Program-made: the position numbers and the translations under genes
Shown here: positions 1 to 64,000 of the stretch, piece by piece
How positions within the stretch are numbered: position 1 is the stretch's first letter
How the letters are laid out: every line of letters starts with the position of its first letter
NCBI GenBank assembly: GCA_014859445.1
Contig: JACUUC010000010.1
Span: 1-64,000 of the forward strand
Length of the DNA stretch: 64,000 bases
Direction of reading: 5' to 3'
Source: Bacterioplanes sp.
GTDB taxonomy: Bacteria; Pseudomonadota; Gammaproteobacteria; Pseudomonadales; Oceanobacteraceae
The notes under the pieces: model-generated
Databases searched by the model: none
What the model was told of the DNA's origin: nothing
Seen by the model: only the letters and a program-made list of their open reading frames with translations

Positions 1-18
1 ACGTACGGTTCTGTAAGA

Positions 19-43
19 GGGATGAGGCGGCAACGCCTCACCC
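19..43. terminator. GC-rich hairpin upstream of prpE
   Basis: A perfect 7-bp stem (TGAGGCG at 23-29, CGCCTCA at 34-40) with a GCAA loop, extended by GGG/CCC across one bulged A. No T-run follows on either strand, so it may be a Rho-independent-like 3' end of a gene left of the window or simply a structured element. The rest of 1-143 shows nothing else except the prpE ribosome-binding site AAGAGGA at 130-136. Confidence 0.4.
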
Positions 44-143
44 TACTTGATGTGCCTGCTACCTTGGTGTGATAACCCTTGGTCGAATGGTTGTATGGTC
101 CGTCAATGCGTAATGTAAGGGCATATTGTAAGAGGACTGTATT

Positions 144-2030
144 ATGACGTTTGCCAGCGAGTATCAACAATCCATTGCTCAGCCCGAGGTATTTTGGCGT
201 CAACAAGCACAGCGTATTGCTTGGTTTAAGTCACCCAAACAGATTTTATCATTGGATGAGCATGGTCATCATCGCTGGTTTGCGGATGGTCAACTGAATA
301 CCGCGCATTTGGCGCTCGATCATCACGTTTTGGAAGGTCGTGGTGAGCAAATCGCGTTAATTTATGACTCCCCCGTCACCAAAAGCAAAGCACAATACAC
401 CTATTATCAGCTGACCGAATGGGTTGCTCGATTTGCCGGTGTGTTGGTGAATTTGGGGGTGCAAATGGGCGATCGGGTGGTGATTTACATGCCCATGATT
501 CCAGAGGCCGTGGTGGCGATGCTGGCCTGTGCGCGTATTGGTGCTATTCATTCGGTGGTGTTTGGCGGTTTTGCCGCGAAAGAGTTGGCGGCACGCATTG
601 ATGACGCCGAGCCCAAGGTCATTGTGTCGGCGTCTTGCGGTGTCGAGGTTGATCGTGTGATTGCCTACAAACCGATTCTGGACGATGCCATTGCCATGTC
701 GCAGTGTCCGCCACAGCATTGTGTTGTATTGCAACGTGATGTCGCGCCATGTGCGTTGCAGGCGCCTCGTGATTTGGATTGGCAACAGGCCATTGAGCAC
801 GCAGAACCGGCAGATTGCGTCAGTGTGAATGCCTTAGATCCGCTGTATATTTTGTACACCTCAGGCACCACCGGGAGTCCTAAAGGCGTGGTTCGCGATC
901 ATGGTGGTCATGCGGTGGCGATGGAGTACAGTATGCAGGCCATTTATAACATGCAGCCTGGGCAAGTGTTTTGGGCCGCATCGGACATTGGCTGGGTGGT
1001 TGGTCATTCGTACATTGTGTATGGCCCGTTAATTCGCGGCTGTACCACTGTGTTGTATGAAGGGAAGCCGGTGCGTACGCCTGATGCGGGTGCTTTTTGG
1101 CGTGTGTGTGCGGAGTATGGCGTTAGCGCTCTGTTTGCTGCCCCCACGGCTTTCCGTGCCATTCGCAAAGAAGATCCTGAGTGTTTGTTGGCTCAAGACT
1201 ATGATTTATCGGCGCTGCAAACCATTTATATGGCTGGCGAACGCTTAGATCCATCGACTTACGATTGGGTGGTTAAGCACATTCAACGACCTGTGATTGA
1301 TCATTGGTGGCAAACCGAAACCGGTTGGGCCATTGCCGCTAATCCGGTTGGTATTGAGGCGCTGCCGGTTAAAGCGGGTTCAGTCACCTTGCCATCGGCG
1401 GGCTATCAGGTGGATATTTTATCGCCGACGGGTCAGCCGATTGCAGCCAATGAACAGGGCATTATTGCCATTAAGCGGCCGTTGCCGCCCGGCTGTTTGC
1501 CCACGCTTTGGCGTAACCATGCGCGCTTTGAGGCTGGCTATCTTTCGACATTCAGCGGCTATTACATTACCGGTGATGGTGGCTATAAAGATGCGGATGG
1601 TTATCTGTATGTGTTGGGACGCACCGATGACATCATTAATATCGCGGGGCATCGTTTGTCGACAGGGGAAATGGAAGAGGTGTTGGCCAGTCACTCAGCG
1701 GTTGCTGAGTGCGCTGTGATTGGTCAAAACAGTGACTTGAAGGGCGAAGAGCCATTGGGGTTGGTGTTACTGAAAGACGGTGTGGATATTGACCATGATC
1801 AGTTACAGCAAGAACTGGTGGCGTTAGTACGACAAAATATCGGTGCGGTGGCGAGTTTTAAGCAAGTGGTGGTGTTACAGCGTTTGCCAAAAACGCGTTC
1901 CGGTAAAATTTTGCGGAAAGTATTGCGCAATATGGCAAACGGCGAGGAATACAGTGTGCCAGCCACCATTGATGATCCAGCGTGTTTGCAAGAAATTGAG
2001 GCCGCCATGCGTCAGGCGCACGTTAAATAA
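144..2030 (+). CDS. prpE: Propionyl-CoA synthetase (PrpE-type acyl-CoA ligase)
   Basis: A 628-aa ANL-superfamily ligase that activates propionate (and probably acetate) to the CoA thioester via an acyl-adenylate, in the cytoplasm. Seen: an N-terminal acetyl-CoA-synthetase-type domain (about residues 5-60), the AMP-binding signature [11 protein letters not shown] at 238-248, the [16 protein letters not shown] hinge region, and the C-terminal [10 protein letters not shown] motif with the catalytic lysine at about 588. Length and the [10 protein letters not shown] stretch after the P-loop fit PrpE better than Acs (about 650 aa). The start has AAGAGGA 7 nt upstream. No prpBCD methylcitrate genes are next to it. 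Its last 8 bp overlap the 3' end of the convergent flavodoxin-like gene. Confidence 0.9.
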
Positions 2031-2484
2031 TGCCCTGATCGAGGGCTAGGGTGAGGGCACAGGTTAAATCATGTGCCTCATCAAGAAAGGTGTCTTGCCA
2101 GTCGCCTTGTAACACTAGGGGTGCCTGCACCCAGCGCCAGCGCAAGCCGGTAGTGATGGTTCGTAAGGCATTGACAGTTCCTGTACCGTCATGCCCTGCA
2201 CGTACGATGGCGGCGCATGGCAAGCCTTGCGTGTGATCAAGGCATGGGTAATAGCAGCGATCAAAGAAATCTTTGAGGGCACCACTCATGTAGCCCAAAT
2301 TTTCTGGTGTTAGCAATAACACCGCATGCGCTTGTCGTACGTCCTCGGCGCTGGCCGCCCATGCCGACCGAGCGATCAATCGGCATTGCTCGCTTGCGGC
2401 ACTGGCAAAACCCGCCTCACACGCGGCCAGTAATCGTTCAAGATTGGGCGAGGGGGTGTGGGTAACCAGCAATAGCTGCTTCAT
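2023..2484 (-). CDS. Flavodoxin-like / NAD(P)H-dependent FMN oxidoreductase family protein
   Basis: A 153-aa protein with a flavodoxin-like fold pattern: an N-terminal strand followed by a phosphate-binding loop ([13 protein letters not shown], residues 7-19) and the flavin-contact segment [20 protein letters not shown] near residues 57-76. Probably an FMN-dependent quinone or azo-type reductase; substrate unknown. The ATG overlaps the stop of the preceding phosphotransacetylase gene as ATGA (2481-2484), so it is translationally coupled and last in a leftward operon. A longer reading frame upstream exists but runs through the pta gene and is not used. Confidence 0.75.
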
Positions 2485-3431
2485 CGTGGTAACGCCACCG
2501 ATTGTGCAAGGGCGCAAGACAGCATGCGGCCGAGCATTTTTTCTGCGCGACTGGTCAGCATGATGGGCACTCGCGCTCCCATTAACACCCCGGCTGATTC
2601 GGCATTGGCAAGATAAATCAGTTGTTTGGCGAGAATGTTGCCAGACTCCAAATCGGGTGCGACTAAGATATCGGCATCGCCTGCCACGCTCGAGATGATG
2701 CCTTTGCTGTTCGCGGCTTCGAGATTGATGGCGTTGTCGAAGGCCAACGGTCCGTCCAATAAACCGCCGGTAATTTGTCCGCGATCGGCCATTTTGCACA
2801 ACGCGGCGGCATCAATGGTGCTAGGTATCTCGGGTTTGACTTTTTCCACGGCACTCAGAATGGCCACTTTAGGGATGTCGATGCCGATGCCTTTCGCCAG
2901 TTCAATGGCATTGATGATGATGTCTTTTTTGGTGCGCAAGTCGGGGCGAATATTGATCGCGGCATCGGTAATTAACAGGGCTTTGTGGTACAAAGGCACA
3001 TCCAATAAAAACACATGACTGATGCGCCGTTCGGTACGAATGCCTTTCGTTTTGTGCAGTACGGCGGCTAACAGTTCGTCGGTTGATAAGCTGCCTTTCA
3101 TGAGCGCACGCACTTCGCCACTTGCGACCAGTTCCACAGACATTTCAGCAGACTGATGGCTATGCTCGGTGTCACGAATATCCATCTCATCAATATTTAA
3201 CGACGCCGTCTCTGCCGCTTCTTGAATGCGTGCTTTCGGGCCCACTAAAATAGCATGCATTAGTCCCAACTCATGGGCGGCCATGGCACCCTTAAGTGCT
3301 TCGGCAGAGACTGGGTGTACCACGGCCGTTGGCAGCGCTGGGCGCTCAAGCGCTCGCTCATAAAGTGCACGCATGCGAGGATAGTGTTCCGTTTCTTGCA
3401 AAATCAATTGATGTAGTGCGTTACGATCCAT
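2481..3431 (-). CDS. Phosphate acetyl/butyryltransferase (PTA_PTB domain protein)
   Basis: A 316-aa protein of the phosphate acetyl/butaryl transferase family, interconverting acyl-CoA and acyl-phosphate. Family signatures seen are [11 protein letters not shown], a hydrophobic core with [13 protein letters not shown], and [19 protein letters not shown] near the C-terminus. It corresponds to the C-terminal half of the fused MaoC-hydratase/phosphotransacetylase proteins of other proteobacteria; no hydratase domain is present. The ATG at 3431 was chosen because GAGGA lies 6 nt upstream (within the end of the usp gene); a TTG two codons earlier is possible. No acetate or butyrate kinase gene adjoins it, so the fate of any acyl-phosphate made is unclear. 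Confidence 0.85.
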
Positions 3432-3440
3432 GATCAATCC

Positions 3441-4361
3441 TCATTCCAATTCAACAGGCACGCCGTCATCCGGTTTAATCACTAATACATCGCAATGCAC
3501 TTTATCGACTAAGGCTTCGGCGGTATTGCCGATCAAGACTCCGGCAATGCCTTGACGCCCGATGGTGCCAACAACAACCAAATCGGCATCAATGGCGTTG
3601 GCAAAATCGGCAATCACATGATCGGCGTCGCCTTCTCCGACATGCACGTGGTCGGTATGAATGGAATATTTGTGTGCCCATTGTTCACAGGCTTCTTCAT
3701 GCTGTTTGCTGATGTAGCCTTGAATGTCATCGGGTGCAGTCACTTCAGGTACCATGGCAAATGCCACCGATACTAATGGGTAGGCATTGGCAAGATGCAG
3801 GTCGGTTTCAAAGTGATCGGCTAGGTGTTCAGCGAAGGACAATATGTTGTCGTTGATGCGGCTGTGACCGATATCCGTAGAAGTGGCATCAATCGCGGCC
3901 AATAAGCGATTATGACGCCAAGGTTGCGCGCTCTTCACTAGCATAACCGGCGCAGGGCAATGACGTAACAAGTTCCAATCGGTGTGGGTAAAAATACGAT
4001 CTAGCAGGTGGTGAGGTTGAGTTCCTTTGATGACCAAATCAAAGGACTGCTGGCGTACCGACTCGATCACGGCATCATGTAAGTGCTTCTGCCAATGCAC
4101 CTCGGTTTGCGTGGTGATGTCACTCAATTCATTGAGGTAACTATCAAGCCATGCTTGGCGTTGTTGAATGAGGGCGGAGCGAATGCGCTGACGCGTTTCT
4201 TCATCGAAAGAGGAGCCTTCCTCACAATAGGCTTCGAATGCGGTACTAAGAAGCGTCAGATCTGCCTTCAGTGAACGCGCTAACGTCACCGCTCGATCCA
4301 GCGCAAATTGCTCGGGTTGCTCGTGATCCAGCACCACTAAAATATGTTTAATCGCCAGCAT
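3441..4361 (-). CDS. Tandem universal stress protein (UspE-like)
   Basis: A 306-aa cytoplasmic protein with two Usp domains (about 4-145 and 150-300). The second carries the nucleotide-binding pattern G-T-I-G-R-Q-G-I-A-G-V-L-I-G-N-T (glycine-rich loop followed by GNT); the first has a degenerate version (KGTQPHHLLDRIFTHTD), as usual in UspE-type proteins. Usp proteins bind ATP or act in stress survival; the specific role here is unknown. AAGGAGA precedes the ATG. It sits 26 bp after lysR and 9 bp before pta in the same direction, so a lysR-usp-pta-flavodoxin operon is likely. Confidence 0.88.
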   Translation of the reverse strand: MLAIKHILVVLDHEQPEQFALDRAVTLARSLKADLTLLSTAFEAYCEEGSSFDEETRQRIRSALIQQRQAWLDSYLNELSDITTQTEVHWQKHLHDAVIESVRQQSFDLVIKGTQPHHLLDRIFTHTDWNLLRHCPAPVMLVKSAQPWRHNRLLAAIDATSTDIGHSRINDNILSFAEHLADHFETDLHLANAYPLVSVAFAMVPEVTAPDDIQGYISKQHEEACEQWAHKYSIHTDHVHVGEGDADHVIADFANAIDADLVVVGTIGRQGIAGVLIGNTAEALVDKVHCDVLVIKPDDGVPVELE

Positions 4362-4387
4362 ACGTCATCTCCTTGATAGTGACAGGG

Positions 4388-5293
4388 TTAGCATACCCGT
4401 TCGTCATTCGCTTTGTCTTGTTGTGGATCAAACTCATGCACCAAGGCGATGAATGCCTGTGCGGCATTGCTTAATGTTCGGTGCTCAAGGTGTAGCATGC
4501 CCAATTGACGTTGCAATTTGGTGGACGGCCACGGCAGAACGCGTAGTTGCTGATCGACCATATTGTTAGGCAATACGCTCCAACCCATCCCCACGGAGAC
4601 CATCATTTTAATGGTTTCTAGGTAGTTCGTTGGCATGGGTGCGTAGAGTGGGATGCCTGCACTGCGAAAAACCTGCTCAACCAGTTTAAAGGTAATGGTG
4701 TCGGGTTCGGGTAAAATGGCGGCACTGGCCGCGAGATCGTGCAGCGTAATCGATGCCTGTTGTGCCAATGGATGACTGTTGGCGACCACACATACCATGT
4801 CATCTTGCCACAGCGTGGTCGCGGCAATTTGTTCTGGGCAGTGATCGTCCAATGTCGTCAATGCCAGCTCGACTTGCCGCATTTGAATGGCTTGATAGGC
4901 CCGCTCTGAGCTTAAAAAATCAAGATTGATTTGCGCGTTGGGATAGCGTTTCACAAACTCACGCAAAATTGGCGGTAACCGATGAAGGCCAATGTGATGG
5001 CTGGTGGCCAGTGACAAGGTGCCGGCTACTTCGCCGCGTAGGTTGTGGATTTGTAGTTCGGTATCATTGACCAGATCTAAGATATGTTGCGCGCGCGGTC
5101 TGAGTGCCAATCCAGCTTCGGTCAGACTCACGGTGCGATTGTGTCGATCAAACAGCAGCGTACCCAGCTGCAACTCCAGTTGTTGAATGCGCTTACTGAC
5201 CGCCGATTGGGTTAAGTGTAAATGCTCAGCGGCAATAGAGAATGACGCTTGTTCGGCGACGGCTAAGAACGCACGCAGTGTTTGCGTATCCAT
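4388..5293 (-). CDS. LysR-family transcriptional regulator, divergent from leuC
   Basis: A 301-aa LysR-type regulator. The N-terminal winged helix is clear (DTQTLRAFLAVAEQASFS, then HLTQSAVSKRIQQLE), followed by a periplasmic-binding-protein-like effector domain (about 90-295). It is transcribed away from leuCDB, the arrangement seen in many gammaproteobacteria where a LysR protein sits beside the leucine genes, so control of leuCDB and of itself is a reasonable inference. A T-N11-A palindrome lies just upstream of its start. The effector cannot be told from sequence. The 26-bp gap to usp suggests cotranscription with the stress/phosphotransacetylase genes. Confidence 0.9.
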   Translation of the reverse strand: MDTQTLRAFLAVAEQASFSIAAEHLHLTQSAVSKRIQQLELQLGTLLFDRHNRTVSLTEAGLALRPRAQHILDLVNDTELQIHNLRGEVAGTLSLATSHHIGLHRLPPILREFVKRYPNAQINLDFLSSERAYQAIQMRQVELALTTLDDHCPEQIAATTLWQDDMVCVVANSHPLAQQASITLHDLAASAAILPEPDTITFKLVEQVFRSAGIPLYAPMPTNYLETIKMMVSVGMGWSVLPNNMVDQQLRVLPWPSTKLQRQLGMLHLEHRTLSNAAQAFIALVHEFDPQQDKANDERVC

Positions 5294-5298
5294 TATGT

Positions 5299-5313
5299 AT
5301 TCCTAATTGGAAT
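5299..5313. promoter_or_regulatory. LysR-type T-N11-A operator
   Basis: The 15-bp perfect interrupted palindrome ATTCCTAATTGGAAT contains a T-N11-A LysR box. It lies 5 bp upstream of the lysR start and about 23 bp before the -35 of the leuC promoter candidate, the usual place for autoregulation plus divergent activation. Confidence 0.6.
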
Positions 5314-5335
5314 GTAAACTAGAAAAAATATGAGT

Positions 5336-5365
5336 TTGAATAATTTATCGCACACACGCTATTCT
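5336..5365 (+). promoter_or_regulatory. Candidate sigma-70 promoter for leuCDB
   Basis: TTGAAT (5336-5341), an 18-bp spacer and TATTCT (5360-5365), followed by a 5' leader of about 55 nt before leuC. I saw no leucine-rich leader peptide in the leader. Confidence 0.45.
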
Positions 5366-5427
5366 GTGTCCAGTGGTGAATGTCGCACAGAAGACACACC
5401 TCATCGAGAGAGCACAGGAGCGGAATG

Positions 5428-6846
5428 ATGGCGGGCAAAACCTTATACGACAAATTATGGCACATGCACTTAGTGCAAGAGCGTGATGACGGCACGGCAT
5501 TAATTTACATAGATCGTCACTTGCTACACGAAGTGACGTCGCCGCAGGCATTTGAAGGTTTACGCTTAGCAAAACGTCAACCTTGGCGTTTAAGTGCCAA
5601 CTTGGCGACGCCGGATCACAATGTACCGACGACCTCATTGGAGCGCGAATCGGGCATTGAGGGCATTCAAGATCCCGTATCACGCATTCAAGTGCGTACG
5701 TTGGATGAAAACTGCGATGAATTTGGCATTACCGAATTCAAAATGCAGGATCAGCGTCAAGGCATCGTGCATGTGGTTGGACCGGAGCAGGGTGCAACCT
5801 TGCCCGGTATGACCGTTGTGTGTGGCGATTCTCATACGGCAACACACGGTGCCTTTGCGGCGTTAGCGCATGGTATTGGTACCTCGGAAGTCGAACACGT
5901 ATTGGCCACTCAATGCCTGATTCAGCGCAAAATGAAGAATTTGCTGATTCGTGTTGAAGGCGAATTGGGCCAAGGCATTACAGGCAAAGACGTGGTGTTG
6001 CACATTATTGGTGTGATTGGTACGGCAGGCGGTAATGGTTGTGCAATGGAATTTGGTGGCTCGGCTATCCGTTCATTGAGCATGGAAGCGCGCATGACCA
6101 TGTGCAACATGGCGATTGAAGCCGGGGCCCGTGTGGGCTTAGTCGGATTTGATGAGAAAACGGCGGAGTATGTCAAAGGTCGTCCATTTGCACCGACAGC
6201 CGAGCAATGGGAGCAGGCATTGGCGGCATGGCAGGATTTGGTGTCGGATGACGACGCGGTGTTTGATCAGATTGTTGAGATTCGTGCGGAAGACATTCAG
6301 CCACAGGTCACTTGGGGAACCTCTCCAGAAATGGTGACCACCATCAATGGCCATGTCCCCACCCTCGACGAGGCCGCGGACGATGTGCAGCGCATGGGAT
6401 TTGAACGTGCTTATCAGTACATGGGGCTGACGCCAGGCCAGAAAATCACCGACATTCAGTTGGATCGTGTGTTTATTGGTTCGTGTACGAATTCTCGTAT
6501 TGAAGATTTGCGCGCTGCCGCCGATGTAGCGAAAGGTCGCAAAGTGGCCTCCACCATCAAGCAAGCGCTGGTGGTGCCGGGTTCGGGTTTGGTGAAGGCA
6601 CAGGCCGAACAAGAGGGATTGGATCGGATATTTGTCGAGGCCGGTTTTGAGTGGCGCGAACCAGGCTGTTCTATGTGCTTGGCGATGAATGCCGACAAAT
6701 TGGGCAATGGCGAGCATTGTGCATCCACCTCCAATCGTAATTTTGAAGGTCGTCAGGGCTATGGTGGTCGTACTCACTTGGTCAGTCCGGCGATGGCGGC
6801 AGCGGCAGCGATTGCGGGCCATTTTGTTGATGTGCGAGCGCTTTAA
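5428..6846 (+). CDS. leuC: 3-isopropylmalate dehydratase large subunit
   Basis: A 472-aa aconitase-family subunit catalysing isomerisation of 2- to 3-isopropylmalate with LeuD in leucine synthesis. The three [4Fe-4S] ligand cysteines are present: C353 in FIGSCTNSR, and C414 and C417 in GCSMC. The substrate-binding segment [14 protein letters not shown] is also present. Start: AGGAG at 5416-5420 is 7 nt before the ATG at 5428, giving [10 protein letters not shown], which matches the usual LeuC N-terminus; an ATG one codon earlier and a longer frame upstream are less likely. It is first in leuC-leuD-leuB-asd, 11 bp before leuD. Confidence 0.97.
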
Positions 6847-6857
6847 GGAGACAACAG

Positions 6858-7499
6858 ATGAAAGCATTTACCGTCGTAACGGGGATTGTTGCGCCTATGG
6901 ATCGCGCCAACATTGATACCGATATGATCATACCCAAGCAGTTCTTAAAATCGATTAAGCGCAGTGGCTTTGGGCCTAATTTATTTGATGAATTGCGCTA
7001 TTTGGATGAGGGGCAGCCCGATGCCGATAACAGTGGCCGTCCATTGAACCCCGATTTTGTATTGAATCAACCTCGTTACCAAGGCGCTGCCGTGTTGTTG
7101 GCGCGCGAGAACTTTGGTTGTGGCTCCAGCCGCGAGCATGCACCGTGGGCGCTGGAAGACTTTGGTTTTCGTGCCATCATCGCGCCCAGCTATGCGGATA
7201 TCTTTTACAACAACAGCTTCAAAAATGGTTTGCTACCGATTGTGTTGGCGGATGAGCTGGTTGATCAGTTATTTCAAGAGGTTGCCGCCAGCGAAGGGTA
7301 TCAATTAACCATTGATTTGCCAGAGCAGGTGATTCGTAAGCCATCGGGTGAGTGCATTCCGTTTGAGGTGGATGCTTTCCGTAAGCACTGCTTATTAAAC
7401 GGGTTGGATGACATTGGTTTGACGTTACAAGATGCGGATGCCATTCGTGCGTACGAAGTGACACGTCGCCAGCAAGCGCCCTGGTTATTTAACGAATAA
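6858..7499 (+). CDS. leuD: 3-isopropylmalate dehydratase small subunit
   Basis: A 213-aa protein forming the swivel domain of isopropylmalate isomerase. Seen: [15 protein letters not shown] near the N-terminus, the substrate-contact loop [15 protein letters not shown], and a C-terminal region of usual length. AAGGAG lies 8 nt upstream of the ATG. It partners LeuC, and spacing (11 bp) indicates a single transcript. Confidence 0.97.
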
Positions 7500-7529
7500 T
7501 GTATTGATTGAATGAATTAGGAAAAGACA

Positions 7530-8615
7530 ATGACAAGAAACGTATTGGTATTACCCGGTGATGGTATTGGTCCAGAAATCGTCACCGAAGCCGTTCATGT
7601 GCTGAATGTGGTGAATGAACGTTTTCAACTTGGCCTGCAATTGGAAGAAGGATTGTTGGGTGGTGCTGCTTATGACGTCCATGGCGAGCCACTGCCCGCT
7701 GTGACGATGGAGCAAGCTCGCGCGGCCGATGCTATTTTGCTGGGCGCAGTGGGCGGTCCGAAATGGGATGCGCTGCCGGATCGTGAATTGCGCCCAGAAA
7801 AAGGGTTGTTAGGTTTGCGTGGTGGTCTGGAGTTGTTTGCCAATTTGCGCCCAGCGATTTTGTATCCGCAGTTGGCGGAAGCCTCAACGCTTAAGCCTGA
7901 AGTCGTTGCCGGATTGGATATTTTGATTGTGCGCGAACTGACGGGGGGCATTTATTTTGGCCAACCGCGCGGCATTCGTACTTTGGAAAACGGAGAGCGT
8001 CAGGGCTATAACACCGATGTCTACAGCGAAAGCGAGATTCGTCGTATTGCTAAAGTGGCATTTGAAGCGGCTCAAAAACGCGGTAAAAAGTTGTGTTCGG
8101 TTGATAAAGCCAACGTGTTGGAAGTCACTGTGCTGTGGCGCGACATTGTCAACGAGGTGGCTAAGGATTATCCGGATGTCGAGGTGTCACATATGTACGT
8201 CGACAATGCCGCCATGCAGTTGGTGCGCGCGCCAAAACAATTTGACGTGATGGTGACGGGTAACTTATTTGGTGACATTTTGTCGGATGCGGCGGCGATG
8301 TTAACCGGTTCGATTGGCATGCTGCCATCGGCGTCATTGGACAAAAACAACAAGGGGATGTACGAACCGTGTCATGGTTCGGCTCCTGATATTGCTGGGC
8401 AGGGCATTGCTAACCCATTGGCTACTATTTTGTCGGCGGCGATGATGCTACGGTATTCGCTGGCGGCTCCTGAAGCTGCAGATGCCATTGAACAAGCCGT
8501 CAGTAAGGTATTGGATCAGGGGTTACGCACCGGAGACATCTATTCCGATGGCATGACCAAAGTAGGCACTAAAGACATGGGTGCAGCGGTAGTAGCTGCG
8601 CTGTTAGGGGAGTAA
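7530..8615 (+). CDS. leuB: 3-isopropylmalate dehydrogenase
   Basis: A 361-aa NAD-dependent decarboxylating dehydrogenase, the third leucine-specific step. It shows [11 protein letters not shown] at the N-terminus, the ELTGGIYFG active-site segment (Tyr), SVDKANVL (catalytic Lys), the metal-binding NLFGDILSD, and the NAD-binding [11 protein letters not shown]. Length is typical. The ATG follows AGGAAAAG. It lies 30 bp after leuD, and its stop is 2 bp from the asd start, so coupling with asd is likely. Confidence 0.97.
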
Positions 8616-8617
8616 TT

Positions 8618-9742
8618 ATGGCTTTGCAAAAAGTAGGTTTGGTCGGCTGGCGTGGAATGGTCGGCTCCGTATTAATGCAGCGTATGCAAGAAGAAGGTGA
8701 TTTTGATTTAATCGATCCCGTCTTTTTTACCACCTCGCAAGCAGGACAACCTGCACCGAGCATTGCCGGAAAAGACACCGGTGTGCTGCACAGTGCAACC
8801 GATATTGCTGCGTTAAGCGCCCTGGATGTCATCATTACCTGTCAAGGTGGTGATTACACCAAAGAGGTGTATCCCGCATTGCGTGCCAGTGGTTGGCAAG
8901 GCTATTGGATTGATGCGGCTTCGGCATTGCGCATGAATGACGATGCCATCATTGTCTTGGATCCGGTAAACCGCCGTGTAATTGATCAGGGTATTGAACA
9001 GGGCATCAAAACCTATGTCGGTGGCAACTGCACCGTCAGTTTGATGTTGTTGGCCATCGGCGGTTTGTTTGAGAAGAACCTAGTGGAATGGGTTGCTCCC
9101 ATGACGTATCAAGCGGCTTCGGGTGCCGGTGCGCAAAACATGCGTGAACTGATTGGTCAAATGGGCGCCATTCACCAAAATGTAAAGGATAAACTGGACA
9201 ATCCTGCCAGTGCGATCTTGGACATTGATCAACAAGTGGCCGAATTCATTCGCAGCGATGACTACCCGAGTGCGCAATTCGGTGTGCCATTGGCGGGCAG
9301 TTTGATTCCTTACATTGATTCGCAATTGCCATCAGGGCAGAGTCGTGAAGAATGGAAGGCACAGGCGGAAGCCAATAAAATCATGGGCACGACGACAGCA
9401 CCAACCCCTATTGATGGGTTGTGTGTGCGCGTCGGGGCCATGCGTTGTCACAGTCAGGCATTGACGATCAAGCTGAAGCAGGATTTGCCATTAGCGGAAA
9501 TCGAAAGCTTGGTTGCCGCACATAATCAGTGGGTCAGCGTAGTGCCCGACGAGCGCGATGCCAGCATGCGCGATTTAACACCGGCCAAAGTGACGGGTAC
9601 GTTGAGCATTCCGGTGGGGCGTATTCGCAAGCTTGCCATGGGGCCAGAATACATCTCTGCCTTCACGGTAGGGGATCAGTTGCTCTGGGGCGCAGCTGAG
9701 CCACTGCGTCGAATGTTGCGCATTTTGTTGAATGCCGCTTAA
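8618..9742 (+). CDS. asd: Aspartate-semialdehyde dehydrogenase
   Basis: A 374-aa NADP-dependent enzyme reducing aspartyl phosphate to aspartate semialdehyde, the branch point to Lys/DAP, Thr, Met and Ile. Seen: an N-terminal dinucleotide motif ([13 protein letters not shown]), the catalytic cysteine C138 in [10 protein letters not shown], and a C-terminal region with [11 protein letters not shown]. Length matches the gammaproteobacterial type. GGGGAG overlaps the leuB stop 6-7 nt upstream. A strong terminator follows, so asd closes the leu transcript. Confidence 0.97.
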
Positions 9743-9759
9743 AAAATGAACAAAGAAAG

Positions 9760-9781
9760 ACGGGGGAAACCCCGTTTTTTT
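9760..9781 (+). terminator. Intrinsic terminator after asd
   Basis: Stem ACGGGG/CCCCGT with a GAAA tetraloop, followed by seven T residues (9775-9781). It lies 18 nt after the asd stop and separates leuCDB-asd from fimV. Confidence 0.9.
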
Positions 9782-9991
9782 GTATGAAATCCCATAAAAT
9801 TGCCCTAACTCATTCATTCGTCACGCTTTTCTGATGGCCCTAACGGCCAAAACATTGCGTAATCCTGTTTTATATTTGATACTTACCGTCGCTTATGAAC
9901 GGAATGTATAAGTAAGCTGGGTTAGGATTATCTCAAAGCACCGAATTTGTAAAACAAGGCAACATCGCCGAAGGACAACAAGGAAGCAACA
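9782..9991 (+). promoter_or_regulatory. fimV upstream region
   Basis: This 210-bp gap between the asd terminator and fimV must hold the promoter for fimV-truA-trp. The best match I see is TTGCGT (9855-9860), an 18-bp spacer and GATACT (9879-9884). An imperfect inverted repeat (ACTTACCGT with ACGG...GTATAAGT) follows it. The AAGGAAG ribosome-binding site is just before the ATG at 9992. Promoter position is uncertain. Confidence 0.3.
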
Positions 9992-12900
9992 ATGAAGCGC
10001 CTACTTGCGAATAGCTTAATGCTGGTTGGAGGAATGACACTTTCGTCTCAGCTACTGGCATTGGGATTAGGGGAGCTGAATCTCAAGTCGGCCCTGAATC
10101 AACCCTTGCAAGCCGAAATCGAATTGATCGATGCGAGCGGACTCACGCAATGGGAGATTAAACCCTCGTTGGCCAGTGCCGCTGATTTTGAGCGAGCCGG
10201 TGTAGACCGCTTGTTTTTCTTTTCCAATATGACCTTCCGCGTTGAAGGGAATCGAATTTTAGTCACGTCACGTGAACCCGTTACCGAACCATTTCTTAAC
10301 TTTTTAGTGGAAGTGAATTGGCCTGCTGGTCGTATGTTGCGTGAATACACCGTATTGCTCGACCCGCCCACGTTCGATGAGCCTCAGTTTCAGCCATTGG
10401 TGAGTGCGCCAGCCACAGCAACGCTATCAGAAACAGAGGTTGCTGCCCGTCCGACGCCAGTTGTTGCTTCCGCGTCGCCAGCGAATCCATGGCTCGATGA
10501 GCCAGCGGCTGCTGGAACCTACAAAGTACAAAAAGACGATACCTTGTGGGAAATTGCACTGCAAACTCGTCCTGATGCGCGAGTGTCTGTGCAGCAAATG
10601 ATGCTGGCAATTCAGCAAGAAAACCCCAATGCATTTATCGGCGGCAATATCAATCGCCTGAAAACTCATCAAGTATTGAATATTCCTGACGCCCAAACCG
10701 TGCAACGTATGAGTCAAGGACAGGCGGTCGCCGAAGTGGCTCGTCAAAATCAAGCCTTGACCGCGGGCGCGGCACAAATTGATGCAACGGGACGTAATAC
10801 CGCTGGCACTGCGTCTAGCGCCGCACAAACGGGTGGTGAAGTACGCCTAGTTGCGCCTGTCCAAACTCAAGCCGATTCAGCCGGAGCAAGTGGTGATGTT
10901 GCGGCTCAGGGCGGTCGTGGTCGTGAACAGGCACTGGAAAATGATTTGGCCATATCGCTTGAAAATTTGGACAAAGCTCGACTAGAAAATCAGGAGTTGC
11001 GCGAGCGTTTAGAATCGCTTGAAGAGCAAATCAATACGTTACAACGTTTGTTAACGCTGAAAGACGATCAGCTGGCGTTAATTCAAGCCGACGATGGTGT
11101 TCCGGTTGAAACCGTTGCTCAGGAAGACGTTACTTCGACGGCGTCAAATGACGCGGATGTTGCGGCCACTGCCAGCGAATCGGCGGCAGATTTCAATTAT
11201 CAGCCAGCTGCGCCAGCGGTGACCGACGAAGAAACGGTCGAGCAGCGTCGTGAGCGCATGGCGGCGTTGTTGGCGGCACAAGAAGCGGAAGAGCAGGCCA
11301 ACAAAAAAGGCCCTCTCGATGCCTTGTTGCAGCGTCCTGAGTGGTTAGGCGGCTTGGCGGCCCTGTTGGTTTTGTTGGCCGCTTTGGCGTATCGCTTAGT
11401 GAAGCGTCGTACAGGGAAAAACGAGGACGATATTGAGTCCTTGACGGACGTTGAAGCGCCAGTATTTGCAGAGAATGACAGCAACCTGGAAGACTTCGAT
11501 TTTGATCATGATGATGTGCTAGTTCAAGATGATGCGCAATCCGCTAGCGACTTTGATGACATCGAACTCGATGGCTTGGATGAGGAGAATGATTCTGCCG
11601 TTGCTCAAACTGACGATGTGATCAGTGAATCCGATATCTATATTGCGTATGGCAAGTTTGAACAAGCCATCGCGTTACTCAGTAATGCCATTGCTGCTGA
11701 GCCAAGTCGTTCTGATTTACGTCTCAAATTACTTGAGGTGTATGTCGAAATGGATGATGGCGATGCGTTTGCCATTGCGGAAAGTGATTTACAAACCTTG
11801 GGTGATCGACAGGCTGACCAGCATGCGCAAAGTATGCGTCAACGTTTATCATCCCCCGTTGTTCCTGCAGCGGCAGTGGCTTCCGCGGCCTCAGCTGAAC
11901 ACGGTTTGTCGTTAGATTCTGAGATACCGTCTTTGTCCGATGATCTTGGCAGTGAATTTGACGATGGTTTGGATTTTGGCGACGCTTTGGATTTGGACGA
12001 CTCAGATGATTTGCCTGTGTTGACCGACAGTGATGATGATCTGACTTCTCTGGATTCTACGGCATCATCGCTTGACGATGTCCCCACGTTGGATGTTGAT
12101 GAACCTATTGATGATGCACTGGACTTTAGTCTGGATGATGACGAAGAAGAGACGGCTTCTGTCACAGACGCAACCGATACGCCTGAAGCGGTGTTGGATC
12201 TTGACACTCCTCCAACGAGTTCCGACGATATTGAATTCGATTTAAGTCAGTTTGATGCCGTTGAATCCGAACCAGTGAATACACTGGATACGGAACTGTC
12301 GTCCCCAGTGGATGAAGATGACTACTCACTGGCATTCGATTTATCGGATGCGGAATTAAGCACGACCGAAGAGTCGGTCACCGCACCAACTGTGGTTGAA
12401 GCGGATAAATCCGTTGAGGATGTGTCTTCTCTGGATGATGAGTTGTCTTTTGATGAAGAGGATTTTGAATTAGGCAGCGATCTCGAGGGCAGTACGGATA
12501 ATACCGCAGCCGCTTCCAACGATTTGGATGCGTTAGAAAGCTTGTTGGATGGTGACAGCGAAGGCGATGCCGATTTAACCGATCTGTCTTTTGATATGGA
12601 TGAAACGGGTTTTGCCGACGCACATGATGCGGTAGCTGACTTGTCTGTGTTGGATGCCGAGCTATCGTCATCTGCGTCGGCCGTTGATACGCTGACGGGT
12701 GATGACCATGACGTTGTGATGCCAGCAGACACCATGACCGCCGTCGATATGCCCAGTGATGTTGCGGATGAGCAAGAGGATGATTTTTCCTTCGATGAGC
12801 TTGATGCCTTAGCGGAAATCGAAGAGTCAGCTTCTCCGTCAGCAGACGTATTGGCGGATGACGAGACATTGGATTTTGCTGCTGATCTAGCCGAATTGGA

Positions 12901-13198
12901 TTCCGAATTGGGTGATTTTGATGAATCCGAATTGGCTCCTGATTCGGTGGATTCTGTGTCTGTTGACTCTGCAAAAGCTGCCGTGCAAACCATTGACTTG
13001 GATGCATTAGCCGAGGCCGATGATGAATTTGATTATTTGGCTGGCACCGATGAGTGTGCAACAAAGCTGGATTTGGCGCGTGCTTATATTGATATGGAAG
13101 ATGCCGATGGTGCTCGTGAATTGCTGCAAGAAGTGCTGCAAGAAGGGAGCGATCAGCAAAAACAAGAAGCTCGTGGTTTGATGGACGATCTTGCCTAA
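9992..13198 (+). CDS. fimV: FimV-like polar hub / peptidoglycan-binding protein
   Basis: A 1068-aa inner-membrane protein. Domains: a signal peptide (about 1-23), the FimV N-terminal domain with GELNLKSALNQPLQAEIEL (27-45), a LysM peptidoglycan-binding domain (176-232, YKVQKDDTLWEIA), a coiled coil (about 310-370), one transmembrane helix (about 450-468, LAALLVLLAALAYRLV), a very acidic low-complexity cytoplasmic region with a TPR-like patch (about 545-600), and the conserved C-terminal FimV motif (LDLARAYIDMEDADGARELL). In Pseudomonas and Vibrio relatives it organises the cell pole, type IV pili and cyclic-di-nucleotide signalling. It is directly joined to truA (TAATG overlap). Confidence 0.93.
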   Translation: MKRLLANSLMLVGGMTLSSQLLALGLGELNLKSALNQPLQAEIELIDASGLTQWEIKPSLASAADFERAGVDRLFFFSNMTFRVEGNRILVTSREPVTEPFLNFLVEVNWPAGRMLREYTVLLDPPTFDEPQFQPLVSAPATATLSETEVAARPTPVVASASPANPWLDEPAAAGTYKVQKDDTLWEIALQTRPDARVSVQQMMLAIQQENPNAFIGGNINRLKTHQVLNIPDAQTVQRMSQGQAVAEVARQNQALTAGAAQIDATGRNTAGTASSAAQTGGEVRLVAPVQTQADSAGASGDVAAQGGRGREQALENDLAISLENLDKARLENQELRERLESLEEQINTLQRLLTLKDDQLALIQADDGVPVETVAQEDVTSTASNDADVAATASESAADFNYQPAAPAVTDEETVEQRRERMAALLAAQEAEEQANKKGPLDALLQRPEWLGGLAALLVLLAALAYRLVKRRTGKNEDDIESLTDVEAPVFAENDSNLEDFDFDHDDVLVQDDAQSASDFDDIELDGLDEENDSAVAQTDDVISESDIYIAYGKFEQAIALLSNAIAAEPSRSDLRLKLLEVYVEMDDGDAFAIAESDLQTLGDRQADQHAQSMRQRLSSPVVPAAAVASAASAEHGLSLDSEIPSLSDDLGSEFDDGLDFGDALDLDDSDDLPVLTDSDDDLTSLDSTASSLDDVPTLDVDEPIDDALDFSLDDDEEETASVTDATDTPEAVLDLDTPPTSSDDIEFDLSQFDAVESEPVNTLDTELSSPVDEDDYSLAFDLSDAELSTTEESVTAPTVVEADKSVEDVSSLDDELSFDEEDFELGSDLEGSTDNTAAASNDLDALESLLDGDSEGDADLTDLSFDMDETGFADAHDAVADLSVLDAELSSSASAVDTLTGDDHDVVMPADTMTAVDMPSDVADEQEDDFSFDELDALAEIEESASPSADVLADDETLDFAADLAELDSELGDFDESELAPDSVDSVSVDSAKAAVQTIDLDALAEADDEFDYLAGTDECATKLDLARAYIDMEDADGARELLQEVLQEGSDQQKQEARGLMDDLA

Positions 13199-14013
13199 TG
13201 TCTGACGTTCGTCGTTATGCCGCCGTGGTTGAGTACAATGGTGCTTATTTCCACGGTTGGCAAAAACAAAAACATCATGATGACCCTACGATACAGGCCG
13301 CTCTTGAAGCGGCCATTTCTTTCGTCGCGAATGAACCCATTACCATTGTCTGCGCGGGTCGAACCGACGCTGGCGTCCATGCGACCCGTCAGGTGATTCA
13401 TTTCGACAGTGTTGCCCAGCGTAAACCGTATAATTGGTTAATGGGCATCAATACCAAGTTGCCCCCAGGTGTTGCTGTACAGTGGATTGCCGAAGTTCCT
13501 GAGACATTCCATGCTCGATTTAAAGCACAAGCGCGGCGTTATCGCTACTTGATCAATAATCAGCCTTTTCGACCTGCGTTGTTGCATGATCAAATGACGT
13601 GGTGGAAGTACCCGTTAGATGCGTCACGAATGCAACAAGCCGCCCAAGCGTTGCTGGGCGAGCATGATTTCAGTGCATTTCGAGCTAAAGACTGCCAAGC
13701 CAATAGCCCAATCAAAACCATGCATCGAATTGAGGTGCGTCGTTGGGGGCATATTATGATGGTTGAATTGGAAGCGAGTGCATTTCTGTATCACATGGTA
13801 CGCAATATTGTGGGTGTATTACTGCCTATTGGTGAAGGGCATCAGCCGGTGTCTTGGATGGCGGATGTGCTCGCAACGCGCGATCGCAACCTGGCTGGTG
13901 TGACGGCTCCTGGTGATGGTTTGTACTTTGTTGGCGTGCGATATCCTGCGGAATTTGCCATTCCGAGTCAGCCCTATGGTCCTGCATTGCTAGAGCCCAT
14001 TATCAACGCTTGA
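13198..14013 (+). CDS. truA: tRNA pseudouridine(38-40) synthase
   Basis: A 271-aa pseudouridine synthase modifying positions 38-40 of tRNA anticodon arms. The catalytic aspartate is D57 in CAGRTDAGVHAT; the C-terminal FLYHMVRNIVG motif is intact. It starts inside the fimV stop (TAATG), a typical fimV-truA link, and is followed by a 57-bp gap to trpF. Confidence 0.96.
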   Translation: MSDVRRYAAVVEYNGAYFHGWQKQKHHDDPTIQAALEAAISFVANEPITIVCAGRTDAGVHATRQVIHFDSVAQRKPYNWLMGINTKLPPGVAVQWIAEVPETFHARFKAQARRYRYLINNQPFRPALLHDQMTWWKYPLDASRMQQAAQALLGEHDFSAFRAKDCQANSPIKTMHRIEVRRWGHIMMVELEASAFLYHMVRNIVGVLLPIGEGHQPVSWMADVLATRDRNLAGVTAPGDGLYFVGVRYPAEFAIPSQPYGPALLEPIINA

Positions 14014-14070
14014 TCTGTACCTATTGTCAGACACTGCTATCATGGTGAGCTGAGTTAGGAGCCCATTATT

Positions 14071-14721
14071 GTGTCTATTCAATTTCCCCATCGTACTCGT
14101 ATTAAAATGTGCGGCATTACGCGTCCGGAAGATGCCATTCATGCGGTGGCCGCGGGTGCGGATGCCATTGGGCTGGTGTTTTATCCGCCCAGTCCGCGCG
14201 CGATCAGCGCTGAGCAAGCCGCCGAAATAGCGGCAGTGGTTCCCGCCTTTGTCACGGTCACCGCATTATTTGTGAATGCCTCGTCGGAAGAGGTGCAAAG
14301 TGTCTTGGATCGCGCTAGAATCGATTTACTCCAATTTCATGGTGATGAGAACGATGACTTCTGCCGTCAGTTCAACCGTCCCTACATCAAAGCCATCCGT
14401 GTCCGGCAAGCGTCGGACTTGGTGGCGTCTTGCTTGCGCTTCCCAAGCGCCTTGGCGTTGCTGCTAGACAGTTATAAGCCCGGTGTGCCCGGTGGAACGG
14501 GAGAAACCTTCGATTGGTCTCTTATTCCAGCACAACTTACCAAACCCATTATTTTGGCCGGCGGTCTAGAAACCGATAACGTTGCTCATGCAATCCAGCA
14601 AGTAAAACCGTATGCGTTGGATGTGAGTGGTGGTATCGAAGCCGCAAAAGGCATTAAAGACCCGGTTAAAATCGCAGCATTTATGAACGAGGTGTATCGT
14701 GTCGATCACAACCCCAATTGA
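14071..14721 (+). CDS. trpF: Phosphoribosylanthranilate isomerase
   Basis: A 216-aa TIM-barrel enzyme of tryptophan synthesis (PRA to CdRP). The N-terminal [11 protein letters not shown] carries the catalytic cysteine; the catalytic aspartate lies in [19 protein letters not shown]; the phosphate-binding [10 protein letters not shown] and DVSGGIE are present. The start codon is GTG with TTAGGAG upstream. It overlaps trpB by 23 bp. No trpE, D or C is in the window, so the early trp genes lie elsewhere. Confidence 0.96.
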
Positions 14722-15913
14722 TTTAACATTACCGGATGCGCGTGGCCATTTTGGCATTTTTGGTGGTCGTTTCGTGTCCGAAACGCTCAGCGCCGCATTG
14801 GATGAGTTAGAAAAAACCTACGCACAATTGCGTAATGACCCCGACTTTCAAGCACAGTTTGATCACGATCTTGCGCATTATGTCGGTCGTCCATCGCCCT
14901 TGTATTTAGCCGAGCGTTTGACGGCCAAGTGTGGCGGAGCGCAAATATATTTAAAACGTGAAGATTTGAATCACACCGGTGCGCATAAAATCAACAACAC
15001 CATTGGTCAGGCGTTGTTGGCGAAGTTCATGGGCAAAAAGAAAATCATTGCCGAAACCGGTGCCGGTCAGCATGGCGTGGCCAGTGCGACGGTGGCGGCG
15101 CGTTTCGGTTTGGAATGCAAAGTATTCATGGGGTCGACCGATGTTGAGCGACAAAAACTCAACGTGTATCGCATGAAGCTACTGGGGGCGGAGGTCGAAT
15201 CCGTCACATCCGGTACGAAGACCTTGAAAGATGCCATGAATGAGGCCATGCGACACTGGGTTACTCACGTCGATGATACGTTTTATATCATTGGAACGGC
15301 AGCCGGTCCGCACCCTTATCCCATGCTGGTACGTGATTTTCAGAGTGTGATTGGTCGTGAAACCATTCGTCAATGTGATGAGCAAATTGGTCGTCAGCCA
15401 GATGCCGTTGTGGCGTGCGTTGGCGGTGGTTCGAATGCCATCGGTATGTTCCACCCGTATATGCCGTACTCTGACGTCGCTTTGTATGGTGTTGAAGCGG
15501 GTGGGTTGGGTTTGCATGGTAACGATCATGCTGCGCCATTGAATAAAGGCCGCCCTGGTGTGTTGCACGGTAATCGTACCTATCTGATGGAAGATGACGA
15601 TGGCCAGATCATGGGTACGCATTCTATTTCCGCTGGCTTGGATTATCCTGGCGTAGGGCCTGAACATTCCTGGTTAAAAGACGTGGGTCGTGCTCAATAC
15701 GTTGCTGCGACGGATGACGAGGCGTTGCACGCGTTTTATGAGTTGACTCAGCTCGAAGGCATTATGCCGGCATTGGAGTCGGCGCATGCGATTGCGTATG
15801 CGATGAAGTTAGCCGCGACGATGCGTTCCGACCAAGTCATTGTGGTGAATTTATCAGGCCGTGGTGATAAAGACATTCACACCGTTGCCAGTTTAGATGG
15901 TATTACGGCCTAA
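14699..15913 (+). CDS. trpB: Tryptophan synthase beta chain
   Basis: A 404-aa PLP enzyme joining indole and serine. The Schiff-base lysine is K97 in [10 protein letters not shown]; the PLP phosphate loop [10 protein letters not shown] and ETGAGQHG are intact. It uses a GTG start inside the trpF coding region (23-bp overlap). The stop is followed by AAGGAGG for trpA. It forms an alpha2-beta2 complex with TrpA. Confidence 0.97.
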
Positions 15914-15925
15914 GGAGGCATGTTC

Positions 15926-16729
15926 ATGAGTCGTATTACGAGCGTTTTTACGGAATTAAAAGCGGCTAAACGCAAAGCACTTATTCCCTATATTACGGCA
16001 GGTGATCCATCGTTGGATTCCACGGTGCCTATGATGCATGCGCTAGTTGAAGCGGGGGCGGATATCATTGAATTGGGTGTGCCATTTTCTGACCCAATGG
16101 CCGATGGTCCAACAATTCAGTTGGCGTGTGAACGTGCCTTGGCGCATGGCACACGGTTGCGTGATGTGTTGGCGATGGTGGTGGAATTTCGTGCACAAAA
16201 TCAGCACACCCCAGTGGTGTTGATGGGGTATTTAAATCCGGTTGAAGCCATGGGTTATGACGTGTTTGTTGAGCAAGCCGTCGCGTCTGGTGTGGATGGC
16301 GTATTGATGGTCGATTTGCCACCTGAAGAAGCCACGGAAGTCGAAGGTTTCTTCAAGGATGCGGACTTGGATATGATCTATTTGGTGGCGCCAACCACGA
16401 CCGATGAGCGTATTCAGCGTATTGCAGAAAGCGGCACAGGTTATGTGTATTACGTATCGATGCGCGGTGTTACTGGCTCGAATGCGTTGGACGTACCCGA
16501 CGTAGAACGTAACTTGCAACGCATTCGTCAGTTTGTGTCGATTCCTGTCGGCGTGGGTTTTGGTATTCAAAACAGTCAGTCGGCAGCGCAAGTCGCTGCC
16601 ATTTCGGATGGTGTGATTGTCGGTAGTGCCATTGTGAATCTGATTGCTGCGAATGCACAGCAGCCAGATATGGCGCGTCAGCAGGTGGCAAACTTGGTGG
16701 CGGGCATGCGTCAGGCGATGGATGCGTAA
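15926..16729 (+). CDS. trpA: Tryptophan synthase alpha chain
   Basis: A 267-aa TIM-barrel lyase converting indole-glycerol phosphate to indole. The catalytic Glu and Asp lie in [16 protein letters not shown] (about 48-63) and MVDLPPEEA; the phosphate-binding VGFGIQ and GSAIV are present. The ATG at 15926 is preferred over 15920 because AAGGAGG (15912-15918) is 7 nt from the former and only 1 nt from the latter. folC follows after 2 bp; the accD gene often found here in relatives is absent. Confidence 0.96.
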
Positions 16730-16731
16730 TC

Positions 16732-18015
16732 ATGTCGCGTACGCTTGAGCAGTGGCTGACGTATCTTGAAACCTTGCACCCCAGTGATATAGAGCTGGGG
16801 TTGGATCGTGTGGCACGGGTGGCGCAACGATTGCAATCGTTACGACCCGCCCCACTGACCATCTTGGTCGGTGGTACGAATGGTAAGGGAACGACGACGG
16901 CGTTGATGTCGGCGTTATTGCAAGCCCAAGGTTTGTCCGTGGGCATGTATAACTCACCGCATATTCAGCGTTATAACGAACGCGTCAGCGTGAATGGTGA
17001 ATGGATTTCTGATGAAGATTTGTGTCGATCGTTTGTGGCGGTCGAGCAAGCCCGTGGTGATGTTGGTTTAACGTACTTTGAATTTGGCACCTTGGCTGCA
17101 CTCTGGCATTTTCAACAGCAATCGCTGGATGTGTGTTTGTTGGAGATCGGCTTGGGTGGCCGCCTCGATGCCGTCAACGTCGCTGACGCAGACTTGACAG
17201 TGGTCACCAGCATTGGCTTGGATCATCAAGCGTGGCTGGGCGATACCGTCGAAGAAATTGCTTATGAAAAATGTGCTATTGCCCGTGCAGGTCAATATTT
17301 GGTGTGCGGTCAGATGGCTCCTCCGGTCACGGTTGCTGCAACAGTACTGGCGCAACAAGGTCGCTTAATGCAGCGTGGCCAGCAGTTCGATATCACGCCA
17401 CACCAGCTGGGGTGGCGAGTGCGCTATCAAGATCTTCGCGGGTATGAGCAAATCATCGAGCTCGGTGCGCTTCATGTCCCTTATCATAATGTGGCAACGG
17501 CCATTCAAGCCTTGGCCTTGGTTGATCGGTTACCGAAGGCGTCTGTGGTCACCGAGGTCGTGGAACACGTGCGTGTTGCAGGCCGTCTGCAGTCGATCTT
17601 ATGGCATGCGCCAAGTGGTCCAGTGCAATTAACACTGGATGTGGCTCATAATGCACAAGCGGCAGCGTATTTGGCGCAGCAATTACCCGTTGTGGATGGC
17701 ATTATAGTCGCGATGTTGGCCGATAAGCCGGTGTGTGAGTTGGTGGCGGCGTTACCGGGTTCGACACAATTGGTATTGGCAGGATTATCGGTTCCGCGAG
17801 GGTTGTCGGCGAACGATTTTGTTCAGCGACTACAGGATGGTCATGCGCTCAGATCGGTTTCAGCAACGTTTGAATCGGTGGCTGGAGCGTTGACCTGGCT
17901 TGGCGAGCAGGAAACGACGGATCGTCCAGCTCATTGGCTGATTGCAGGCTCTTTCTACACGGTGCAACAGGCACTGGATTATGTGCAACGGGAACCACAT
18001 GCAAAGTCATTTTAA
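16732..18015 (+). CDS. folC: Bifunctional dihydrofolate synthase / folylpolyglutamate synthase
   Basis: A 427-aa Mur-ligase-family enzyme adding glutamate to dihydropteroate and folates. Seen: P-loop GGTNGKGTTTALM (about residues 45-57), the omega-loop region SPHIQRYNERVSVNG, the central GLGGRLDAVN motif and a C-terminal Mur-ligase domain. The start lies 2 bp after the trpA stop without an obvious strong ribosome-binding site, which suggests coupling. The 3' end overlaps the SPOR gene by 17 bp. Confidence 0.96.
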   Translation: MSRTLEQWLTYLETLHPSDIELGLDRVARVAQRLQSLRPAPLTILVGGTNGKGTTTALMSALLQAQGLSVGMYNSPHIQRYNERVSVNGEWISDEDLCRSFVAVEQARGDVGLTYFEFGTLAALWHFQQQSLDVCLLEIGLGGRLDAVNVADADLTVVTSIGLDHQAWLGDTVEEIAYEKCAIARAGQYLVCGQMAPPVTVAATVLAQQGRLMQRGQQFDITPHQLGWRVRYQDLRGYEQIIELGALHVPYHNVATAIQALALVDRLPKASVVTEVVEHVRVAGRLQSILWHAPSGPVQLTLDVAHNAQAAAYLAQQLPVVDGIIVAMLADKPVCELVAALPGSTQLVLAGLSVPRGLSANDFVQRLQDGHALRSVSATFESVAGALTWLGEQETTDRPAHWLIAGSFYTVQQALDYVQREPHAKSF

Positions 18016-18553
18016 AACCCGCTTATTGGGCGCCTTCGTCACGGTGATTGCTCTGGCTATTGCGTTACCAACCGTACTTGATGGCAGTCGTGCCAGTCGC
18101 AATTTGGATGTGGCGATTCCGCCCATGCCGTTAACGGGTAGCTGGTCCGACATTGAACAAGAGCGCAAAGTACGGATTGATTTAGAGCAGTTGGCGTCTG
18201 GTGAAGCGGAACGTCAAATTCATGCCCCTGAGGTCGCCGTCGTGAGTAGCAATGAACCGGCCGCGCCACGTGCATTGGGGGATCGTGCTCATAAAGACAA
18301 TGAGCAAGTCCCCTATGCTTGGACACTTCAACTGGGTGCTTTTAGTCAACGTGACAACGCACATCAATTACGTGATCAGCTCCGAGCGAAAGGCTACAAA
18401 GCCTATGTGCAAGAAATGGCCAATGATGGCTTGACGCGCGTGTACGTTGGTCCAGAATTACAACGCGCAAAAATTGAAGCATTGCAACGCGAACTAAAAG
18501 AGCTATTAAAACAGAATGATATCCATATTCGGCGTTTCGTAGCAGAATCTTAA
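17999..18553 (+). CDS. SPOR-domain inner-membrane protein (DedD-like)
   Basis: A 184-aa bitopic protein: a short cytoplasmic start, one membrane helix (about 8-27, LLGAFVTVIALAIALPTVL), a periplasmic linker and a C-terminal SPOR domain (about 105-180, WTLQLGAFSQRDNAHQLRDQL) that binds denuded peptidoglycan at the septum. The position between folC and cvpA is that of dedD. The start is chosen by homology (MQSHFKTRLLGAF resembles the DedD N-terminus); the local ribosome-binding site is weak and ATG 17981 is an alternative. It overlaps folC. Confidence 0.88.
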   Translation: MQSHFKTRLLGAFVTVIALAIALPTVLDGSRASRNLDVAIPPMPLTGSWSDIEQERKVRIDLEQLASGEAERQIHAPEVAVVSSNEPAAPRALGDRAHKDNEQVPYAWTLQLGAFSQRDNAHQLRDQLRAKGYKAYVQEMANDGLTRVYVGPELQRAKIEALQRELKELLKQNDIHIRRFVAES

Positions 18554-18609
18554 TGCAAGAGTCGTCCGAAGATTGGCGAGCCTTTCTGCCGATGCTGGCG
18601 CGTAGATCT

Positions 18610-18638
18610 CTTTAACTCTGAACGCGCTCTGTTATACT
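18610..18638 (+). promoter_or_regulatory. Candidate promoter for cvpA-purF
   Basis: CTTTAA/TTTAAC (18610-18616), a 16-17-bp spacer and a near-consensus TATACT (18633-18638), about 30 bp before cvpA. I found no convincing PurR operator. Confidence 0.5.
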
Positions 18639-18668
18639 GCGCGCCTTTGATCCCTCATAGGTTGTTCT

Positions 18669-19163
18669 ATGGCTATTATCGATTGGGTGTTGTTGACAAT
18701 ATTGCTGGTGTCCAGTCTGATCAGTCTGAAACGAGGCTTTGTTAAGGAAGCCTTATCCTTGGCAACCTGGGTGTTGGCCTTTGTGGTCGCCCGATTATTC
18801 AGTGCTCATCTAGCCACCTTATTAGAAGGTAGCGTCGAAACCAGCTCGATTCGCTGGATTATTGCCTTTGTTGTGTTGTTCGCAGGTACCTTAGCGATTG
18901 GGGCCATGTTGAATCATTTACTGGTCGAAGTCGTACGCTTGACCGGGCTAGGGGGCACCGATCGTCTGTTTGGCATGATTTTTGGCTTTATTCGTGGCCT
19001 GATCATTTTGGTTGCCTTAGTGTATGGTGCGCACTTCACCGTCGTACCAGAAGATGCTTGGTGGCAAGCGTCAATCATCATACCGCATTTAGAAGTGATC
19101 GCGGATTGGGCGCATAAAACCTTGCCCGGTGCTGTGCATCACATCACGTTATCATCACATTAA
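18669..19163 (+). CDS. cvpA: CvpA family membrane protein
   Basis: A 164-aa inner-membrane protein with four predicted helices (about 5-25, 30-48, 62-85, 100-125) and the family segment RLFGMIFGFIRGLIIL. In E. coli CvpA is needed for colicin V production and affects envelope stress; its molecular activity is unknown. As in many gammaproteobacteria it sits directly before purF (27-bp gap). Confidence 0.93.
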   Translation: MAIIDWVLLTILLVSSLISLKRGFVKEALSLATWVLAFVVARLFSAHLATLLEGSVETSSIRWIIAFVVLFAGTLAIGAMLNHLLVEVVRLTGLGGTDRLFGMIFGFIRGLIILVALVYGAHFTVVPEDAWWQASIIIPHLEVIADWAHKTLPGAVHHITLSSH

Positions 19164-19190
19164 AATTAGCTTGTTTGAGGTTATACGCGC

Positions 19191-20708
19191 ATGTGCGGAA
19201 TAGTGGGTATCGTTGCAAAATCCCATGTTAATCAGGCCATCTATGATGCCTTAACAGTTTTGCAGCACCGAGGCCAGGATGCCGCTGGTATTGTCACCAG
19301 TCATCAGAACAAACTGTACTTGCGTAAAGACAACGGTTTGGTCAGCGACGTATTTCGGACGCGTCACATGCAGCGTCTGGTTGGGCGCATGGGCATTGGT
19401 CATGTGCGCTATCCGACCGCAGGTAGTTCCAGTTCAGCCGAAGCGCAGCCGTTTTATGTGAACTCGCCGTATGGTATCACCTTGGCTCACAATGGCAATT
19501 TGACCAATACGGAGCAGTTGGCAGACGATATTTATCGCGAAGATTTGCGTCATATTAATACCACCTCCGATTCGGAAGTGTTGTTGAATATTTTCGCTCA
19601 CGAACTGCAAGAGCAGAAGCAGCTGCAGCCCAATCCTGAAGTGATTTTCAAAGCGGTCAAAGCCGTTCATCAGCGAATTCGTGGTGGCTATGCGGTCGTT
19701 GCGCTCATTAGCGGTTACGGCATTGTTGCGTTCCGTGACCCCAATGGTATTCGTCCTGCGGTATTTGGTTGTCGTGCCACGCCGAATGGTAATGAGTACA
19801 TGGTGGCGTCAGAATCGGTGGCACTGGATGCCTTAGGGTTTAAATTGGTGCGAGATATTGCACCCGGTGAGGCCATTGTTATTACCGAAGCAGGCGAGTT
19901 GTTTACTCAACAATGTGCCGAAAACACCTTTTTGGCGCCCTGTATTTTTGAGCATGTGTATTTTGCCCGCCCCGATTCCATGATTGATGGCATTGCGGTC
20001 TACAAAGCGCGTTTGCGTATGGGTGAAAAACTGGCTGAAAAAATCATGCGTGAACACCCAGAGCACGATATTGATGTGGTGATCCCTATTCCTGATACCA
20101 GCCGTTCATCGGCACTGGAATTGGCCAATAAATTGGGTGTTAAGTACCGTGAAGGGTTTATGAAGAACCGCTACATCGGTCGTACCTTCATTATGCCAGG
20201 ACAACAGCAGCGTAAAAAATCGGTTAAACAAAAGCTCAATGCGCTGGATTTAGAGTTTCGCGGTAAAAATGTATTGCTGGTGGATGACTCGATTGTACGC
20301 GGTACAACATGCGAGCAAATCATCGAAATGGCGCGTGAAGCGGGTGCTAAAAAGGTCTACTTTGCGTCGGCAGCGCCTGCAGTACGTTATCCGAATGTGT
20401 ATGGCATTGATATGCCAGCCAAAGAAGAATTTATTGCACATGGTCGCAGCACAGAAGAGATTGCCCAAGCCATTGGTGCTGATTGGTTGGTGTACCAAGA
20501 CCTGCAAGACTTGATTGACGCCTGTTTGGAAGGCAGCAACACCGATGTGACGACCTTCGATAGCTCGGTGTTTACCGGCGAATACATCACGGGTGACATT
20601 GATGATGCCTATTTTGAGCGTTTGTCACAGTTGCGTAACGATGCATCCAAAGGCAGTCGTACGGTGGAAAATGTGGCGATTGATTTGCATAACGAAACCG
20701 AATCGTAA
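19191..20708 (+). CDS. purF: Amidophosphoribosyltransferase
   Basis: A 505-aa enzyme, first committed step of purine synthesis (PRPP plus glutamine to phosphoribosylamine). The class II glutamine amidotransferase begins MCGIVGI with the nucleophile Cys2 exposed after Met removal. The phosphoribosyltransferase domain has the PRPP motif [13 protein letters not shown]. Length equals that of E. coli PurF. GAGG precedes the ATG. metZ follows after 9 bp. Confidence 0.97.
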
Positions 20709-20717
20709 CGAGGCCAT

Positions 20718-21938
20718 ATGAGCGACTTTTCTGCGGATTACGACCGTTATCAATCCGACTTGAGTGACGCCGATTTTGCGACCCTTGCGGTGCGTGCAGG
20801 TCAGGTACGTACGCAAGAAGGCGAGCATGGCGAAGCCATTTTCCCAACCAGCAGTTACGTCTTTCGTTCCGCGGCTGAGGCCGCTGCTCGTTTCTCTGGT
20901 GAACAAGAAGGCAACGTCTACTCGCGCTACACCAATCCAACCGTCCGCACGTTTGAGCAGCGCTTGGCGGCGTTGGAAGGGGGCGAAGCCTGTGTTGCAA
21001 CCGCTTCAGGCATGGCCGCTATTTACGCAGTGTGTATGGCGCATTTACAGGCTGGCGATCATTTAATTTGTTCGCGCAGCGTGTTCGGCAGTACCAACGT
21101 GCTGTTTGAAAAGTTTTTGCGTAAATTCAACATAGCGATTAGCTATGTCGATTTACTGGATATGGCCAGTTGGCATGCCGCTTACCAAGACAATACGCGT
21201 TTACTGTTTTTGGAGTCGCCTTCAAACCCGTTGATCGAGGTGGCTGATTTGGCCGCCATTTCGGCGTTTGCCCGCGACACCAATACGTTATTGGTGGTTG
21301 ATAACTGTTTTTGCACGCCCGCGTTGCAACGGCCATTATCATTGGGGGCCGATCTGGTGATTCATTCGGCCACCAAGTACATCGATGGTCAAGGTCGTTG
21401 CTTAGGCGGTGCGGTGGTTGGACGACGTGAGCTGTTAGAACCGGTGGTTGGCGTACTGCGTTCAGCAGGACCTACGCTGAGCCCATTCAATGCCTGGGTG
21501 TTTACGAAAGGTCTGGAAACACTCGATATTCGCATGCAAGCACACAGTCGCAATGCTCAACAAGTGGCAGAATGGCTCTTGCAGCACCCGAATGTCGTCA
21601 AAGTGAACTACGCAGGCTTGCCTTCTCATCCGCAGTATGAGCTGGCACAACGACAGCAATCAGCCGCTGGCGGTGTGCTTTCTTTTGAAGTTCGTGGTGG
21701 GCGAGAGCAAGCATGGCAAGTGATTGATGCGACACGAATGATCTCAATTACTGCCAATTTGGGTGACACCAAAACCACCATCACGCATCCAGCCACCACC
21801 ACTCATGGCCGCTTGACGGATGAGCAGCGTGATGCCGCAGGCATTCGACAAAGTTTGTTACGCGTTGCTGTTGGTTTGGAAAGCGTCGCGGACATTCAGC
21901 GCGATTTGGCTCGTGGCTTAGACGCCTTAGGCGAGTAA
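20718..21938 (+). CDS. metZ: O-succinylhomoserine sulfhydrylase
   Basis: A 406-aa PLP enzyme of the Cys/Met metabolism family, converting O-succinylhomoserine plus sulfide to homocysteine. The PLP lysine is in HSATKYIDGQGR; the N-terminal FPTSSYVF, YSRYTNPT and ATASGMAAI segments are typical. The purF-metZ order is the Pseudomonas arrangement, which favours MetZ over MetB or cystathionine lyase; substrate choice is inferred. GAGG lies 5 nt before the ATG. Confidence 0.93.
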   Translation: MSDFSADYDRYQSDLSDADFATLAVRAGQVRTQEGEHGEAIFPTSSYVFRSAAEAAARFSGEQEGNVYSRYTNPTVRTFEQRLAALEGGEACVATASGMAAIYAVCMAHLQAGDHLICSRSVFGSTNVLFEKFLRKFNIAISYVDLLDMASWHAAYQDNTRLLFLESPSNPLIEVADLAAISAFARDTNTLLVVDNCFCTPALQRPLSLGADLVIHSATKYIDGQGRCLGGAVVGRRELLEPVVGVLRSAGPTLSPFNAWVFTKGLETLDIRMQAHSRNAQQVAEWLLQHPNVVKVNYAGLPSHPQYELAQRQQSAAGGVLSFEVRGGREQAWQVIDATRMISITANLGDTKTTITHPATTTHGRLTDEQRDAAGIRQSLLRVAVGLESVADIQRDLARGLDALGE

Positions 21939-21947
21939 ACCGATACT

Positions 21948-21978
21948 CACCGCATTGTTCCTTGTCAGCAACGCGGTG
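21948..21978 (+). terminator. Hairpin after metZ
   Basis: CACCGC pairs with GCGGTG (6 bp), continued by TTG/CAA across an A-C mismatch, beginning 9 nt after the metZ stop. It is followed by ATCCTTTC rather than a clean T-run, so terminator function is uncertain. Confidence 0.4.
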
Positions 21979-22085
21979 ATCCTTTCAACGTCGGATTGTT
22001 TGAGCCAATCGGTCACGACAGTGGTTTTCATTCGTTGCGCAGTCCCCTATGCTTATCAGCCCAATATCGCTTATAGGTTATTTTT

Positions 22086-23009
22086 ATGTCGGTTGCGTTG
22101 CAGTCCGCTATCGAATCCGTTAACGCTGTCATTCTCGGCAAAGAACAACAGGTAAAGTTGGCGTTCAGTTGCTTGTTGGCAAAAGGGCATTTGTTAATCG
22201 AAGATCTGCCCGGTATGGGCAAAACGACCCTGTCGCATGCCTTAGCCGCGGTAACGGGGCTGGACTATAACCGCATTCAATTCACCAGCGATTTGTTACC
22301 TGCGGACATTCTCGGTGTGAGTATTTTTGAGCGCGAAGCCGGTACCGAATTGGGACGTTTTCGTTTTCATCCAGGGCCCGTTTTTACGCAAGTATTGTTG
22401 GCCGATGAAATCAATCGCGCGACGCCCAAAGCACAGAGTGCGTTATTGGAAGCCATGGAGGAAGGACAAGTCACTATCGAAGGTGAAACCCGTCCACTGC
22501 CTGCGCCTTTTTTTGTGATTGCCACGCAAAATCCGATTTCACAGTCGGGTACCTTTCCGTTACCGGAGTCACAACTGGACCGTTTTTTAATGCGCATCCA
22601 GTTAGGTTACCCCCATCAGGAGGCGGAGCGCGCTTTATTATTAGGACAAGATCGTCGTGATATGGCCGCGCATTTGGCGGAAGCATTACCCAAAGCCGAA
22701 CTGCTGCGATTGCAGCAACAGGTCAATGACGTTCAAGCCAGCAGTAGCGTGATTGACTATGTCCAGCGCTTGATTGCTTACACCCGCTATGACGGTGGCT
22801 TTCAATATGGCTTATCCCCACGAGGCGCGCTGGCGTTGTTGCGCAGTGCCAAAGCATGGGCCTTGATTGATGGTCGTGCTTTTGTATTACCAGAAGATAT
22901 CCAGCGTGTGCTACCGGCCGTGGTCGACCATCGTTTAGCCGACGCAGCGCAACACGGCGGTCATAGCGTGTCGCAACAATTGTTGAATCACGTACCTGTT
23001 TTGCTTTGA
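22086..23009 (+). CDS. MoxR-family AAA ATPase
   Basis: A 307-aa AAA+ ATPase of the MoxR group, chaperone-like for maturation of partner complexes. Walker A is LPGMGKTT (about residues 40-47), Walker B is VLLADEINRA, followed by ATQNPISQSGTFPLPESQLDRF (sensor 1 and arginine region). It is first in a three-gene operon with a DUF58 protein and a transglutaminase-like protein, joined by TGATG and ATGA overlaps; this trio is widespread and its substrate is generally unknown. Confidence 0.93.
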   Translation: MSVALQSAIESVNAVILGKEQQVKLAFSCLLAKGHLLIEDLPGMGKTTLSHALAAVTGLDYNRIQFTSDLLPADILGVSIFEREAGTELGRFRFHPGPVFTQVLLADEINRATPKAQSALLEAMEEGQVTIEGETRPLPAPFFVIATQNPISQSGTFPLPESQLDRFLMRIQLGYPHQEAERALLLGQDRRDMAAHLAEALPKAELLRLQQQVNDVQASSSVIDYVQRLIAYTRYDGGFQYGLSPRGALALLRSAKAWALIDGRAFVLPEDIQRVLPAVVDHRLADAAQHGGHSVSQQLLNHVPVLL

Positions 23010-24004
23010 TGATGGTCATTCAGGCTGTTAAGCAGCGTTGGCAACGATGGTTGGATCGACGTATTCCAACAACGCGGCAGCTGACACTCAGCCATCGATC
23101 AATTTTTATCTTACCGACCCGATCTGGTTGGGTGTTTGGCATGGTGTTGTTCGTCATGTTAGCAACGGCCATCAATTATCAAAACAGCCTGATCTATGCG
23201 TTAACCTTCTGGTTATTCAGCCTCAGTTTACTGGCCATGCTGTTAACATTTCGCAATTTGGCCGACGTGAATCTGTCGGTTGCCCCTGTACCCCCATGCT
23301 TTGCCGGTGACGTCATTGATTTACCCGTGCGCTTACGCAGTGAGCGTTGTCGTGCTCATGCCGCCTTGCTGTTTGCCTATCCCGATAATCCGTCGGTCAT
23401 GACCGATGTCGGCTTGCATGCCGATCATCGTGAGCAGACGATTACCTTAACACGGCGGACGCAACAACGAGGCTGGTTGCAAACGGGGCGCTTTCGGATG
23501 AGTACGCAGTATCCGTTGGGGTTATTTACGGCATGGAGTTGGATCGCGCTGGATTACGACGTATTGGTGTACCCGAAACCCGTGTGGACACCGTTACGAC
23601 TCAGTGCCGAAGCAGGGCGCGATACACACGCGCAGGCTCGTTCCAATCAAGCAGGCGACCAAGATTTTTCCGGCATAAGGCCTTATCAAACGGGTGACTC
23701 CATGCGCCAAATTGCCTGGAAACACGTGGCCCGTGGTAAGGGCTTAGTGACGAAATCGTTTGATAGTGAGCAGGGTGTTTTGTGCATGTTGGATTGGGCG
23801 TTATTAGCACCAGCGGATACGGAAACACGTCTGTCTAATTTGTGCGCTTGGGTGCTGCATGCCCATGAACAAGGCATGCGTTACGGTTTGCGTTTACCCG
23901 GTGTGGAGCTGGAGCCACAGCACAGTGAGGCGCATCGACAAGCGTGTTTGCGTGCACTGGCACTTTGGGGGCAACCTCATTCGATGACGGAGACCGCCTC
24001 ATGA
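23009..24004 (+). CDS. DUF58 domain protein
   Basis: A 331-aa protein. An N-terminal pair of membrane helices (about 30-75) is followed by a vWA-like DUF58 region with the family signature FSGIRPYQTGDSMRQIAWK and KHVARGKGLVTKSFD. DUF58 proteins are partners of MoxR ATPases. Start at the ATG overlapping the moxR stop (TGATG); a second ATG follows one codon later. It ends with an ATGA overlap with the transglutaminase gene. Confidence 0.9.
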   Translation: MMVIQAVKQRWQRWLDRRIPTTRQLTLSHRSIFILPTRSGWVFGMVLFVMLATAINYQNSLIYALTFWLFSLSLLAMLLTFRNLADVNLSVAPVPPCFAGDVIDLPVRLRSERCRAHAALLFAYPDNPSVMTDVGLHADHREQTITLTRRTQQRGWLQTGRFRMSTQYPLGLFTAWSWIALDYDVLVYPKPVWTPLRLSAEAGRDTHAQARSNQAGDQDFSGIRPYQTGDSMRQIAWKHVARGKGLVTKSFDSEQGVLCMLDWALLAPADTETRLSNLCAWVLHAHEQGMRYGLRLPGVELEPQHSEAHRQACLRALALWGQPHSMTETAS

Positions 24005-26058
24005 CGACGACTTCCTCCGTGCAAATCCCTAAGGGGGCCGTGATCTGGTTGCTACTCGCAACGGCGACGAGTTTGGTGTTGCACGCAAGTCATTTACCAC
24101 TCGGCTTTTGGGGATTGGCGCTGGTGGTGGCTGGCTGGCGTTGGATGGTTCATCTTGGCCGTGCGTCGTATCCTGGAAAAATGGTCAAAGCGACGGCCGT
24201 GGTGCTCACTACGCTAGCGGTGATCGTCACCTTTGATCGCAGTATCTCACTGGAAAGTGCCAGCGCGTTTCTCATTGCCGCGTGTTTGTTGAAATTGCTT
24301 GAGATGCGTACCGTGCGCGACGCTCAGATTGTGGTCTACATGGCCTTTTTGTTATTGGCAACGGGGTTTCTATTCCAGCAAGACATCGGCAGTGCGTTGT
24401 GGGGCATCGTCAGCGCAGGCATCATCACCAGTGCCATGATCAGTGTGCAACAAAACCCGTATGCGGAATCCAAGACCAGTATGCGCACAAATGCTGCGAT
24501 GGCCTCTCGTATCTTGTTGTTGTCATTGCCCATGATGTTGATGCTGTATTTCTTATTTCCTCGTTTGGGTCCTTTATGGTCGGTTGGATTGCAGTCGAGT
24601 CAAGCCAAAACGGGCATGACGGATGTGATGGCCCCAGCGGACATTGCTCAATTAAGCCAATCGACAGAGTTGGCATTGCGAGTGTCTTTTACGGATCAAC
24701 GGCCGGCACGTTCCGATTTGTATTGGCGCGGCTTAACACTCGATCATTACGACGGGCGCCGTTGGCAGGTGGCCAATACGTCACGCCAGGTTGATTGGGC
24801 GCCATCGGTTAAGCCGGATGTTGCACACGCTCGCGTCCAATCTATTGGTTACGATATTATTCAAGAACCCACCGATCAGCCTTGGTTATTTGCGTTACGT
24901 GGAGTACAAGCCGTTGAAGCCAATACGGGTCGAACGGCGGATGATCGGTTAATTGCTCGACGCCCCTTATACCAGCGTCAGCGCTATCATGCGCAGTCTT
25001 GGCCACAGGCCATATTGGATGGTGCAGAGCTTACTGCTGAGGCACGTCGACAACAATTGCAATTGCCTCCGCAGGGGAATCCAAAGGCCCGCGCTTGGGC
25101 CGATCAATTACGGCGTTCCTTTGTTGATGATCAACGCATCGTCGCGGCGTTGATGAATACCTTTGCTGAATCGTCGTTTCATTACACCTTACAGCCACAA
25201 ACGTTAGGGCAAGACGATATTGATGCGTTTTTATTTGACACTCGTCGTGGCTTTTGTGCGCATTACGCCGGTGCCATGGTGTTTGTTGCTCGAGCGGCCG
25301 GCATTCCTGCACGCGTGGTGGTTGGCTACCAAGGAGGAGAGTGGAATGAACAAGAAGCCTATCTCACGGTGCGTCAATTTGATGCACACGCATGGGTAGA
25401 GGTGTGGCTGCCTTCTCAGGGATGGCTGCGTTTCGATCCAACAGCCCAAGTGGCACCCGATCGAATTGAGTACGGATTGCAACGCGCGTTGGCGCAAGAG
25501 GATGACTTTTTGCGCGAGCAGTTCTTTTCCGTGCATCGATTACAGCATGTTCAGTGGCTAAATCGATTACGCTTACAATTGGACAGCATCAATTACTATT
25601 GGCATCGCTGGGTATTGTCTTACGACCGTCAACGTCAGAGTCAATTGTTGCAAGGCTGGCTCGGTATGAAAACCTATCAAGACATTCTTTATGGTTTGGC
25701 GATCGGCGTGGCGTTGTTATTTGTGTTTGCCAGTAGCTGGTTGCTGTGGCAGCAGCGCCCACGTTATCGGAATCGGTTTTTCAAAGCATGGACACGTCTG
25801 CAAAAACGCGCTCAGCGTTTTGGTGTCGCAGCGGTCCAAGGTGAAACCAGCAATCACTACTTGCAGCGACTGGCGCACGCATTTCCTGCGCTGCGCAGTG
25901 AAATTGCGGCGTTAAACCGTGTCTTGGAGGCGTATTTGTATCGCAACGACGACCTCAATGACCCTGAGCAAACCCGCGTCGTTATTCGTCAGATGCAGGC
26001 GTTGCGCTGGCGTTTGTCGGCCAGGCACAAAAGCAACCACGACCAGCCACATTCATAA
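24001..26058 (+). CDS. TgpA-type membrane transglutaminase-like protein
   Basis: A 685-aa inner-membrane protein. An N-terminal bundle of five or six helices (about 12-190) is followed by a periplasmic transglutaminase-like domain with a complete Cys-His-Asp triad: C419 in RRGFCAHYAG, H463 in FDAHAWVEVW, D479 in RFDPT. A last helix (about 560-582) leads to a cytoplasmic DUF4129-type tail. It resembles TgpA, essential in P. aeruginosa, which may act on envelope proteins or peptidoglycan. The start overlaps the DUF58 stop (ATGA). The final 77 bp overlap the convergent DUF6436 gene. Confidence 0.9.
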   Translation: MTTTSSVQIPKGAVIWLLLATATSLVLHASHLPLGFWGLALVVAGWRWMVHLGRASYPGKMVKATAVVLTTLAVIVTFDRSISLESASAFLIAACLLKLLEMRTVRDAQIVVYMAFLLLATGFLFQQDIGSALWGIVSAGIITSAMISVQQNPYAESKTSMRTNAAMASRILLLSLPMMLMLYFLFPRLGPLWSVGLQSSQAKTGMTDVMAPADIAQLSQSTELALRVSFTDQRPARSDLYWRGLTLDHYDGRRWQVANTSRQVDWAPSVKPDVAHARVQSIGYDIIQEPTDQPWLFALRGVQAVEANTGRTADDRLIARRPLYQRQRYHAQSWPQAILDGAELTAEARRQQLQLPPQGNPKARAWADQLRRSFVDDQRIVAALMNTFAESSFHYTLQPQTLGQDDIDAFLFDTRRGFCAHYAGAMVFVARAAGIPARVVVGYQGGEWNEQEAYLTVRQFDAHAWVEVWLPSQGWLRFDPTAQVAPDRIEYGLQRALAQEDDFLREQFFSVHRLQHVQWLNRLRLQLDSINYYWHRWVLSYDRQRQSQLLQGWLGMKTYQDILYGLAIGVALLFVFASSWLLWQQRPRYRNRFFKAWTRLQKRAQRFGVAAVQGETSNHYLQRLAHAFPALRSEIAALNRVLEAYLYRNDDLNDPEQTRVVIRQMQALRWRLSARHKSNHDQPHS

Positions 26059-26638
26059 AAGGCCCATAGGGGCCTGCTTGCATACGTTCGATGATGTTTG
26101 GAAAAAAAGCATCGTCATCGAGTGTGCACAACGCGCCAAATCCGTACGCACCATAATAGGACATCTGCATTTGATCATTGAATAACGCCAATCCGGGACT
26201 GCTGGGAATGGGTAGGTCGATGTCTTGCGAAACACGTACCACAGTATAACGATCCCCATTCAAACGATGAAATTGATGAATGGTTGCGTCGCTGGTGGTC
26301 TGTGGCGTGAGAATGATCACACGCAAATGCTCATGATCGAATTGTTGTACTAAACCACTAAAATGTCGCTGACTCACCTGATTGCATAAGCAATCGGGGT
26401 TCCATAGGTGTACCAAGGTAACTTGTTGCGGACGAGGGTTGGGCAAATGACCAAGAACATTGAGCAGTAGCGGAGCGGTATCGCTGGCACGCCAAAAGCG
26501 CATGTCGTCATCTTGGCCAACAAAGGGCCGTATGGTTTGTTGTTGAAACCACCATAAGCCTATGAGTGTGGCGGTGAGCCATGTGATTAATAGTAATGAT
26601 AATAGTGTGTTTTTATGTCGTGAGAGAAGGGGTAACAT
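25982..26638 (-). CDS. DUF6436 thioredoxin-fold protein with paired CxC motifs
   Basis: A 218-aa protein with one N-terminal membrane helix (about 14-34), then a thioredoxin-like domain facing the periplasm. In place of CxxC it has C83-L-C85 after HLWNPD, and a second pair C202-F-C204 near the C-terminus. I place it in the DUF6436 family by this pattern; a thiol-redox role is inferred. The ATG at 26638 is used; GTG at 26650 is possible. The last 77 bp are antisense to the end of the transglutaminase gene. Confidence 0.75.
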   Translation of the reverse strand: MLPLLSRHKNTLLSLLLITWLTATLIGLWWFQQQTIRPFVGQDDDMRFWRASDTAPLLLNVLGHLPNPRPQQVTLVHLWNPDCLCNQVSQRHFSGLVQQFDHEHLRVIILTPQTTSDATIHQFHRLNGDRYTVVRVSQDIDLPIPSSPGLALFNDQMQMSYYGAYGFGALCTLDDDAFFPNIIERMQAGPYGPFMNVAGRGCFCAWPTNASATPASDE

Positions 26639-26719
26639 GGCCTGCAACACTCAAAAAGAACGCCAGTGTAAACGAAATAGCGGGGTTGCAACAGTTATCC
26701 CAGTAGCCAGAGAGTAGCC

Positions 26720-27505
26720 ATGCCATCATTCATTCAATATCAAGTGGACGCGTTTGCCGATCAACCCTTTTCGGGTAATCCTGCTGCCGTGGTCTTACTC
26801 ACAGAGTCGCTCAGTGATGTTCAAATGCAGTCCATCGCCAACGAAAATAACCTGTCCGAAACGGCATTCGTGATGGCGCATGAGTCATACTATGATCTTC
26901 GCTGGTTCACGCCGACCGTCGAAGTGGATTTATGTGGTCACGCGACATTGGCTGCGGCTCATGTGTTGTTTCATCATCAAGGCATTGACCGAGATCACGT
27001 TGTTTTTCAGACTCGCAGTGGTGAACTGACGGTGACTCGGACGGCAGATGGATATTGCATGGATTTCCCAGCTCAGCCACCCACTCCGTGTTGGTTGCCT
27101 GACGCGCTATTGACCGAGTTCGCGGTCGAGCCGGTGGCGGTATTAGCGGCGGTCGATTATGTGGTGGTCTTGCCGGATGAGACGCACGTCCGCTCTTACC
27201 AACCGAATTTGACGGTATTGGCGAGTTTGCCATTACGCGGTGTGATTGTCACAGCGAGATCCACCGCGTACGACTTTGTCAGTCGTTTCTTTGCTCCGAA
27301 TGTCGGTGTTGCGGAAGACCCAGTCACCGGTTCTGCACATTGTCAGCTTGCACCTTATTGGGCCGAACAATTGGCTAAGCGTGAGTTGATCGCTTGGCAA
27401 TGCTCGACACGAGGCGGCGAGGTGGTTTGTCGTCTTGACGGTGATCGTGTGCACTTAATGGGACGTGCTTGCACCTTCTTGGAGGGGCGTATTTGGTTGC
27501 CTTGA
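26720..27505 (+). CDS. PhzF family epimerase/isomerase
   Basis: A 261-aa two-domain diaminopimelate-epimerase-fold protein. The N-terminal FSGNPAAVVLL and the catalytic-glutamate segment NNLSETAFV (E47) are present, as is the second-half VAEDPVTGSAHCQLAPYW. Relatives isomerise small substrates; there are no phenazine genes here, so the substrate is unknown. The 3' end overlaps the convergent GGDEF-EAL gene by 51 bp. Confidence 0.9.
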   Translation: MPSFIQYQVDAFADQPFSGNPAAVVLLTESLSDVQMQSIANENNLSETAFVMAHESYYDLRWFTPTVEVDLCGHATLAAAHVLFHHQGIDRDHVVFQTRSGELTVTRTADGYCMDFPAQPPTPCWLPDALLTEFAVEPVAVLAAVDYVVVLPDETHVRSYQPNLTVLASLPLRGVIVTARSTAYDFVSRFFAPNVGVAEDPVTGSAHCQLAPYWAEQLAKRELIAWQCSTRGGEVVCRLDGDRVHLMGRACTFLEGRIWLP

Positions 27506-29794
27506 TTCCTGTTGCAACAATAAGACAAACTCGTCTTTCGGTAAGGGCTTGCTGTAATAGTAGCCTTGATAGCTATCGCAACCTAACGACTGCAAAATGG
27601 ACCATTGCGCTGCCGTTTCAACACCTTCTGCCAACACCGATAGTTTCATGATTTTGGCCAGCTGAATGATGGCTTGCGAAATTTGTTGATCGTCCTCATC
27701 AAATTCCAAGTCATCAACAAACCGTTTGTCAATTTTGAGCACATCCAGCGGCAGGCGTTTCAAATACGACAGCGAGGAGTAGCCTGTGCCAAAGTCATCG
27801 ATCGCCATTCGAACGCCTAGGTTTCGCAATTGTTGCATGGTATCGATCACACTGTGTTCATCACCCAATAATGCGCTTTCGGTAATTTCCAGTTCCAGTA
27901 AATGAGGGGGGAAGCCAGAATGCATGAGTGTGTCGTGCACCAAGGTTTGAAATTGGGCTTGTCCGAATTGTTGTGAGGAAACGTTGATGGCCAAACGGAT
28001 ATCTGGTAGCCCTTGTTGACGCCAATGCTGACCTACAAAACAGGCTTGTTCGAGTACAAGCTGGCCGATGCGATGGATTAAGCCACAGGATTCCGCCAGC
28101 GGAATAAAATGATTGGGTGGAATCAGCCCTTGTTCAGGATCAATCCAACGAACCAGTAGCTCGGCGCCCTGCATTCGACCGGATTGGAAATCCACTTGTG
28201 GTTGGAAATAACAACACAGATGTTGCTCATCCAATGCACGGCGTAAGCGAGTTTCCAACAATAATTGTTCACGTACTTGATCGGCAAGATCTTGAGAATA
28301 CAGCGAGAAGGTATTACGGCCACTGGCTTTGGCTTTATACAGCGCGGCATCGGCTCCTTGTAGTAATCCTTCGGCATTGTCCATATGGCGCGGTGCGGCG
28401 CAGATGCCAATAGAAGCAGCAATCAAAATTGGACCGTGATCAGGAATGATAAAAGGGGCCTGAAAACTGTTCATGATCGTACGGGCGATGTCGATTTCGG
28501 CCTGTTCATCATGTAAGCCTTGGTACATTAGGGCAAATTCGTCCCCGCCGAGTCGAGCCAATAAACGGGTTTCTTGGCTGTAAAGCTGAAGTCGCTGGGC
28601 AACCTGTTGTAACAACAGATCGCCAGTCGCGTGACCAAAACTGTCATTGATGTTTTTAAAATTGTCCAAATCCAGTAAAAATACAGTGAGTGGTTGTTGC
28701 GTTTCTTGCGCCTGCCGCAGGATACGATTCAACTCTTGATTGAAATGCTGACGATTCGCTAGCTGTGTTAGTGGATCGTACCGAGATAAAAAATTCAGTT
28801 GGCGTTCTTGTCGATAGTGTTCACTAAGATCAATGTCAATGCAGAAAATCTGTGGCTCTTGCATGGGAATGGGCACGACGGCATGCGATGAGTAGACCGG
28901 AATCTCGCTTCCGTCCTTGCGCTGTAAGCGCAATTCCTCAGGCGCTTGAGGAATGCCCGTACGGGCCATTCGAGAGACCACGTCGCGAACCGTGTTTTTC
29001 ATGGCGGGTGGGATGATTAAGTCTAATAAATTGCGGCCTAGTGCTTCTTTTTGCGTGTAGCCATACATCGTTTCACTGGCTTTATTCCAAAAAATAGTGG
29101 TGCCATCAGGCTGATAGCCTTGCACAGAAATACTCGGTGTATGATCTAATAACGTACGAAAACGCAATTCACTGGCTTGCAGTTGTAGCTCGGCCTGCTT
29201 GTGCGCAGAAATATCTTGCACAACGGCAATCAAGTAGCGGGGTTGTTGATCATATTGAGGGACAAGCGCGACCGATAAACGTGCCCATAGCAGCTGGCCA
29301 TCGTAAGTGATGTAGCGTTTCTCTAGACTGTAATGATCAATGTCACCATGGAGTAAGGCTTGCAGCTGAGTTTCATCATGAGCCAAGTCGTCAGGGTGCG
29401 TGATGTCTTGAAAACAGCGATTGAGTAAGGTGCTCTCATCGTACTTCAGCAGACGACAAAACTCTTGATTGACGCGTAAAAATTGTCCGCACTCGTTGAG
29501 ATGAGCAATGCCGGCCGCAGCGTGCTCAAAGGTTGCTTGAAATTGATGCTCCGCATGACTCAGTGAATCGACGATGCGTTGCTGAATACGTAATAAGAAG
29601 CCAACAAAGAGGGCGCTGATAGTGACAAAAGCCCAGCCTTTATAGGTTTGCAGTAGCGATAATTGTTGCACATCGTCACTGATGAACAACAACCAAGCAT
29701 CGCTGAAGCTAATCCAAGAAATGCCGAACACCAAATACAACAGAGCCCCGATCACCGGTATGAATAACAGTGGCTGATTCCTTGTCACTTTCAT
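27455..29794 (-). CDS. PAS-PAS-GGDEF-EAL cyclic-di-GMP signalling protein
   Basis: A 779-aa membrane protein: two N-terminal helices (about 8-34 and 52-70), PAS domains at about 80-200 and 205-330, GGDEF at about 340-505 with an intact GGDEF signature, and EAL at about 515-765. The EAL signature reads AELLVRW, keeping the metal-binding Glu; NVSSQQF, ITES, DDFGTGYSS and AEGVET are all present, so phosphodiesterase activity is likely. It could be bifunctional in c-di-GMP turnover. The signal is unknown. Upstream, on the minus strand, TTCCGT-16-TATACA (29848-29821) may be its promoter. Confidence 0.93.
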   Translation of the reverse strand: MKVTRNQPLLFIPVIGALLYLVFGISWISFSDAWLLFISDDVQQLSLLQTYKGWAFVTISALFVGFLLRIQQRIVDSLSHAEHQFQATFEHAAAGIAHLNECGQFLRVNQEFCRLLKYDESTLLNRCFQDITHPDDLAHDETQLQALLHGDIDHYSLEKRYITYDGQLLWARLSVALVPQYDQQPRYLIAVVQDISAHKQAELQLQASELRFRTLLDHTPSISVQGYQPDGTTIFWNKASETMYGYTQKEALGRNLLDLIIPPAMKNTVRDVVSRMARTGIPQAPEELRLQRKDGSEIPVYSSHAVVPIPMQEPQIFCIDIDLSEHYRQERQLNFLSRYDPLTQLANRQHFNQELNRILRQAQETQQPLTVFLLDLDNFKNINDSFGHATGDLLLQQVAQRLQLYSQETRLLARLGGDEFALMYQGLHDEQAEIDIARTIMNSFQAPFIIPDHGPILIAASIGICAAPRHMDNAEGLLQGADAALYKAKASGRNTFSLYSQDLADQVREQLLLETRLRRALDEQHLCCYFQPQVDFQSGRMQGAELLVRWIDPEQGLIPPNHFIPLAESCGLIHRIGQLVLEQACFVGQHWRQQGLPDIRLAINVSSQQFGQAQFQTLVHDTLMHSGFPPHLLELEITESALLGDEHSVIDTMQQLRNLGVRMAIDDFGTGYSSLSYLKRLPLDVLKIDKRFVDDLEFDEDDQQISQAIIQLAKIMKLSVLAEGVETAAQWSILQSLGCDSYQGYYYSKPLPKDEFVLLLQQESRQPNTPLQEGASTSH

Positions 29795-30156
29795 GGAAAA
29801 CCTATTGATGAAGAAGTCACTGTATAAAAGGTAGTCGATCTGACGGAAATTGACAGTCGTTCTTTAAGAAAAATAGGACGTACGTTTTGCTCATATTGCA
29901 CGCGAATGGTCCGTTCATATCCTTTGTTAATTACACTGATGTTGCATCAAATTGGTGCGTCCAATCGTATGGCTTGAAACTCGTGGTTGTTTTTGGTGCG
30001 CCTTGCTGTAACTCTATGTAATGTAATGAGTATTTCCGTAATGAAGAATGACAAACTCGCCATTTTTTACATGGTTTTCAGTTCTTGGCCTAAGGCTTGC
30101 TAGACTAATAATGAAACTTATCAATCAGTCGGCAACGACGCTACTGAGAGACGGCG
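29795..30156. other. Intergenic region between divergent signalling genes
   Basis: 362 bp between the GGDEF-EAL gene and the chemoreceptor. It holds a leftward promoter candidate (TATACA complement at 29821-29826, TTCCGT complement at 29843-29848) and a possible rightward one (TTCTTG near 30081 with TAATAA near 30105). No sigma-28-like chemotaxis promoter and no RNA gene were recognised. The AT-rich middle shows nothing else. Confidence 0.35.
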
Positions 30157-32301
30157 ATGATGCGTACCAGTGATACTATGAATTTGACTCCTGATGAACA
30201 ACGTTGGTTACCTTGGCTTGGTTCGAGCGGCAAGCTGGCGATGGGCTGGTCGTGTTGGTTAAATCGTCAGCGCTACGGTTACTATGAGCAAGTATTCACG
30301 CAAATTGCGGAAACCCGTCGTGCGATTTTGGTGGAATGGGCTGAACAAAAGTGGTCTTTTTTGGATGGTGTAGCTCAGCAATTACGTCGCGAGAACCTTG
30401 CTCAGGCCCTGCTTGAAATGCATCAACAACGTGATCGGTTGCGCGAAATTTCTGAGTTAGCACTGATTAATGATCACGGTGTGGTGCTGTATTCCAACCA
30501 TGCTGAACGTGTCGGACGTTCCGATTTACCGGAACAAGCCTGGCGAAAAGGATTGCAAGAGCCATTCTTGCATGGGCCATACCATGATCCTGTAACAGAG
30601 CAATTGGGTGCCACCACATCACGGTTTCATGATGCAATCACGCTGATGTTTTATCAGCCGCTCACATTAGCCAGTGGCGAACAGGTCAGTATTGTGGCGC
30701 GCGTCCCGAACGATGTCATGAGCGACATGATCCAACGTGAAGCCGGTCACGTGTTCGAAGAATCGGGTGATAACTATCTCTTCATGGCGGAAAGTCATTT
30801 TGATCGCTCGATTTTACCGGGTGTTGCACTATCTCGTTCTCGTTTTGAGGACAGTACATTCAGTCATGGTGATAATTTAAAAGAGGGCATAGATACCGGT
30901 TTTGGTGTTGTGTCGGTGCGTGAACAAACCGAATTTGAAATTCGGTTTACTGATCCAGCCACCGGACAATTACACCCTGGCGTGCGTGAAACGTTGGCGC
31001 ATGGTGACAATGTGTATGTGAAATATCCGGGTTATTCGGACTATCGACACATTCCTGTGATTGGTAAAGGTGTGACTCTGCAGTTGCCTGGATCGCCAGA
31101 TCGTTGGGGTATGATGTGCGAAGCGGACTTAGCCGAAGTCTACCAGCATCGTTCGATCAGTTATCATTTGAGTTCGCGCTTGGCGGCATTGGCGGGCATT
31201 TGGTGGTTAATGGGTGTGTTATTAAACAGTGCGGCCCTGCCATTATTTTGGAGTGCTTTTCTGCATGGTGTGGGCGTTTTTATGACATTGGCGGTTTACC
31301 GCAGCGCCGTCGTACGCCCATTTGCCGATCGACTGCACGGTATGGCTGACTTGGTCAGAGGGCTCGCCGATGGTGGTGGCAATTTGGCACAGCGTCTGAA
31401 TGTGGCCGACATGGCACGGGATGAAACCGGGGATTTGGCACGCTGGTTAAATAGTTTCATCGACAGCTTAGATCGCATGGTCAGTCATGTCAGCCATTTA
31501 AGTCAGGCATCCGGTGTGGCCAGTGAGCAATTGTTAAAAGAAAATCAACAGGCAGAGCAACGAATCGCCGATGTCTTGCATTCCATTCAAACCATGCTAA
31601 ATGGTGCTCAACAGCAACATCAGGATATACAGCAAGCATCAATAACGGCGACTCATCTACGGGAACAAATGGACAATGTCATGGCGCGGGCCGAGCAACA
31701 ATTGGCACGTGTTAGCAATGAGACACAATCCATTCGTAGCGTGATTAATCGTTCGTCCGATAGTTTGCAGCAAGCCAATGCACGTACGGCGGAAATTGCT
31801 CGAATGGCCTTGGTCATTAAAGACATTGCGGCACAGACCAACTTATTGGCACTCAATGCCGCCATTGAAGCGGCGCGAGCAGGCGATTCTGGTCGTGGGT
31901 TTGCGGTAGTCGCATCGGAAGTCCGAAACCTAGCGAGTCGAACAGCACAAGCAACGCAAGAAATCGATGATGGCTTATTGCGCGTGCAAGAAGAAACAGA
32001 GCGTGCCGTGAGCACCATGGAGCAAGGTATTTCGGAAATGGAAAAACGCTTGCAGCAAGCACAAGCGGCCGCCGATGATCATTCATCACTGCACGATATG
32101 GTGGCGAACTTGTTCCGAATTATGGCCGATATTGAACAGTCTAATCAGCAGCAAAGTGCACAAACACAACAGGTGGCCGATGGCGCTGACAGCATGCAGG
32201 ACACCATTGCGGGCTTGATTGTCAGTGCCGATACCACACATCTTAACGCCAGTAAGCTGCAAGCACTGACGCGTCAATTTCAATTATCCAAACAGTACTG
32301 A
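30157..32301 (+). CDS. Methyl-accepting chemotaxis protein with no N-terminal membrane helix
   Basis: A 714-aa chemoreceptor. Residues 40-335 form a long Cache/PDC-like sensor, with [14 protein letters not shown] in its first helix and [13 protein letters not shown] as a sheet strand. There is no clear N-terminal membrane helix; a hydrophobic hairpin lies at about 342-382. Then come a HAMP-like stretch (384-440) and the signalling domain with the hairpin tip [20 protein letters not shown], intact for CheA/CheW contact. No che genes are nearby, so it is an orphan receptor; ligand unknown. Start: ATG 30157 after GAGAG; ATG 30160 is equally possible. Confidence 0.88.
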
Positions 32302-32327
32302 TGTACAGGGTGTTGGGCTGGCATGCA

Positions 32328-32852
32328 TTAAAGCATGTTCAGCCGTAACACCAGGGCATCGTCTTCAACCGTGACGGACTGTAAAAAACTGCGCGCCATG
32401 GCTTCCATCATGTCGTCTTCGCGTAAGCGGTAGATCGGTTCTTGTGACAAGGCAGGCATTAACCACGTTTCGATCACGGGTTTTAGATGGGCTTGCAACG
32501 CAGGTGCCATGCCTTCGATTTGCAGCTCCGTTAGCTCAGGATCTTGCAAATAAAACGCATGAGTTTGACGCTCATAGCGAATACCGCTGTTGGCCGTTAG
32601 CCACCCTCGACTTTGCAATCCTAGGCTGGAGTTGATTTGTAATCGCACGGTTAGACTCAGTCGATTGCGGTTGGAGAGCAGAGTTAATGTGGGTTCATCA
32701 ATAATAATGAATAACGGACCTTGCTGCTGTTGCATGGGCATCAGCGTTTGCAGTTGTTGCTGCAACTCCGATTCTGTCAGGCGAATCTCTTGTGCTTGTG
32801 CACTCAGTGTTAGCAAGGTGAGCAGGCCAATTTTGAAGAACCAAGCAGGCAT
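32328..32852 (-). CDS. DUF1439 (YceB-like) periplasmic protein
   Basis: A 174-aa exported protein: a signal peptide ending near AQA (about 20), without a lipobox cysteine, followed by a DUF1439-type domain (EIRLTESELQQQL at the mature N-terminus, LRLNML at the C-terminus). YceB-like proteins are lipid-binding-fold lipoproteins of unknown role; this one appears soluble. The start was set at the methionine that begins the signal peptide; a longer N-terminus would spoil it. A stem-loop (GGCTG-CATGC / GCATG-CAGCC, 32316-32344) covers the stop codon and may act as a shared 3' end with the chemoreceptor. Confidence 0.65.
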   Translation of the reverse strand: MPAWFFKIGLLTLLTLSAQAQEIRLTESELQQQLQTLMPMQQQQGPLFIIIDEPTLTLLSNRNRLSLTVRLQINSSLGLQSRGWLTANSGIRYERQTHAFYLQDPELTELQIEGMAPALQAHLKPVIETWLMPALSQEPIYRLREDDMMEAMARSFLQSVTVEDDALVLRLNML

Positions 32853-33208
32853 GATGAGGGTGATCTCTGTGATGAATTCAGCCCGCAGTGTAGCCAATTG
32901 GCTGGCATAAGCGAATGGGTTTTTACGCCATTCGTTGTGTTACTGAGTGTGTGCGGGTGATCGTATACGGATAATCGTATGCCTATTTTATATACCGTTA
33001 TCTTTATTGGATTGGTGTGCGTTAACCGCAAGGGGCTACGATGGGATAGGGACTCAAATGAGTTAAGCTCTCTGTACCGATCTTATACCGTTAACTTATG
33101 GGGTAAAACAAAATTAAGCCCAGTTAGATTTAAAAAATTGATTTGATAACAGGGCAATGGGGTATCAAAGTGGTCAGTGTTGTTTGACCACCAAATCAAA
33201 ACGACACT
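32853..33208. other. AT-rich intergenic region
   Basis: 356 bp between two leftward genes. It contains a near-direct repeat ATCGTATACGG / ATCGTATGCC around 32960-32982, many TATA-like motifs, and the minus-strand terminator described separately. It presumably holds the promoter of the DUF1439 gene. No coding frame or RNA gene was recognised. Confidence 0.35.
33170..33191 (-). terminator. Terminator-like hairpin after the small gene at 33209
   Basis: GTGGTCA (33170-33176) pairs perfectly with TGACCAC (33185-33191); on the minus strand the stem is followed by TTTGAT. It begins 18 nt after the stop of the small leftward gene, which supports that gene being expressed. Confidence 0.55.
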
Positions 33209-33397
33209 CTACTGATAGTTGCGTTGTTTATTTTTGCTTAAATAAGATGAAATGGAATCGATCAGCATCTCTAATTCCTCATTCGTGGCCTCGCTGCTGA
33301 TGAATACATTCATGGATTCTCCATCAGGGTTTTTACGGCATACCACGACAGGAATACCTTTGCTTTGCTCATGCTCATTACTTTTTTGTGAGGACAT
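33209..33397 (-). CDS. Small conserved-looking protein of unknown function
   Basis: A 62-aa protein from ATG 33397. Other in-frame ATGs at 33409 and 33436 and a frame start at 33490 are possible, and no strong ribosome-binding site decides. The C-terminal two-thirds looks like a folded small protein: a strand (IPVVVCRKNP), a second strand (SMNVFISSEA) and an amphipathic helix (NEELEMLIDSISSYLSK). I recognise no family. It stands alone between AT-rich spacers and is followed by its own hairpin terminator. Local base composition is more AT-rich than in its neighbours. Confidence 0.45.
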   Translation of the reverse strand: MSSQKSNEHEQSKGIPVVVCRKNPDGESMNVFISSEATNEELEMLIDSISSYLSKNKQRNYQ

Positions 33398-33494
33398 CAC
33401 GTGATCCATTGTTGTGTTGTTTGTTTGCAGTATCATAGACGTGAATAGAAACCGCAAACTTGCTTTTATTTGAACAATATTCCGCGTCATTCAC

Positions 33495-33503
33495 TGGCAT
33501 AAT
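33495..33503 (+). promoter_or_regulatory. Extended -10 promoter candidate for tas
   Basis: TGGCATAAT matches the extended -10 form TG-N-TATAAT at five of six hexamer positions, about 26 bp before the tas ATG. No good -35 at normal spacing, which extended -10 promoters do not need. Confidence 0.35.
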
Positions 33504-33529
33504 GTGCCCATTCACAGCGAGGTCTTACG

Positions 33530-34576
33530 ATGCAGCGTCGACAATTGGGTAGCAGTGATTTATGGGTCAGTCCTTTGTGTTTGGGTACGATGACGTGGGG
33601 CGAACAAAACACAGAGCAAGAAGCGCATCAGCAGTTGGACTACGCGATCAATCAGGGGATTGATTTCATTGATACGGCTGAGATGTACCCGGTTCCTCCT
33701 AACGCGGAGACTCAGGGTTTAACTGAGCGCTATTTGGGCACTTGGTTGAAGAAACGAGGCTTACGCGATCAGCTTGTCATTGCCACGAAGGTGACGGGCC
33801 CGGGGGACTGGATGGCGCACATTCGGCAGGGGCCAGATTTAACCGCCGACCATATTCGTCGGGCGGTGGATGCCAGTTTGCAGCGCTTGCAGACCGATTA
33901 CATCGACTTGTATCAGTTGCATTGGCCATCGCGCCCCACCAATTATTTTGGTCGTTTGGGGTATCAGGTACAGCCAGGTGAGGGCGTACCGTTAGAGGAA
34001 ACGTTGAGCTGTTTGCATGAGTTGATTCAAGCAGGAAAAATACGTCACTACGGTTTATCGAATGAAACCCCGTGGGGTACGATGAAGGTATTAACCATGG
34101 CGGATCAGTTTGCTCAGTCGCGAGGTTGGCAGCGTCCATTGACGGTACAAAATCCATATAATTTGTTGAATCGCAGTTACGAAGTGGGCATGGCTGAAGT
34201 CTCTCATCGTGAGAATATTGGCTTGTTGGCGTATTCACCCTTAGCGTTTGGCGTTTTGAGCGGCAAGTATTTGAACGGTCAGCAGCCAGAGAAAGGACGC
34301 ATTACCTTGTACCAACGCTTTAGTCGTTACAATGGAATGCAGGCCGAGCAAGCGACAGCGCGCTATGCCGCTTTGGCAGAACAGTGGGGTATGTCGCCAG
34401 CGGCCATGGCACTGGCGTTTGTCACGCAACAGCCTTTTGTTGCTGCGAATATCATTGGCGCGACGACCATGGATCAGTTGCAAGAAAACATTCGTACGGC
34501 GAATTCAATGTTGCCTGCAGAACTGTTAGCCGCCATTGATGAGATTCATCGCGCTATTCCCAATCCTTGCCCCTAG
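33530..34576 (+). CDS. tas: Aldo/keto reductase, Tas family
   Basis: A 348-aa NADP(H)-dependent aldo-keto reductase closely following E. coli Tas along its length (LGTMTWGEQN, DFIDTAEMYPVPP with the catalytic Tyr, DLYQLHWPSRPTNYFG with the active-site His, IGATTMDQL). Tas was named for a starvation-related effect on tyrosine auxotrophs; its natural substrate is unknown. GAGG lies 8 nt upstream of the ATG. It is monocistronic, convergent with the flavoprotein gene. Confidence 0.9.
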   Translation: MQRRQLGSSDLWVSPLCLGTMTWGEQNTEQEAHQQLDYAINQGIDFIDTAEMYPVPPNAETQGLTERYLGTWLKKRGLRDQLVIATKVTGPGDWMAHIRQGPDLTADHIRRAVDASLQRLQTDYIDLYQLHWPSRPTNYFGRLGYQVQPGEGVPLEETLSCLHELIQAGKIRHYGLSNETPWGTMKVLTMADQFAQSRGWQRPLTVQNPYNLLNRSYEVGMAEVSHRENIGLLAYSPLAFGVLSGKYLNGQQPEKGRITLYQRFSRYNGMQAEQATARYAALAEQWGMSPAAMALAFVTQQPFVAANIIGATTMDQLQENIRTANSMLPAELLAAIDEIHRAIPNPCP

Positions 34577-34597
34577 TCGTTGTGGTGTTGGGGCGGG

Positions 34598-35881
34598 TCA
34601 GCGATGGGATTCGTCTAGCCAGCTTCGTAATCCTTGTCCTGCCTGTTTGCCGGTGGCAAAACAGGCAGTCAATAAATAGCCGCCGGTTGGGGCTTCCCAG
34701 TCCAGCATTTCGCCTGCAATGAACACACCGGGTAGCTGGGTCAGCATCAGTTGTTCATTGACCGCAGTAAAGCAAACACCTCCGGCGCAGCTTATGGCTT
34801 CATCCATGGGTCGTGTGGCGCTGACGCGTGGCAGTGGCATGGCTTTCAGTGCTTGTGCGACGGCAGCGGCGTCATTGCTATTCAGCTCGGGCAAGCATTC
34901 TTTTAACAGCGTGGCGCAGATCGCAGGTAAGTTGAGTTTTTTCCGAAGCACATTGGCAAAGCTCATGCCTTTTCTGGGTTGGGCGAGCTTTTGTTGAATG
35001 TGTGCCACGGAGTTGTGCGGTAGCCAGTCAACGATCAGAAATGCGTCATTCGGTGCTTGTTGTAGGCGTTGTCGCAAGGGGGCGCTGAGTGCATACACTA
35101 AGCTGCCTTCAATTCCGTAGTGGCTGATAATAAATTCGCCAATTTTGGCGTCTTCATTCGTGTTGTTTGAGTCGTTGGCTGAGTGGTTGTTTGAATGGCT
35201 AGGGGCAAGGCGTAAGGCAACGTGTTTGATCGGCGTACCTGCATAGCGTTCTTTTAAAAATTCACTCCAAGGCAATTCAAATCCACAATTGCTGGCTTGC
35301 AACGGCGCAATCGCGATGCCGCTTCGAGTAAACCATTCTGTCCAGCGTCCGTCCGAACCCAGTTTGGACCAACTTGCCCCGCCAAGTGCTAACACGACAC
35401 CGGCAAATCGTTCTTGTCGAACCTGGTCACCCTGTGCAAATTCCCAAACGATACCTTGCTCATCCTGCTGCCAACCAAGACAGCGATGGCGAGGATGAAA
35501 GATGACACCTTGCTGCCGTAGCCGATGCAGCCAAGCCCGCAATAAGGGTGCGGCTTTCATTTCTTTGGGAAATACACGTTGTGAACTACCGACAAAGGTT
35601 TCAATGCCTAAATCGTGTATCCATTGTCGTAAGGCATCGGCTGGAAATGCATCGAGTATGGGTCGCAAAGCCGGTTCGGCTTCACGATAGCGTTGCACAA
35701 ACTGGTCGTACGGCTCGGCATGAGTGATGTTCATGCCACCAATACCCGCCAGTAAAAATTTGCGCGCAACACTGGGCATGGCGTCAAACACATGAACCTG
35801 ATGTCCAGCTTCAGCCAATAGCTCAGCGGCCATTAAGCCAGCAGGGCCTGCGCCAATAATGGCCACGGTGTTGGTCGACAT
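34598..35881 (-). CDS. TIGR03862-type FAD-dependent oxidoreductase (HI0933-like)
   Basis: A 427-aa flavoprotein of the HI0933/YhiN group. Seen: the N-terminal Rossmann motif IIGAGPAGLMAAELLAEAGH, then ARKFLLAGIGGMNITH, and the C-terminal GVFIAGEMLDWEAPTGGYLL that contacts FAD. Length and the conserved ends fit TIGR03862. The reaction is unknown. AGGA precedes the ATG. It starts 4 bp after the MATE transporter stop, so the two form a leftward operon. Confidence 0.85.
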   Translation of the reverse strand: MSTNTVAIIGAGPAGLMAAELLAEAGHQVHVFDAMPSVARKFLLAGIGGMNITHAEPYDQFVQRYREAEPALRPILDAFPADALRQWIHDLGIETFVGSSQRVFPKEMKAAPLLRAWLHRLRQQGVIFHPRHRCLGWQQDEQGIVWEFAQGDQVRQERFAGVVLALGGASWSKLGSDGRWTEWFTRSGIAIAPLQASNCGFELPWSEFLKERYAGTPIKHVALRLAPSHSNNHSANDSNNTNEDAKIGEFIISHYGIEGSLVYALSAPLRQRLQQAPNDAFLIVDWLPHNSVAHIQQKLAQPRKGMSFANVLRKKLNLPAICATLLKECLPELNSNDAAAVAQALKAMPLPRVSATRPMDEAISCAGGVCFTAVNEQLMLTQLPGVFIAGEMLDWEAPTGGYLLTACFATGKQAGQGLRSWLDESHR

Positions 35882-35885
35882 AGCG

Positions 35886-37247
35886 CTATTCCTGTGAGGC
35901 AGTTAAAAATGACGGTGGATGACGGCTCACATGTCGTAAACGCCAGCTTAATGCCAGAGCGGCACTGGTTAAACCTATGATTAGCCCGATCCAAAAACCG
36001 GCGGCGCCCATGGGCTCAGGCCAGCGAAACGCCAAATAGTAACCCAGTCCTAAGCCCAATACCCAATAAGACACAAAAGTGATAAGCATCACCGCTAAGG
36101 TGTCTTGGTACGCACGTAACGCGCCTGCTGCCGCGATTTGCACGGCATCAGACAGTTGAAAGATGGCCGCAAAAATCAACAATGCACTGGCTATCGCGAC
36201 CACTTCTGGATCGAGGGAATAGAGCGATGCAATCCAATGTGCTAAAGCCACAATGAGGGTGGCATTGACGACCGCTAAGGCCAAATTGATCTTTACACCG
36301 AACCACGATAAGCGTTGCGCAAAAGCCACGTCATGGCGTCCTATGTGGTGACCTACGCGCACTGTGAGTGCCATGCCCAAACTCAGTGGTACCATAAACG
36401 TCAATGATGACACATTGAGAGCAACTTGATGCCCGGCAACAATGGTCGGCCCTAAGACGGTCAAAAACAATGCGATGACTGAGAATAAACTCACTTCAAA
36501 GAAAATGGCTAAGCCAATGGGTAAGCCGATTTTGACTAACTCGGTCACCCGTTGCCATTGTGGGCTCCATACTGAGGGCCACAATGAAAAGGCATCGAGT
36601 AATCGATGGCGGCGGGTGTTCATTGCCATCGCAATGGCCATGCCAGTGAAGACCAATGAACTGCCCACACCGCAGCCAACGCCTCCCAATGCGGGCATAC
36701 CAAATAAGCCTTCAATAAAAATCCAGTTGATTGGAATGTTTAACACCAAACCGACCAGCATAATGCGTGTCACGTGACTGGCCTGGTTCAATGCTTCAGC
36801 GTAAAAACGGTAGGCTAGAAAGACCCCTGCACTTGGCATGCCGAAGGCAATCATGGTCAAGTAGTCGGCCGCAATTTGGGCGGTGCTGGTATCACTGATC
36901 AACAGTGGCAGTATCAATCTCGAACTGGCAAGTATGACAGCCGCCAGTAAACCAAATACAATGCCCATCCATAATGCGGCGGCCAGTAAATGAGGCAGCT
37001 TCTCGGTTTGGGCAGCGGCACTTAACCGTGCCGTGATGGGCGATAATGCCACTAAGATGCCAGCCAGAAATAACCAAATTGGTAGCCAAATACTGGTGCC
37101 AATGGCCACGGCGGCTAAATCGATGGTACTCACATGCCCCGACATAATGGTATCGACCGTGCCCATACCAATTTGCGCCAATTGGGTCGCGAGAATCGGT
37201 GCCGTGAGTTTCAATAATGTGCGAATTTCGTGTGTGTGCGATGGCAT
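35886..37247 (-). CDS. MATE family multidrug efflux transporter
   Basis: A 453-aa inner-membrane antiporter with twelve predicted helices in two homologous halves, starting PSHTHEIRTLLKLTAPILA and with the MATE N-terminal core GTVDTIMSG. NorM/DinF-type proteins export cationic drugs using Na+ or H+. The start at 37247 gives the standard short MATE N-terminus; a longer frame adds 55 residues and overlaps the start region of epmC, so it is rejected. No strong ribosome-binding site is visible. First of two genes with the flavoprotein. Confidence 0.92.
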   Translation of the reverse strand: MPSHTHEIRTLLKLTAPILATQLAQIGMGTVDTIMSGHVSTIDLAAVAIGTSIWLPIWLFLAGILVALSPITARLSAAAQTEKLPHLLAAALWMGIVFGLLAAVILASSRLILPLLISDTSTAQIAADYLTMIAFGMPSAGVFLAYRFYAEALNQASHVTRIMLVGLVLNIPINWIFIEGLFGMPALGGVGCGVGSSLVFTGMAIAMAMNTRRHRLLDAFSLWPSVWSPQWQRVTELVKIGLPIGLAIFFEVSLFSVIALFLTVLGPTIVAGHQVALNVSSLTFMVPLSLGMALTVRVGHHIGRHDVAFAQRLSWFGVKINLALAVVNATLIVALAHWIASLYSLDPEVVAIASALLIFAAIFQLSDAVQIAAAGALRAYQDTLAVMLITFVSYWVLGLGLGYYLAFRWPEPMGAAGFWIGLIIGLTSAALALSWRLRHVSRHPPSFLTASQE

Positions 37248-37311
37248 AATCAGGGGTGTCAGATAAAGAGGTAGGCATTCTGCCCTTATCGGCGGTAAGA
37301 GTGAATAGAGC

Positions 37312-37866
37312 GTGAGCCAAGAATTAAACATAAACGACTTAATAACGATTTTTAATCGTGTCTTTCGTGAACAGGAAAAAACCGAACTGCACAGTGGCGG
37401 AGAAGAGCCCATTTATTTACCCGCAGATCAGGACTATCCCTACCATCGAATTATCTGCACGAACGACTATTTTGAATCGGGTTTGCATGAGATCAGTCAT
37501 TGGTGCATTGCCGGCTCCGCGCGTCGCTTGCTGGTGGACTTTGGTTATTGGTATGAACCCGATGGTCGTAGCCTTGAACAGCAGCGTGCTTTTGAATCCG
37601 TTGAGGTGAAACCGCAAGCGCTAGAATGGATATTATCGGAAGCGTGTGGTCGACGTTTTCGCGTCAGCATCGATAATCTCCACGGCGACTATCTGGCCAT
37701 CGAAGAAAGCAGTGCGTTGTTTAAGCAGCGGGTATGGCAACAAGTGCAAGACTATTGGCGTGAAGGGTTGCCACCACGAGCAGACGTATTAAAACAGGCG
37801 CTATTAGACTATTATCAACGCCATCATGAATTCAGCTTAGAGGCATTTCGCCTCGACCGTATTTAA
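37312..37866 (+). CDS. epmC: Elongation factor P hydroxylase
   Basis: A 184-aa protein matching YfcM/EpmC across its length: [18 protein letters not shown], the metal-binding [23 protein letters not shown] and [10 protein letters not shown]. EpmC hydroxylates the beta-lysylated lysine of EF-P in E. coli. The start is GTG with AAGAG about 10 nt upstream. The partner genes epmA and epmB are not in the window. rhlB begins 13 bp after it. Confidence 0.92.
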
Positions 37867-37879
37867 GGGAGTAGGCTCT

Positions 37880-39304
37880 TTGTTTAACAAACTGATTAAG
37901 GCCATCAAGGGGTCAGCACGACAGCCGTCGTCGACGCAGTCGCCTAACCAGAAAAACAACGCAAGTAAGGATCAATCGTCAGCTCAGCCACGACATGATA
38001 AGCGGGCTAAAACAGCATCATCGTCGACCACTTCAGCGACGAGTCCTGCGAATACTAGCTCTAAGGCGAAAAAGACTCGCACGACGAGCCAAAATCGTAC
38101 CGATCGTCTCGCACAAGAAATGGCTCAGCCTTGGTCGTTAGCGGAATTTGATGTGCCCGTGGTCGAGGGAAAAACACGCTTTCATGATTTGGGTTTGCCC
38201 GATAGCGTCATGCGCGGTATTCATAAATTGGGTTTCCAGTACTGCACCCCCATTCAAGCTGAGAGTTTGCCGGCCGCCTTGCAAGGGCGCGATACCATTG
38301 GCCAAGCACAAACCGGAACCGGTAAATCGGCCGCGTTTTTATTGACGATATTAAATCGTTTGTTAACTCAAGTACCGGATGAGCGCTTCGCCAGTGAACC
38401 GCGCGCCTTGGTCATTGCTCCGACACGCGAGCTGGCCATGCAAATTGGTAAAGATGCGGAAGGTTTAGCGCGTTATACCGGTTTGACCGTCTGTACCGTT
38501 GTCGGTGGTATGGATTATGAACAACAACGTCAACAACTGCGTAATGAAGTGATTGATATTCTGGTGGCCACACCGGGGCGACTGATCGATTTTATGCGCA
38601 GTCAGGATGTGTACCTCGATCAAGTCGAGGTGCTGGTATTGGACGAAGCCGACCGCATGCTGGATATGGGTTTTATTCCCGATGTGCGTCGCATCGTACG
38701 GGCCACCTTACCCAAAGGTGAACGTCAAACCTTGTTGTACTCTGCCACCTTTAATTACGATGTGCGTATTCTTATTGATCAATGGACGGTCAATCCATTG
38801 CAAGTTGTGATTGAACCTGAACAAGTCACGACCGACCGGGTAACGCAAAAGTTGTATTTGGTGGCCGAAACCGACAAATTCGATTTGCTGTTGAAAACAC
38901 TTGAAGAAGAAAAACCAGAGCGCTGCATTATTTTTGCCAATCGGCGTGATTTAACGCGTAATTTGTGTGAGCAACTGAATAAACAAGGCCATATTTCGGT
39001 CTTGTTGTCTGGTGAGGTGAATCAACAAAAGCGCATTCGGACACTGGAGCGTTTTCGCGATGGCCATGTCACCATCATGGTGGCAACCGACGTGGCAGGG
39101 CGTGGGATTCACGTGGATGGCGTCAGTCATGTGTTTAATTACACGCTGCCTGAAGACCCGGAAGACTACGTTCATCGTATTGGTCGTACTGGCCGAGCGG
39201 ATGCGAAAGGCGTATCCATCAGCTTTATTTCGGAAGACGATGCCTTTGCATTGCCCGATTTAGAGAAATATTTAGGCACAAAATTGGAATTAACACAGCC
39301 TTAA
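37880..39304 (+). CDS. rhlB: ATP-dependent RNA helicase RhlB
   Basis: A 474-aa DEAD-box helicase, degradosome-associated in enterobacteria. The core motifs are all seen: Q motif ([15 protein letters not shown]), [36 protein letters not shown], and [13 protein letters not shown]. Residues about 10-75 are a Lys/Ser/Thr-rich low-complexity extension absent from E. coli RhlB (421 aa), as in Pseudomonas homologues. Start codon TTG with AAGGGAG about 8 nt upstream. The next gene starts 2 bp after the stop. Confidence 0.9.
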
Positions 39305-39306
39305 GT

Positions 39307-39789
39307 ATGCACCGTATTCACTATATATGTCGTTTGTTACTGACGGTTAGTCTGTTTCTCATGATGACGTTGCCCATATTCGCCGACGTCATGACGGCGA
39401 AGCAGGCTGAACTATGGCTAATACAGCAACAGCATGACTTATTGGCCGATAGTGAGCAGGATCACGTGGTGTCGTACTATTATTTTGGGAGTCAGCAACA
39501 GCGCAGCTTGATTGGTTTAGAGCGCGTTCGAGGTGATCACTATCAATCTCAGTTCAGTTTGATGATATTTGAACAAGGCCGATTACTCGGTTTTTATCCG
39601 TCGTTGCCCAGTTTACCTTTGGCACTATCAGCGGATGGTGTGATTCACTTCCCTCAACGCTTCGCTCAAGTGACAGACGGCCTCCCCCTGACTCTGGCGG
39701 CGCCGGCCGATGTATTGTGCTTAGCGGAATTTCGTCCCTGTGCCAATTGGCAACAGGAACGCACGCGCCAGCACACTCTTCCGCATTAA
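39307..39789 (+). CDS. Exported protein of unknown function
   Basis: A 160-aa protein with a signal peptide (about 1-26, LLLTVSLFLMMTLPIFA followed by D). The mature part has beta-rich segments (DHVVSYYYFGSQQQRSLIGLERV, given here in shortened form: VVSYYYF...SLIGLERV) and two cysteines near the end (VLCLAEFRPCANW) that could form a disulfide in the periplasm. I recognise no family. It is 2 bp downstream of rhlB and probably cotranscribed. Its stop abuts the stop of the convergent gene with no gap. Confidence 0.6.
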   Translation: MHRIHYICRLLLTVSLFLMMTLPIFADVMTAKQAELWLIQQQHDLLADSEQDHVVSYYYFGSQQQRSLIGLERVRGDHYQSQFSLMIFEQGRLLGFYPSLPSLPLALSADGVIHFPQRFAQVTDGLPLTLAAPADVLCLAEFRPCANWQQERTRQHTLPH

Positions 39790-40491
39790 TTAGAAGTAGC
39801 GATGAACGCCAAACAGGAAATGGGTGCCACCGTCAAAATCACGGCCTAAATTGGTGCGTTCAATGGCCAGTCGGTAATCGTAGTGCCGATAAGTACGCTC
39901 AACAGCGACACGGAATTGCCAATATCCATCGCGACTGTTACCACCAAAATTGAAGTCACTGTTGGTTGCCAAATAGCGATGCTGAGCGGTAAAAAACTCG
40001 ATATCAAACGTACCTTGATGAATGGTGTAACTCAGTTCGCGACTGCTTTTGGCCAAGCCACTGCCCAAATAATCGTTGCTACGGCGATAGCCTAATACCC
40101 ATTGATCGTCGATTAATACTTTGGCAAATCCTTCATGATAGGCCTGTTCATTGCTATCACGATTTCCGTGAAACGCATAACGAGTCGCGCCAATATTCAT
40201 GGCCAGTCGTTGCGATAATGGTTGATACCATCCGGCAAAGCCACTCAGTTCAAACTGCGTATCATCATTCTTGCGTTCTAAGGTCGTTCCCCAAAGACCG
40301 GCATACACGCCGGATTGGTGATGGTAGCTGGTACCGATCGAGGCGGTGATATTGCCACGGCTTTGACTGATACCATCACGGACGTATTCGGATGATAACC
40401 CAACGTTGGCCGATAGCTCAGCATGGCTGGCAGAGGAGAGCAATAAAACAGCGGTGGCAAGAACAACAGAAGTAAGGCGCGAAACGATCAT
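39790..40491 (-). CDS. TIGR02001-like outer-membrane beta-barrel protein
   Basis: A 233-aa exported protein: a signal peptide (1-24, ending ASHA), then ELSANVGLSSEYVRDGISQSRG, the start typical of the TIGR02001 family, followed by alternating strands and a C-terminal phenylalanine (VHRYF), the outer-membrane-protein signature. Function unknown; proteins of this family are thought to be small porins or stress-related barrels. The ATG at 40491 has AAGG upstream; the longer frame would disrupt the signal peptide. Confidence 0.75.
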   Translation of the reverse strand: MIVSRLTSVVLATAVLLLSSASHAELSANVGLSSEYVRDGISQSRGNITASIGTSYHHQSGVYAGLWGTTLERKNDDTQFELSGFAGWYQPLSQRLAMNIGATRYAFHGNRDSNEQAYHEGFAKVLIDDQWVLGYRRSNDYLGSGLAKSSRELSYTIHQGTFDIEFFTAQHRYLATNSDFNFGGNSRDGYWQFRVAVERTYRHYDYRLAIERTNLGRDFDGGTHFLFGVHRYF

Positions 40492-40605
40492 ATCCAACCT
40501 TGTTTTTAATAATAACCAAAGAGCGCGTATCATACGCCGTTTCTGGTTCGATGGGCAGAGTTGCACTCAGTTCCTTGGCGAATCCTTTATAAAAGAGTGT
40601 TCAGT

Positions 40606-42405
40606 ATGCGTTCTATGTCATCCCTACCAGATCATCAGCCGACTCAATGGCGTGTCCGAGTTTGGTTCGCCGCATTGTGGCCTTACCTGATGGAATACCG
40701 AGGCCGAGTGTTATTGGCGTTGCTGTGTTTGGTCTTGGCGAAAGTAGCCAGCGTCAGCTTGCCCTTCTTGTTGAAGCATCAAGTGGATCATTTAACGGCC
40801 ATTGACGACGTAGCGGAGCAGTGGTGGCTTTGGTTTCCGTTAGGATTGTTAATTGCCTACGGTGCCGTACGCTTTTTGAATGTGTTTATCGGAGAAGTGC
40901 GAGACGTGATTTTTGGTCGTGTCACGGAGCGCGCCATGCGACGCATGTCATTGCGTTTGTTTGAACACTTGCATCGCTTGAGTTTGGATTTTCATCTTGA
41001 TCGACAAACGGGGGCGTTGCAACGCGATATTGAACGAGGGACTCAAGGCATCAGTTTTTTGCTGCGTTTTTTGGTGTTTAACATCGTTCCTACGTTATTA
41101 GAATTGGCCTTAGTGATCGGCTTGTTGTGGTACAACTATCCTCCCATTTTCGCCTTAGTAACCGCGATGGCCGTGGTTGTGTATGTGGCTTTTTCAATTA
41201 AGTTGACCGAGTGGCGCACGCGCTTTGTTCGAGAAGCCAATGCCATGGATTCGCAAACACACACGCGCGCGCTAGACAGTTTGTTGAATTATGAAACGGT
41301 CAAGTATTTTACTGCGGAGCAGCGAGAATCGCAGCAGTACGATCAATCGTTGGCTCAGTGGGAGCAGGCGCGACAAAAAAATCGTTGGTCATTGTTTAGC
41401 CTCAACTCGGGTCAGGCGTTGATCATCAGTGTGGCCATGGCGTCGATGTTGATGGCCGCAACCTACTATGTGTTGATCGGGACCATGAGTGTTGGCGATT
41501 TTGTGTTGGTCAACGCCTTTATGTTCCAGCTGTTTTTGCCCTTAAATTTTTTGGGTTTCGTGTATCGAGAAATCAAAGCCTCGATGGCCAATATTGAACG
41601 CATGTTTGAATTACTCGATGTCCAGCCGACGGTGCCTGATGACGGTCAGAACACCTTGCAACTGCGAGGGGGCGAGGTGCGTTTTGAACAAATCTTTTTT
41701 GCGTATCATGCTCAACGGCCCATTCTACATGGATTGAACTTAACCATTCCTGCCGGAAAAACGCTGGCGATAGTCGGGGGCAGTGGTGCTGGTAAATCCA
41801 CGTTAACTCGTTTGTTGTATCGTTTTTATGACCCTCAGCAAGGGCGCATACTCATTGATGGGCAACCGATTAGCGATGTGAAACAAGCTGAGCTGAGGCA
41901 AGCATTGGGTATGGTGCCTCAAGATACGGTGTTATTTAATGACACGTTAAAAAACAATGTTCTTTATGCGCGACCCGACGCCAGCGACGATGAGGTTATG
42001 CAGGTATTGCAATTGGCGCAGTTGCAGCACTTGCTGACACTCAGTCCTAACGGCTGGGATACCTTGGTGGGTGAGCGAGGCTTAAAATTATCGGGTGGTG
42101 AGAAGCAACGTCTTGCGATAGCCCGTATGTTATTAAAGCGACCTGCTATTATGCTGTTTGACGAAGCCACCTCTTCGCTCGATTCGCAAACCGAGCAAGA
42201 GATCATGTTCGCGATTCGTCGTATCTCAGAAGGTCATACGGCATTGATTATTGCTCATCGGTTATCGACCGTGGTCGATGCCGATAGCATCGCGGTCATG
42301 GAAGCAGGTCAAATTGTGGAGCAGGGTACGCATCAGCAGCTCATGGCGTTGCAGGGTCGATATCACCAGTTGTGGCAAATGCAGCAAGGACAACAAAGCG
42401 AATAG
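40606..42405 (+). CDS. ABC exporter, ATM1/HMT1-like (fused permease-ATPase)
   Basis: A 599-aa half-transporter: a six-helix membrane domain (about 20-320) and a nucleotide-binding domain (about 350-590) with Walker A GGSGAGKSTL, signature LSGGEKQRLAIARML, Walker B IMLFDEATSSLD and the switch His in IIAHRLSTV. The sequence ETVKYFTAEQRE is characteristic of Atm1-type exporters of mitochondria and proteobacteria, which move glutathione-linked metabolites and relieve metal stress; the substrate here is inferred only. The ATG at 40606 has AAGAG 8 nt upstream; 40615 is an alternative. The exonuclease gene follows after 28 bp. Confidence 0.9.
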   Translation: MRSMSSLPDHQPTQWRVRVWFAALWPYLMEYRGRVLLALLCLVLAKVASVSLPFLLKHQVDHLTAIDDVAEQWWLWFPLGLLIAYGAVRFLNVFIGEVRDVIFGRVTERAMRRMSLRLFEHLHRLSLDFHLDRQTGALQRDIERGTQGISFLLRFLVFNIVPTLLELALVIGLLWYNYPPIFALVTAMAVVVYVAFSIKLTEWRTRFVREANAMDSQTHTRALDSLLNYETVKYFTAEQRESQQYDQSLAQWEQARQKNRWSLFSLNSGQALIISVAMASMLMAATYYVLIGTMSVGDFVLVNAFMFQLFLPLNFLGFVYREIKASMANIERMFELLDVQPTVPDDGQNTLQLRGGEVRFEQIFFAYHAQRPILHGLNLTIPAGKTLAIVGGSGAGKSTLTRLLYRFYDPQQGRILIDGQPISDVKQAELRQALGMVPQDTVLFNDTLKNNVLYARPDASDDEVMQVLQLAQLQHLLTLSPNGWDTLVGERGLKLSGGEKQRLAIARMLLKRPAIMLFDEATSSLDSQTEQEIMFAIRRISEGHTALIIAHRLSTVVDADSIAVMEAGQIVEQGTHQQLMALQGRYHQLWQMQQGQQSE

Positions 42406-42433
42406 CCGCAAAACGAGACTAGGAGGGTGCTTG

Positions 42434-43201
42434 ATGAAATTACTGATCGTGGATGCCATGAACTTGATCCGCCGCATGTACGCTGCTGCAGAGGGTTCGG
42501 CGACGCAACTGGACGCCACTCAGAGTCGTTGTTTAGCGGCCATTGATCGCAATATTGAGGCTTTGCAAGCCACCCATGTCGTCATGGTGTTTGAGCAGCA
42601 TGGGGATACTTGGCGACATCAACTGTATGCGGATTACAAACTAGGACGTAAGCCGATGCCCGAAGCGCTGGCACACGCTTTGCCGGATGTGCGCCGCTAT
42701 TTCGAACAAGCGGGCATTGCCAGTTTGTACATTCCGCATTGGGAAGCCGATGATGTCATTGCCACCTTGGCCAATAAAGCGGCGCTTACCGGCGTCGATG
42801 TGGTGATCATGTCAACGGACAAAGGATTCTGTCAGTTGGTCAATGCTCGCATACGGGTGCGTAATCATTTTGAGCGTTTTGACTGGGATGAGGAGCGCGT
42901 TACAGAACGCTTTGCCCTTCGTCCGAGCCAATTGGTCGATTTTTGGGCGATGACGGGAGATAGCACCAATCATTTGCCAGGTGTTGCTGGGATCGGTCCG
43001 AAAACCGCGGGACAGTTATTAGACCAGCATCAGGAGCTCGATCGTATTTTTTGCGCGCTGCCAGAATTGGAAGAGCGTTGGCAGCAGGCCTTGCAGAAGC
43101 ATTGGCAAGACGCGCTATTAACTCGTGTGTTAGCGCGTCTGCGGCTTGATGTGCCATTAGGTATCCACTTACGGGATTTGCGTTGTCGAAAAGCACATTG
43201 A
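42434..43201 (+). CDS. xni: 5'-3' exonuclease / flap endonuclease (Xni/ExoIX-like)
   Basis: A 255-aa protein of the PolA 5'-nuclease family. Metal-binding acidic residues lie in LLIVDAMNLIRRMYAA, WEADDVIATLA and STDKGFCQLV; the helix-three-turn-helix DNA-binding segment is LPGVAGIGPKTAGQLL. Size and lack of a polymerase domain match E. coli Xni (about 250 aa). AGGAGG is 7 nt before the ATG, an excellent site, so the start is secure. Confidence 0.88.
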   Translation: MKLLIVDAMNLIRRMYAAAEGSATQLDATQSRCLAAIDRNIEALQATHVVMVFEQHGDTWRHQLYADYKLGRKPMPEALAHALPDVRRYFEQAGIASLYIPHWEADDVIATLANKAALTGVDVVIMSTDKGFCQLVNARIRVRNHFERFDWDEERVTERFALRPSQLVDFWAMTGDSTNHLPGVAGIGPKTAGQLLDQHQELDRIFCALPELEERWQQALQKHWQDALLTRVLARLRLDVPLGIHLRDLRCRKAH

Positions 43202-43267
43202 ATCCGGTTTAGCGGTTGTTGATACGGTATGATTTGACTAAAATCATCGCCTTTTGGAGTGCAGCTC

Positions 43268-43687
43268 GTGTCGATCAATATCAAAGTTCGTGGTTACCAT
43301 CTCGACATTTATCGTCACGTCAATAATGGTCGTTATCTGGAGTTCCTTGAAGAAGGGCGTTGGGATTATTTTGACCGCCATCGCTTCATTCCGTTGTTTG
43401 AATCGTTGCAGCTGGCGTTTGTGGTTGCCAATATCAATATCAATTACCGTCGTCCTGCGTACGTTGATGAAGTGATTCAAGTACAAACTCGATTGCAACG
43501 TATCGGTCAAAAAAGTGGCCAAATGTTACAGCAGGTTTGGTTATTAAATGAGGCCGGCGAGACCGATGCGTTGATTGCTGATGCCACGATCACCTTTTGT
43601 TTGATGGACGACGCCACACAGCGTGCGGTTCAAATTCAGGGTGAGCTGCGCTCGATTTTGGAAACCATGCTAGAGGAAGGGTTATGA
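43268..43687 (+). CDS. Hot-dog-fold acyl-CoA thioesterase (4HBT type)
   Basis: A 139-aa protein with the 4HBT signature: YHLDIYRHVNNGRYLEFLEEGR (in shortened form: D13, then RHVNNGRYLEF). Asp13 and the following HVNN are the expected active-site region; a second part has NININYRRPAYVDEVIQV. It hydrolyses acyl-CoA thioesters of unknown chain length. The GTG at 43268 is chosen because TTTTGGAG lies 9 nt upstream; a GTG three codons earlier overlaps that site. It is coupled to miaE by an ATGA overlap. A 7-bp inverted repeat (ATGATTT/AAATCAT, 43229-43247) lies upstream. Confidence 0.87.
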   Translation: MSINIKVRGYHLDIYRHVNNGRYLEFLEEGRWDYFDRHRFIPLFESLQLAFVVANININYRRPAYVDEVIQVQTRLQRIGQKSGQMLQQVWLLNEAGETDALIADATITFCLMDDATQRAVQIQGELRSILETMLEEGL

Positions 43688-44298
43688 GCATTGATCCGGT
43701 ATTGCAGGAAATCCATACCTTTTTGGGTTGTGAAACCCCCGACGCTTGGATTCAAGAAGCACTGCGTCATCCTGCGGTGTTACTCATTGACCATGCCAAT
43801 TGCGAAAAGAAAGCAGCGAATACCGCCATGAGTTTGCTGTATAAACACTTGGATCGCGACGATTTATTGAAAAAAATGAGTCAATTGGCACGTGAAGAAT
43901 TGCTGCATTTTGAGCAAGTCATTGCCATTATGAAAGCGCGGAAAATTCAATATAAAAACCTAACGCCATCGCGATACGCTGCTGCTTTACGGCAAGAAGT
44001 TCGGCAGGGTCAAGAAGAGCTAATCGATGTGTTGATTATTGGTGCATTTATTGAAGCACGATCTTGCGAACGTTTTGCTAAGTTGGCGCCTTATCTTGAT
44101 GAGGAGCTGGCAAAATTCTATCGCTCGTTATTGCGTTCAGAAGGCCGTCACTATCAGGATTACTTAGCCTTGGCTGAGTTGTACTCAAAACAACCCATTA
44201 ACGATCGCGTCGACCACTTTCGAGTGATCGAACGCCATTTAATCGAGTCAGAAGACAGCGAGTTTCGCTTTCACAGCGGCGTGCCAGCGGTTGCTTAG
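43684..44298 (+). CDS. miaE: tRNA-(ms2io6A)-hydroxylase
   Basis: A 204-aa non-haem diiron monooxygenase that hydroxylates the isopentenyl group of ms2i6A37 in tRNA. The ferritin-like helices carry the ligands: LIDHANCEKKAA (Glu), REELLHFEQV (Glu, His), GAFIEARSCERF (Glu) and SEGRHYQDYL (Glu-x-x-His). Length and motifs are complete. The start overlaps the thioesterase stop as ATGA. A hairpin follows immediately. Confidence 0.94.
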   Translation: MSIDPVLQEIHTFLGCETPDAWIQEALRHPAVLLIDHANCEKKAANTAMSLLYKHLDRDDLLKKMSQLAREELLHFEQVIAIMKARKIQYKNLTPSRYAAALRQEVRQGQEELIDVLIIGAFIEARSCERFAKLAPYLDEELAKFYRSLLRSEGRHYQDYLALAELYSKQPINDRVDHFRVIERHLIESEDSEFRFHSGVPAVA

Positions 44299-44317
44299 TA
44301 GGGCTTATTCAGCCCTA
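44299..44317. terminator. Hairpin between miaE and the small convergent gene
   Basis: TAGGGCT (44299-44305) and AGCCCTA (44311-44317) form a perfect 7-bp stem with loop TATTC, directly after the miaE stop. There is no T-run on the plus side, so it may serve as a weak bidirectional 3' end for miaE and the small leftward gene. Confidence 0.45.
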
Positions 44318-44344
44318 AAATGAGTTAGACCGCTCGGCTGCCGT

Positions 44345-44521
44345 TTACTGACTTGCACGAATGATCTTTAAGCACACATCCGCGGTGGTTTGATACTCCA
44401 TTTCATCGATATATCCAGCTTGAAGGTCGCGCTGTGCTTGCGCTAAGCGCGCTTCAGCGTCCTTGAGATCGGTATAACGACGATTGGCTTCGAGAGCACG
44501 TTTCATAGTGATGGCGGTCAT
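44345..44521 (-). CDS. 58-aa helical protein of unknown function
   Basis: A short gene with a good ribosome-binding site: AAGGAG 7 nt before the ATG on the minus strand. The product begins MTAITMKRALEANRRY and continues as a charged, Ala/Gln/Leu-rich helix (DAEARLAQAQRDLQAGYID), ending IIRASQ. The heptad-like spacing suggests a coiled coil, and YIDEMEYQ resembles the spacing of short helical-hairpin domains. It has one cysteine and no signal peptide. No family recognised. It sits alone between convergent miaE and the divergent hydrolase gene. Confidence 0.65.
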   Translation of the reverse strand: MTAITMKRALEANRRYTDLKDAEARLAQAQRDLQAGYIDEMEYQTTADVCLKIIRASQ

Positions 44522-44785
44522 GTAGTCACTCCTTGGACGGTTAGGACATGCGAGTCGCGTCAGGTACTGCGGTGAACCGTTAGCGACACGTTATTACAGT
44601 TACAGAAAGAATAGCGTTACTGGCAATATTTTCTTGCCGTTTGTCGACAATGTGAGTCGATATTGGCCGTTTTGTTCCTAAATAGCATTGAACATGGGTT
44701 GTTCTTTTGTTGGACTCGGTCATTCTGTCCGGCATGGCTTTACGGTAGTATCTGACAGAATCAACAATAAAAAGAGCAAAATACC
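44522..44785. other. Intergenic region between the small gene and the hydrolase gene
   Basis: 264 bp that must hold divergent promoters. It is AT-rich with no clear coding frame; I did not find a convincing -35/-10 pair, nor an RNA gene. Confidence 0.3.
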
Positions 44786-45703
44786 ATGACGGCTGCAGTT
44801 TCTTTGTCCGATCAATGTACGACGCTAATGACGGATTTAACGCCTTGGCAAGTCGGCCAATCACATGTTCTGGCGGGTTTACACCGTCAAGGTCGTCCTG
44901 AAAAACATCATCTTCATTTTTTGCATGGCAACGGCTTTTGTGGCTTAACCTTGGCGCCAATGGCCGCTGCGCTCCCTTCTGACTGGTCGTTGACACTGAC
45001 GGATGTGCCTGGTCATGGACGTTCATCGCAACCGAACGACCAGATGCCGAACTGGCAGGGCATGGCCGCGTCAATTGCGGCCGCATTGCAGGAAAATAAT
45101 CATCAGCGCGGCATGACTCAGCCCATGATTGGTGTTGGTCATTCGATGGGCGGTGTCTTAACGCTCTTGATGGCGGTACAACAGCCAGATCTATTTTCTC
45201 GCATTGTGTTAATGGACCCCGTGTTGTTTACCCCTGAAATTGTCTTGATTCAGCGTATGATGAGAGCGACGGGGTTTTGGCGACGTACCGCGTTGGTTAA
45301 GAAGGTTGCCGCGCGGCGAGCGCAGTGGCCAAGTCGAGAGTCAATGCACCTTGATTTGCAACGAAAATCGCTATACGCCGATTGGCACCCAAGTGCGTTG
45401 CAGGCCTTTGTTCAACATGGTGCCAGCGAACAGGCCGATGGCGTATCGTTGGCGTGTTCGCCAAGCTGGGAGGCCAGTATTTTTGGTTCTTATCCACGTG
45501 GTCTCTGGGCCGCCGTTGATCGCGTGCGCATCCCCGTGGATATTTGGGTGGCTGAACAAAGCTACCCCTTTATCGCCAAGGCGGCACGAAAAGCCAGTCA
45601 GGCCAATCCGAATATTCGCTGGCAACGCTTCGGTCAGCGCCATTGTTTTCCCATGGAGCAACCTGAGGCCTCAGCGGCCTTGCTGCAGAGCGTATTGAAA
45701 TAA
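44786..45703 (+). CDS. Alpha/beta hydrolase
   Basis: A 305-aa soluble alpha/beta-hydrolase. The oxyanion segment FLHGNGFCG (H47), the nucleophile elbow GHSMGG with S120, and the C-terminal histidine near 286 (GQRHCFPMEQP) are seen; the acid is probably in VAEQSYPF or just before it. Substrate unknown: an esterase, lipase-like or epoxide-type enzyme would all fit. AAGAG lies about 9 nt before the ATG. It stands alone with long gaps on both sides. Confidence 0.85.
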   Translation: MTAAVSLSDQCTTLMTDLTPWQVGQSHVLAGLHRQGRPEKHHLHFLHGNGFCGLTLAPMAAALPSDWSLTLTDVPGHGRSSQPNDQMPNWQGMAASIAAALQENNHQRGMTQPMIGVGHSMGGVLTLLMAVQQPDLFSRIVLMDPVLFTPEIVLIQRMMRATGFWRRTALVKKVAARRAQWPSRESMHLDLQRKSLYADWHPSALQAFVQHGASEQADGVSLACSPSWEASIFGSYPRGLWAAVDRVRIPVDIWVAEQSYPFIAKAARKASQANPNIRWQRFGQRHCFPMEQPEASAALLQSVLK

Positions 45704-45766
45704 GCGCATTTTCTTGGGTAAAACCTTTGTCAAATAAAAAAGGGTAAGCTATTGTGAGATGGTTTG

Positions 45767-45780
45767 TTGGCCTCGGCCAA
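45767..45780. repeat. Small perfect palindrome upstream of the DUF4375 gene
   Basis: TTGGCCTCGGCCAA: TTGGC/GCCAA stem with a CTCG loop, 60 bp before the start of the DUF4375 gene and downstream of the hydrolase gene. It could be an operator or a weak terminator stem; there is no T-run. Confidence 0.3.
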
Positions 45781-45839
45781 ATAAACATTCGCGGAGCAAT
45801 CCATACCTTTAGCCGTCAAGAGATAACGAGTAGGACTCT

Positions 45840-46304
45840 ATGAACATGGAGATTCAGGCAGCGCTCGATGTTGCCGATGAGACTGATTCATTTCTGCAAA
45901 TTACCGATGTTATTTTCGATCTAGAAGCCGAGCAAGGCTATCCGCAGCTCAATGAAGCGGAGCAAACGGTCTTTCTAATCGACCACCTGTTACGAGAAAT
46001 GGACAACGGTGGTTTCGACCAATTTATGCATCATGAAGCGGGCGCTCGTGCACAAGACACGGTCTTTGCGTTAGAGCGCATTCGGGCAAAAGAAAGCCAA
46101 GCCATTCTTGATCGCTTGATCGATCTATTCCCTAATCGCTTAGTACCGGTTGATGAGGACGAGCGTATCGCCTTGTTTGATCAATTGGAGCGAGAAATGA
46201 CCGATGACATTACGCAATTGAATGAGCATTTTCATGAAACTGGGGAAAACCTTGTTGAATTGACGCTGAAATACGTTGCGAAACACATCAAAGATTTTCG
46301 TTGA
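45840..46304 (+). CDS. DUF4375 (DMP19-like) protein
   Basis: A 154-aa acidic cytoplasmic protein, mostly helical. The segment FLIDHLLREMDNGGFDQFMHH (E-x-x-NGGF-x-Q core) is the DUF4375 signature. One member, DMP19 of Neisseria, is described as a DNA mimic; the strongly acidic character here is compatible with that but does not prove it. AGGA lies about 6 nt before the ATG. Monocistronic. Confidence 0.75.
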   Translation: MNMEIQAALDVADETDSFLQITDVIFDLEAEQGYPQLNEAEQTVFLIDHLLREMDNGGFDQFMHHEAGARAQDTVFALERIRAKESQAILDRLIDLFPNRLVPVDEDERIALFDQLEREMTDDITQLNEHFHETGENLVELTLKYVAKHIKDFR

Positions 46305-46408
46305 ATGACCAGAATCACACCGCATGCAGTGGATACTGAGTATTCACTGTCTGTGAATGTGAAAGACAACCGCTCACCACGATAACAATAAATAATAGGA
46401 TTAAAATC

Positions 46409-46978
46409 ATGTTACGTTTCCTCACCGCACTTGTTGTAGTGTTTAGTTTGGCATCAGCCAGTGTTGCTGATCCGGTTCGTACCATTGGCGGTGTTGAATT
46501 GCCGGTGCATCTTCAGTGGCAGCAGCACGATTGGACGCTGAATGGCGCAGGCATACGCAACAAAATGTTTATGGATTTATACGTCGCTTCATTGTACGTG
46601 GCGCAGCCATCAACGGATGGTGCGACCATTATCGCCGCTGATGAGCCGATGATGATTCGCTTGCACATCACCTCCAGCATGATTACTGGAAAGCGTATGG
46701 CGGATTCCACTCGTGATGGATTTGTTCGTGCAACGGGTGGCAATTTGGCTCCGATTGAAGAGGATGTGAATGAATTGATTCGCGCCTTTGGTGATGATGT
46801 GAATCAAGGCGATGTGTTTGATTTAGTCTATGAACCGGACACCGGCGTGACGGTCTACCATAATGGTGTTGCTAAATCGAATGTGTCTGGATTGAGCTTT
46901 AAGCAAGCGCTATTTGGCATTTGGCTGTCGGATAACCCTGTACAAAAGAGCCTACGCAAAGCCATGTTAAACGGATGA
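46409..46978 (+). CDS. Chalcone-isomerase-like periplasmic protein
   Basis: A 189-aa exported protein: a signal peptide (1-20, ending SVA), then a chalcone-isomerase-fold domain starting IGGVELPVHLQ, with the family segments NGAGIRNKMFMDLYVASLYV (split: NGAGIRNKMF, LYVASLYV) and FKQALFGIWLSDNPV at the C-terminus. Bacterial members are thought to bind fatty acids or similar ligands rather than chalcones. Function unknown. Confidence 0.85.
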   Translation: MLRFLTALVVVFSLASASVADPVRTIGGVELPVHLQWQQHDWTLNGAGIRNKMFMDLYVASLYVAQPSTDGATIIAADEPMMIRLHITSSMITGKRMADSTRDGFVRATGGNLAPIEEDVNELIRAFGDDVNQGDVFDLVYEPDTGVTVYHNGVAKSNVSGLSFKQALFGIWLSDNPVQKSLRKAMLNG

Positions 46979-47073
46979 CGCAAGCCGTGTGCTCACGATC
47001 GTCAATGCCTGGTTAGGGGCATGTGGCTCTCTGTTGCATAAAGTGTTTTATTGGCGACCTAGGATGGTAAGTC

Positions 47074-48672
47074 ATGTTTGACGCAGAACCCGTTACGTTG
47101 AAAGATTCGTTATTGGATCCCATTACTCTGCTCGTTGTGGATGACGATGAGTCGGTTCTGCAAGTCACGCGATTGATTTTATCGCGCTATCGGTTCGCCA
47201 ATAAGTCATTGCGTATTCTGCAAGCCAATAGCGCTCATCAAGCACGCCAGTTGTTGTCTGAGTATCCAGATATCGCGGTGGTGTTGCTGGATGTGGTGAT
47301 GGAAACCGATGACGCGGGTTTGCAGCTGGTTAGCCATATTCGTCAGTATTTAGGAAATCACCGAGTTCGTATTGTTCTGCGAACTGGGCAGGCGGGGTTT
47401 GCACCGGAGCACGAGGTGGTGCAAAACTACGACATTAATGATTATCTCTCTAAATCCGAAGCCACCAGTCAACGTTTGCAGTTGTCCCTCACCACCGCCA
47501 TACGAAGTTATCGAGACATTGTCGCTGCGGAGCAGCTGGCGAAACAACTGGTTAAGGCCGACCAAGCCTCCATCGCGAAAACGCGTTTTTTAACCCATAT
47601 GAGCCATGAGATTCGCACACCATTGAATGGCCTAGTGGGGACGATCGGTTTGCTGGCTCAATCTTCCTTATCCGCGGAACAGCAGCAATGGTTGGATGAT
47701 GCCCAGCATGCGGCTCAAGCTTTGTTAGCCATTGTGGATGATGTGTTGGACATGGCCAAGATTGAGGCCGGCAAGCTGTCATTGAACCCTCAGTCGTTTT
47801 CGTTGGCGCAACTTGTACGTGAAGTGAGTGCCGTATTTGCCGCCAATATTCAGCAAAAAAACATCGATTTTGACTGCCACTTCGCAGTGGATGAGCGTAT
47901 TTGGTTGTTGGCGGACAGTAATCGCATTCGTCAAATTTTGATGAACTACTTGAGTAATGCCTTAAAATTCACTCCGAAAGGTGGACGCATTCAGCTGCAT
48001 GTGGCCTTGCAGGCAGACGAAGACGTCATCAAGCACGCACAGTTAGTTGTGCATGTGATTGATTCCGGTGTTGGTATTCAGCCAGAGGCCATGAATCGAC
48101 TATTTCAAGAGTTTGAGCAAGAGCATGTGGCCGTTGCCAGTGAGTTTGGTGGCTCAGGTTTGGGGTTGAATTTGTGTCGGCAATTAGCCAATTTGCTTGG
48201 TGGCGAGGTCGGAGCCAGTAGTGTGCCTGAGCAGGGGAGTGATTTTTGGTTGCGTATTCCTGTTCAGTTAAGCCAGCCTGCGACGCCAGAAAAAAACGTG
48301 CAAGGTGACTTTCAAGGCTGGTTGGTGGCGGTGTGTGAAGATGATCAAACCAGTCGGCGTGTGTTGCAGCGTGTGTTGGAGCAGCAAGGCGCGAAAGTGC
48401 TTGCCTTTGAACATGGTGGTGATTTGCTGCAAGCGCCAGGCTTGCAAGATGTTCATGTGTTTCTACTGGATTGTCATATGCCGGTACAAGATGGTTTTGC
48501 CACCAGTCAATGCCTGCGAGAGCAAGGCATCAGCGCCCCCATTGTCGCCCTGACCGCTGGCGTAACCGATCATGAACGCAATCGATGCTTCGCCAGCGGT
48601 ATGAATGATGTGATTGGCAAACCGGTTGAATTAAACACCCTAAAAGCACGGTTATTATCCCTAGTGCATTAA
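47074..48672 (+). CDS. Soluble hybrid histidine kinase, REC-HisKA-HATPase-REC
   Basis: A 532-aa protein with no membrane helix. The N-terminal receiver (about 16-135) has D73 in VVLLDVVMETDD and a TGQAGFAPEHEVV segment. The kinase has H178 in FLTHMSHEIRTPLNG, an N-box NYLSNALKFTPKGG, and G-boxes IDSGVGI and GGSGLGLNL. The C-terminal receiver has D466 in FLLDCHMPVQDG. Flanking receivers suggest it is driven by another kinase and passes phosphate onward; no cognate partner or phosphotransfer protein is adjacent. Confidence 0.92.
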   Translation: MFDAEPVTLKDSLLDPITLLVVDDDESVLQVTRLILSRYRFANKSLRILQANSAHQARQLLSEYPDIAVVLLDVVMETDDAGLQLVSHIRQYLGNHRVRIVLRTGQAGFAPEHEVVQNYDINDYLSKSEATSQRLQLSLTTAIRSYRDIVAAEQLAKQLVKADQASIAKTRFLTHMSHEIRTPLNGLVGTIGLLAQSSLSAEQQQWLDDAQHAAQALLAIVDDVLDMAKIEAGKLSLNPQSFSLAQLVREVSAVFAANIQQKNIDFDCHFAVDERIWLLADSNRIRQILMNYLSNALKFTPKGGRIQLHVALQADEDVIKHAQLVVHVIDSGVGIQPEAMNRLFQEFEQEHVAVASEFGGSGLGLNLCRQLANLLGGEVGASSVPEQGSDFWLRIPVQLSQPATPEKNVQGDFQGWLVAVCEDDQTSRRVLQRVLEQQGAKVLAFEHGGDLLQAPGLQDVHVFLLDCHMPVQDGFATSQCLREQGISAPIVALTAGVTDHERNRCFASGMNDVIGKPVELNTLKARLLSLVH

Positions 48673-48712
48673 GGTGCGTGCCTGAATCTGGCGATATGTG
48701 CACCTGTTGCGA

Positions 48713-51133
48713 TTAGCGTTTTTTCTTTTTCAGCGCTTTTTTCCGTTTCTTCATTGGCATGTCGCCCAATTCGGCAATCGCTCGTAAGCGCTTGATGATG
48801 TCGCCATTGATGGTGTTATCTGGAAATGTACCGTCATGATTGGCTTCCCCTGCTGGGCGTTGCAACACAATTTCCATGGCCTGATCGACGTGTTTCACAC
48901 AATGAATGTGAAATTGCCCAGCTTTCACAGCAGCCACTACGTCATCGTCCAAAATTAAGTTCACGGCGTTGGCTGCAGGGATGATCACACCTTGCTCGCC
49001 CGTGAGGCCACGTGCCGCACATAAACGATAAAAGCCTTCGATTTTTTCATTCACGCCACCAATCGCCTGTACTTCGCCGTATTGGTTCACAGACCCTGTA
49101 ATGGCATAGCTTTGAGCGATCGGTTGATGGATGAGTGCTGAAATCAAGGCAATGAGTTCCGCCAATGACGCGCTGTCACCGTCGATGTAGCCATAGGACT
49201 GCTCCATCGCAATGTGTGCGGTAATCGCAAGAGGGAAATGCTGGGCATAGCGATTGCCCAAAAAGCCACTGATGATCATGACGCCTTTGGAATGAATCGC
49301 TTGGCCCAGAGCCACTTCACGCTCAATATCAACGACCCCTTGGTGCCCTGGATAGACCGTTGTGGTGATACGAGCGGGAGAGCCAAAGCTGGTGTCGGCC
49401 AGCGCCATGACGGTAAGACCGTTGATTTTACCAATGGCATGACCGGATGTTTCGAGCAATACGGTTCCATCGAGCATTTGTTCAAATAATTTGTCATAAA
49501 CGCGCCCTGTGCGTTCTTTTTTGGCTTTCAGTGCACGGTCGATGTGCTGTGCCTCAATCAGCGAATCTTGGGCTAGCTGTCGAAGAAAATCGGCTTCTGC
49601 CAACAAATCGAATTGATCACCGAGGCAAGCACTGATGGTGTCTTGTTGCTCCGCTAGGCGAGCACTGTAACGCAGCATGCGTTTAATGGCTGGCTGGGCA
49701 ATATCGGCAAATCCTTGTTCGAGTACGCGGCTCTTTAGTAGGCGGGCATAGCCATCGATGTTTTCGTGCGTGAGCGGGAGGTCGCTATCGAAGTCGACTA
49801 CGGTACGAAATAGGCGACGAAAATCCTCATCGTACTCTTGCAATAGGTAATACACTTGCCGTGATCCGATCAATACGATCTTAACGTCCAAGGGCAGTGT
49901 GGCTGGCACCAGTGACGTTGTATTCAACAATCCCATGTCAGAATAGGGCGACTCCATTTTTAGGGTGCGTGCTTGAAGCGCACGTTTTAGGGCATCCCAA
50001 ACCCATGGTTCAGACAGTACTTTTTCGGCATCAAGAATCAAATAGCCGCCATTGGCTTTGTGCAGTGCACCGGCGGTAATTTTTTGATAACTGGTGACCA
50101 GTGCGCCTTGTTCGTTGGTGTACTCAATACGGCCAAATACGTTGCCGTAGCTGGGGTGTGACTCATACACAACAGGCGCGCCACTGTTGGCTTCGTGGTG
50201 AGTTGTTACATTGGGTAGTAATGACTCTTGCAGGGAGCTGCGTTTGACATACTCTTCGCGCAGCTCCAACAAGCGCTCATCGACCAATTCTTCCAAAACT
50301 AAGCGCGGTAGATGGGCTTCCATGTCATCGAGGTACTCCATGACGGAAACGTGATCATTGAAAGCCTGACGTAACGGTTGTAACAGTGGATGAATGGCGT
50401 CTTTGATCGTGTCTTGATTGAGTTTTCGTAAGGCATCACTACTTTCGCGCTTCCATTGTGGTAACTCTGAAAGTTGCTCTGCCAGCATTTGTTCGAGTTG
50501 CGCAATGTCATCATGGAAGGCATCACGCTCTTCTTCGCTCAGCTGAGCAAATTCGGTTTCATCCAATGCCTTACCATCGCGCATTGGGGTAAAGCTGATG
50601 GCAGAGGAATCTCGATAAACGGCAACACCGCGCTTGTGTGCTTCACGCTCGACGCTCTCAATGGCTTTGTCGTAGCGACGATTAAAGACATAGTCGATGG
50701 CCGATTTTTTCTGTTGGTAAGTCGGGTGCTCTAGGGCGGCTGGAAAGGTGGCTAGTAGCTGGTCAATCAAATCATCGATGTGTTGTTTAAAAACGTTGGC
50801 CTCGTCGGGCTTGAGCGCCATGGCTCTGGGCTCACGCGGATTCGTAAAGTGATTTACGTAGCACCATACATCGGGAGTTTGTTGGCGCTTTCCTTCACTT
50901 TTTAAGTAATCCCGCACATACGAAGAGCGCCCGGTACCGGTATCACCCATGACAAAAATATTGTAACCCGAGCGTTTCATGGCAACGCCAAATTGAATGG
51001 CGTTCACCGCTCGATCTTGACCAAGAACACCGACAAAGGGCTCCAGTTCTGCGGTCGAAGCAAAGGGAAGTAAGTCGTCTGCAATTTCTTGCGTGATTTT
51101 TTCAAAGGGTAAAGCAGTTACCGATGAGGTCAT
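48713..51133 (-). CDS. Lon-like ATP-dependent protease (AAA_32 / AsrA-like)
   Basis: An 806-aa protein of the LonB-related family. The P-loop is GDTGTGRSS (63-71), where Arg replaces the usual Lys, as I recall for Pseudomonas relatives such as AsrA. A long helical insert (about 90-330) precedes the second half of the AAA module (YLILDAEKVLSEPW as Walker B region). The C-terminal Lon protease domain has the catalytic Ser in GDSASLAELIALISAL and the Lys in GGVNEKIEGFYRLC. The tail is very basic (KKRKKALKKKKR). Cytoplasmic quality control or heat-shock control is inferred. Confidence 0.9.
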   Translation of the reverse strand: MTSSVTALPFEKITQEIADDLLPFASTAELEPFVGVLGQDRAVNAIQFGVAMKRSGYNIFVMGDTGTGRSSYVRDYLKSEGKRQQTPDVWCYVNHFTNPREPRAMALKPDEANVFKQHIDDLIDQLLATFPAALEHPTYQQKKSAIDYVFNRRYDKAIESVEREAHKRGVAVYRDSSAISFTPMRDGKALDETEFAQLSEEERDAFHDDIAQLEQMLAEQLSELPQWKRESSDALRKLNQDTIKDAIHPLLQPLRQAFNDHVSVMEYLDDMEAHLPRLVLEELVDERLLELREEYVKRSSLQESLLPNVTTHHEANSGAPVVYESHPSYGNVFGRIEYTNEQGALVTSYQKITAGALHKANGGYLILDAEKVLSEPWVWDALKRALQARTLKMESPYSDMGLLNTTSLVPATLPLDVKIVLIGSRQVYYLLQEYDEDFRRLFRTVVDFDSDLPLTHENIDGYARLLKSRVLEQGFADIAQPAIKRMLRYSARLAEQQDTISACLGDQFDLLAEADFLRQLAQDSLIEAQHIDRALKAKKERTGRVYDKLFEQMLDGTVLLETSGHAIGKINGLTVMALADTSFGSPARITTTVYPGHQGVVDIEREVALGQAIHSKGVMIISGFLGNRYAQHFPLAITAHIAMEQSYGYIDGDSASLAELIALISALIHQPIAQSYAITGSVNQYGEVQAIGGVNEKIEGFYRLCAARGLTGEQGVIIPAANAVNLILDDDVVAAVKAGQFHIHCVKHVDQAMEIVLQRPAGEANHDGTFPDNTINGDIIKRLRAIAELGDMPMKKRKKALKKKKR

Positions 51134-51210
51134 GATAAGGCGTGTCTTTTTAATACAAATAAGGTGTTTACAGTAGGGCTATGTGCATCACTTGGCAAGG
51201 GTGGGGCGCA

Positions 51211-51238
51211 TTGCAATTGTGCGATAGATCGGGATAAT
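51211..51238 (+). promoter_or_regulatory. Promoter for the YbfE-like gene
   Basis: TTGCAA (51211-51216), a 16-bp spacer and GATAAT (51233-51238). It overlaps an upstream in-frame ATG at 51237, which argues for translation from 51267 instead. Confidence 0.5.
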
Positions 51239-51266
51239 GGCGCGTTTTTGGTTGCTTGAGCACGCC

Positions 51267-51536
51267 ATGTCAGTACAGCCTGAAGATCGAACCACTCTGG
51301 ATATGTTTACTGTCGCTCAACGTGGGCGACCGCGCAAAAACCCGTACGATCGAACGTTACAGTGTCGAGTGAATAAACGCACTCAGCGCCAGCGCGATAA
51401 GCAGCGAGGCGTACAGCGTCTAGAAATTCGACTCGAGCAAACCATCGTTCAGCAACTGGACAAAAGCTGTGAGCAATTGGGGCTGAATCGAGCGCAGGTG
51501 TTGGAATTAGCACTGAAGCAGTGGCTGCATCTGTAA
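51267..51536 (+). CDS. YbfE-like small DNA-binding-type protein
   Basis: An 89-aa basic protein matching the family annotated as LexA-regulated YbfE in enterobacteria: DRTTLDMFTVAQRGRPRKNP near the N-terminus (AT-hook-like GRPRKNP), then RVNKRTQRQRDKQRG, and a C-terminal ribbon-helix-helix-like part (RLEIRLEQTIVQQLDKSCE). It probably binds DNA. The start at 51267 is chosen because a promoter covers the earlier ATG. No LexA box was visible upstream. Divergent from the Lon-like gene. Confidence 0.75.
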   Translation: MSVQPEDRTTLDMFTVAQRGRPRKNPYDRTLQCRVNKRTQRQRDKQRGVQRLEIRLEQTIVQQLDKSCEQLGLNRAQVLELALKQWLHL

Positions 51537-51590
51537 CGATTGTGCGATAAGCGCTTGATTTTGCGTGGGCTTTTGATAAAGTGCGCACAC

Positions 51591-51606
51591 TCTGGTGATC
51601 ACCAGA
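51591..51606. repeat. 16-bp perfect palindrome upstream of the SRP RNA
   Basis: TCTGGTGATCACCAGA, a perfect palindrome 8 bp before the start of the SRP RNA core. As RNA it would make a 6-bp stem with a GATC loop in a 5' precursor; as DNA it could be an operator. A -10-like GATAAA lies just upstream at 51575-51580. Confidence 0.5.
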
Positions 51607-51613
51607 TCGTTAT

Positions 51614-51727
<114 letters not shown>

Positions 51728-51799
51728 CAATTCTTCCTGACAATTTTCCGCCGACAAGGTATGATGACCATCGAATGTCTCTCCACGTCTGGAAAAAAC

Positions 51800-53542
51800 A
51801 TGAGTTATCAAGTACTTGCGAGAAAATGGCGTCCACGTTTCTTTGATGAAATGGTTGGCCAAGAGCATGTATTAAAAGCCCTGATCAATGCCTTGAACGA
51901 ACAGCGATTGCATCATGCGTATTTATTTACCGGTACGCGTGGGGTGGGCAAAACCACCATTGCTCGTATTCTGGCTAAATGTCTTAATTGTGAGCAAGGC
52001 ATTAGTGCTCGCCCCTGTGGCGAATGCAGTTCGTGTCGAGAAATAGCAGAAGGTCGATTTGTTGATTTAATCGAAGTCGATGCGGCCTCTCGTACCAAGG
52101 TGGAAGACACTCGCGAGTTGCTCGATAACGTTCAATATGCGCCAACGCGTGGACGTTTCAAAGTGTATCTGATCGACGAAGTTCATATGCTCTCGTCACA
52201 CAGTTTCAATGCCTTGCTGAAAACCCTGGAAGAGCCTCCTGCGCACGTTAAATTTTTGTTGGCAACCACCGATCCGCAGAAATTGCCCGTTACCATTTTG
52301 TCGCGTTGTTTGCAGTTCAGTCTGAAGAACATGACGCCTGAGCGCATTGTTGATTACTTAGGTACGGTGCTAACGGCGGAGCAGATTCGCTATGAAGAAC
52401 CAGCACTGTGGCAGTTGGGAATGGCGGCTCAAGGCAGTATGCGAGATGCCTTGTCGCTGACCGATCAAGCCATCGCCTTTGGCGAAGGGTATGTCTCGGA
52501 AGAACACGTTCATGCCATGCTGGGGACGATGGATCGCGGGCGATTGTTCAAGCTGGCTGAAGTGATGGCGCATGCTGATCCAGCGGCCCTGTTGCGTGAA
52601 ATTGCCGATATGGCCGAACACGGCCCAGATTACGACGAAGTGCTGCAAGGTCTTTTGCAGCTCTGGCATAGAACCGCCTTAGCGCAAGTAGTGCCAGAAG
52701 CCATCGATAATGCTCAGGGTGATCGAGAGGCCATCATGACATTGGCGAATGCCATGCTGGCTGAGGATATCCAGCTGTTTTATCAAATTGGTTTGAGTGG
52801 ACGAGCGGACATGAAGCATGCGCCGGATCCGCGACAGGGATTTGAAATGGTGTTGTTACGAATGTTGGCATTCTGTCCTGCACCTGCAGCACCACTGGAT
52901 TTAGATCTCGTCACGGCGCTTGAAAAAAAAAAGGCTCCAGCCTTAGCTGACGAATCTGCTCGTGCGGTTGCAATTGATTCAGAGCGTGCTGTCGAGAACG
53001 AGGTCTCGCCCGTCATCACGCCCCCCGAAATAGACACGACACGCGCCGTTGAGGCGCATGTCTCAACACCGTCTGCCATCGAGTCACCGTTTACGACTGA
53101 TGACGGCAGCGCGCCACAGAATGCTGACCATGTTGAATCGATGGACTCGGACTTGCCTGCGCTTGCTCCGCATACGTGGTGGCTTTGGGTGGAGCAGTTG
53201 GCGTTAAGTGGCTTGTCGCAAGCGATTGCACGTAACAGTGCCTTGATTCAGATGAATGATCAGGTGTTGGAATTTGATGTTGATCCGGTTCAGGGTGCGC
53301 TGTTTAATGATGCACAAAAGCAACGCATCGAAGCCGCGATACAGCACCATTGGCCAAATTGCCGTGTTATCATGCAGCTACAAACTCCGCGGGCCGAAAC
53401 CCCAGAACAACGACGCCAGCGTGAGCAAGCGGACGCTTTTTACAGTGCCAAGCAGTCGATTGAAGCGGATCCAGTAGTCAATCATATTTTGTCGGAACTG
53501 GGTGGCTTTGTGATCGAACAAAGTATTCGTCCGATACGTTAA
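51800..53542 (+). CDS. dnaX: DNA polymerase III subunits tau and (by slippage) gamma
   Basis: A 580-aa clamp-loader ATPase. Seen: YQVLARKWRPRFFDEMVGQ at the start, Walker A GTRGVGKTT (K51), a zinc module with C64, C73, C76 and C79, Walker B LIDEVHML, and the sensor SRC motif at 168-170. Domains I-III end near residue 370, followed by an acidic linker and a C-terminal tau-specific domain (about 460-580). A run of ten A residues at 52923-52932 contains A-AAA-AAG in phase; frame shifting there would end within a few codons and yield a gamma form. The ATG at 51800 gives the standard N-terminus. ybaB follows after 15 bp. Confidence 0.96.
   Translation: MSYQVLARKWRPRFFDEMVGQEHVLKALINALNEQRLHHAYLFTGTRGVGKTTIARILAKCLNCEQGISARPCGECSSCREIAEGRFVDLIEVDAASRTKVEDTRELLDNVQYAPTRGRFKVYLIDEVHMLSSHSFNALLKTLEEPPAHVKFLLATTDPQKLPVTILSRCLQFSLKNMTPERIVDYLGTVLTAEQIRYEEPALWQLGMAAQGSMRDALSLTDQAIAFGEGYVSEEHVHAMLGTMDRGRLFKLAEVMAHADPAALLREIADMAEHGPDYDEVLQGLLQLWHRTALAQVVPEAIDNAQGDREAIMTLANAMLAEDIQLFYQIGLSGRADMKHAPDPRQGFEMVLLRMLAFCPAPAAPLDLDLVTALEKKKAPALADESARAVAIDSERAVENEVSPVITPPEIDTTRAVEAHVSTPSAIESPFTTDDGSAPQNADHVESMDSDLPALAPHTWWLWVEQLALSGLSQAIARNSALIQMNDQVLEFDVDPVQGALFNDAQKQRIEAAIQHHWPNCRVIMQLQTPRAETPEQRRQREQADAFYSAKQSIEADPVVNHILSELGGFVIEQSIRPIR
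52923..52950 (+). promoter_or_regulatory. dnaX slippery sequence and -1 stop
   Basis: A10-GG with the in-frame heptamer A-AAA-AAG. A -1 shift after Lys378 reads G-S-S-L-S then TGA (52948-52950), giving a gamma subunit of 383 aa. The +1 frame also stops quickly (L-Q-P, TAG at 52944-52946). No clear upstream Shine-Dalgarno-like stimulator was seen. Confidence 0.75.
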
Positions 53543-53557
53543 TGAAAGGAGATAGAC

Positions 53558-53884
53558 ATGTTGAAAGGTGGCATGGGCAACTTAATGAAACAAGCCCAAA
53601 AAATGCAAGAACAAATGCAGCGCCAGCAAGCGGAATTGGCGGAAGCCGAAGTCCAAGGTGAGTCGGGTGCGGGCTTGGTGAAAATCACGATGAATGGTCG
53701 TCATGATGTTAAGCGCGTAGAGATTGATGACAGCTTGATGTCCGAAGACAAAGACATGTTGGAAGATTTGTTGGCGGCTGCGATAAATGATGCTGTGCGT
53801 AAAATTGAAGCACGCAATCAGGAACAAATGAGTAAATTGACTGCGGGTATGGGTTTGCCTGCGGGCATGAAGTTGCCGTTTTAA
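53558..53884 (+). CDS. ybaB: YbaB/EbfC nucleoid-associated protein
   Basis: A 108-aa DNA-binding protein that forms dimers on DNA. The N-terminal Gln/Met-rich helix ([14 protein letters not shown]), the central strand [17 protein letters not shown] and the C-terminal helix with [17 protein letters not shown] are all typical. AAAGGAGA precedes the ATG. It lies between dnaX and recR, the standard order in bacteria. Confidence 0.95.
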
Positions 53885-53887
53885 GTC

Positions 53888-54433
53888 ATGAGTTCAGCGC
53901 GCGAATACCAAGCGCTGGTGCGCGCCCTCGATCAATTACCCGGTATTGGTCCTCAGGCTGCTTTGCGTTGCGCTCGTTGGTTGTTACAGCAACCACAGAA
54001 TAGCCTGCTTGAGGCATTGCAAGCCGCACAACGTTTGCAACAATGTCCTCGATGTCGTCGTTACTGGCAACCGCAACCGCAAGTCGAGTTTTGTTGTAAC
54101 AGTGATCTTGGTCATGCGGATTTGTTGGTGGTCGTTTATGACGACGATGTCGAAGCCTATCGACAGCAAGGCTATCGAGGACGATTTTTTATCTTGCATG
54201 GTCTCTTATCGCCCATGCAGGGAATCGGGCCTAAACAGCTCCGTTTATCGGAGTTAGTGACAGTGTTACAACGCGAACCAGTTGCTCGAATTGGCTTGTG
54301 TTTACCGTCCGATGTTGAGGCACAAACGACGGCTTATTATATTCGTCAGTTAATTCAACGAGCCGAATTGCCCATTCAACCCGACGTGATGGATGTCGAT
54401 ACGACGGCTGGAGAGTTACCATGGCCAATATAA
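53888..54433 (+). CDS. recR: Divergent, C-terminally shortened RecR-like recombination protein
   Basis: A 181-aa RecR homologue (usual length about 200) by position after ybaB and by LPGIGPQAALRCARWLL (helix-hairpin-helix), a CPRC zinc half-site (C53, C56) and HGLLSPMQGIGP of the Toprim region. It departs from the family in several places: the second zinc half reads FCCNSD (C69, C70) rather than CxxC, the Toprim VVE-type glutamate is replaced (VVVYDDDVEAY), and the C-terminus ends AGELPWPI, lacking the conserved LEYVD...TL tail. The last 13 bp overlap the start of rnd. It may be altered in RecFOR function. Confidence 0.8.
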   Translation: MSSAREYQALVRALDQLPGIGPQAALRCARWLLQQPQNSLLEALQAAQRLQQCPRCRRYWQPQPQVEFCCNSDLGHADLLVVVYDDDVEAYRQQGYRGRFFILHGLLSPMQGIGPKQLRLSELVTVLQREPVARIGLCLPSDVEAQTTAYYIRQLIQRAELPIQPDVMDVDTTAGELPWPI

Positions 54434-55569
54434 CCCTACCAGAACCCGTATGGATTGCGTCGAATGACGCGCTGCGTGATGCCTGTGTCGCCTGGTTAGA
54501 GGCGCCATATTTAGCCGTCGATACCGAATTCATGCGCACCAATACGTTTTATCCAGTTGCGGGTTTATTGCAAATAGCCGATCAATACGGAAGCTATTTG
54601 ATAGATCCATTAGAGATTGATTGCTGGCAGCCACTAGCCGATGTGTTTGTGCAATCGTCTGTGGTGAAAGTGTTTCATGCCTGTGCCGAAGATCTCGATG
54701 TGTGTCGTCAGCTTCTGGGTGTGGTGCCGCAACCGTTAGCGGATACGCAAGTAGGAGCCGCCCTCTCGGGGTTGGGGGCGTCTATGGGATTTCAACGATT
54801 GCTCAATGAACTGATGCAGATTGATTTGTCGAAAGAAGAAACTCGGTCGAATTGGTTGCAACGACCGTTGCGACACGAACAAATACAATACGCCATCGCC
54901 GATGTGCATTACTTGTTCGCACTCTATCCCGTGTTACTGCAACGATTGTGCGATAGCAAACGTCTGACCTGGTTTGAGCAAGATTGTGAACGCTTGGTTG
55001 CTCTTGCCCAGCAAGAAGAACCGCTGGAACACTATTATCGAAAAGTGAAATTGGCCTGGAAGTTACGGCCACAAGAGCAATATATTTTACAGCAATTGGT
55101 GATTTGGCGTGAACAGCAGGCGCGTTTGAGAAACGTTCCACGCAACAAGGTGATTGATGATCAGGCGCTTTGGTATTTGGCTCGTTTTAAAGCACGAAAT
55201 CGTGATCAATTGGCCAAAGCAGGTATAAAGCCAGCCGCGATTCGGGAAGACGGTACGACCTTGTTGCGCATCGTCAGTGATGCCGACAAAGCGGATGGCG
55301 ACTGCTGGCCTTTACAGCTCGATCGTCCCTTGTCACCAATGGCCAGTCAATGGCATAAGCAGTTAAAAGCCATTGTGCAGCGCAAAGCAGAAGAGCTTGG
55401 CATTGCGCCCGACTTATTGGCTAAAAAGAAAGCCATCGAAGCACTAATTCGTTCAGGTTTTCCTGATGGCCCCTTTCAGTTGCCGGAAGGGCTGACGGGT
55501 TGGCGACAAGACATGATCGGAAATGAACTACTGCTTTACCTCAAGGAATACCGTGGCGGTAACGCCTAA
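54421..55569 (+). CDS. rnd: Ribonuclease D
   Basis: A 382-aa 3'-5' exoribonuclease for tRNA and small RNA maturation. The DEDDy motifs are AVDTEFMR (D34, E36), FHACAEDLDVC, and the Tyr-containing YAIADVHYLFALY; two HRDC-type helical domains follow (about 205-290 and 300-375). Its ATG lies inside the recR 3' end (13-bp overlap). The rnd-ycgL-ycgN order is conserved in Pseudomonas-like bacteria. Confidence 0.95.
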   Translation: MANITLPEPVWIASNDALRDACVAWLEAPYLAVDTEFMRTNTFYPVAGLLQIADQYGSYLIDPLEIDCWQPLADVFVQSSVVKVFHACAEDLDVCRQLLGVVPQPLADTQVGAALSGLGASMGFQRLLNELMQIDLSKEETRSNWLQRPLRHEQIQYAIADVHYLFALYPVLLQRLCDSKRLTWFEQDCERLVALAQQEEPLEHYYRKVKLAWKLRPQEQYILQQLVIWREQQARLRNVPRNKVIDDQALWYLARFKARNRDQLAKAGIKPAAIREDGTTLLRIVSDADKADGDCWPLQLDRPLSPMASQWHKQLKAIVQRKAEELGIAPDLLAKKKAIEALIRSGFPDGPFQLPEGLTGWRQDMIGNELLLYLKEYRGGNA

Positions 55570-55575
55570 TACACT

Positions 55576-55587
55576 TCATTATAATGA
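55576..55587. repeat. 12-bp palindrome with a consensus -10 before ycgL
   Basis: TCATTATAATGA contains TATAAT (55580-55585), 9 bp before the ycgL ATG. If used as a -10 element the transcript would be almost leaderless; no good -35 is seen. It may instead be an RNA hairpin near the ycgL start. Confidence 0.35.
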
Positions 55588-55594
55588 GTGCCTC

Positions 55595-55879
55595 ATGAGT
55601 AAGTTATTGTGTGACGTTTACGTCTCTACGAAAAAAGAAGAAACCTATTTGTACGTATCACGAAAAGATGGTTTGGAAAAAATCCCCGAAACGTTGATGG
55701 ACATTTTTGGTAAACCAAAGCTGGCATTAACGATGATTCTCACTCCTGAGAAAAAATTAGGCAGAGCTGATACGGCCAAAGTATTGCATGATATTGAGCA
55801 GCAAGGGTTTTACTTGCAGATGCCACCGCCGCGTGAAACCTACCTGTTGGATTTGTTCACTAAGCGAGATGTGGAATGA
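55595..55879 (+). CDS. ycgL: YcgL family protein
   Basis: A 94-aa protein matching YcgL throughout: CDVYVSTKKEETYLYVSR at the start, then GKPKLALTMILTPEKKL and the end segment GFYLQMPPPRETYLL. The fold is known, the function is not. The start was chosen at the methionine beginning the conserved domain; the ribosome-binding site is weak. ATGA overlap with ycgN. Confidence 0.93.
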   Translation: MSKLLCDVYVSTKKEETYLYVSRKDGLEKIPETLMDIFGKPKLALTMILTPEKKLGRADTAKVLHDIEQQGFYLQMPPPRETYLLDLFTKRDVE

Positions 55880-56316
55880 GTGCACAACCGTTTTGGCAGC
55901 GTAAATCACTGGCCGAAATGACACCAACCGAGTGGGAGTCGTTGTGTGATGGCTGTGCCTTGTGTTGCTTGCATAAACTAGAAGACGAAGAGACGGGTGA
56001 GGTGTATTACACCGACGTACACTGTCGCTATATGGATAGCGACAGTTGTCAGTGTACTGTCTATCCGCAGCGTCAGCAAAAAGTACCGGAGTGTGTTTGG
56101 CTGACACCCGAGCAGGCTGAACGTTTTTTCTGGTTACCACCAACGTGTGCCTATCGATTGATCGCGGAGCAGAAACCATTGCCGGATTGGCACCCTTTAA
56201 TCACGGGGGATCGCAACACGGTACATGAGGCGGGTGTGTCAATGCGTCATAAAGGCATTGCGGATGATCAATTGGCCGAGTCTGAATGGCAGGATCGAAT
56301 TATATGGAAGGCATAA
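55876..56316 (+). CDS. ycgN: YcgN family cysteine-cluster protein
   Basis: A 146-aa UPF0260/YkgJ-type protein. Conserved cysteines: LCDGCALCC (near residues 22-30), VHCRYMDSDSCQCTVYP, and LPPTCAYRL. Such clusters bind zinc or an iron-sulfur centre; the function is unknown. The start overlaps ycgL (ATGA) and the stop overlaps the next ATG (TAATG). Confidence 0.93.
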   Translation: MSAQPFWQRKSLAEMTPTEWESLCDGCALCCLHKLEDEETGEVYYTDVHCRYMDSDSCQCTVYPQRQQKVPECVWLTPEQAERFFWLPPTCAYRLIAEQKPLPDWHPLITGDRNTVHEAGVSMRHKGIADDQLAESEWQDRIIWKA

Positions 56317-56684
56317 TGGAATTCAGTGGCTACTGGCTAGCCTATTTGGGTTTTGCGTTGGTGTCGTATTGGTGCTGGACGCAGCTATTTTTTTGGCTTC
56401 GGCGCGGTTCTGACGTGCGTCAGCTGTTTCACTTACTTGGCGCGGTCTTGATTTTTGCTCCCGCACCGATTGAGCAGGGCGCCAATTATTTTGCTCCCGC
56501 ATTCGTGATCGTTCCTTTTGTCGCTATTGGCGATGGGTTAGAGCAAGCGCAATACGCCATTATCTGGTGGGTTGTGGCGTTGTGTATCGGTGCGCTGTTG
56601 CTCACGTTGCGTCAATTGCAGCGGTGGCTCAGTCAACGTTGGTCTCGTCCGAAGGAGGACGCCAACACCGCCATCGGGGAGTGA
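56316..56684 (+). CDS. Small inner-membrane protein of unknown function
   Basis: A 122-aa protein with three or four hydrophobic segments (about 4-24, 34-50, 56-70, 78-100) and a basic cytoplasmic tail (RQLQRWLSQRWSRPKE). GGAAGG lies 5 nt before the ATG, which itself overlaps the ycgN stop. Members at this place in the rnd-ycgL-ycgN cluster occur in related genera; no activity is known to me. Confidence 0.75.
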   Translation: MEFSGYWLAYLGFALVSYWCWTQLFFWLRRGSDVRQLFHLLGAVLIFAPAPIEQGANYFAPAFVIVPFVAIGDGLEQAQYAIIWWVVALCIGALLLTLRQLQRWLSQRWSRPKEDANTAIGE

Positions 56685-56812
56685 TTGGTCGTTATTGTCG
56701 TTCTGATTGTTTGCTTTTTGATCGTTTTCTCATTGTTGTCAGTAATAAATGACAAATAAAAGAGTTTTTTTATTACTTTTCTGGCTAACCAGAAAAACTT
56801 TGCTAACTTTAA
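56685..56812 (+). other. Intergenic region with inverted repeats and probable promoter
   Basis: AT-rich stretch between the small membrane protein and the structured leader. It has an AT-rich inverted repeat with a T-run (AATAAAA...TTTTATT, 56755-56773), perhaps a weak terminator, and a perfect 8-bp palindrome TTTTCTGG-CTAA-CCAGAAAA (56777-56796) placed where an operator would overlap the -35 of a downstream promoter (-10-like TTGCTA or TAACTT near 56800-56808). Confidence 0.4.
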
Positions 56813-56937
56813 GACAACCCCCCAGCGGAATGTAATCATTCGTGGGTGGTGAGGTGACTTGGGGGATATTCCACCAGTGGAGCAATCGAATCGGAGTTTG
56901 ATCGTAAACACTCCGGTGGATGATGAGGTTGGGAAAT
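56813..56937 (+). promoter_or_regulatory. Structured 5' leader, possible RNA switch
   Basis: About 125 nt with dense pairing potential. CCCCC..AG (56818-56825) pairs with CT.GGGGG (56859-56865); GAATG-TAAT-CATTC (56828-56841) forms a hairpin inside. TCCAC (56870-56874) can pair with GTGGA (56916-56920), enclosing CGGAGT/ACTCCG (56892-56897 with 56910-56915). GGGTGG (56844-56849) competes for CCACC (56871-56875). The ribosome-binding site GAGG (56925-56928) follows the last stem. It does not match riboswitch classes I know. Confidence 0.5.
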
Positions 56938-57606
56938 ATGGCAAATCATATTTTTATTTTGGCAACAGTGATGTTGTTAGCGGGTATTTTCGGTGGCTTG
57001 GTGAATTATTACCTTTACGGCGATAAAGATCCTGATGCTGCAAGCTTGCCGCGTTTTTTAGTGGTGGGTGTGGGTGCTTCATTTTTGGTGCCAGTGATTC
57101 TTGACATGGTCAATAGTGAGCTGGTGTTAGAAAGCCAAGGTGATCCATCACGCTTGTTGATCTTCACCGGATTCTGTTTGATTTCCGCATTATTAAGTCG
57201 CTTTGTGATTGATAACTTGTCGGATCGTATCTTGAATGAAGCGCAGATGGCGAAGCAGCGTTCAGAAGACGTCCAACAAAGTTTACGCATTATGCAAAAT
57301 GAGTTATTGCCGTTGATTGATACCGAAACAGAGCACGATGTGGACGGTCATGATGCGCAAGCGGCACAAGCCAGTGATGAATTGGATGTTACGTCGACTC
57401 AGGTGTTGAAGATCTTATCGAGTGGTCGGTTTATTTTCCGCTCGTTGGCTGGTATCTGTCGTGAGGCAAACGAAGAAGAATCCACCATTTTGAAAACACT
57501 GAATGTGTTAGTGACACGAAGCTTGGCCGGTAAGGTAAGCGGTAAAAACGGTGTGCGCTGGCACATCACGGAAAAAGGTCGTCGCGTGCTCGAAGCAAAC
57601 TTGTAA
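56938..57606 (+). CDS. YEATS-associated-type three-helix membrane protein with C-terminal winged helix
   Basis: A 222-aa protein. Three membrane helices (about 4-26, 41-58, 73-92) with AGIFGGLVNYYL, VGVGASFLVPVIL and FTGFCLISALLSRFV, a pattern I associate with the family called YEATS-associated helix-containing protein. A helical linker (95-150, partly acidic) leads to a winged-helix domain (about 155-222: VLKILSSGRFIFRSLAGI, then RWHITEKGRRVLEA). It could be a membrane-tethered regulator. No YEATS, SLOG or other conflict-system gene adjoins it. Start at 56938 with GAGG 9 nt upstream, preceded by a structured leader and followed by a strong terminator: a self-contained unit. Confidence 0.7.
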   Translation: MANHIFILATVMLLAGIFGGLVNYYLYGDKDPDAASLPRFLVVGVGASFLVPVILDMVNSELVLESQGDPSRLLIFTGFCLISALLSRFVIDNLSDRILNEAQMAKQRSEDVQQSLRIMQNELLPLIDTETEHDVDGHDAQAAQASDELDVTSTQVLKILSSGRFIFRSLAGICREANEEESTILKTLNVLVTRSLAGKVSGKNGVRWHITEKGRRVLEANL

Positions 57607-57629
57607 CGTTAGCGATGTCATTTCTCAAC

Positions 57630-57673
57630 ACTCCATCGTATTGGTGATCACTGATGCGGTGGAGTTTTTGTTT
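57630..57673 (+). terminator. Intrinsic terminator after the winged-helix membrane protein
   Basis: ACTCCATCG (57630-57638) pairs with CGGTGGAGT (57657-57665) as a 9-bp stem with one T-G pair, followed by TTTTTGTTT. The loop contains a small TGATCA palindrome. Confidence 0.8.
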
Positions 57674-57726
57674 CTGCGGCCGATAACCTCACAGAATGAC
57701 CATGAATAGGATCGAGGAATCGTTTC

Positions 57727-60024
57727 ATGCTATTACACCCGTTAACAGCCATGTTGTCTCAGCGTATCCAGCGCATGTGTTTGACGTTGTTCGTCATGAC
57801 CTTGGTGTTGATTGTCCTTTCAGCTGCTACTCAGGCGGACGAGCGTCCCTCCGACGTGCGTATTCTGGTGGATATTTCTGGCAGTATGAAAGAAACCGAT
57901 CCCAATAATCTTCGTATTCCTGCGACGCAATTGTTGGTTGAAATGCTACCCGAAGGATCCGATGCGGGTATCTGGACGTTTGGTCGCTATGTCAACATGT
58001 TGGTACGATTAGGGGCTGTGGACGATAACTGGCGTGCCATGGCACGAGAAGCGATACCAACGATGAATTCAGTGGGATTATTCACGAATTTGACGGAGGT
58101 GCTCGAACGTGCTCAGTGGCAGATCAGCGCAGACAGCCCATTTCAGCAGCACATCATTTTATTGACCGATGGCATGATTGATATGCCGAATGGTAATGAG
58201 CAAGAGCGCCAGCGTTTGTTTATGGAGGTGCTGCCTCGTTATGTGGCGGCGGGAGCGCGTATTCATACCGTTGCCTTATCGGAATACGCCGATAAAGCCA
58301 TGTTGCAGCAGATTTCACTGGAAACATCAGGGCTTTTCTTAGAAGTCAGCAGTGCCGATGAATTGTTAACCGCATTTTTACGTGTCTTTGATCGCAGTGT
58401 GCCAGTGGAACAGGTGCCGATGGACAACAACGCCTTTACCATCGATAACAGTGTCAATGAATTTACCGCATTGGTTTTTCGTCGTAGTCGGCTAGCCCCA
58501 GTCCGTTTAATAGCGCCTTCCGGTGCAGCTTTTACGGCAGAAAATAGCAGTCAAAATGATGAGGTGCGCTGGCATGAAGATCAACGTTTTGATTTGATCA
58601 CCATTAAAAATCCAGAAGTGGGTCGTTGGCAAGCCGAAGCGGATCTCGATCCCAATAACCGAGTGCAAATTCTATCGGACCTCAAGCTACGCGTTAGTGG
58701 TTTACCGAATACCATTTTTGCAGGTAACCCGGTCGATGTGCTGATGGCATTGACCAATCATGGTGACACCATCACCGAGCCTAGTTTATTGCGCTTGACT
58801 GATGTGAGCATCAAGGTGACGGCACCCGATGGCCGCTTTGGCAGTAAGCTGTTATCCGATCCAGAGCAACTTCCCCCCGACGGAGTATGGCGAGAATCGT
58901 TAACGCGCTTGAGTCATGCTGGCCGTTATGAGGTCGAGGTGACTGCCGTTGGTCGTACTTTTGAGCGTCGCCAGGTGCTGACAGCTCACTTGATGGAGCC
59001 CATGACGGTGTTTGTCGAACCGAATCCGGCAGAACAGTATGTGATGGTCGGTGTGCGTGCAGAAGCCGGTAATATCGATACGGGTCTGAGTCGGGTGTTG
59101 GCCCGTGTGGCAAGCCCTGATGGGAGCTCATTAATCAATACCACGGAGTTTGATGCCGAGACACAATCATGGCGTCTGCGACTTCAGCCTGATAAAGGCC
59201 CTGGTCAATACGAAGTGACGTTGAATATTCGAGGCGTGACCGAGGGCGGCGCTACCTTCCGTACCGCACCCGAAACGTTACGCTTTGAGTTTCCATTAGT
59301 CACCGATGAGGCCGTGGCAGAGATAATCGATGACGCGCCGGTAGCCAGCAGTGATCGCATTGCTACGAACGACGTGGAGCCGGACGACATCGCAACCCCG
59401 GAACCTGACGCTAGTATAGATGCAGAATCAACGCCTGCGGTGGTGATGCCACCACTGCCAACGTTCGCGGCGCAAGCACCAGTCGCGGTACCGGCTCCTA
59501 CACCGGCCGTCATCACGCCATCGAACGACACGGAGGTTGAGCTCGATGCGGATAAAGACGGTGTGCCTGTTTGGGTGTATATCACTGTTGCGCTTACCAA
59601 TATGGCCATTTTTGCGGGTGCCGGTTGGTGGTGGTTACGCCGTCGCCAGCAGGCGCTACAAACACCGGAGCAGGGTAAGGATGATGTCGCCAATAAACGC
59701 AGTGATCGTCCAGATGACCTTGATACCGATGACATTAGTGAAGACGATTTTGACGGTGACTTTGACAGTTTTGCCGATGACAGCGAAGAAGAAATTCCAG
59801 CCGCCGACCTACCGCCAACGTTAACGGAGAGCATGGGTAGTGACGCTGACATGATGGGCGACTTTGATGACGAGTTTGCACTTGATGACGCGGTTAATGA
59901 AGGCAAGACTGACGAAAGTAGTGATGCGGCTGAGGATGATTGGGGTGAATTTGATGACGCCATTGCGGATTTAGAATCCGAACAAGTCGAGACAGACGAA
60001 GAAGATAAACCCGACAAAGGGTGA
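57727..60024 (+). CDS. TIGR03503-type membrane-anchored vWA protein
   Basis: A 765-aa protein: a signal peptide (about 1-37), a vWA domain with MIDAS D49-S51-S53 in LVDISGSMKETD and TDGMIDMPNGNE, two or three Ig-like beta domains (about 260-530), a Pro/Ala-rich linker, a membrane helix (about 614-637), a short basic stop (WLRRRQQ) and a strongly Asp/Glu-rich cytoplasmic tail (640-765). The plan fits TIGR03503 proteins of marine gammaproteobacteria, whose function is unknown. It is followed by a MoxR-CoxE-like pair in the same direction, so metal-dependent partner binding with MoxR help is plausible. Confidence 0.8.
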   Translation: MLLHPLTAMLSQRIQRMCLTLFVMTLVLIVLSAATQADERPSDVRILVDISGSMKETDPNNLRIPATQLLVEMLPEGSDAGIWTFGRYVNMLVRLGAVDDNWRAMAREAIPTMNSVGLFTNLTEVLERAQWQISADSPFQQHIILLTDGMIDMPNGNEQERQRLFMEVLPRYVAAGARIHTVALSEYADKAMLQQISLETSGLFLEVSSADELLTAFLRVFDRSVPVEQVPMDNNAFTIDNSVNEFTALVFRRSRLAPVRLIAPSGAAFTAENSSQNDEVRWHEDQRFDLITIKNPEVGRWQAEADLDPNNRVQILSDLKLRVSGLPNTIFAGNPVDVLMALTNHGDTITEPSLLRLTDVSIKVTAPDGRFGSKLLSDPEQLPPDGVWRESLTRLSHAGRYEVEVTAVGRTFERRQVLTAHLMEPMTVFVEPNPAEQYVMVGVRAEAGNIDTGLSRVLARVASPDGSSLINTTEFDAETQSWRLRLQPDKGPGQYEVTLNIRGVTEGGATFRTAPETLRFEFPLVTDEAVAEIIDDAPVASSDRIATNDVEPDDIATPEPDASIDAESTPAVVMPPLPTFAAQAPVAVPAPTPAVITPSNDTEVELDADKDGVPVWVYITVALTNMAIFAGAGWWWLRRRQQALQTPEQGKDDVANKRSDRPDDLDTDDISEDDFDGDFDSFADDSEEEIPAADLPPTLTESMGSDADMMGDFDDEFALDDAVNEGKTDESSDAAEDDWGEFDDAIADLESEQVETDEEDKPDKG

Positions 60025-60041
60025 TTTTAACGGTTAACTTG

Positions 60042-60065
60042 GCCTATTACCCCCCGGTAATAGGC
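60042..60065 (+). terminator. Strong hairpin after the vWA gene
   Basis: A perfect 10-bp stem (60042-60051 with 60056-60065) and a CCCC loop, 17 nt after the stop. It is not followed by a T-run, so it may protect the 3' end or attenuate rather than fully terminate. Confidence 0.55.
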
Positions 60066-60145
60066 TGCATTTCCCTTGCTGCCTTTTAGGTCCATCCTTA
60101 TACTTCGAGCCACGCTTTTCATTTTCTCGTGGTTTTGAGGTAATT

Positions 60146-60988
60146 ATGCAATTTCAGGGCACGTCCGATTACGTTGCAACTCCCGAATTACGCATGGCTG
60201 TGAATGCCGCCATTCGTTTACAACGTCCTTTGCTGTTAAAAGGGGAGCCGGGTACAGGTAAAACCATGCTGGCCGAGCAATTGGCTCAGTCGTTAGATAC
60301 CGAACTGATTCAATGGCATATCAAAAGCACGACCAAAGCCCATCAAGGCTTGTATGAGTACGATGCCGTTTCTCGTTTGCGTGACTCACAGCTGGGTGTC
60401 GACAAAGTACACGACATCAGTAATTACATTGTGCCGGGCAAGTTATGGCAAGCCTTTACCGCTGATAAGCCTGTGGTATTGCTGATCGATGAAATTGATA
60501 AGGCGGATATCGAATTCCCGAACGACTTATTGCTCGAAATCGACAAAATGGAGTTTTTTGTTTACGAAACGCAAGAGCGTATTGTGGCCAAACACCGTCC
60601 GATTATCTTGATTACCAGTAACAACGAAAAAGAGCTACCCGATGCATTTTTACGTCGTTGTTTCTTCCATTACATCGATTTTCCCGATCGTGAAACCATG
60701 CAAGAAATCGTGGCCGTTCATTATCCCAATATTCAAGCCGAGCTAGTCAAAGAAGCCATGGAGGTGTTTTTTGATGTGCGTAAAGTCCCTGGTTTGAAGA
60801 AGAAGCCGTCTACGTCTGAACTGATTGATTGGTTAAAGTTATTGATGGCCGATGATATTGGTGTCGATGTATTACGGAATGCCGATACAAAAACGGCCAT
60901 TCCTCCGATGTATGGCGCGCTATTGAAAAACGAGCAGGACGTGCAGCTGTTAGAAAAGCTGGCTTTCATGAGTCGTCGCAAAGGCTGA
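60146..60988 (+). CDS. MoxR AAA ATPase, CoxD-like
   Basis: A 280-aa AAA+ ATPase beginning with the CoxD-type start FQGTSDYVATPELRMAVN. Walker A is GEPGTGKT (33-40), Walker B is VVLLIDEIDKAD, sensor 1 is ITSNNEKELPDAFLRRC, with the family tail PPMYGALLKNEQDVQLLEKLAFM split by a short linker. It probably remodels or matures the vWA partner encoded 4 bp downstream. A second, unrelated MoxR operon lies at 22 kb. Confidence 0.92.
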   Translation: MQFQGTSDYVATPELRMAVNAAIRLQRPLLLKGEPGTGKTMLAEQLAQSLDTELIQWHIKSTTKAHQGLYEYDAVSRLRDSQLGVDKVHDISNYIVPGKLWQAFTADKPVVLLIDEIDKADIEFPNDLLLEIDKMEFFVYETQERIVAKHRPIILITSNNEKELPDAFLRRCFFHYIDFPDRETMQEIVAVHYPNIQAELVKEAMEVFFDVRKVPGLKKKPSTSELIDWLKLLMADDIGVDVLRNADTKTAIPPMYGALLKNEQDVQLLEKLAFMSRRKG

Positions 60989-60992
60989 TGCC

Positions 60993-62174
60993 ATGTTAAT
61001 CGATTTTTTTGAAACCGTACGCAAGGCGAAAGTACCTTGTTCGGTGCGTGAATATTTGGATTTAGTCGAAGCGGTGCAAGCACACTTGGCGTTTGCCGAT
61101 CTCGATGAATTTTATGCGTTGGCCCGTTTGTGTCTTGTGAAAGATGAAAAGCACTACGATAAGTTTGATAAGGCGTTTTCGGCCTATTTTAAGGGCTTGG
61201 ATGACTTAACGACGTTCATGGATGAAGCCAATATCCCTCAAGACTGGATGCGTAAAGAATTTGAACGCATGATGTCTGAAGAAGACATGGCTAAGCTGGA
61301 AGGTGCTGGCAGTCTGGACAAATTGTTGGATGAGTTTAAAAAACGCCTCGAAGAGCAGCACAAGCGTCATCAAGGCGGTAATAAGATGATCGGTACCGGA
61401 GGAACGTCGGCGTTCGGTGCGAATGGGTATAATCCCGAAGGTATTCGTATTGAACAAGGTCGTTCTCGGCATAAAAAAGCCGTGAAAGTTTGGGAGAAAC
61501 GTCAGTACCGCGATCTGGATGATTCCATTGAACTGGGTATTCGCAATGTGAAGGTTGCGTTGCGTCGTTTGCGTAAATTTGCCCGTCAAGGCTCTGCCGA
61601 CGAACTGGATTTGAGTGACACCATTCGCAGTACGGCACGAAATGCCGGTTATCTTGATATTAAAATGGTGCCTGAACGCCACAATGCAGTGAAAATTTTA
61701 TTGTTTTTCGACATTGGCGGTTCAATGGATCCCCATGTTCGTGTTTGTGAAGAGCTGTTTTCCGCCGCTCGTACGGAATTTAAGCACATGGAAACCTTTT
61801 ATTTTCACAATTGCTTATATGAGACGGTGTGGAAGAACAACATTCGTCGCATGAATGAGCAGACTTCAACATGGGACATCTTGCGTAAGTATGGCAATGA
61901 TTACAAAGTCATTTTTGTCGGCGATGCCATGATGGCACCCTATGAAGTGACTCATGTCGGTGGTAGTGTCGAGCATTGGAATGAAGAACCCGGTGCCGTG
62001 TGGATGCAACGCATGGTCGAACAGTACCCTAAATTGGTGTGGTTGAATCCGGCACCTCGTTCGCATTGGGGGCAGGGAGGTTCTTTGGGTGCCATACGCC
62101 AGATTGTGAATGAGCATATGTATCCATTGACGTTGTCTGGCTTAGAAGAAGCCATGCGCGAGTTATCAAAATAG
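60993..62174 (+). CDS. vWA protein, CoxE-like
   Basis: A 393-aa cytoplasmic protein. An N-terminal helical part with VPCSVREYLDLVEAV is followed by a vWA domain whose MIDAS reads FFDIGGSMD (D240), i.e. D-x-G-x-S instead of D-x-S-x-S, which is usual in this subfamily. Other family signatures are METFYFHNCLYE and WLNPAPRSHWGQGGSLG. It pairs with the preceding MoxR ATPase (4-bp gap). The client complex is unknown; no CO dehydrogenase or other obvious client is in the window. Confidence 0.9.
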   Translation: MLIDFFETVRKAKVPCSVREYLDLVEAVQAHLAFADLDEFYALARLCLVKDEKHYDKFDKAFSAYFKGLDDLTTFMDEANIPQDWMRKEFERMMSEEDMAKLEGAGSLDKLLDEFKKRLEEQHKRHQGGNKMIGTGGTSAFGANGYNPEGIRIEQGRSRHKKAVKVWEKRQYRDLDDSIELGIRNVKVALRRLRKFARQGSADELDLSDTIRSTARNAGYLDIKMVPERHNAVKILLFFDIGGSMDPHVRVCEELFSAARTEFKHMETFYFHNCLYETVWKNNIRRMNEQTSTWDILRKYGNDYKVIFVGDAMMAPYEVTHVGGSVEHWNEEPGAVWMQRMVEQYPKLVWLNPAPRSHWGQGGSLGAIRQIVNEHMYPLTLSGLEEAMRELSK

Positions 62175-62194
62175 GGTTTGTGTGGAAAAACAAA

Positions 62195-62223
62195 TTGATA
62201 CCATAGTACCTTTTGTGCAGAAT
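62195..62223 (+). promoter_or_regulatory. Candidate promoter for the exported-protein cluster
   Basis: TTGATA (62195-62200), a 17-bp spacer and CAGAAT (62218-62223), between the CoxE-like gene and the thioredoxin-like gene. Confidence 0.45.
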
Positions 62224-62309
62224 AGGCTCTATAGCACGTTCTCACCACGGTGCTTTTTGGCAGGGACGCCCTTTATAAATACAATAAAAACAGGGCAGCA
62301 TGCAGTCTA

Positions 62310-62867
62310 ATGGCAATTGATTCTCATCGATCAACCTGTGGATACGGCTTATTTCGGCACGTATTGACGGCTTTTTCTCTACGCTATCTCATTGTATTGC
62401 TGAGCTTAGTTTCCTTGTCGGTAACGGCCAGCAACGATGATACGACACCGTCGCAAGTGGTGGCAGACATTACCTTACCTACTTGGAATGGGTGGGGGCA
62501 GCGTCTAATGGAGTGGCGTGGTCAGGCAGTGATTGTCATCGCATTGCCTGAATGCCAAAGTTGTGAGCAAACACTGATTCGTTATCAATTGCACCTTGAA
62601 AGCCTGCAGCATCAAGGGTTGATTGCTTTGTTGGTTTGGCCGCATGACACCCCTCCACCGAATACCTTCCGTTTACCCGTATTGCGCTTCCAGCCCGATA
62701 CGTCGCCTGCTTGGCTAAATCAGCAGAAGAATAGTGTTATTTACCTCAACACGAACAGTGAAGTAGTCCGTATCGATCCGCTCGATCTTCGTCGAGATTA
62801 CGAAACATGGCGTATCAATGTTCGTGATTGGCTTGTGCAGCAAGCACCCAGCGCGCATTTGTATTAA
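62310..62867 (+). CDS. Exported or membrane-anchored thioredoxin-like protein
   Basis: A 185-aa protein. An N-terminal hydrophobic segment (about 22-42, RYLIVLLSLVSLSVTAS) acts as signal or anchor. The domain that follows starts ITLPTWNGWGQRLMEWRGQ in the style of AhpC/TSA-Redoxin proteins and has a redox motif CQSC in ALPECQSCEQ. It probably acts on periplasmic thiols. The start is uncertain: ATG 62310 has no good ribosome-binding site, and GTG 62250 would add 20 residues. First of three exported-protein genes. Confidence 0.6.
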   Translation: MAIDSHRSTCGYGLFRHVLTAFSLRYLIVLLSLVSLSVTASNDDTTPSQVVADITLPTWNGWGQRLMEWRGQAVIVIALPECQSCEQTLIRYQLHLESLQHQGLIALLVWPHDTPPPNTFRLPVLRFQPDTSPAWLNQQKNSVIYLNTNSEVVRIDPLDLRRDYETWRINVRDWLVQQAPSAHLY

Positions 62868-62900
62868 TCGTAAAACGAACCTAGGTTACTGAGATCAAGT

Positions 62901-63431
62901 ATGACATTCATCAGATTAGTTAAGTCGGCGTTATTTACTCTGCATTGCGGACTTGTGGGGGGGCTCATGATGGCAACAGCACACGCCAATGATGTGCGCG
63001 TAACACAAGAAATACAAGCGGCCAAACAACAGGTATTGCAGCTGAATAAAGAACTCTACGAGCTAGAGCAAGCGTTATTAAAACCGATCACCACCCAAGC
63101 GGCGGTGTATTTTTCCATTCAACCGATAGAACAGTTTGCGCCGTTGAGTATTGACGTTCAGCTGGGTCGTCTTGCTCCCATACACCATGTTTACTCCGAA
63201 CGCGAAGTACAAGCGCTACGCATGGGTGCTGTGCAGCCGTTAGCACACAGTCACTTAGCGCCAGGTGCCCATGACGTTCACGTTCGAATAAATGGAGTGA
63301 ATGTGCGAGGTGAAACACAGCAACTCACGGCCAATCGCTCGATTGAAAAAGGGGATGGTCCTCTTTATTTAGAGATACATATTGGCGCGGCGACTGGGCA
63401 GAGCGTTCAAGCCACCATTCGGACTTGGTAA
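62901..63431 (+). CDS. Exported protein of unknown function
   Basis: A 176-aa protein: a signal peptide (about 1-29, ending AHA), a short coiled coil (EIQAAKQQVLQLNKELYELE, about 36-56) and a beta-rich domain with VYFSIQPIEQFAPLSIDV and HDVHVRINGVNVRG. It is 33 bp after the thioredoxin-like gene and 5 bp before the next gene, so the three are probably one operon. I recognise no family. Confidence 0.7.
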   Translation: MTFIRLVKSALFTLHCGLVGGLMMATAHANDVRVTQEIQAAKQQVLQLNKELYELEQALLKPITTQAAVYFSIQPIEQFAPLSIDVQLGRLAPIHHVYSEREVQALRMGAVQPLAHSHLAPGAHDVHVRINGVNVRGETQQLTANRSIEKGDGPLYLEIHIGAATGQSVQATIRTW

Positions 63432-63436
63432 TCATC

Positions 63437-64000
63437 ATGGCGTGCTTTCAATATCAACGACGTGGTGTCGGTCGATTCAGTCTGGCGATTGTTTTGTTCG
63501 GCTTGACAGCCATGGCTTGGTCGACGCCAAACGAGACATTGCGGCTGCTGCAAGGCCAGGCGACGTATTATTATGAAGTGAATCGGTATAATAACGCACT
63601 GGCCAGTATTGCGCAGTGGCGTGACCATGCTCATCAACAGGCGCTCACCCTACCCGAACAGCAATGGTCGATGAAGCTGCTAGAAGCCAGTATTTATTTG
63701 TCGTTGGGAATCGAACAACACGCCGAGTCGATTATGATTGATGCGCAAGTCGCAAGTGTCGATAACTTGGGTCATGCTTGGTTTTTGCTGAGTCGTCGTT
63801 GGCAGCAGCGAGGGGACTGGGAGCGAGCGATCAAAACGGCACAATTAGCATTGGCTCCGCGCAATCAACTGCCTAGCCAGTGGCATTCGGAAGCGCAGTT
63901 TATACAGGCATTGTCTTATGCCCAGCAGTTGCAATTGGAGCCCTTGGCACACGTCGTTACTGGTATGCCGGTACGTGATATTTGGACGGCTTATGCACGC
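63437..64000 (+). CDS. Exported TPR-like protein (partial, runs off the window)
   Basis: An open frame of 188 codons from ATG 63437 to the window end, with no stop. A hydrophobic N-terminal segment (about 14-29, FSLAIVLFGLTAMAWS) serves as signal peptide. The rest looks like TPR helices: ETLRLLQGQATYYYEVNRY, split by NNALASIAQWRDHA, then EASIYLSLGIEQHAESIM and DWERAIKTAQLALAPRNQ. It is 5 bp after the preceding exported-protein gene. Function unknown; a scaffold role in the envelope would fit TPR proteins. Confidence 0.7.
   Translation, partial: MACFQYQRRGVGRFSLAIVLFGLTAMAWSTPNETLRLLQGQATYYYEVNRYNNALASIAQWRDHAHQQALTLPEQQWSMKLLEASIYLSLGIEQHAESIMIDAQVASVDNLGHAWFLLSRRWQQRGDWERAIKTAQLALAPRNQLPSQWHSEAQFIQALSYAQQLQLEPLAHVVTGMPVRDIWTAYAR

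Follow-up and report, generated by a model that had tools for sequence, protein, structure and literature searches.

Comparison of the window (the whole 64,000-nt stretch of Bacterioplanes sp. DNA analysed here) with its relatives showed that an RNA stem, named P3, is maintained in evolution by compensatory base changes beside the ribosome-binding site of a gene encoding a YLATT-domain protein. The stem lies within positions 56813–56937 of the forward strand, a region that, from its sequence context, is very likely the mRNA leader of the YLATT gene, and which, judged by its compensatory changes, would be of the structured cis-acting kind. The leader is apparently real, restricted to the family and of a known general kind, with no earlier description apparent: it is not described in the available parts of the literature searched, which included PMC7652899, PMC7159879, PMC2864571 and PMC3936740 and lay mostly outside subscription papers. 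It also offers a first handle on the control of the YLATT membrane regulator and of its VWA neighbour.

Genomic context and extent of the leader

The region is preceded by a hypothetical ORF, which ends at 56684, and followed by the gene of a 222-residue protein (56938–57606, forward strand). At its N terminus this protein carries a YLATT domain (PF20303, Pfam E 4.1e-40), and no transporter or enzyme domain was found in it by Pfam. AlphaFold2 modelled the protein with moderate confidence (mean pLDDT 70.5, pTM 0.38), showing a long helix beyond the membrane part, followed by a C-terminal winged helix, for which the top matches among solved structures were MarR-family regulators (Foldseek, best E 6e-4). 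The initial annotation had called the product a membrane regulator, which is a fair label because of the YLATT membrane domain and the MarR-like winged helix. The next gene encodes a VWA protein, and the ORFs behind it are presumably related to MoxR and to a second VWA protein.

A conserved promoter-like element is present at 56781–56809 on the forward strand, consisting of CTGGCT, a spacer and an extended -10-like TGCTAACTT, and was recognised by pattern matches and by ungapped alignment rows. The strict pattern used, CTGGCTAACN{4,12}TTTGCTA, gave 20 matches in 19 of the 42 family genomes searched, representing five of the eight genera, and all but one of these matches (19/20) were upstream of the YLATT gene. 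The promoter-like rows of 33 leaders, which together cover all eight genera, can be aligned ungapped, with the upstream box diverged in some of them. The element (CTGGCTAAC-N-TTTGCTA) is unusually conserved and nearly gene-specific, yet far from the sigma-70 consensus; a strict sigma-70 scan did not detect it at 56781–56809, and a sigma-54 reading was rejected since, by our own reading, the GG-to-GC spacing is wrong.

Placed from this element, transcription would start at about 56812–56816, coinciding with the 5′ edge of the region and giving a putative 5′ leader of approximately 124 nt, within the range of 89–175 nt seen in the family where the promoter motif was found. Close relatives are separated within the leader by gaps of one or two bases, and it is therefore unlikely to be a coding stretch. 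One genome (L002/L031) has about 265 bases more than usual between promoter and gene, with the 3′ part of the leader intact; the extra bases may contain inverted repeats according to our own reading, and could represent an insertion element or an assembly artefact. The Shine-Dalgarno (SD) sequence GAGG is located at 56925–56928, and GAGG is found near the start codon in 34/34 family leaders.

A covarying stem beside the Shine-Dalgarno site

The two arms of P3, UCGGAGU (56891–56897) and ACUCCGG (56910–56916) on the forward strand, were delineated by covariation in alignment A4, which comprises the window and eight relatives; these nine leaders were chosen for good alignment, and four of the nine rows are near-identical. 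In A4, P3 is a 10-pair stem with 95.6% of the cells paired and six of the 10 pairs changed on both sides, a count reached by 1/500 shuffles, whereas none of the 500 shuffles reached its percentage of paired cells or its covariation score, and the best slid register was only 53.3% paired. The stem extends inwards in the relatives, with two of four such inner pairs broken in the window, and the pair 56897–56910 is an addition of the window's own. Covariation had been named as the check in the initial annotation, and a stem beside the SD sequence does covary. The annotation had also placed a "final stem" just before GAGG; the covarying P3 ends there, with its 3′ end 8 nt ahead of GAGG, but was not spelled out unless the final stem was meant to be P3.

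In alignment A2 (12 sequences, with MAFFT errors left in), P3 was 75.9% paired with three double-change pairs, a number reached by 20/500 shuffles, and a covariation score reached by 0/500. A 22-leader cross-genus MAFFT alignment was excluded from the counts because the 5′ arms were misaligned in some genera. Free prediction by RNAalifold drew P3 on A6 only, and on A1, A2 and A7 instead drew an SD-closing CUCU/AGAG hairpin (P4 type) that was not drawn on A6. In individual sequences, P3 was part of the minimum free energy (MFE) structure, or within 0.5 kcal/mol of it, in 9/12 modelled leaders.

A covariance model built from P3 and its flanks (the 3′ part of the leader) was searched in the 42 family genomes, and gave matches at E ≤ 1 in 19 of these. 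The YLATT leader was the best match in 15 genomes, of which eight had been used in building the model and seven had not; the matches in the seven independent genomes started at 6e-9 (G007), 3e-6 (G004) and 6e-4 (G016), with the weakest at 0.3, and part of the score comes from the SD and start sequence. The model misses the leader in the remaining gene-bearing genomes searched. No convincing second leader locus was found in the 42 family genomes, with seven weak off-target matches (E 0.007–0.7) in five genomes. In the subclade of the window, a nearly invariant unpaired stretch, GUGGAGYAAUC (window 56878–56887), lies between the arms of P3 and those of a rival pairing, Plong, and its flanks form, by our own reading, a short inverted repeat (UCCG...CGGA) in several relatives.

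For leaders that no longer align, we tested for a hairpin ending approximately 11–22 nt before the start codon, in comparison with dinucleotide shuffles. Such a hairpin was found at p ≤ 0.05 in 14/34 family leaders and in 10/20 representative leaders (Fisher 1.4e-9, which is too strong as the leaders are related). The representatives, one or a few per group of look-alikes, were chosen after the result for the 34 leaders was known, with 14 leaders dropped (L002, L004, L009, L011, L012, L018, L019, L023, L024, L025, L032, L039, L059 and L060); five leaders without the promoter motif (L027–L030 and L047) had been set aside earlier, two of which have p ≤ 0.05. Two controls were used: 1/32 window genes, picked by script with an SD requirement and not from annotation, reached p ≤ 0.05 (Fisher 0.39), as did 1/20 leaders of the next gene, encoding the VWA protein, from the same genomes (Fisher 0.97; Mann-Whitney 2.8e-6). 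A helix test with fixed partition missed short hairpins and therefore gave a weaker result (Fisher p 0.0014, 20 leaders). The one RNA feature that the leaders seem to share widely is a stem whose place beside the SD sequence is fixed while the sequence turns over, and screens that rely on leader sequence would often overlook this type.

A different hairpin (A7 columns 46–81) was observed upstream of the YLATT gene in one subclade (L051, L058, L059, L060 and L048). It is a 12-pair covarying stem with 98.3% of cells paired, four double-change pairs and a covariation score reached by 0/500 shuffles, and its nearly invariant loop, RUUARGCRGUA, resembles a recognition site. The loop motif had no match in 244 genomes of the order, which says little since this sample omitted the genomes known to carry the motif.

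Rival pairings around the ribosome-binding site

The initial annotation had described GGGTGG (56844–56849) and GGTGG (56915–56919) as competing for the same CCACC (56871–56875). These positions, like those given for GAGG and the start codon (56938), are correct, and both stretches are indeed able to pair with the single CCACC; the two pairings fared differently. The downstream one is partly conserved. It corresponds to the forward-strand stem Plong, with arms UCCACC (56870–56875) and GGUGGA (56915–56920), the latter sharing two bases with P3. Plong is the MFE structure of the window and dominates its fold at 37°C (probability 0.95, versus 0.05 for P3, which costs 4.1 kcal/mol), but lies 4.8–9.7 kcal/mol above the MFE in six modelled relatives, a seventh (L013) being left out of this range as Plong was forced there with one U-U pair. 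In A4, 36/36 cells were paired over the four pairs 56870–56873/56917–56920, with one double change and 202/500 shuffles as good, Plong varying very little in this alignment. In A2, its six pairs had 87.5% of cells paired, with a covariation score reached by 4/500 shuffles and a double-change count reached by 226/500. A downstream partner for CCACC had p ≤ 0.05 in 4/11 leaders, with a value of 0.066 for the window. Plong was rejected as the main stem, given its single double change in A4 and its cost in relatives.

The upstream pairing, GGGTGG with CCACC, was rejected as it is at chance level (p 0.43 versus shuffled 5′ segments, pairing probability 0.00 in the window); an upstream partner of CCACC had low p-values (0.014–0.028) in 3/11 leaders, the near-identical L003, L004 and L032. 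The initial annotation was right that structure near the SD sequence matters, and half right on which pairings are involved. Further upstream, a candidate 5′ hairpin (CCCA.CG.AATG / CATT.CG.TGGG) can be drawn at 56821–56846 on the forward strand by our own reading of the sequence, and competes with a pairing of 56820–56825 with 56859–56864 that is preferred by folding. The 5′ half of the leader aligns poorly across genera. At the other end of the leader, the start codon lies inside a predicted AU-rich hairpin (AAATATG/CATATTT, window 56934–56953) with pair probabilities >0.9 at 37°C, which by our own reading is also present in L006 and in a shorter form in L005.

The 3′ arm of P3 also contains a candidate anti-SD sequence (CUC at 56911–56913 on the forward strand, CUCU in relatives), which faces GAG at 56925–56927. 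This pairing, named P4, could be extended by AAC (56907–56909) with GUU (56928–56930) according to our own reading. Four consecutive CUCU/AGAG (or CCUC/GAGG) pairs can be formed in 20/34 leaders, though not in the window, and in these 20 leaders the 3′ arm of P3 could thereby bind the ribosome site instead, in many cases enclosing a loop that resembles a CsrA site. P4 hardly varies, and it lies 2.5–11 kcal/mol above the MFE in 11/12 modelled leaders, being the MFE structure in one (L014).

Possible functions of the leader

Since the maintained stem adjoins the ribosome-binding site, the leader probably tunes translation, and we hold with moderate confidence that it does so in cis and specifically for the YLATT gene, acting on translation initiation of the YLATT/MarR-like membrane regulator. 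Modelled accessibility of the SD sequence was not significantly below that of control genes (p 0.086; median 0.23 in 21 leaders versus 0.28 in 32 controls).

The tuning might be brought about as follows. The default ON state would be the one with P3 formed, in which P3 would occupy the CUCY stretch otherwise able to pair with the SD sequence, and would keep a short unpaired site next to a hairpin open to the ribosome. If P3 were opened, possibly by a ligand, by a small RNA, by a protein (CsrA, for example) or through folding during transcription, CUCY would become able to pair with GAG/AGAG (P4) and translation would be lowered; alternatively, the tuning could be static, without a trigger. In its most specific form, this is a two-state switch between P3 (SD free) and P4 (SD closed, with a GGA-type loop), responding to CsrA or another trans-acting factor ahead of a membrane-tethered MarR-like regulator, in a family that would keep the logic of a stem beside the SD sequence, exchange nearly all leader sequence, and in one subclade add a separate hairpin with a near-invariant loop. 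We offer this switch as a tentative model that may well prove wrong. The initial suggestion of a translational switch or thermosensor stands in having structure, including a covarying stem, beside the SD sequence; the switch among GGGTGG, CCACC and GGTGG is unsupported, its upstream pairing being at chance level, and so is the thermosensor, the temperature model of the window being flat.

A purely static feature, in which the stem maintains a standby site for ribosomes or shields the mRNA, with no regulation, is possible though rather doubtful. The position of the hairpin is kept with its sequence turning over, and no loop common to all genera was seen, which is also how the leader resembles structured standby-site 5′ UTRs, where a hairpin just 5′ of the SD sequence keeps its position and is free in sequence. 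In contrast to these, the subclade of the window has the conserved unpaired GGAGYAAUC, which hardly differs between the window and those closest to it and which, together with the near-invariant loop of the second subclade, is more than a plain stem needs.

Control by CsrA/RsmA, with CsrA binding the P4 loop AAYGGAUG, stabilising the SD-closed hairpin and being opposed by P3, appears unlikely, although several features of the relatives suggest it. The sequence ANGGA is located directly upstream of the SD sequence in 18/34 leaders and is found more often than expected (26 observed versus 14.8, 21 leaders), the stem of four consecutive pairs is available in the 20 leaders noted above, and csrA is present in the genome. 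In the available parts of PMC7652899, GGA in hairpin loops and an ANGGAN hexaloop are described for CsrA/RsmA sites, and the RsmA-repressed psl leader carries an SD/anti-SD hairpin, to which the GGA-type-loop hairpins upstream of or including the SD sequence in many relatives are alike. Unlike psl-type leaders, the leader of the window lacks ANGGA both in the part ending 12 nt ahead of the start (count 0) and at the SD site, which reads GUGGA, and also lacks the four-pair stem; GGA is missing at the SD site in 13/34 leaders, GGA by itself shows no more than a mild enrichment (70 observed versus 57 expected), the P4 loop has 8 nt and not 6, and the covarying stem is P3 rather than the SD hairpin.

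It is improbable that the leader is a ligand-binding riboswitch belonging to some undescribed class. Mutually exclusive pairings can be drawn near the SD sequence, as in translational riboswitches and RNA thermometers, and conserved unpaired stretches occur beside covarying stems; these stretches are conserved within subclades, with no single aptamer seen across the family, and neither the lack of a convincing second locus in the 42 genomes nor a downstream protein without transporter or enzyme domain fits such a role. The initial annotation could match the leader to no known RNA class, and the Rfam search agreed: at the gathering threshold the leader had no match, and around it the sole sub-threshold match up to E 5 was a trypanosomatid snoRNA on the opposite strand (E 0.31), which is not credible.

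That this is an ordinary leader with meaningless pairings is very unlikely, despite a window sequence that by itself behaves like its shuffles. The 138 nt fold with an MFE of -39.7 kcal/mol (z -0.29, with 73/200 shuffles folding equally well), the 124-nt leader has a z of -0.88, and the window's own hairpin at the P3 position is unexceptional (p 0.26 versus dinucleotide shuffles), so that the "densely structured" leader of the initial annotation is at chance level in the window sequence alone; it is the covariation of P3, and the cross-genus excess of hairpins against two controls, that argue against chance.

An RNA thermosensor is hardly credible, as in the window, where pairings include or adjoin the SD sequence and the start codon, modelled GAGG accessibility was flat (0.58, 0.59, 0.57, 0.57 and 0.60 at 4, 15, 25, 37 and 45°C), and the 24 modelled leaders had no consistent trend, with accessibility rising from 4 to 45°C in some (L016, 0.08 to 0.46; L010, 0.13 to 0.50; L014, 0.02 to 0.28) and falling on warming in others (L003, L015, L007 and L020). 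The only RNA matched at the Rfam gathering threshold in the 64-kb window was the bacterial small SRP RNA (RF00169, 73.2 bits), located at 51623–51719, just upstream of a gene which we take to be dnaX-like.
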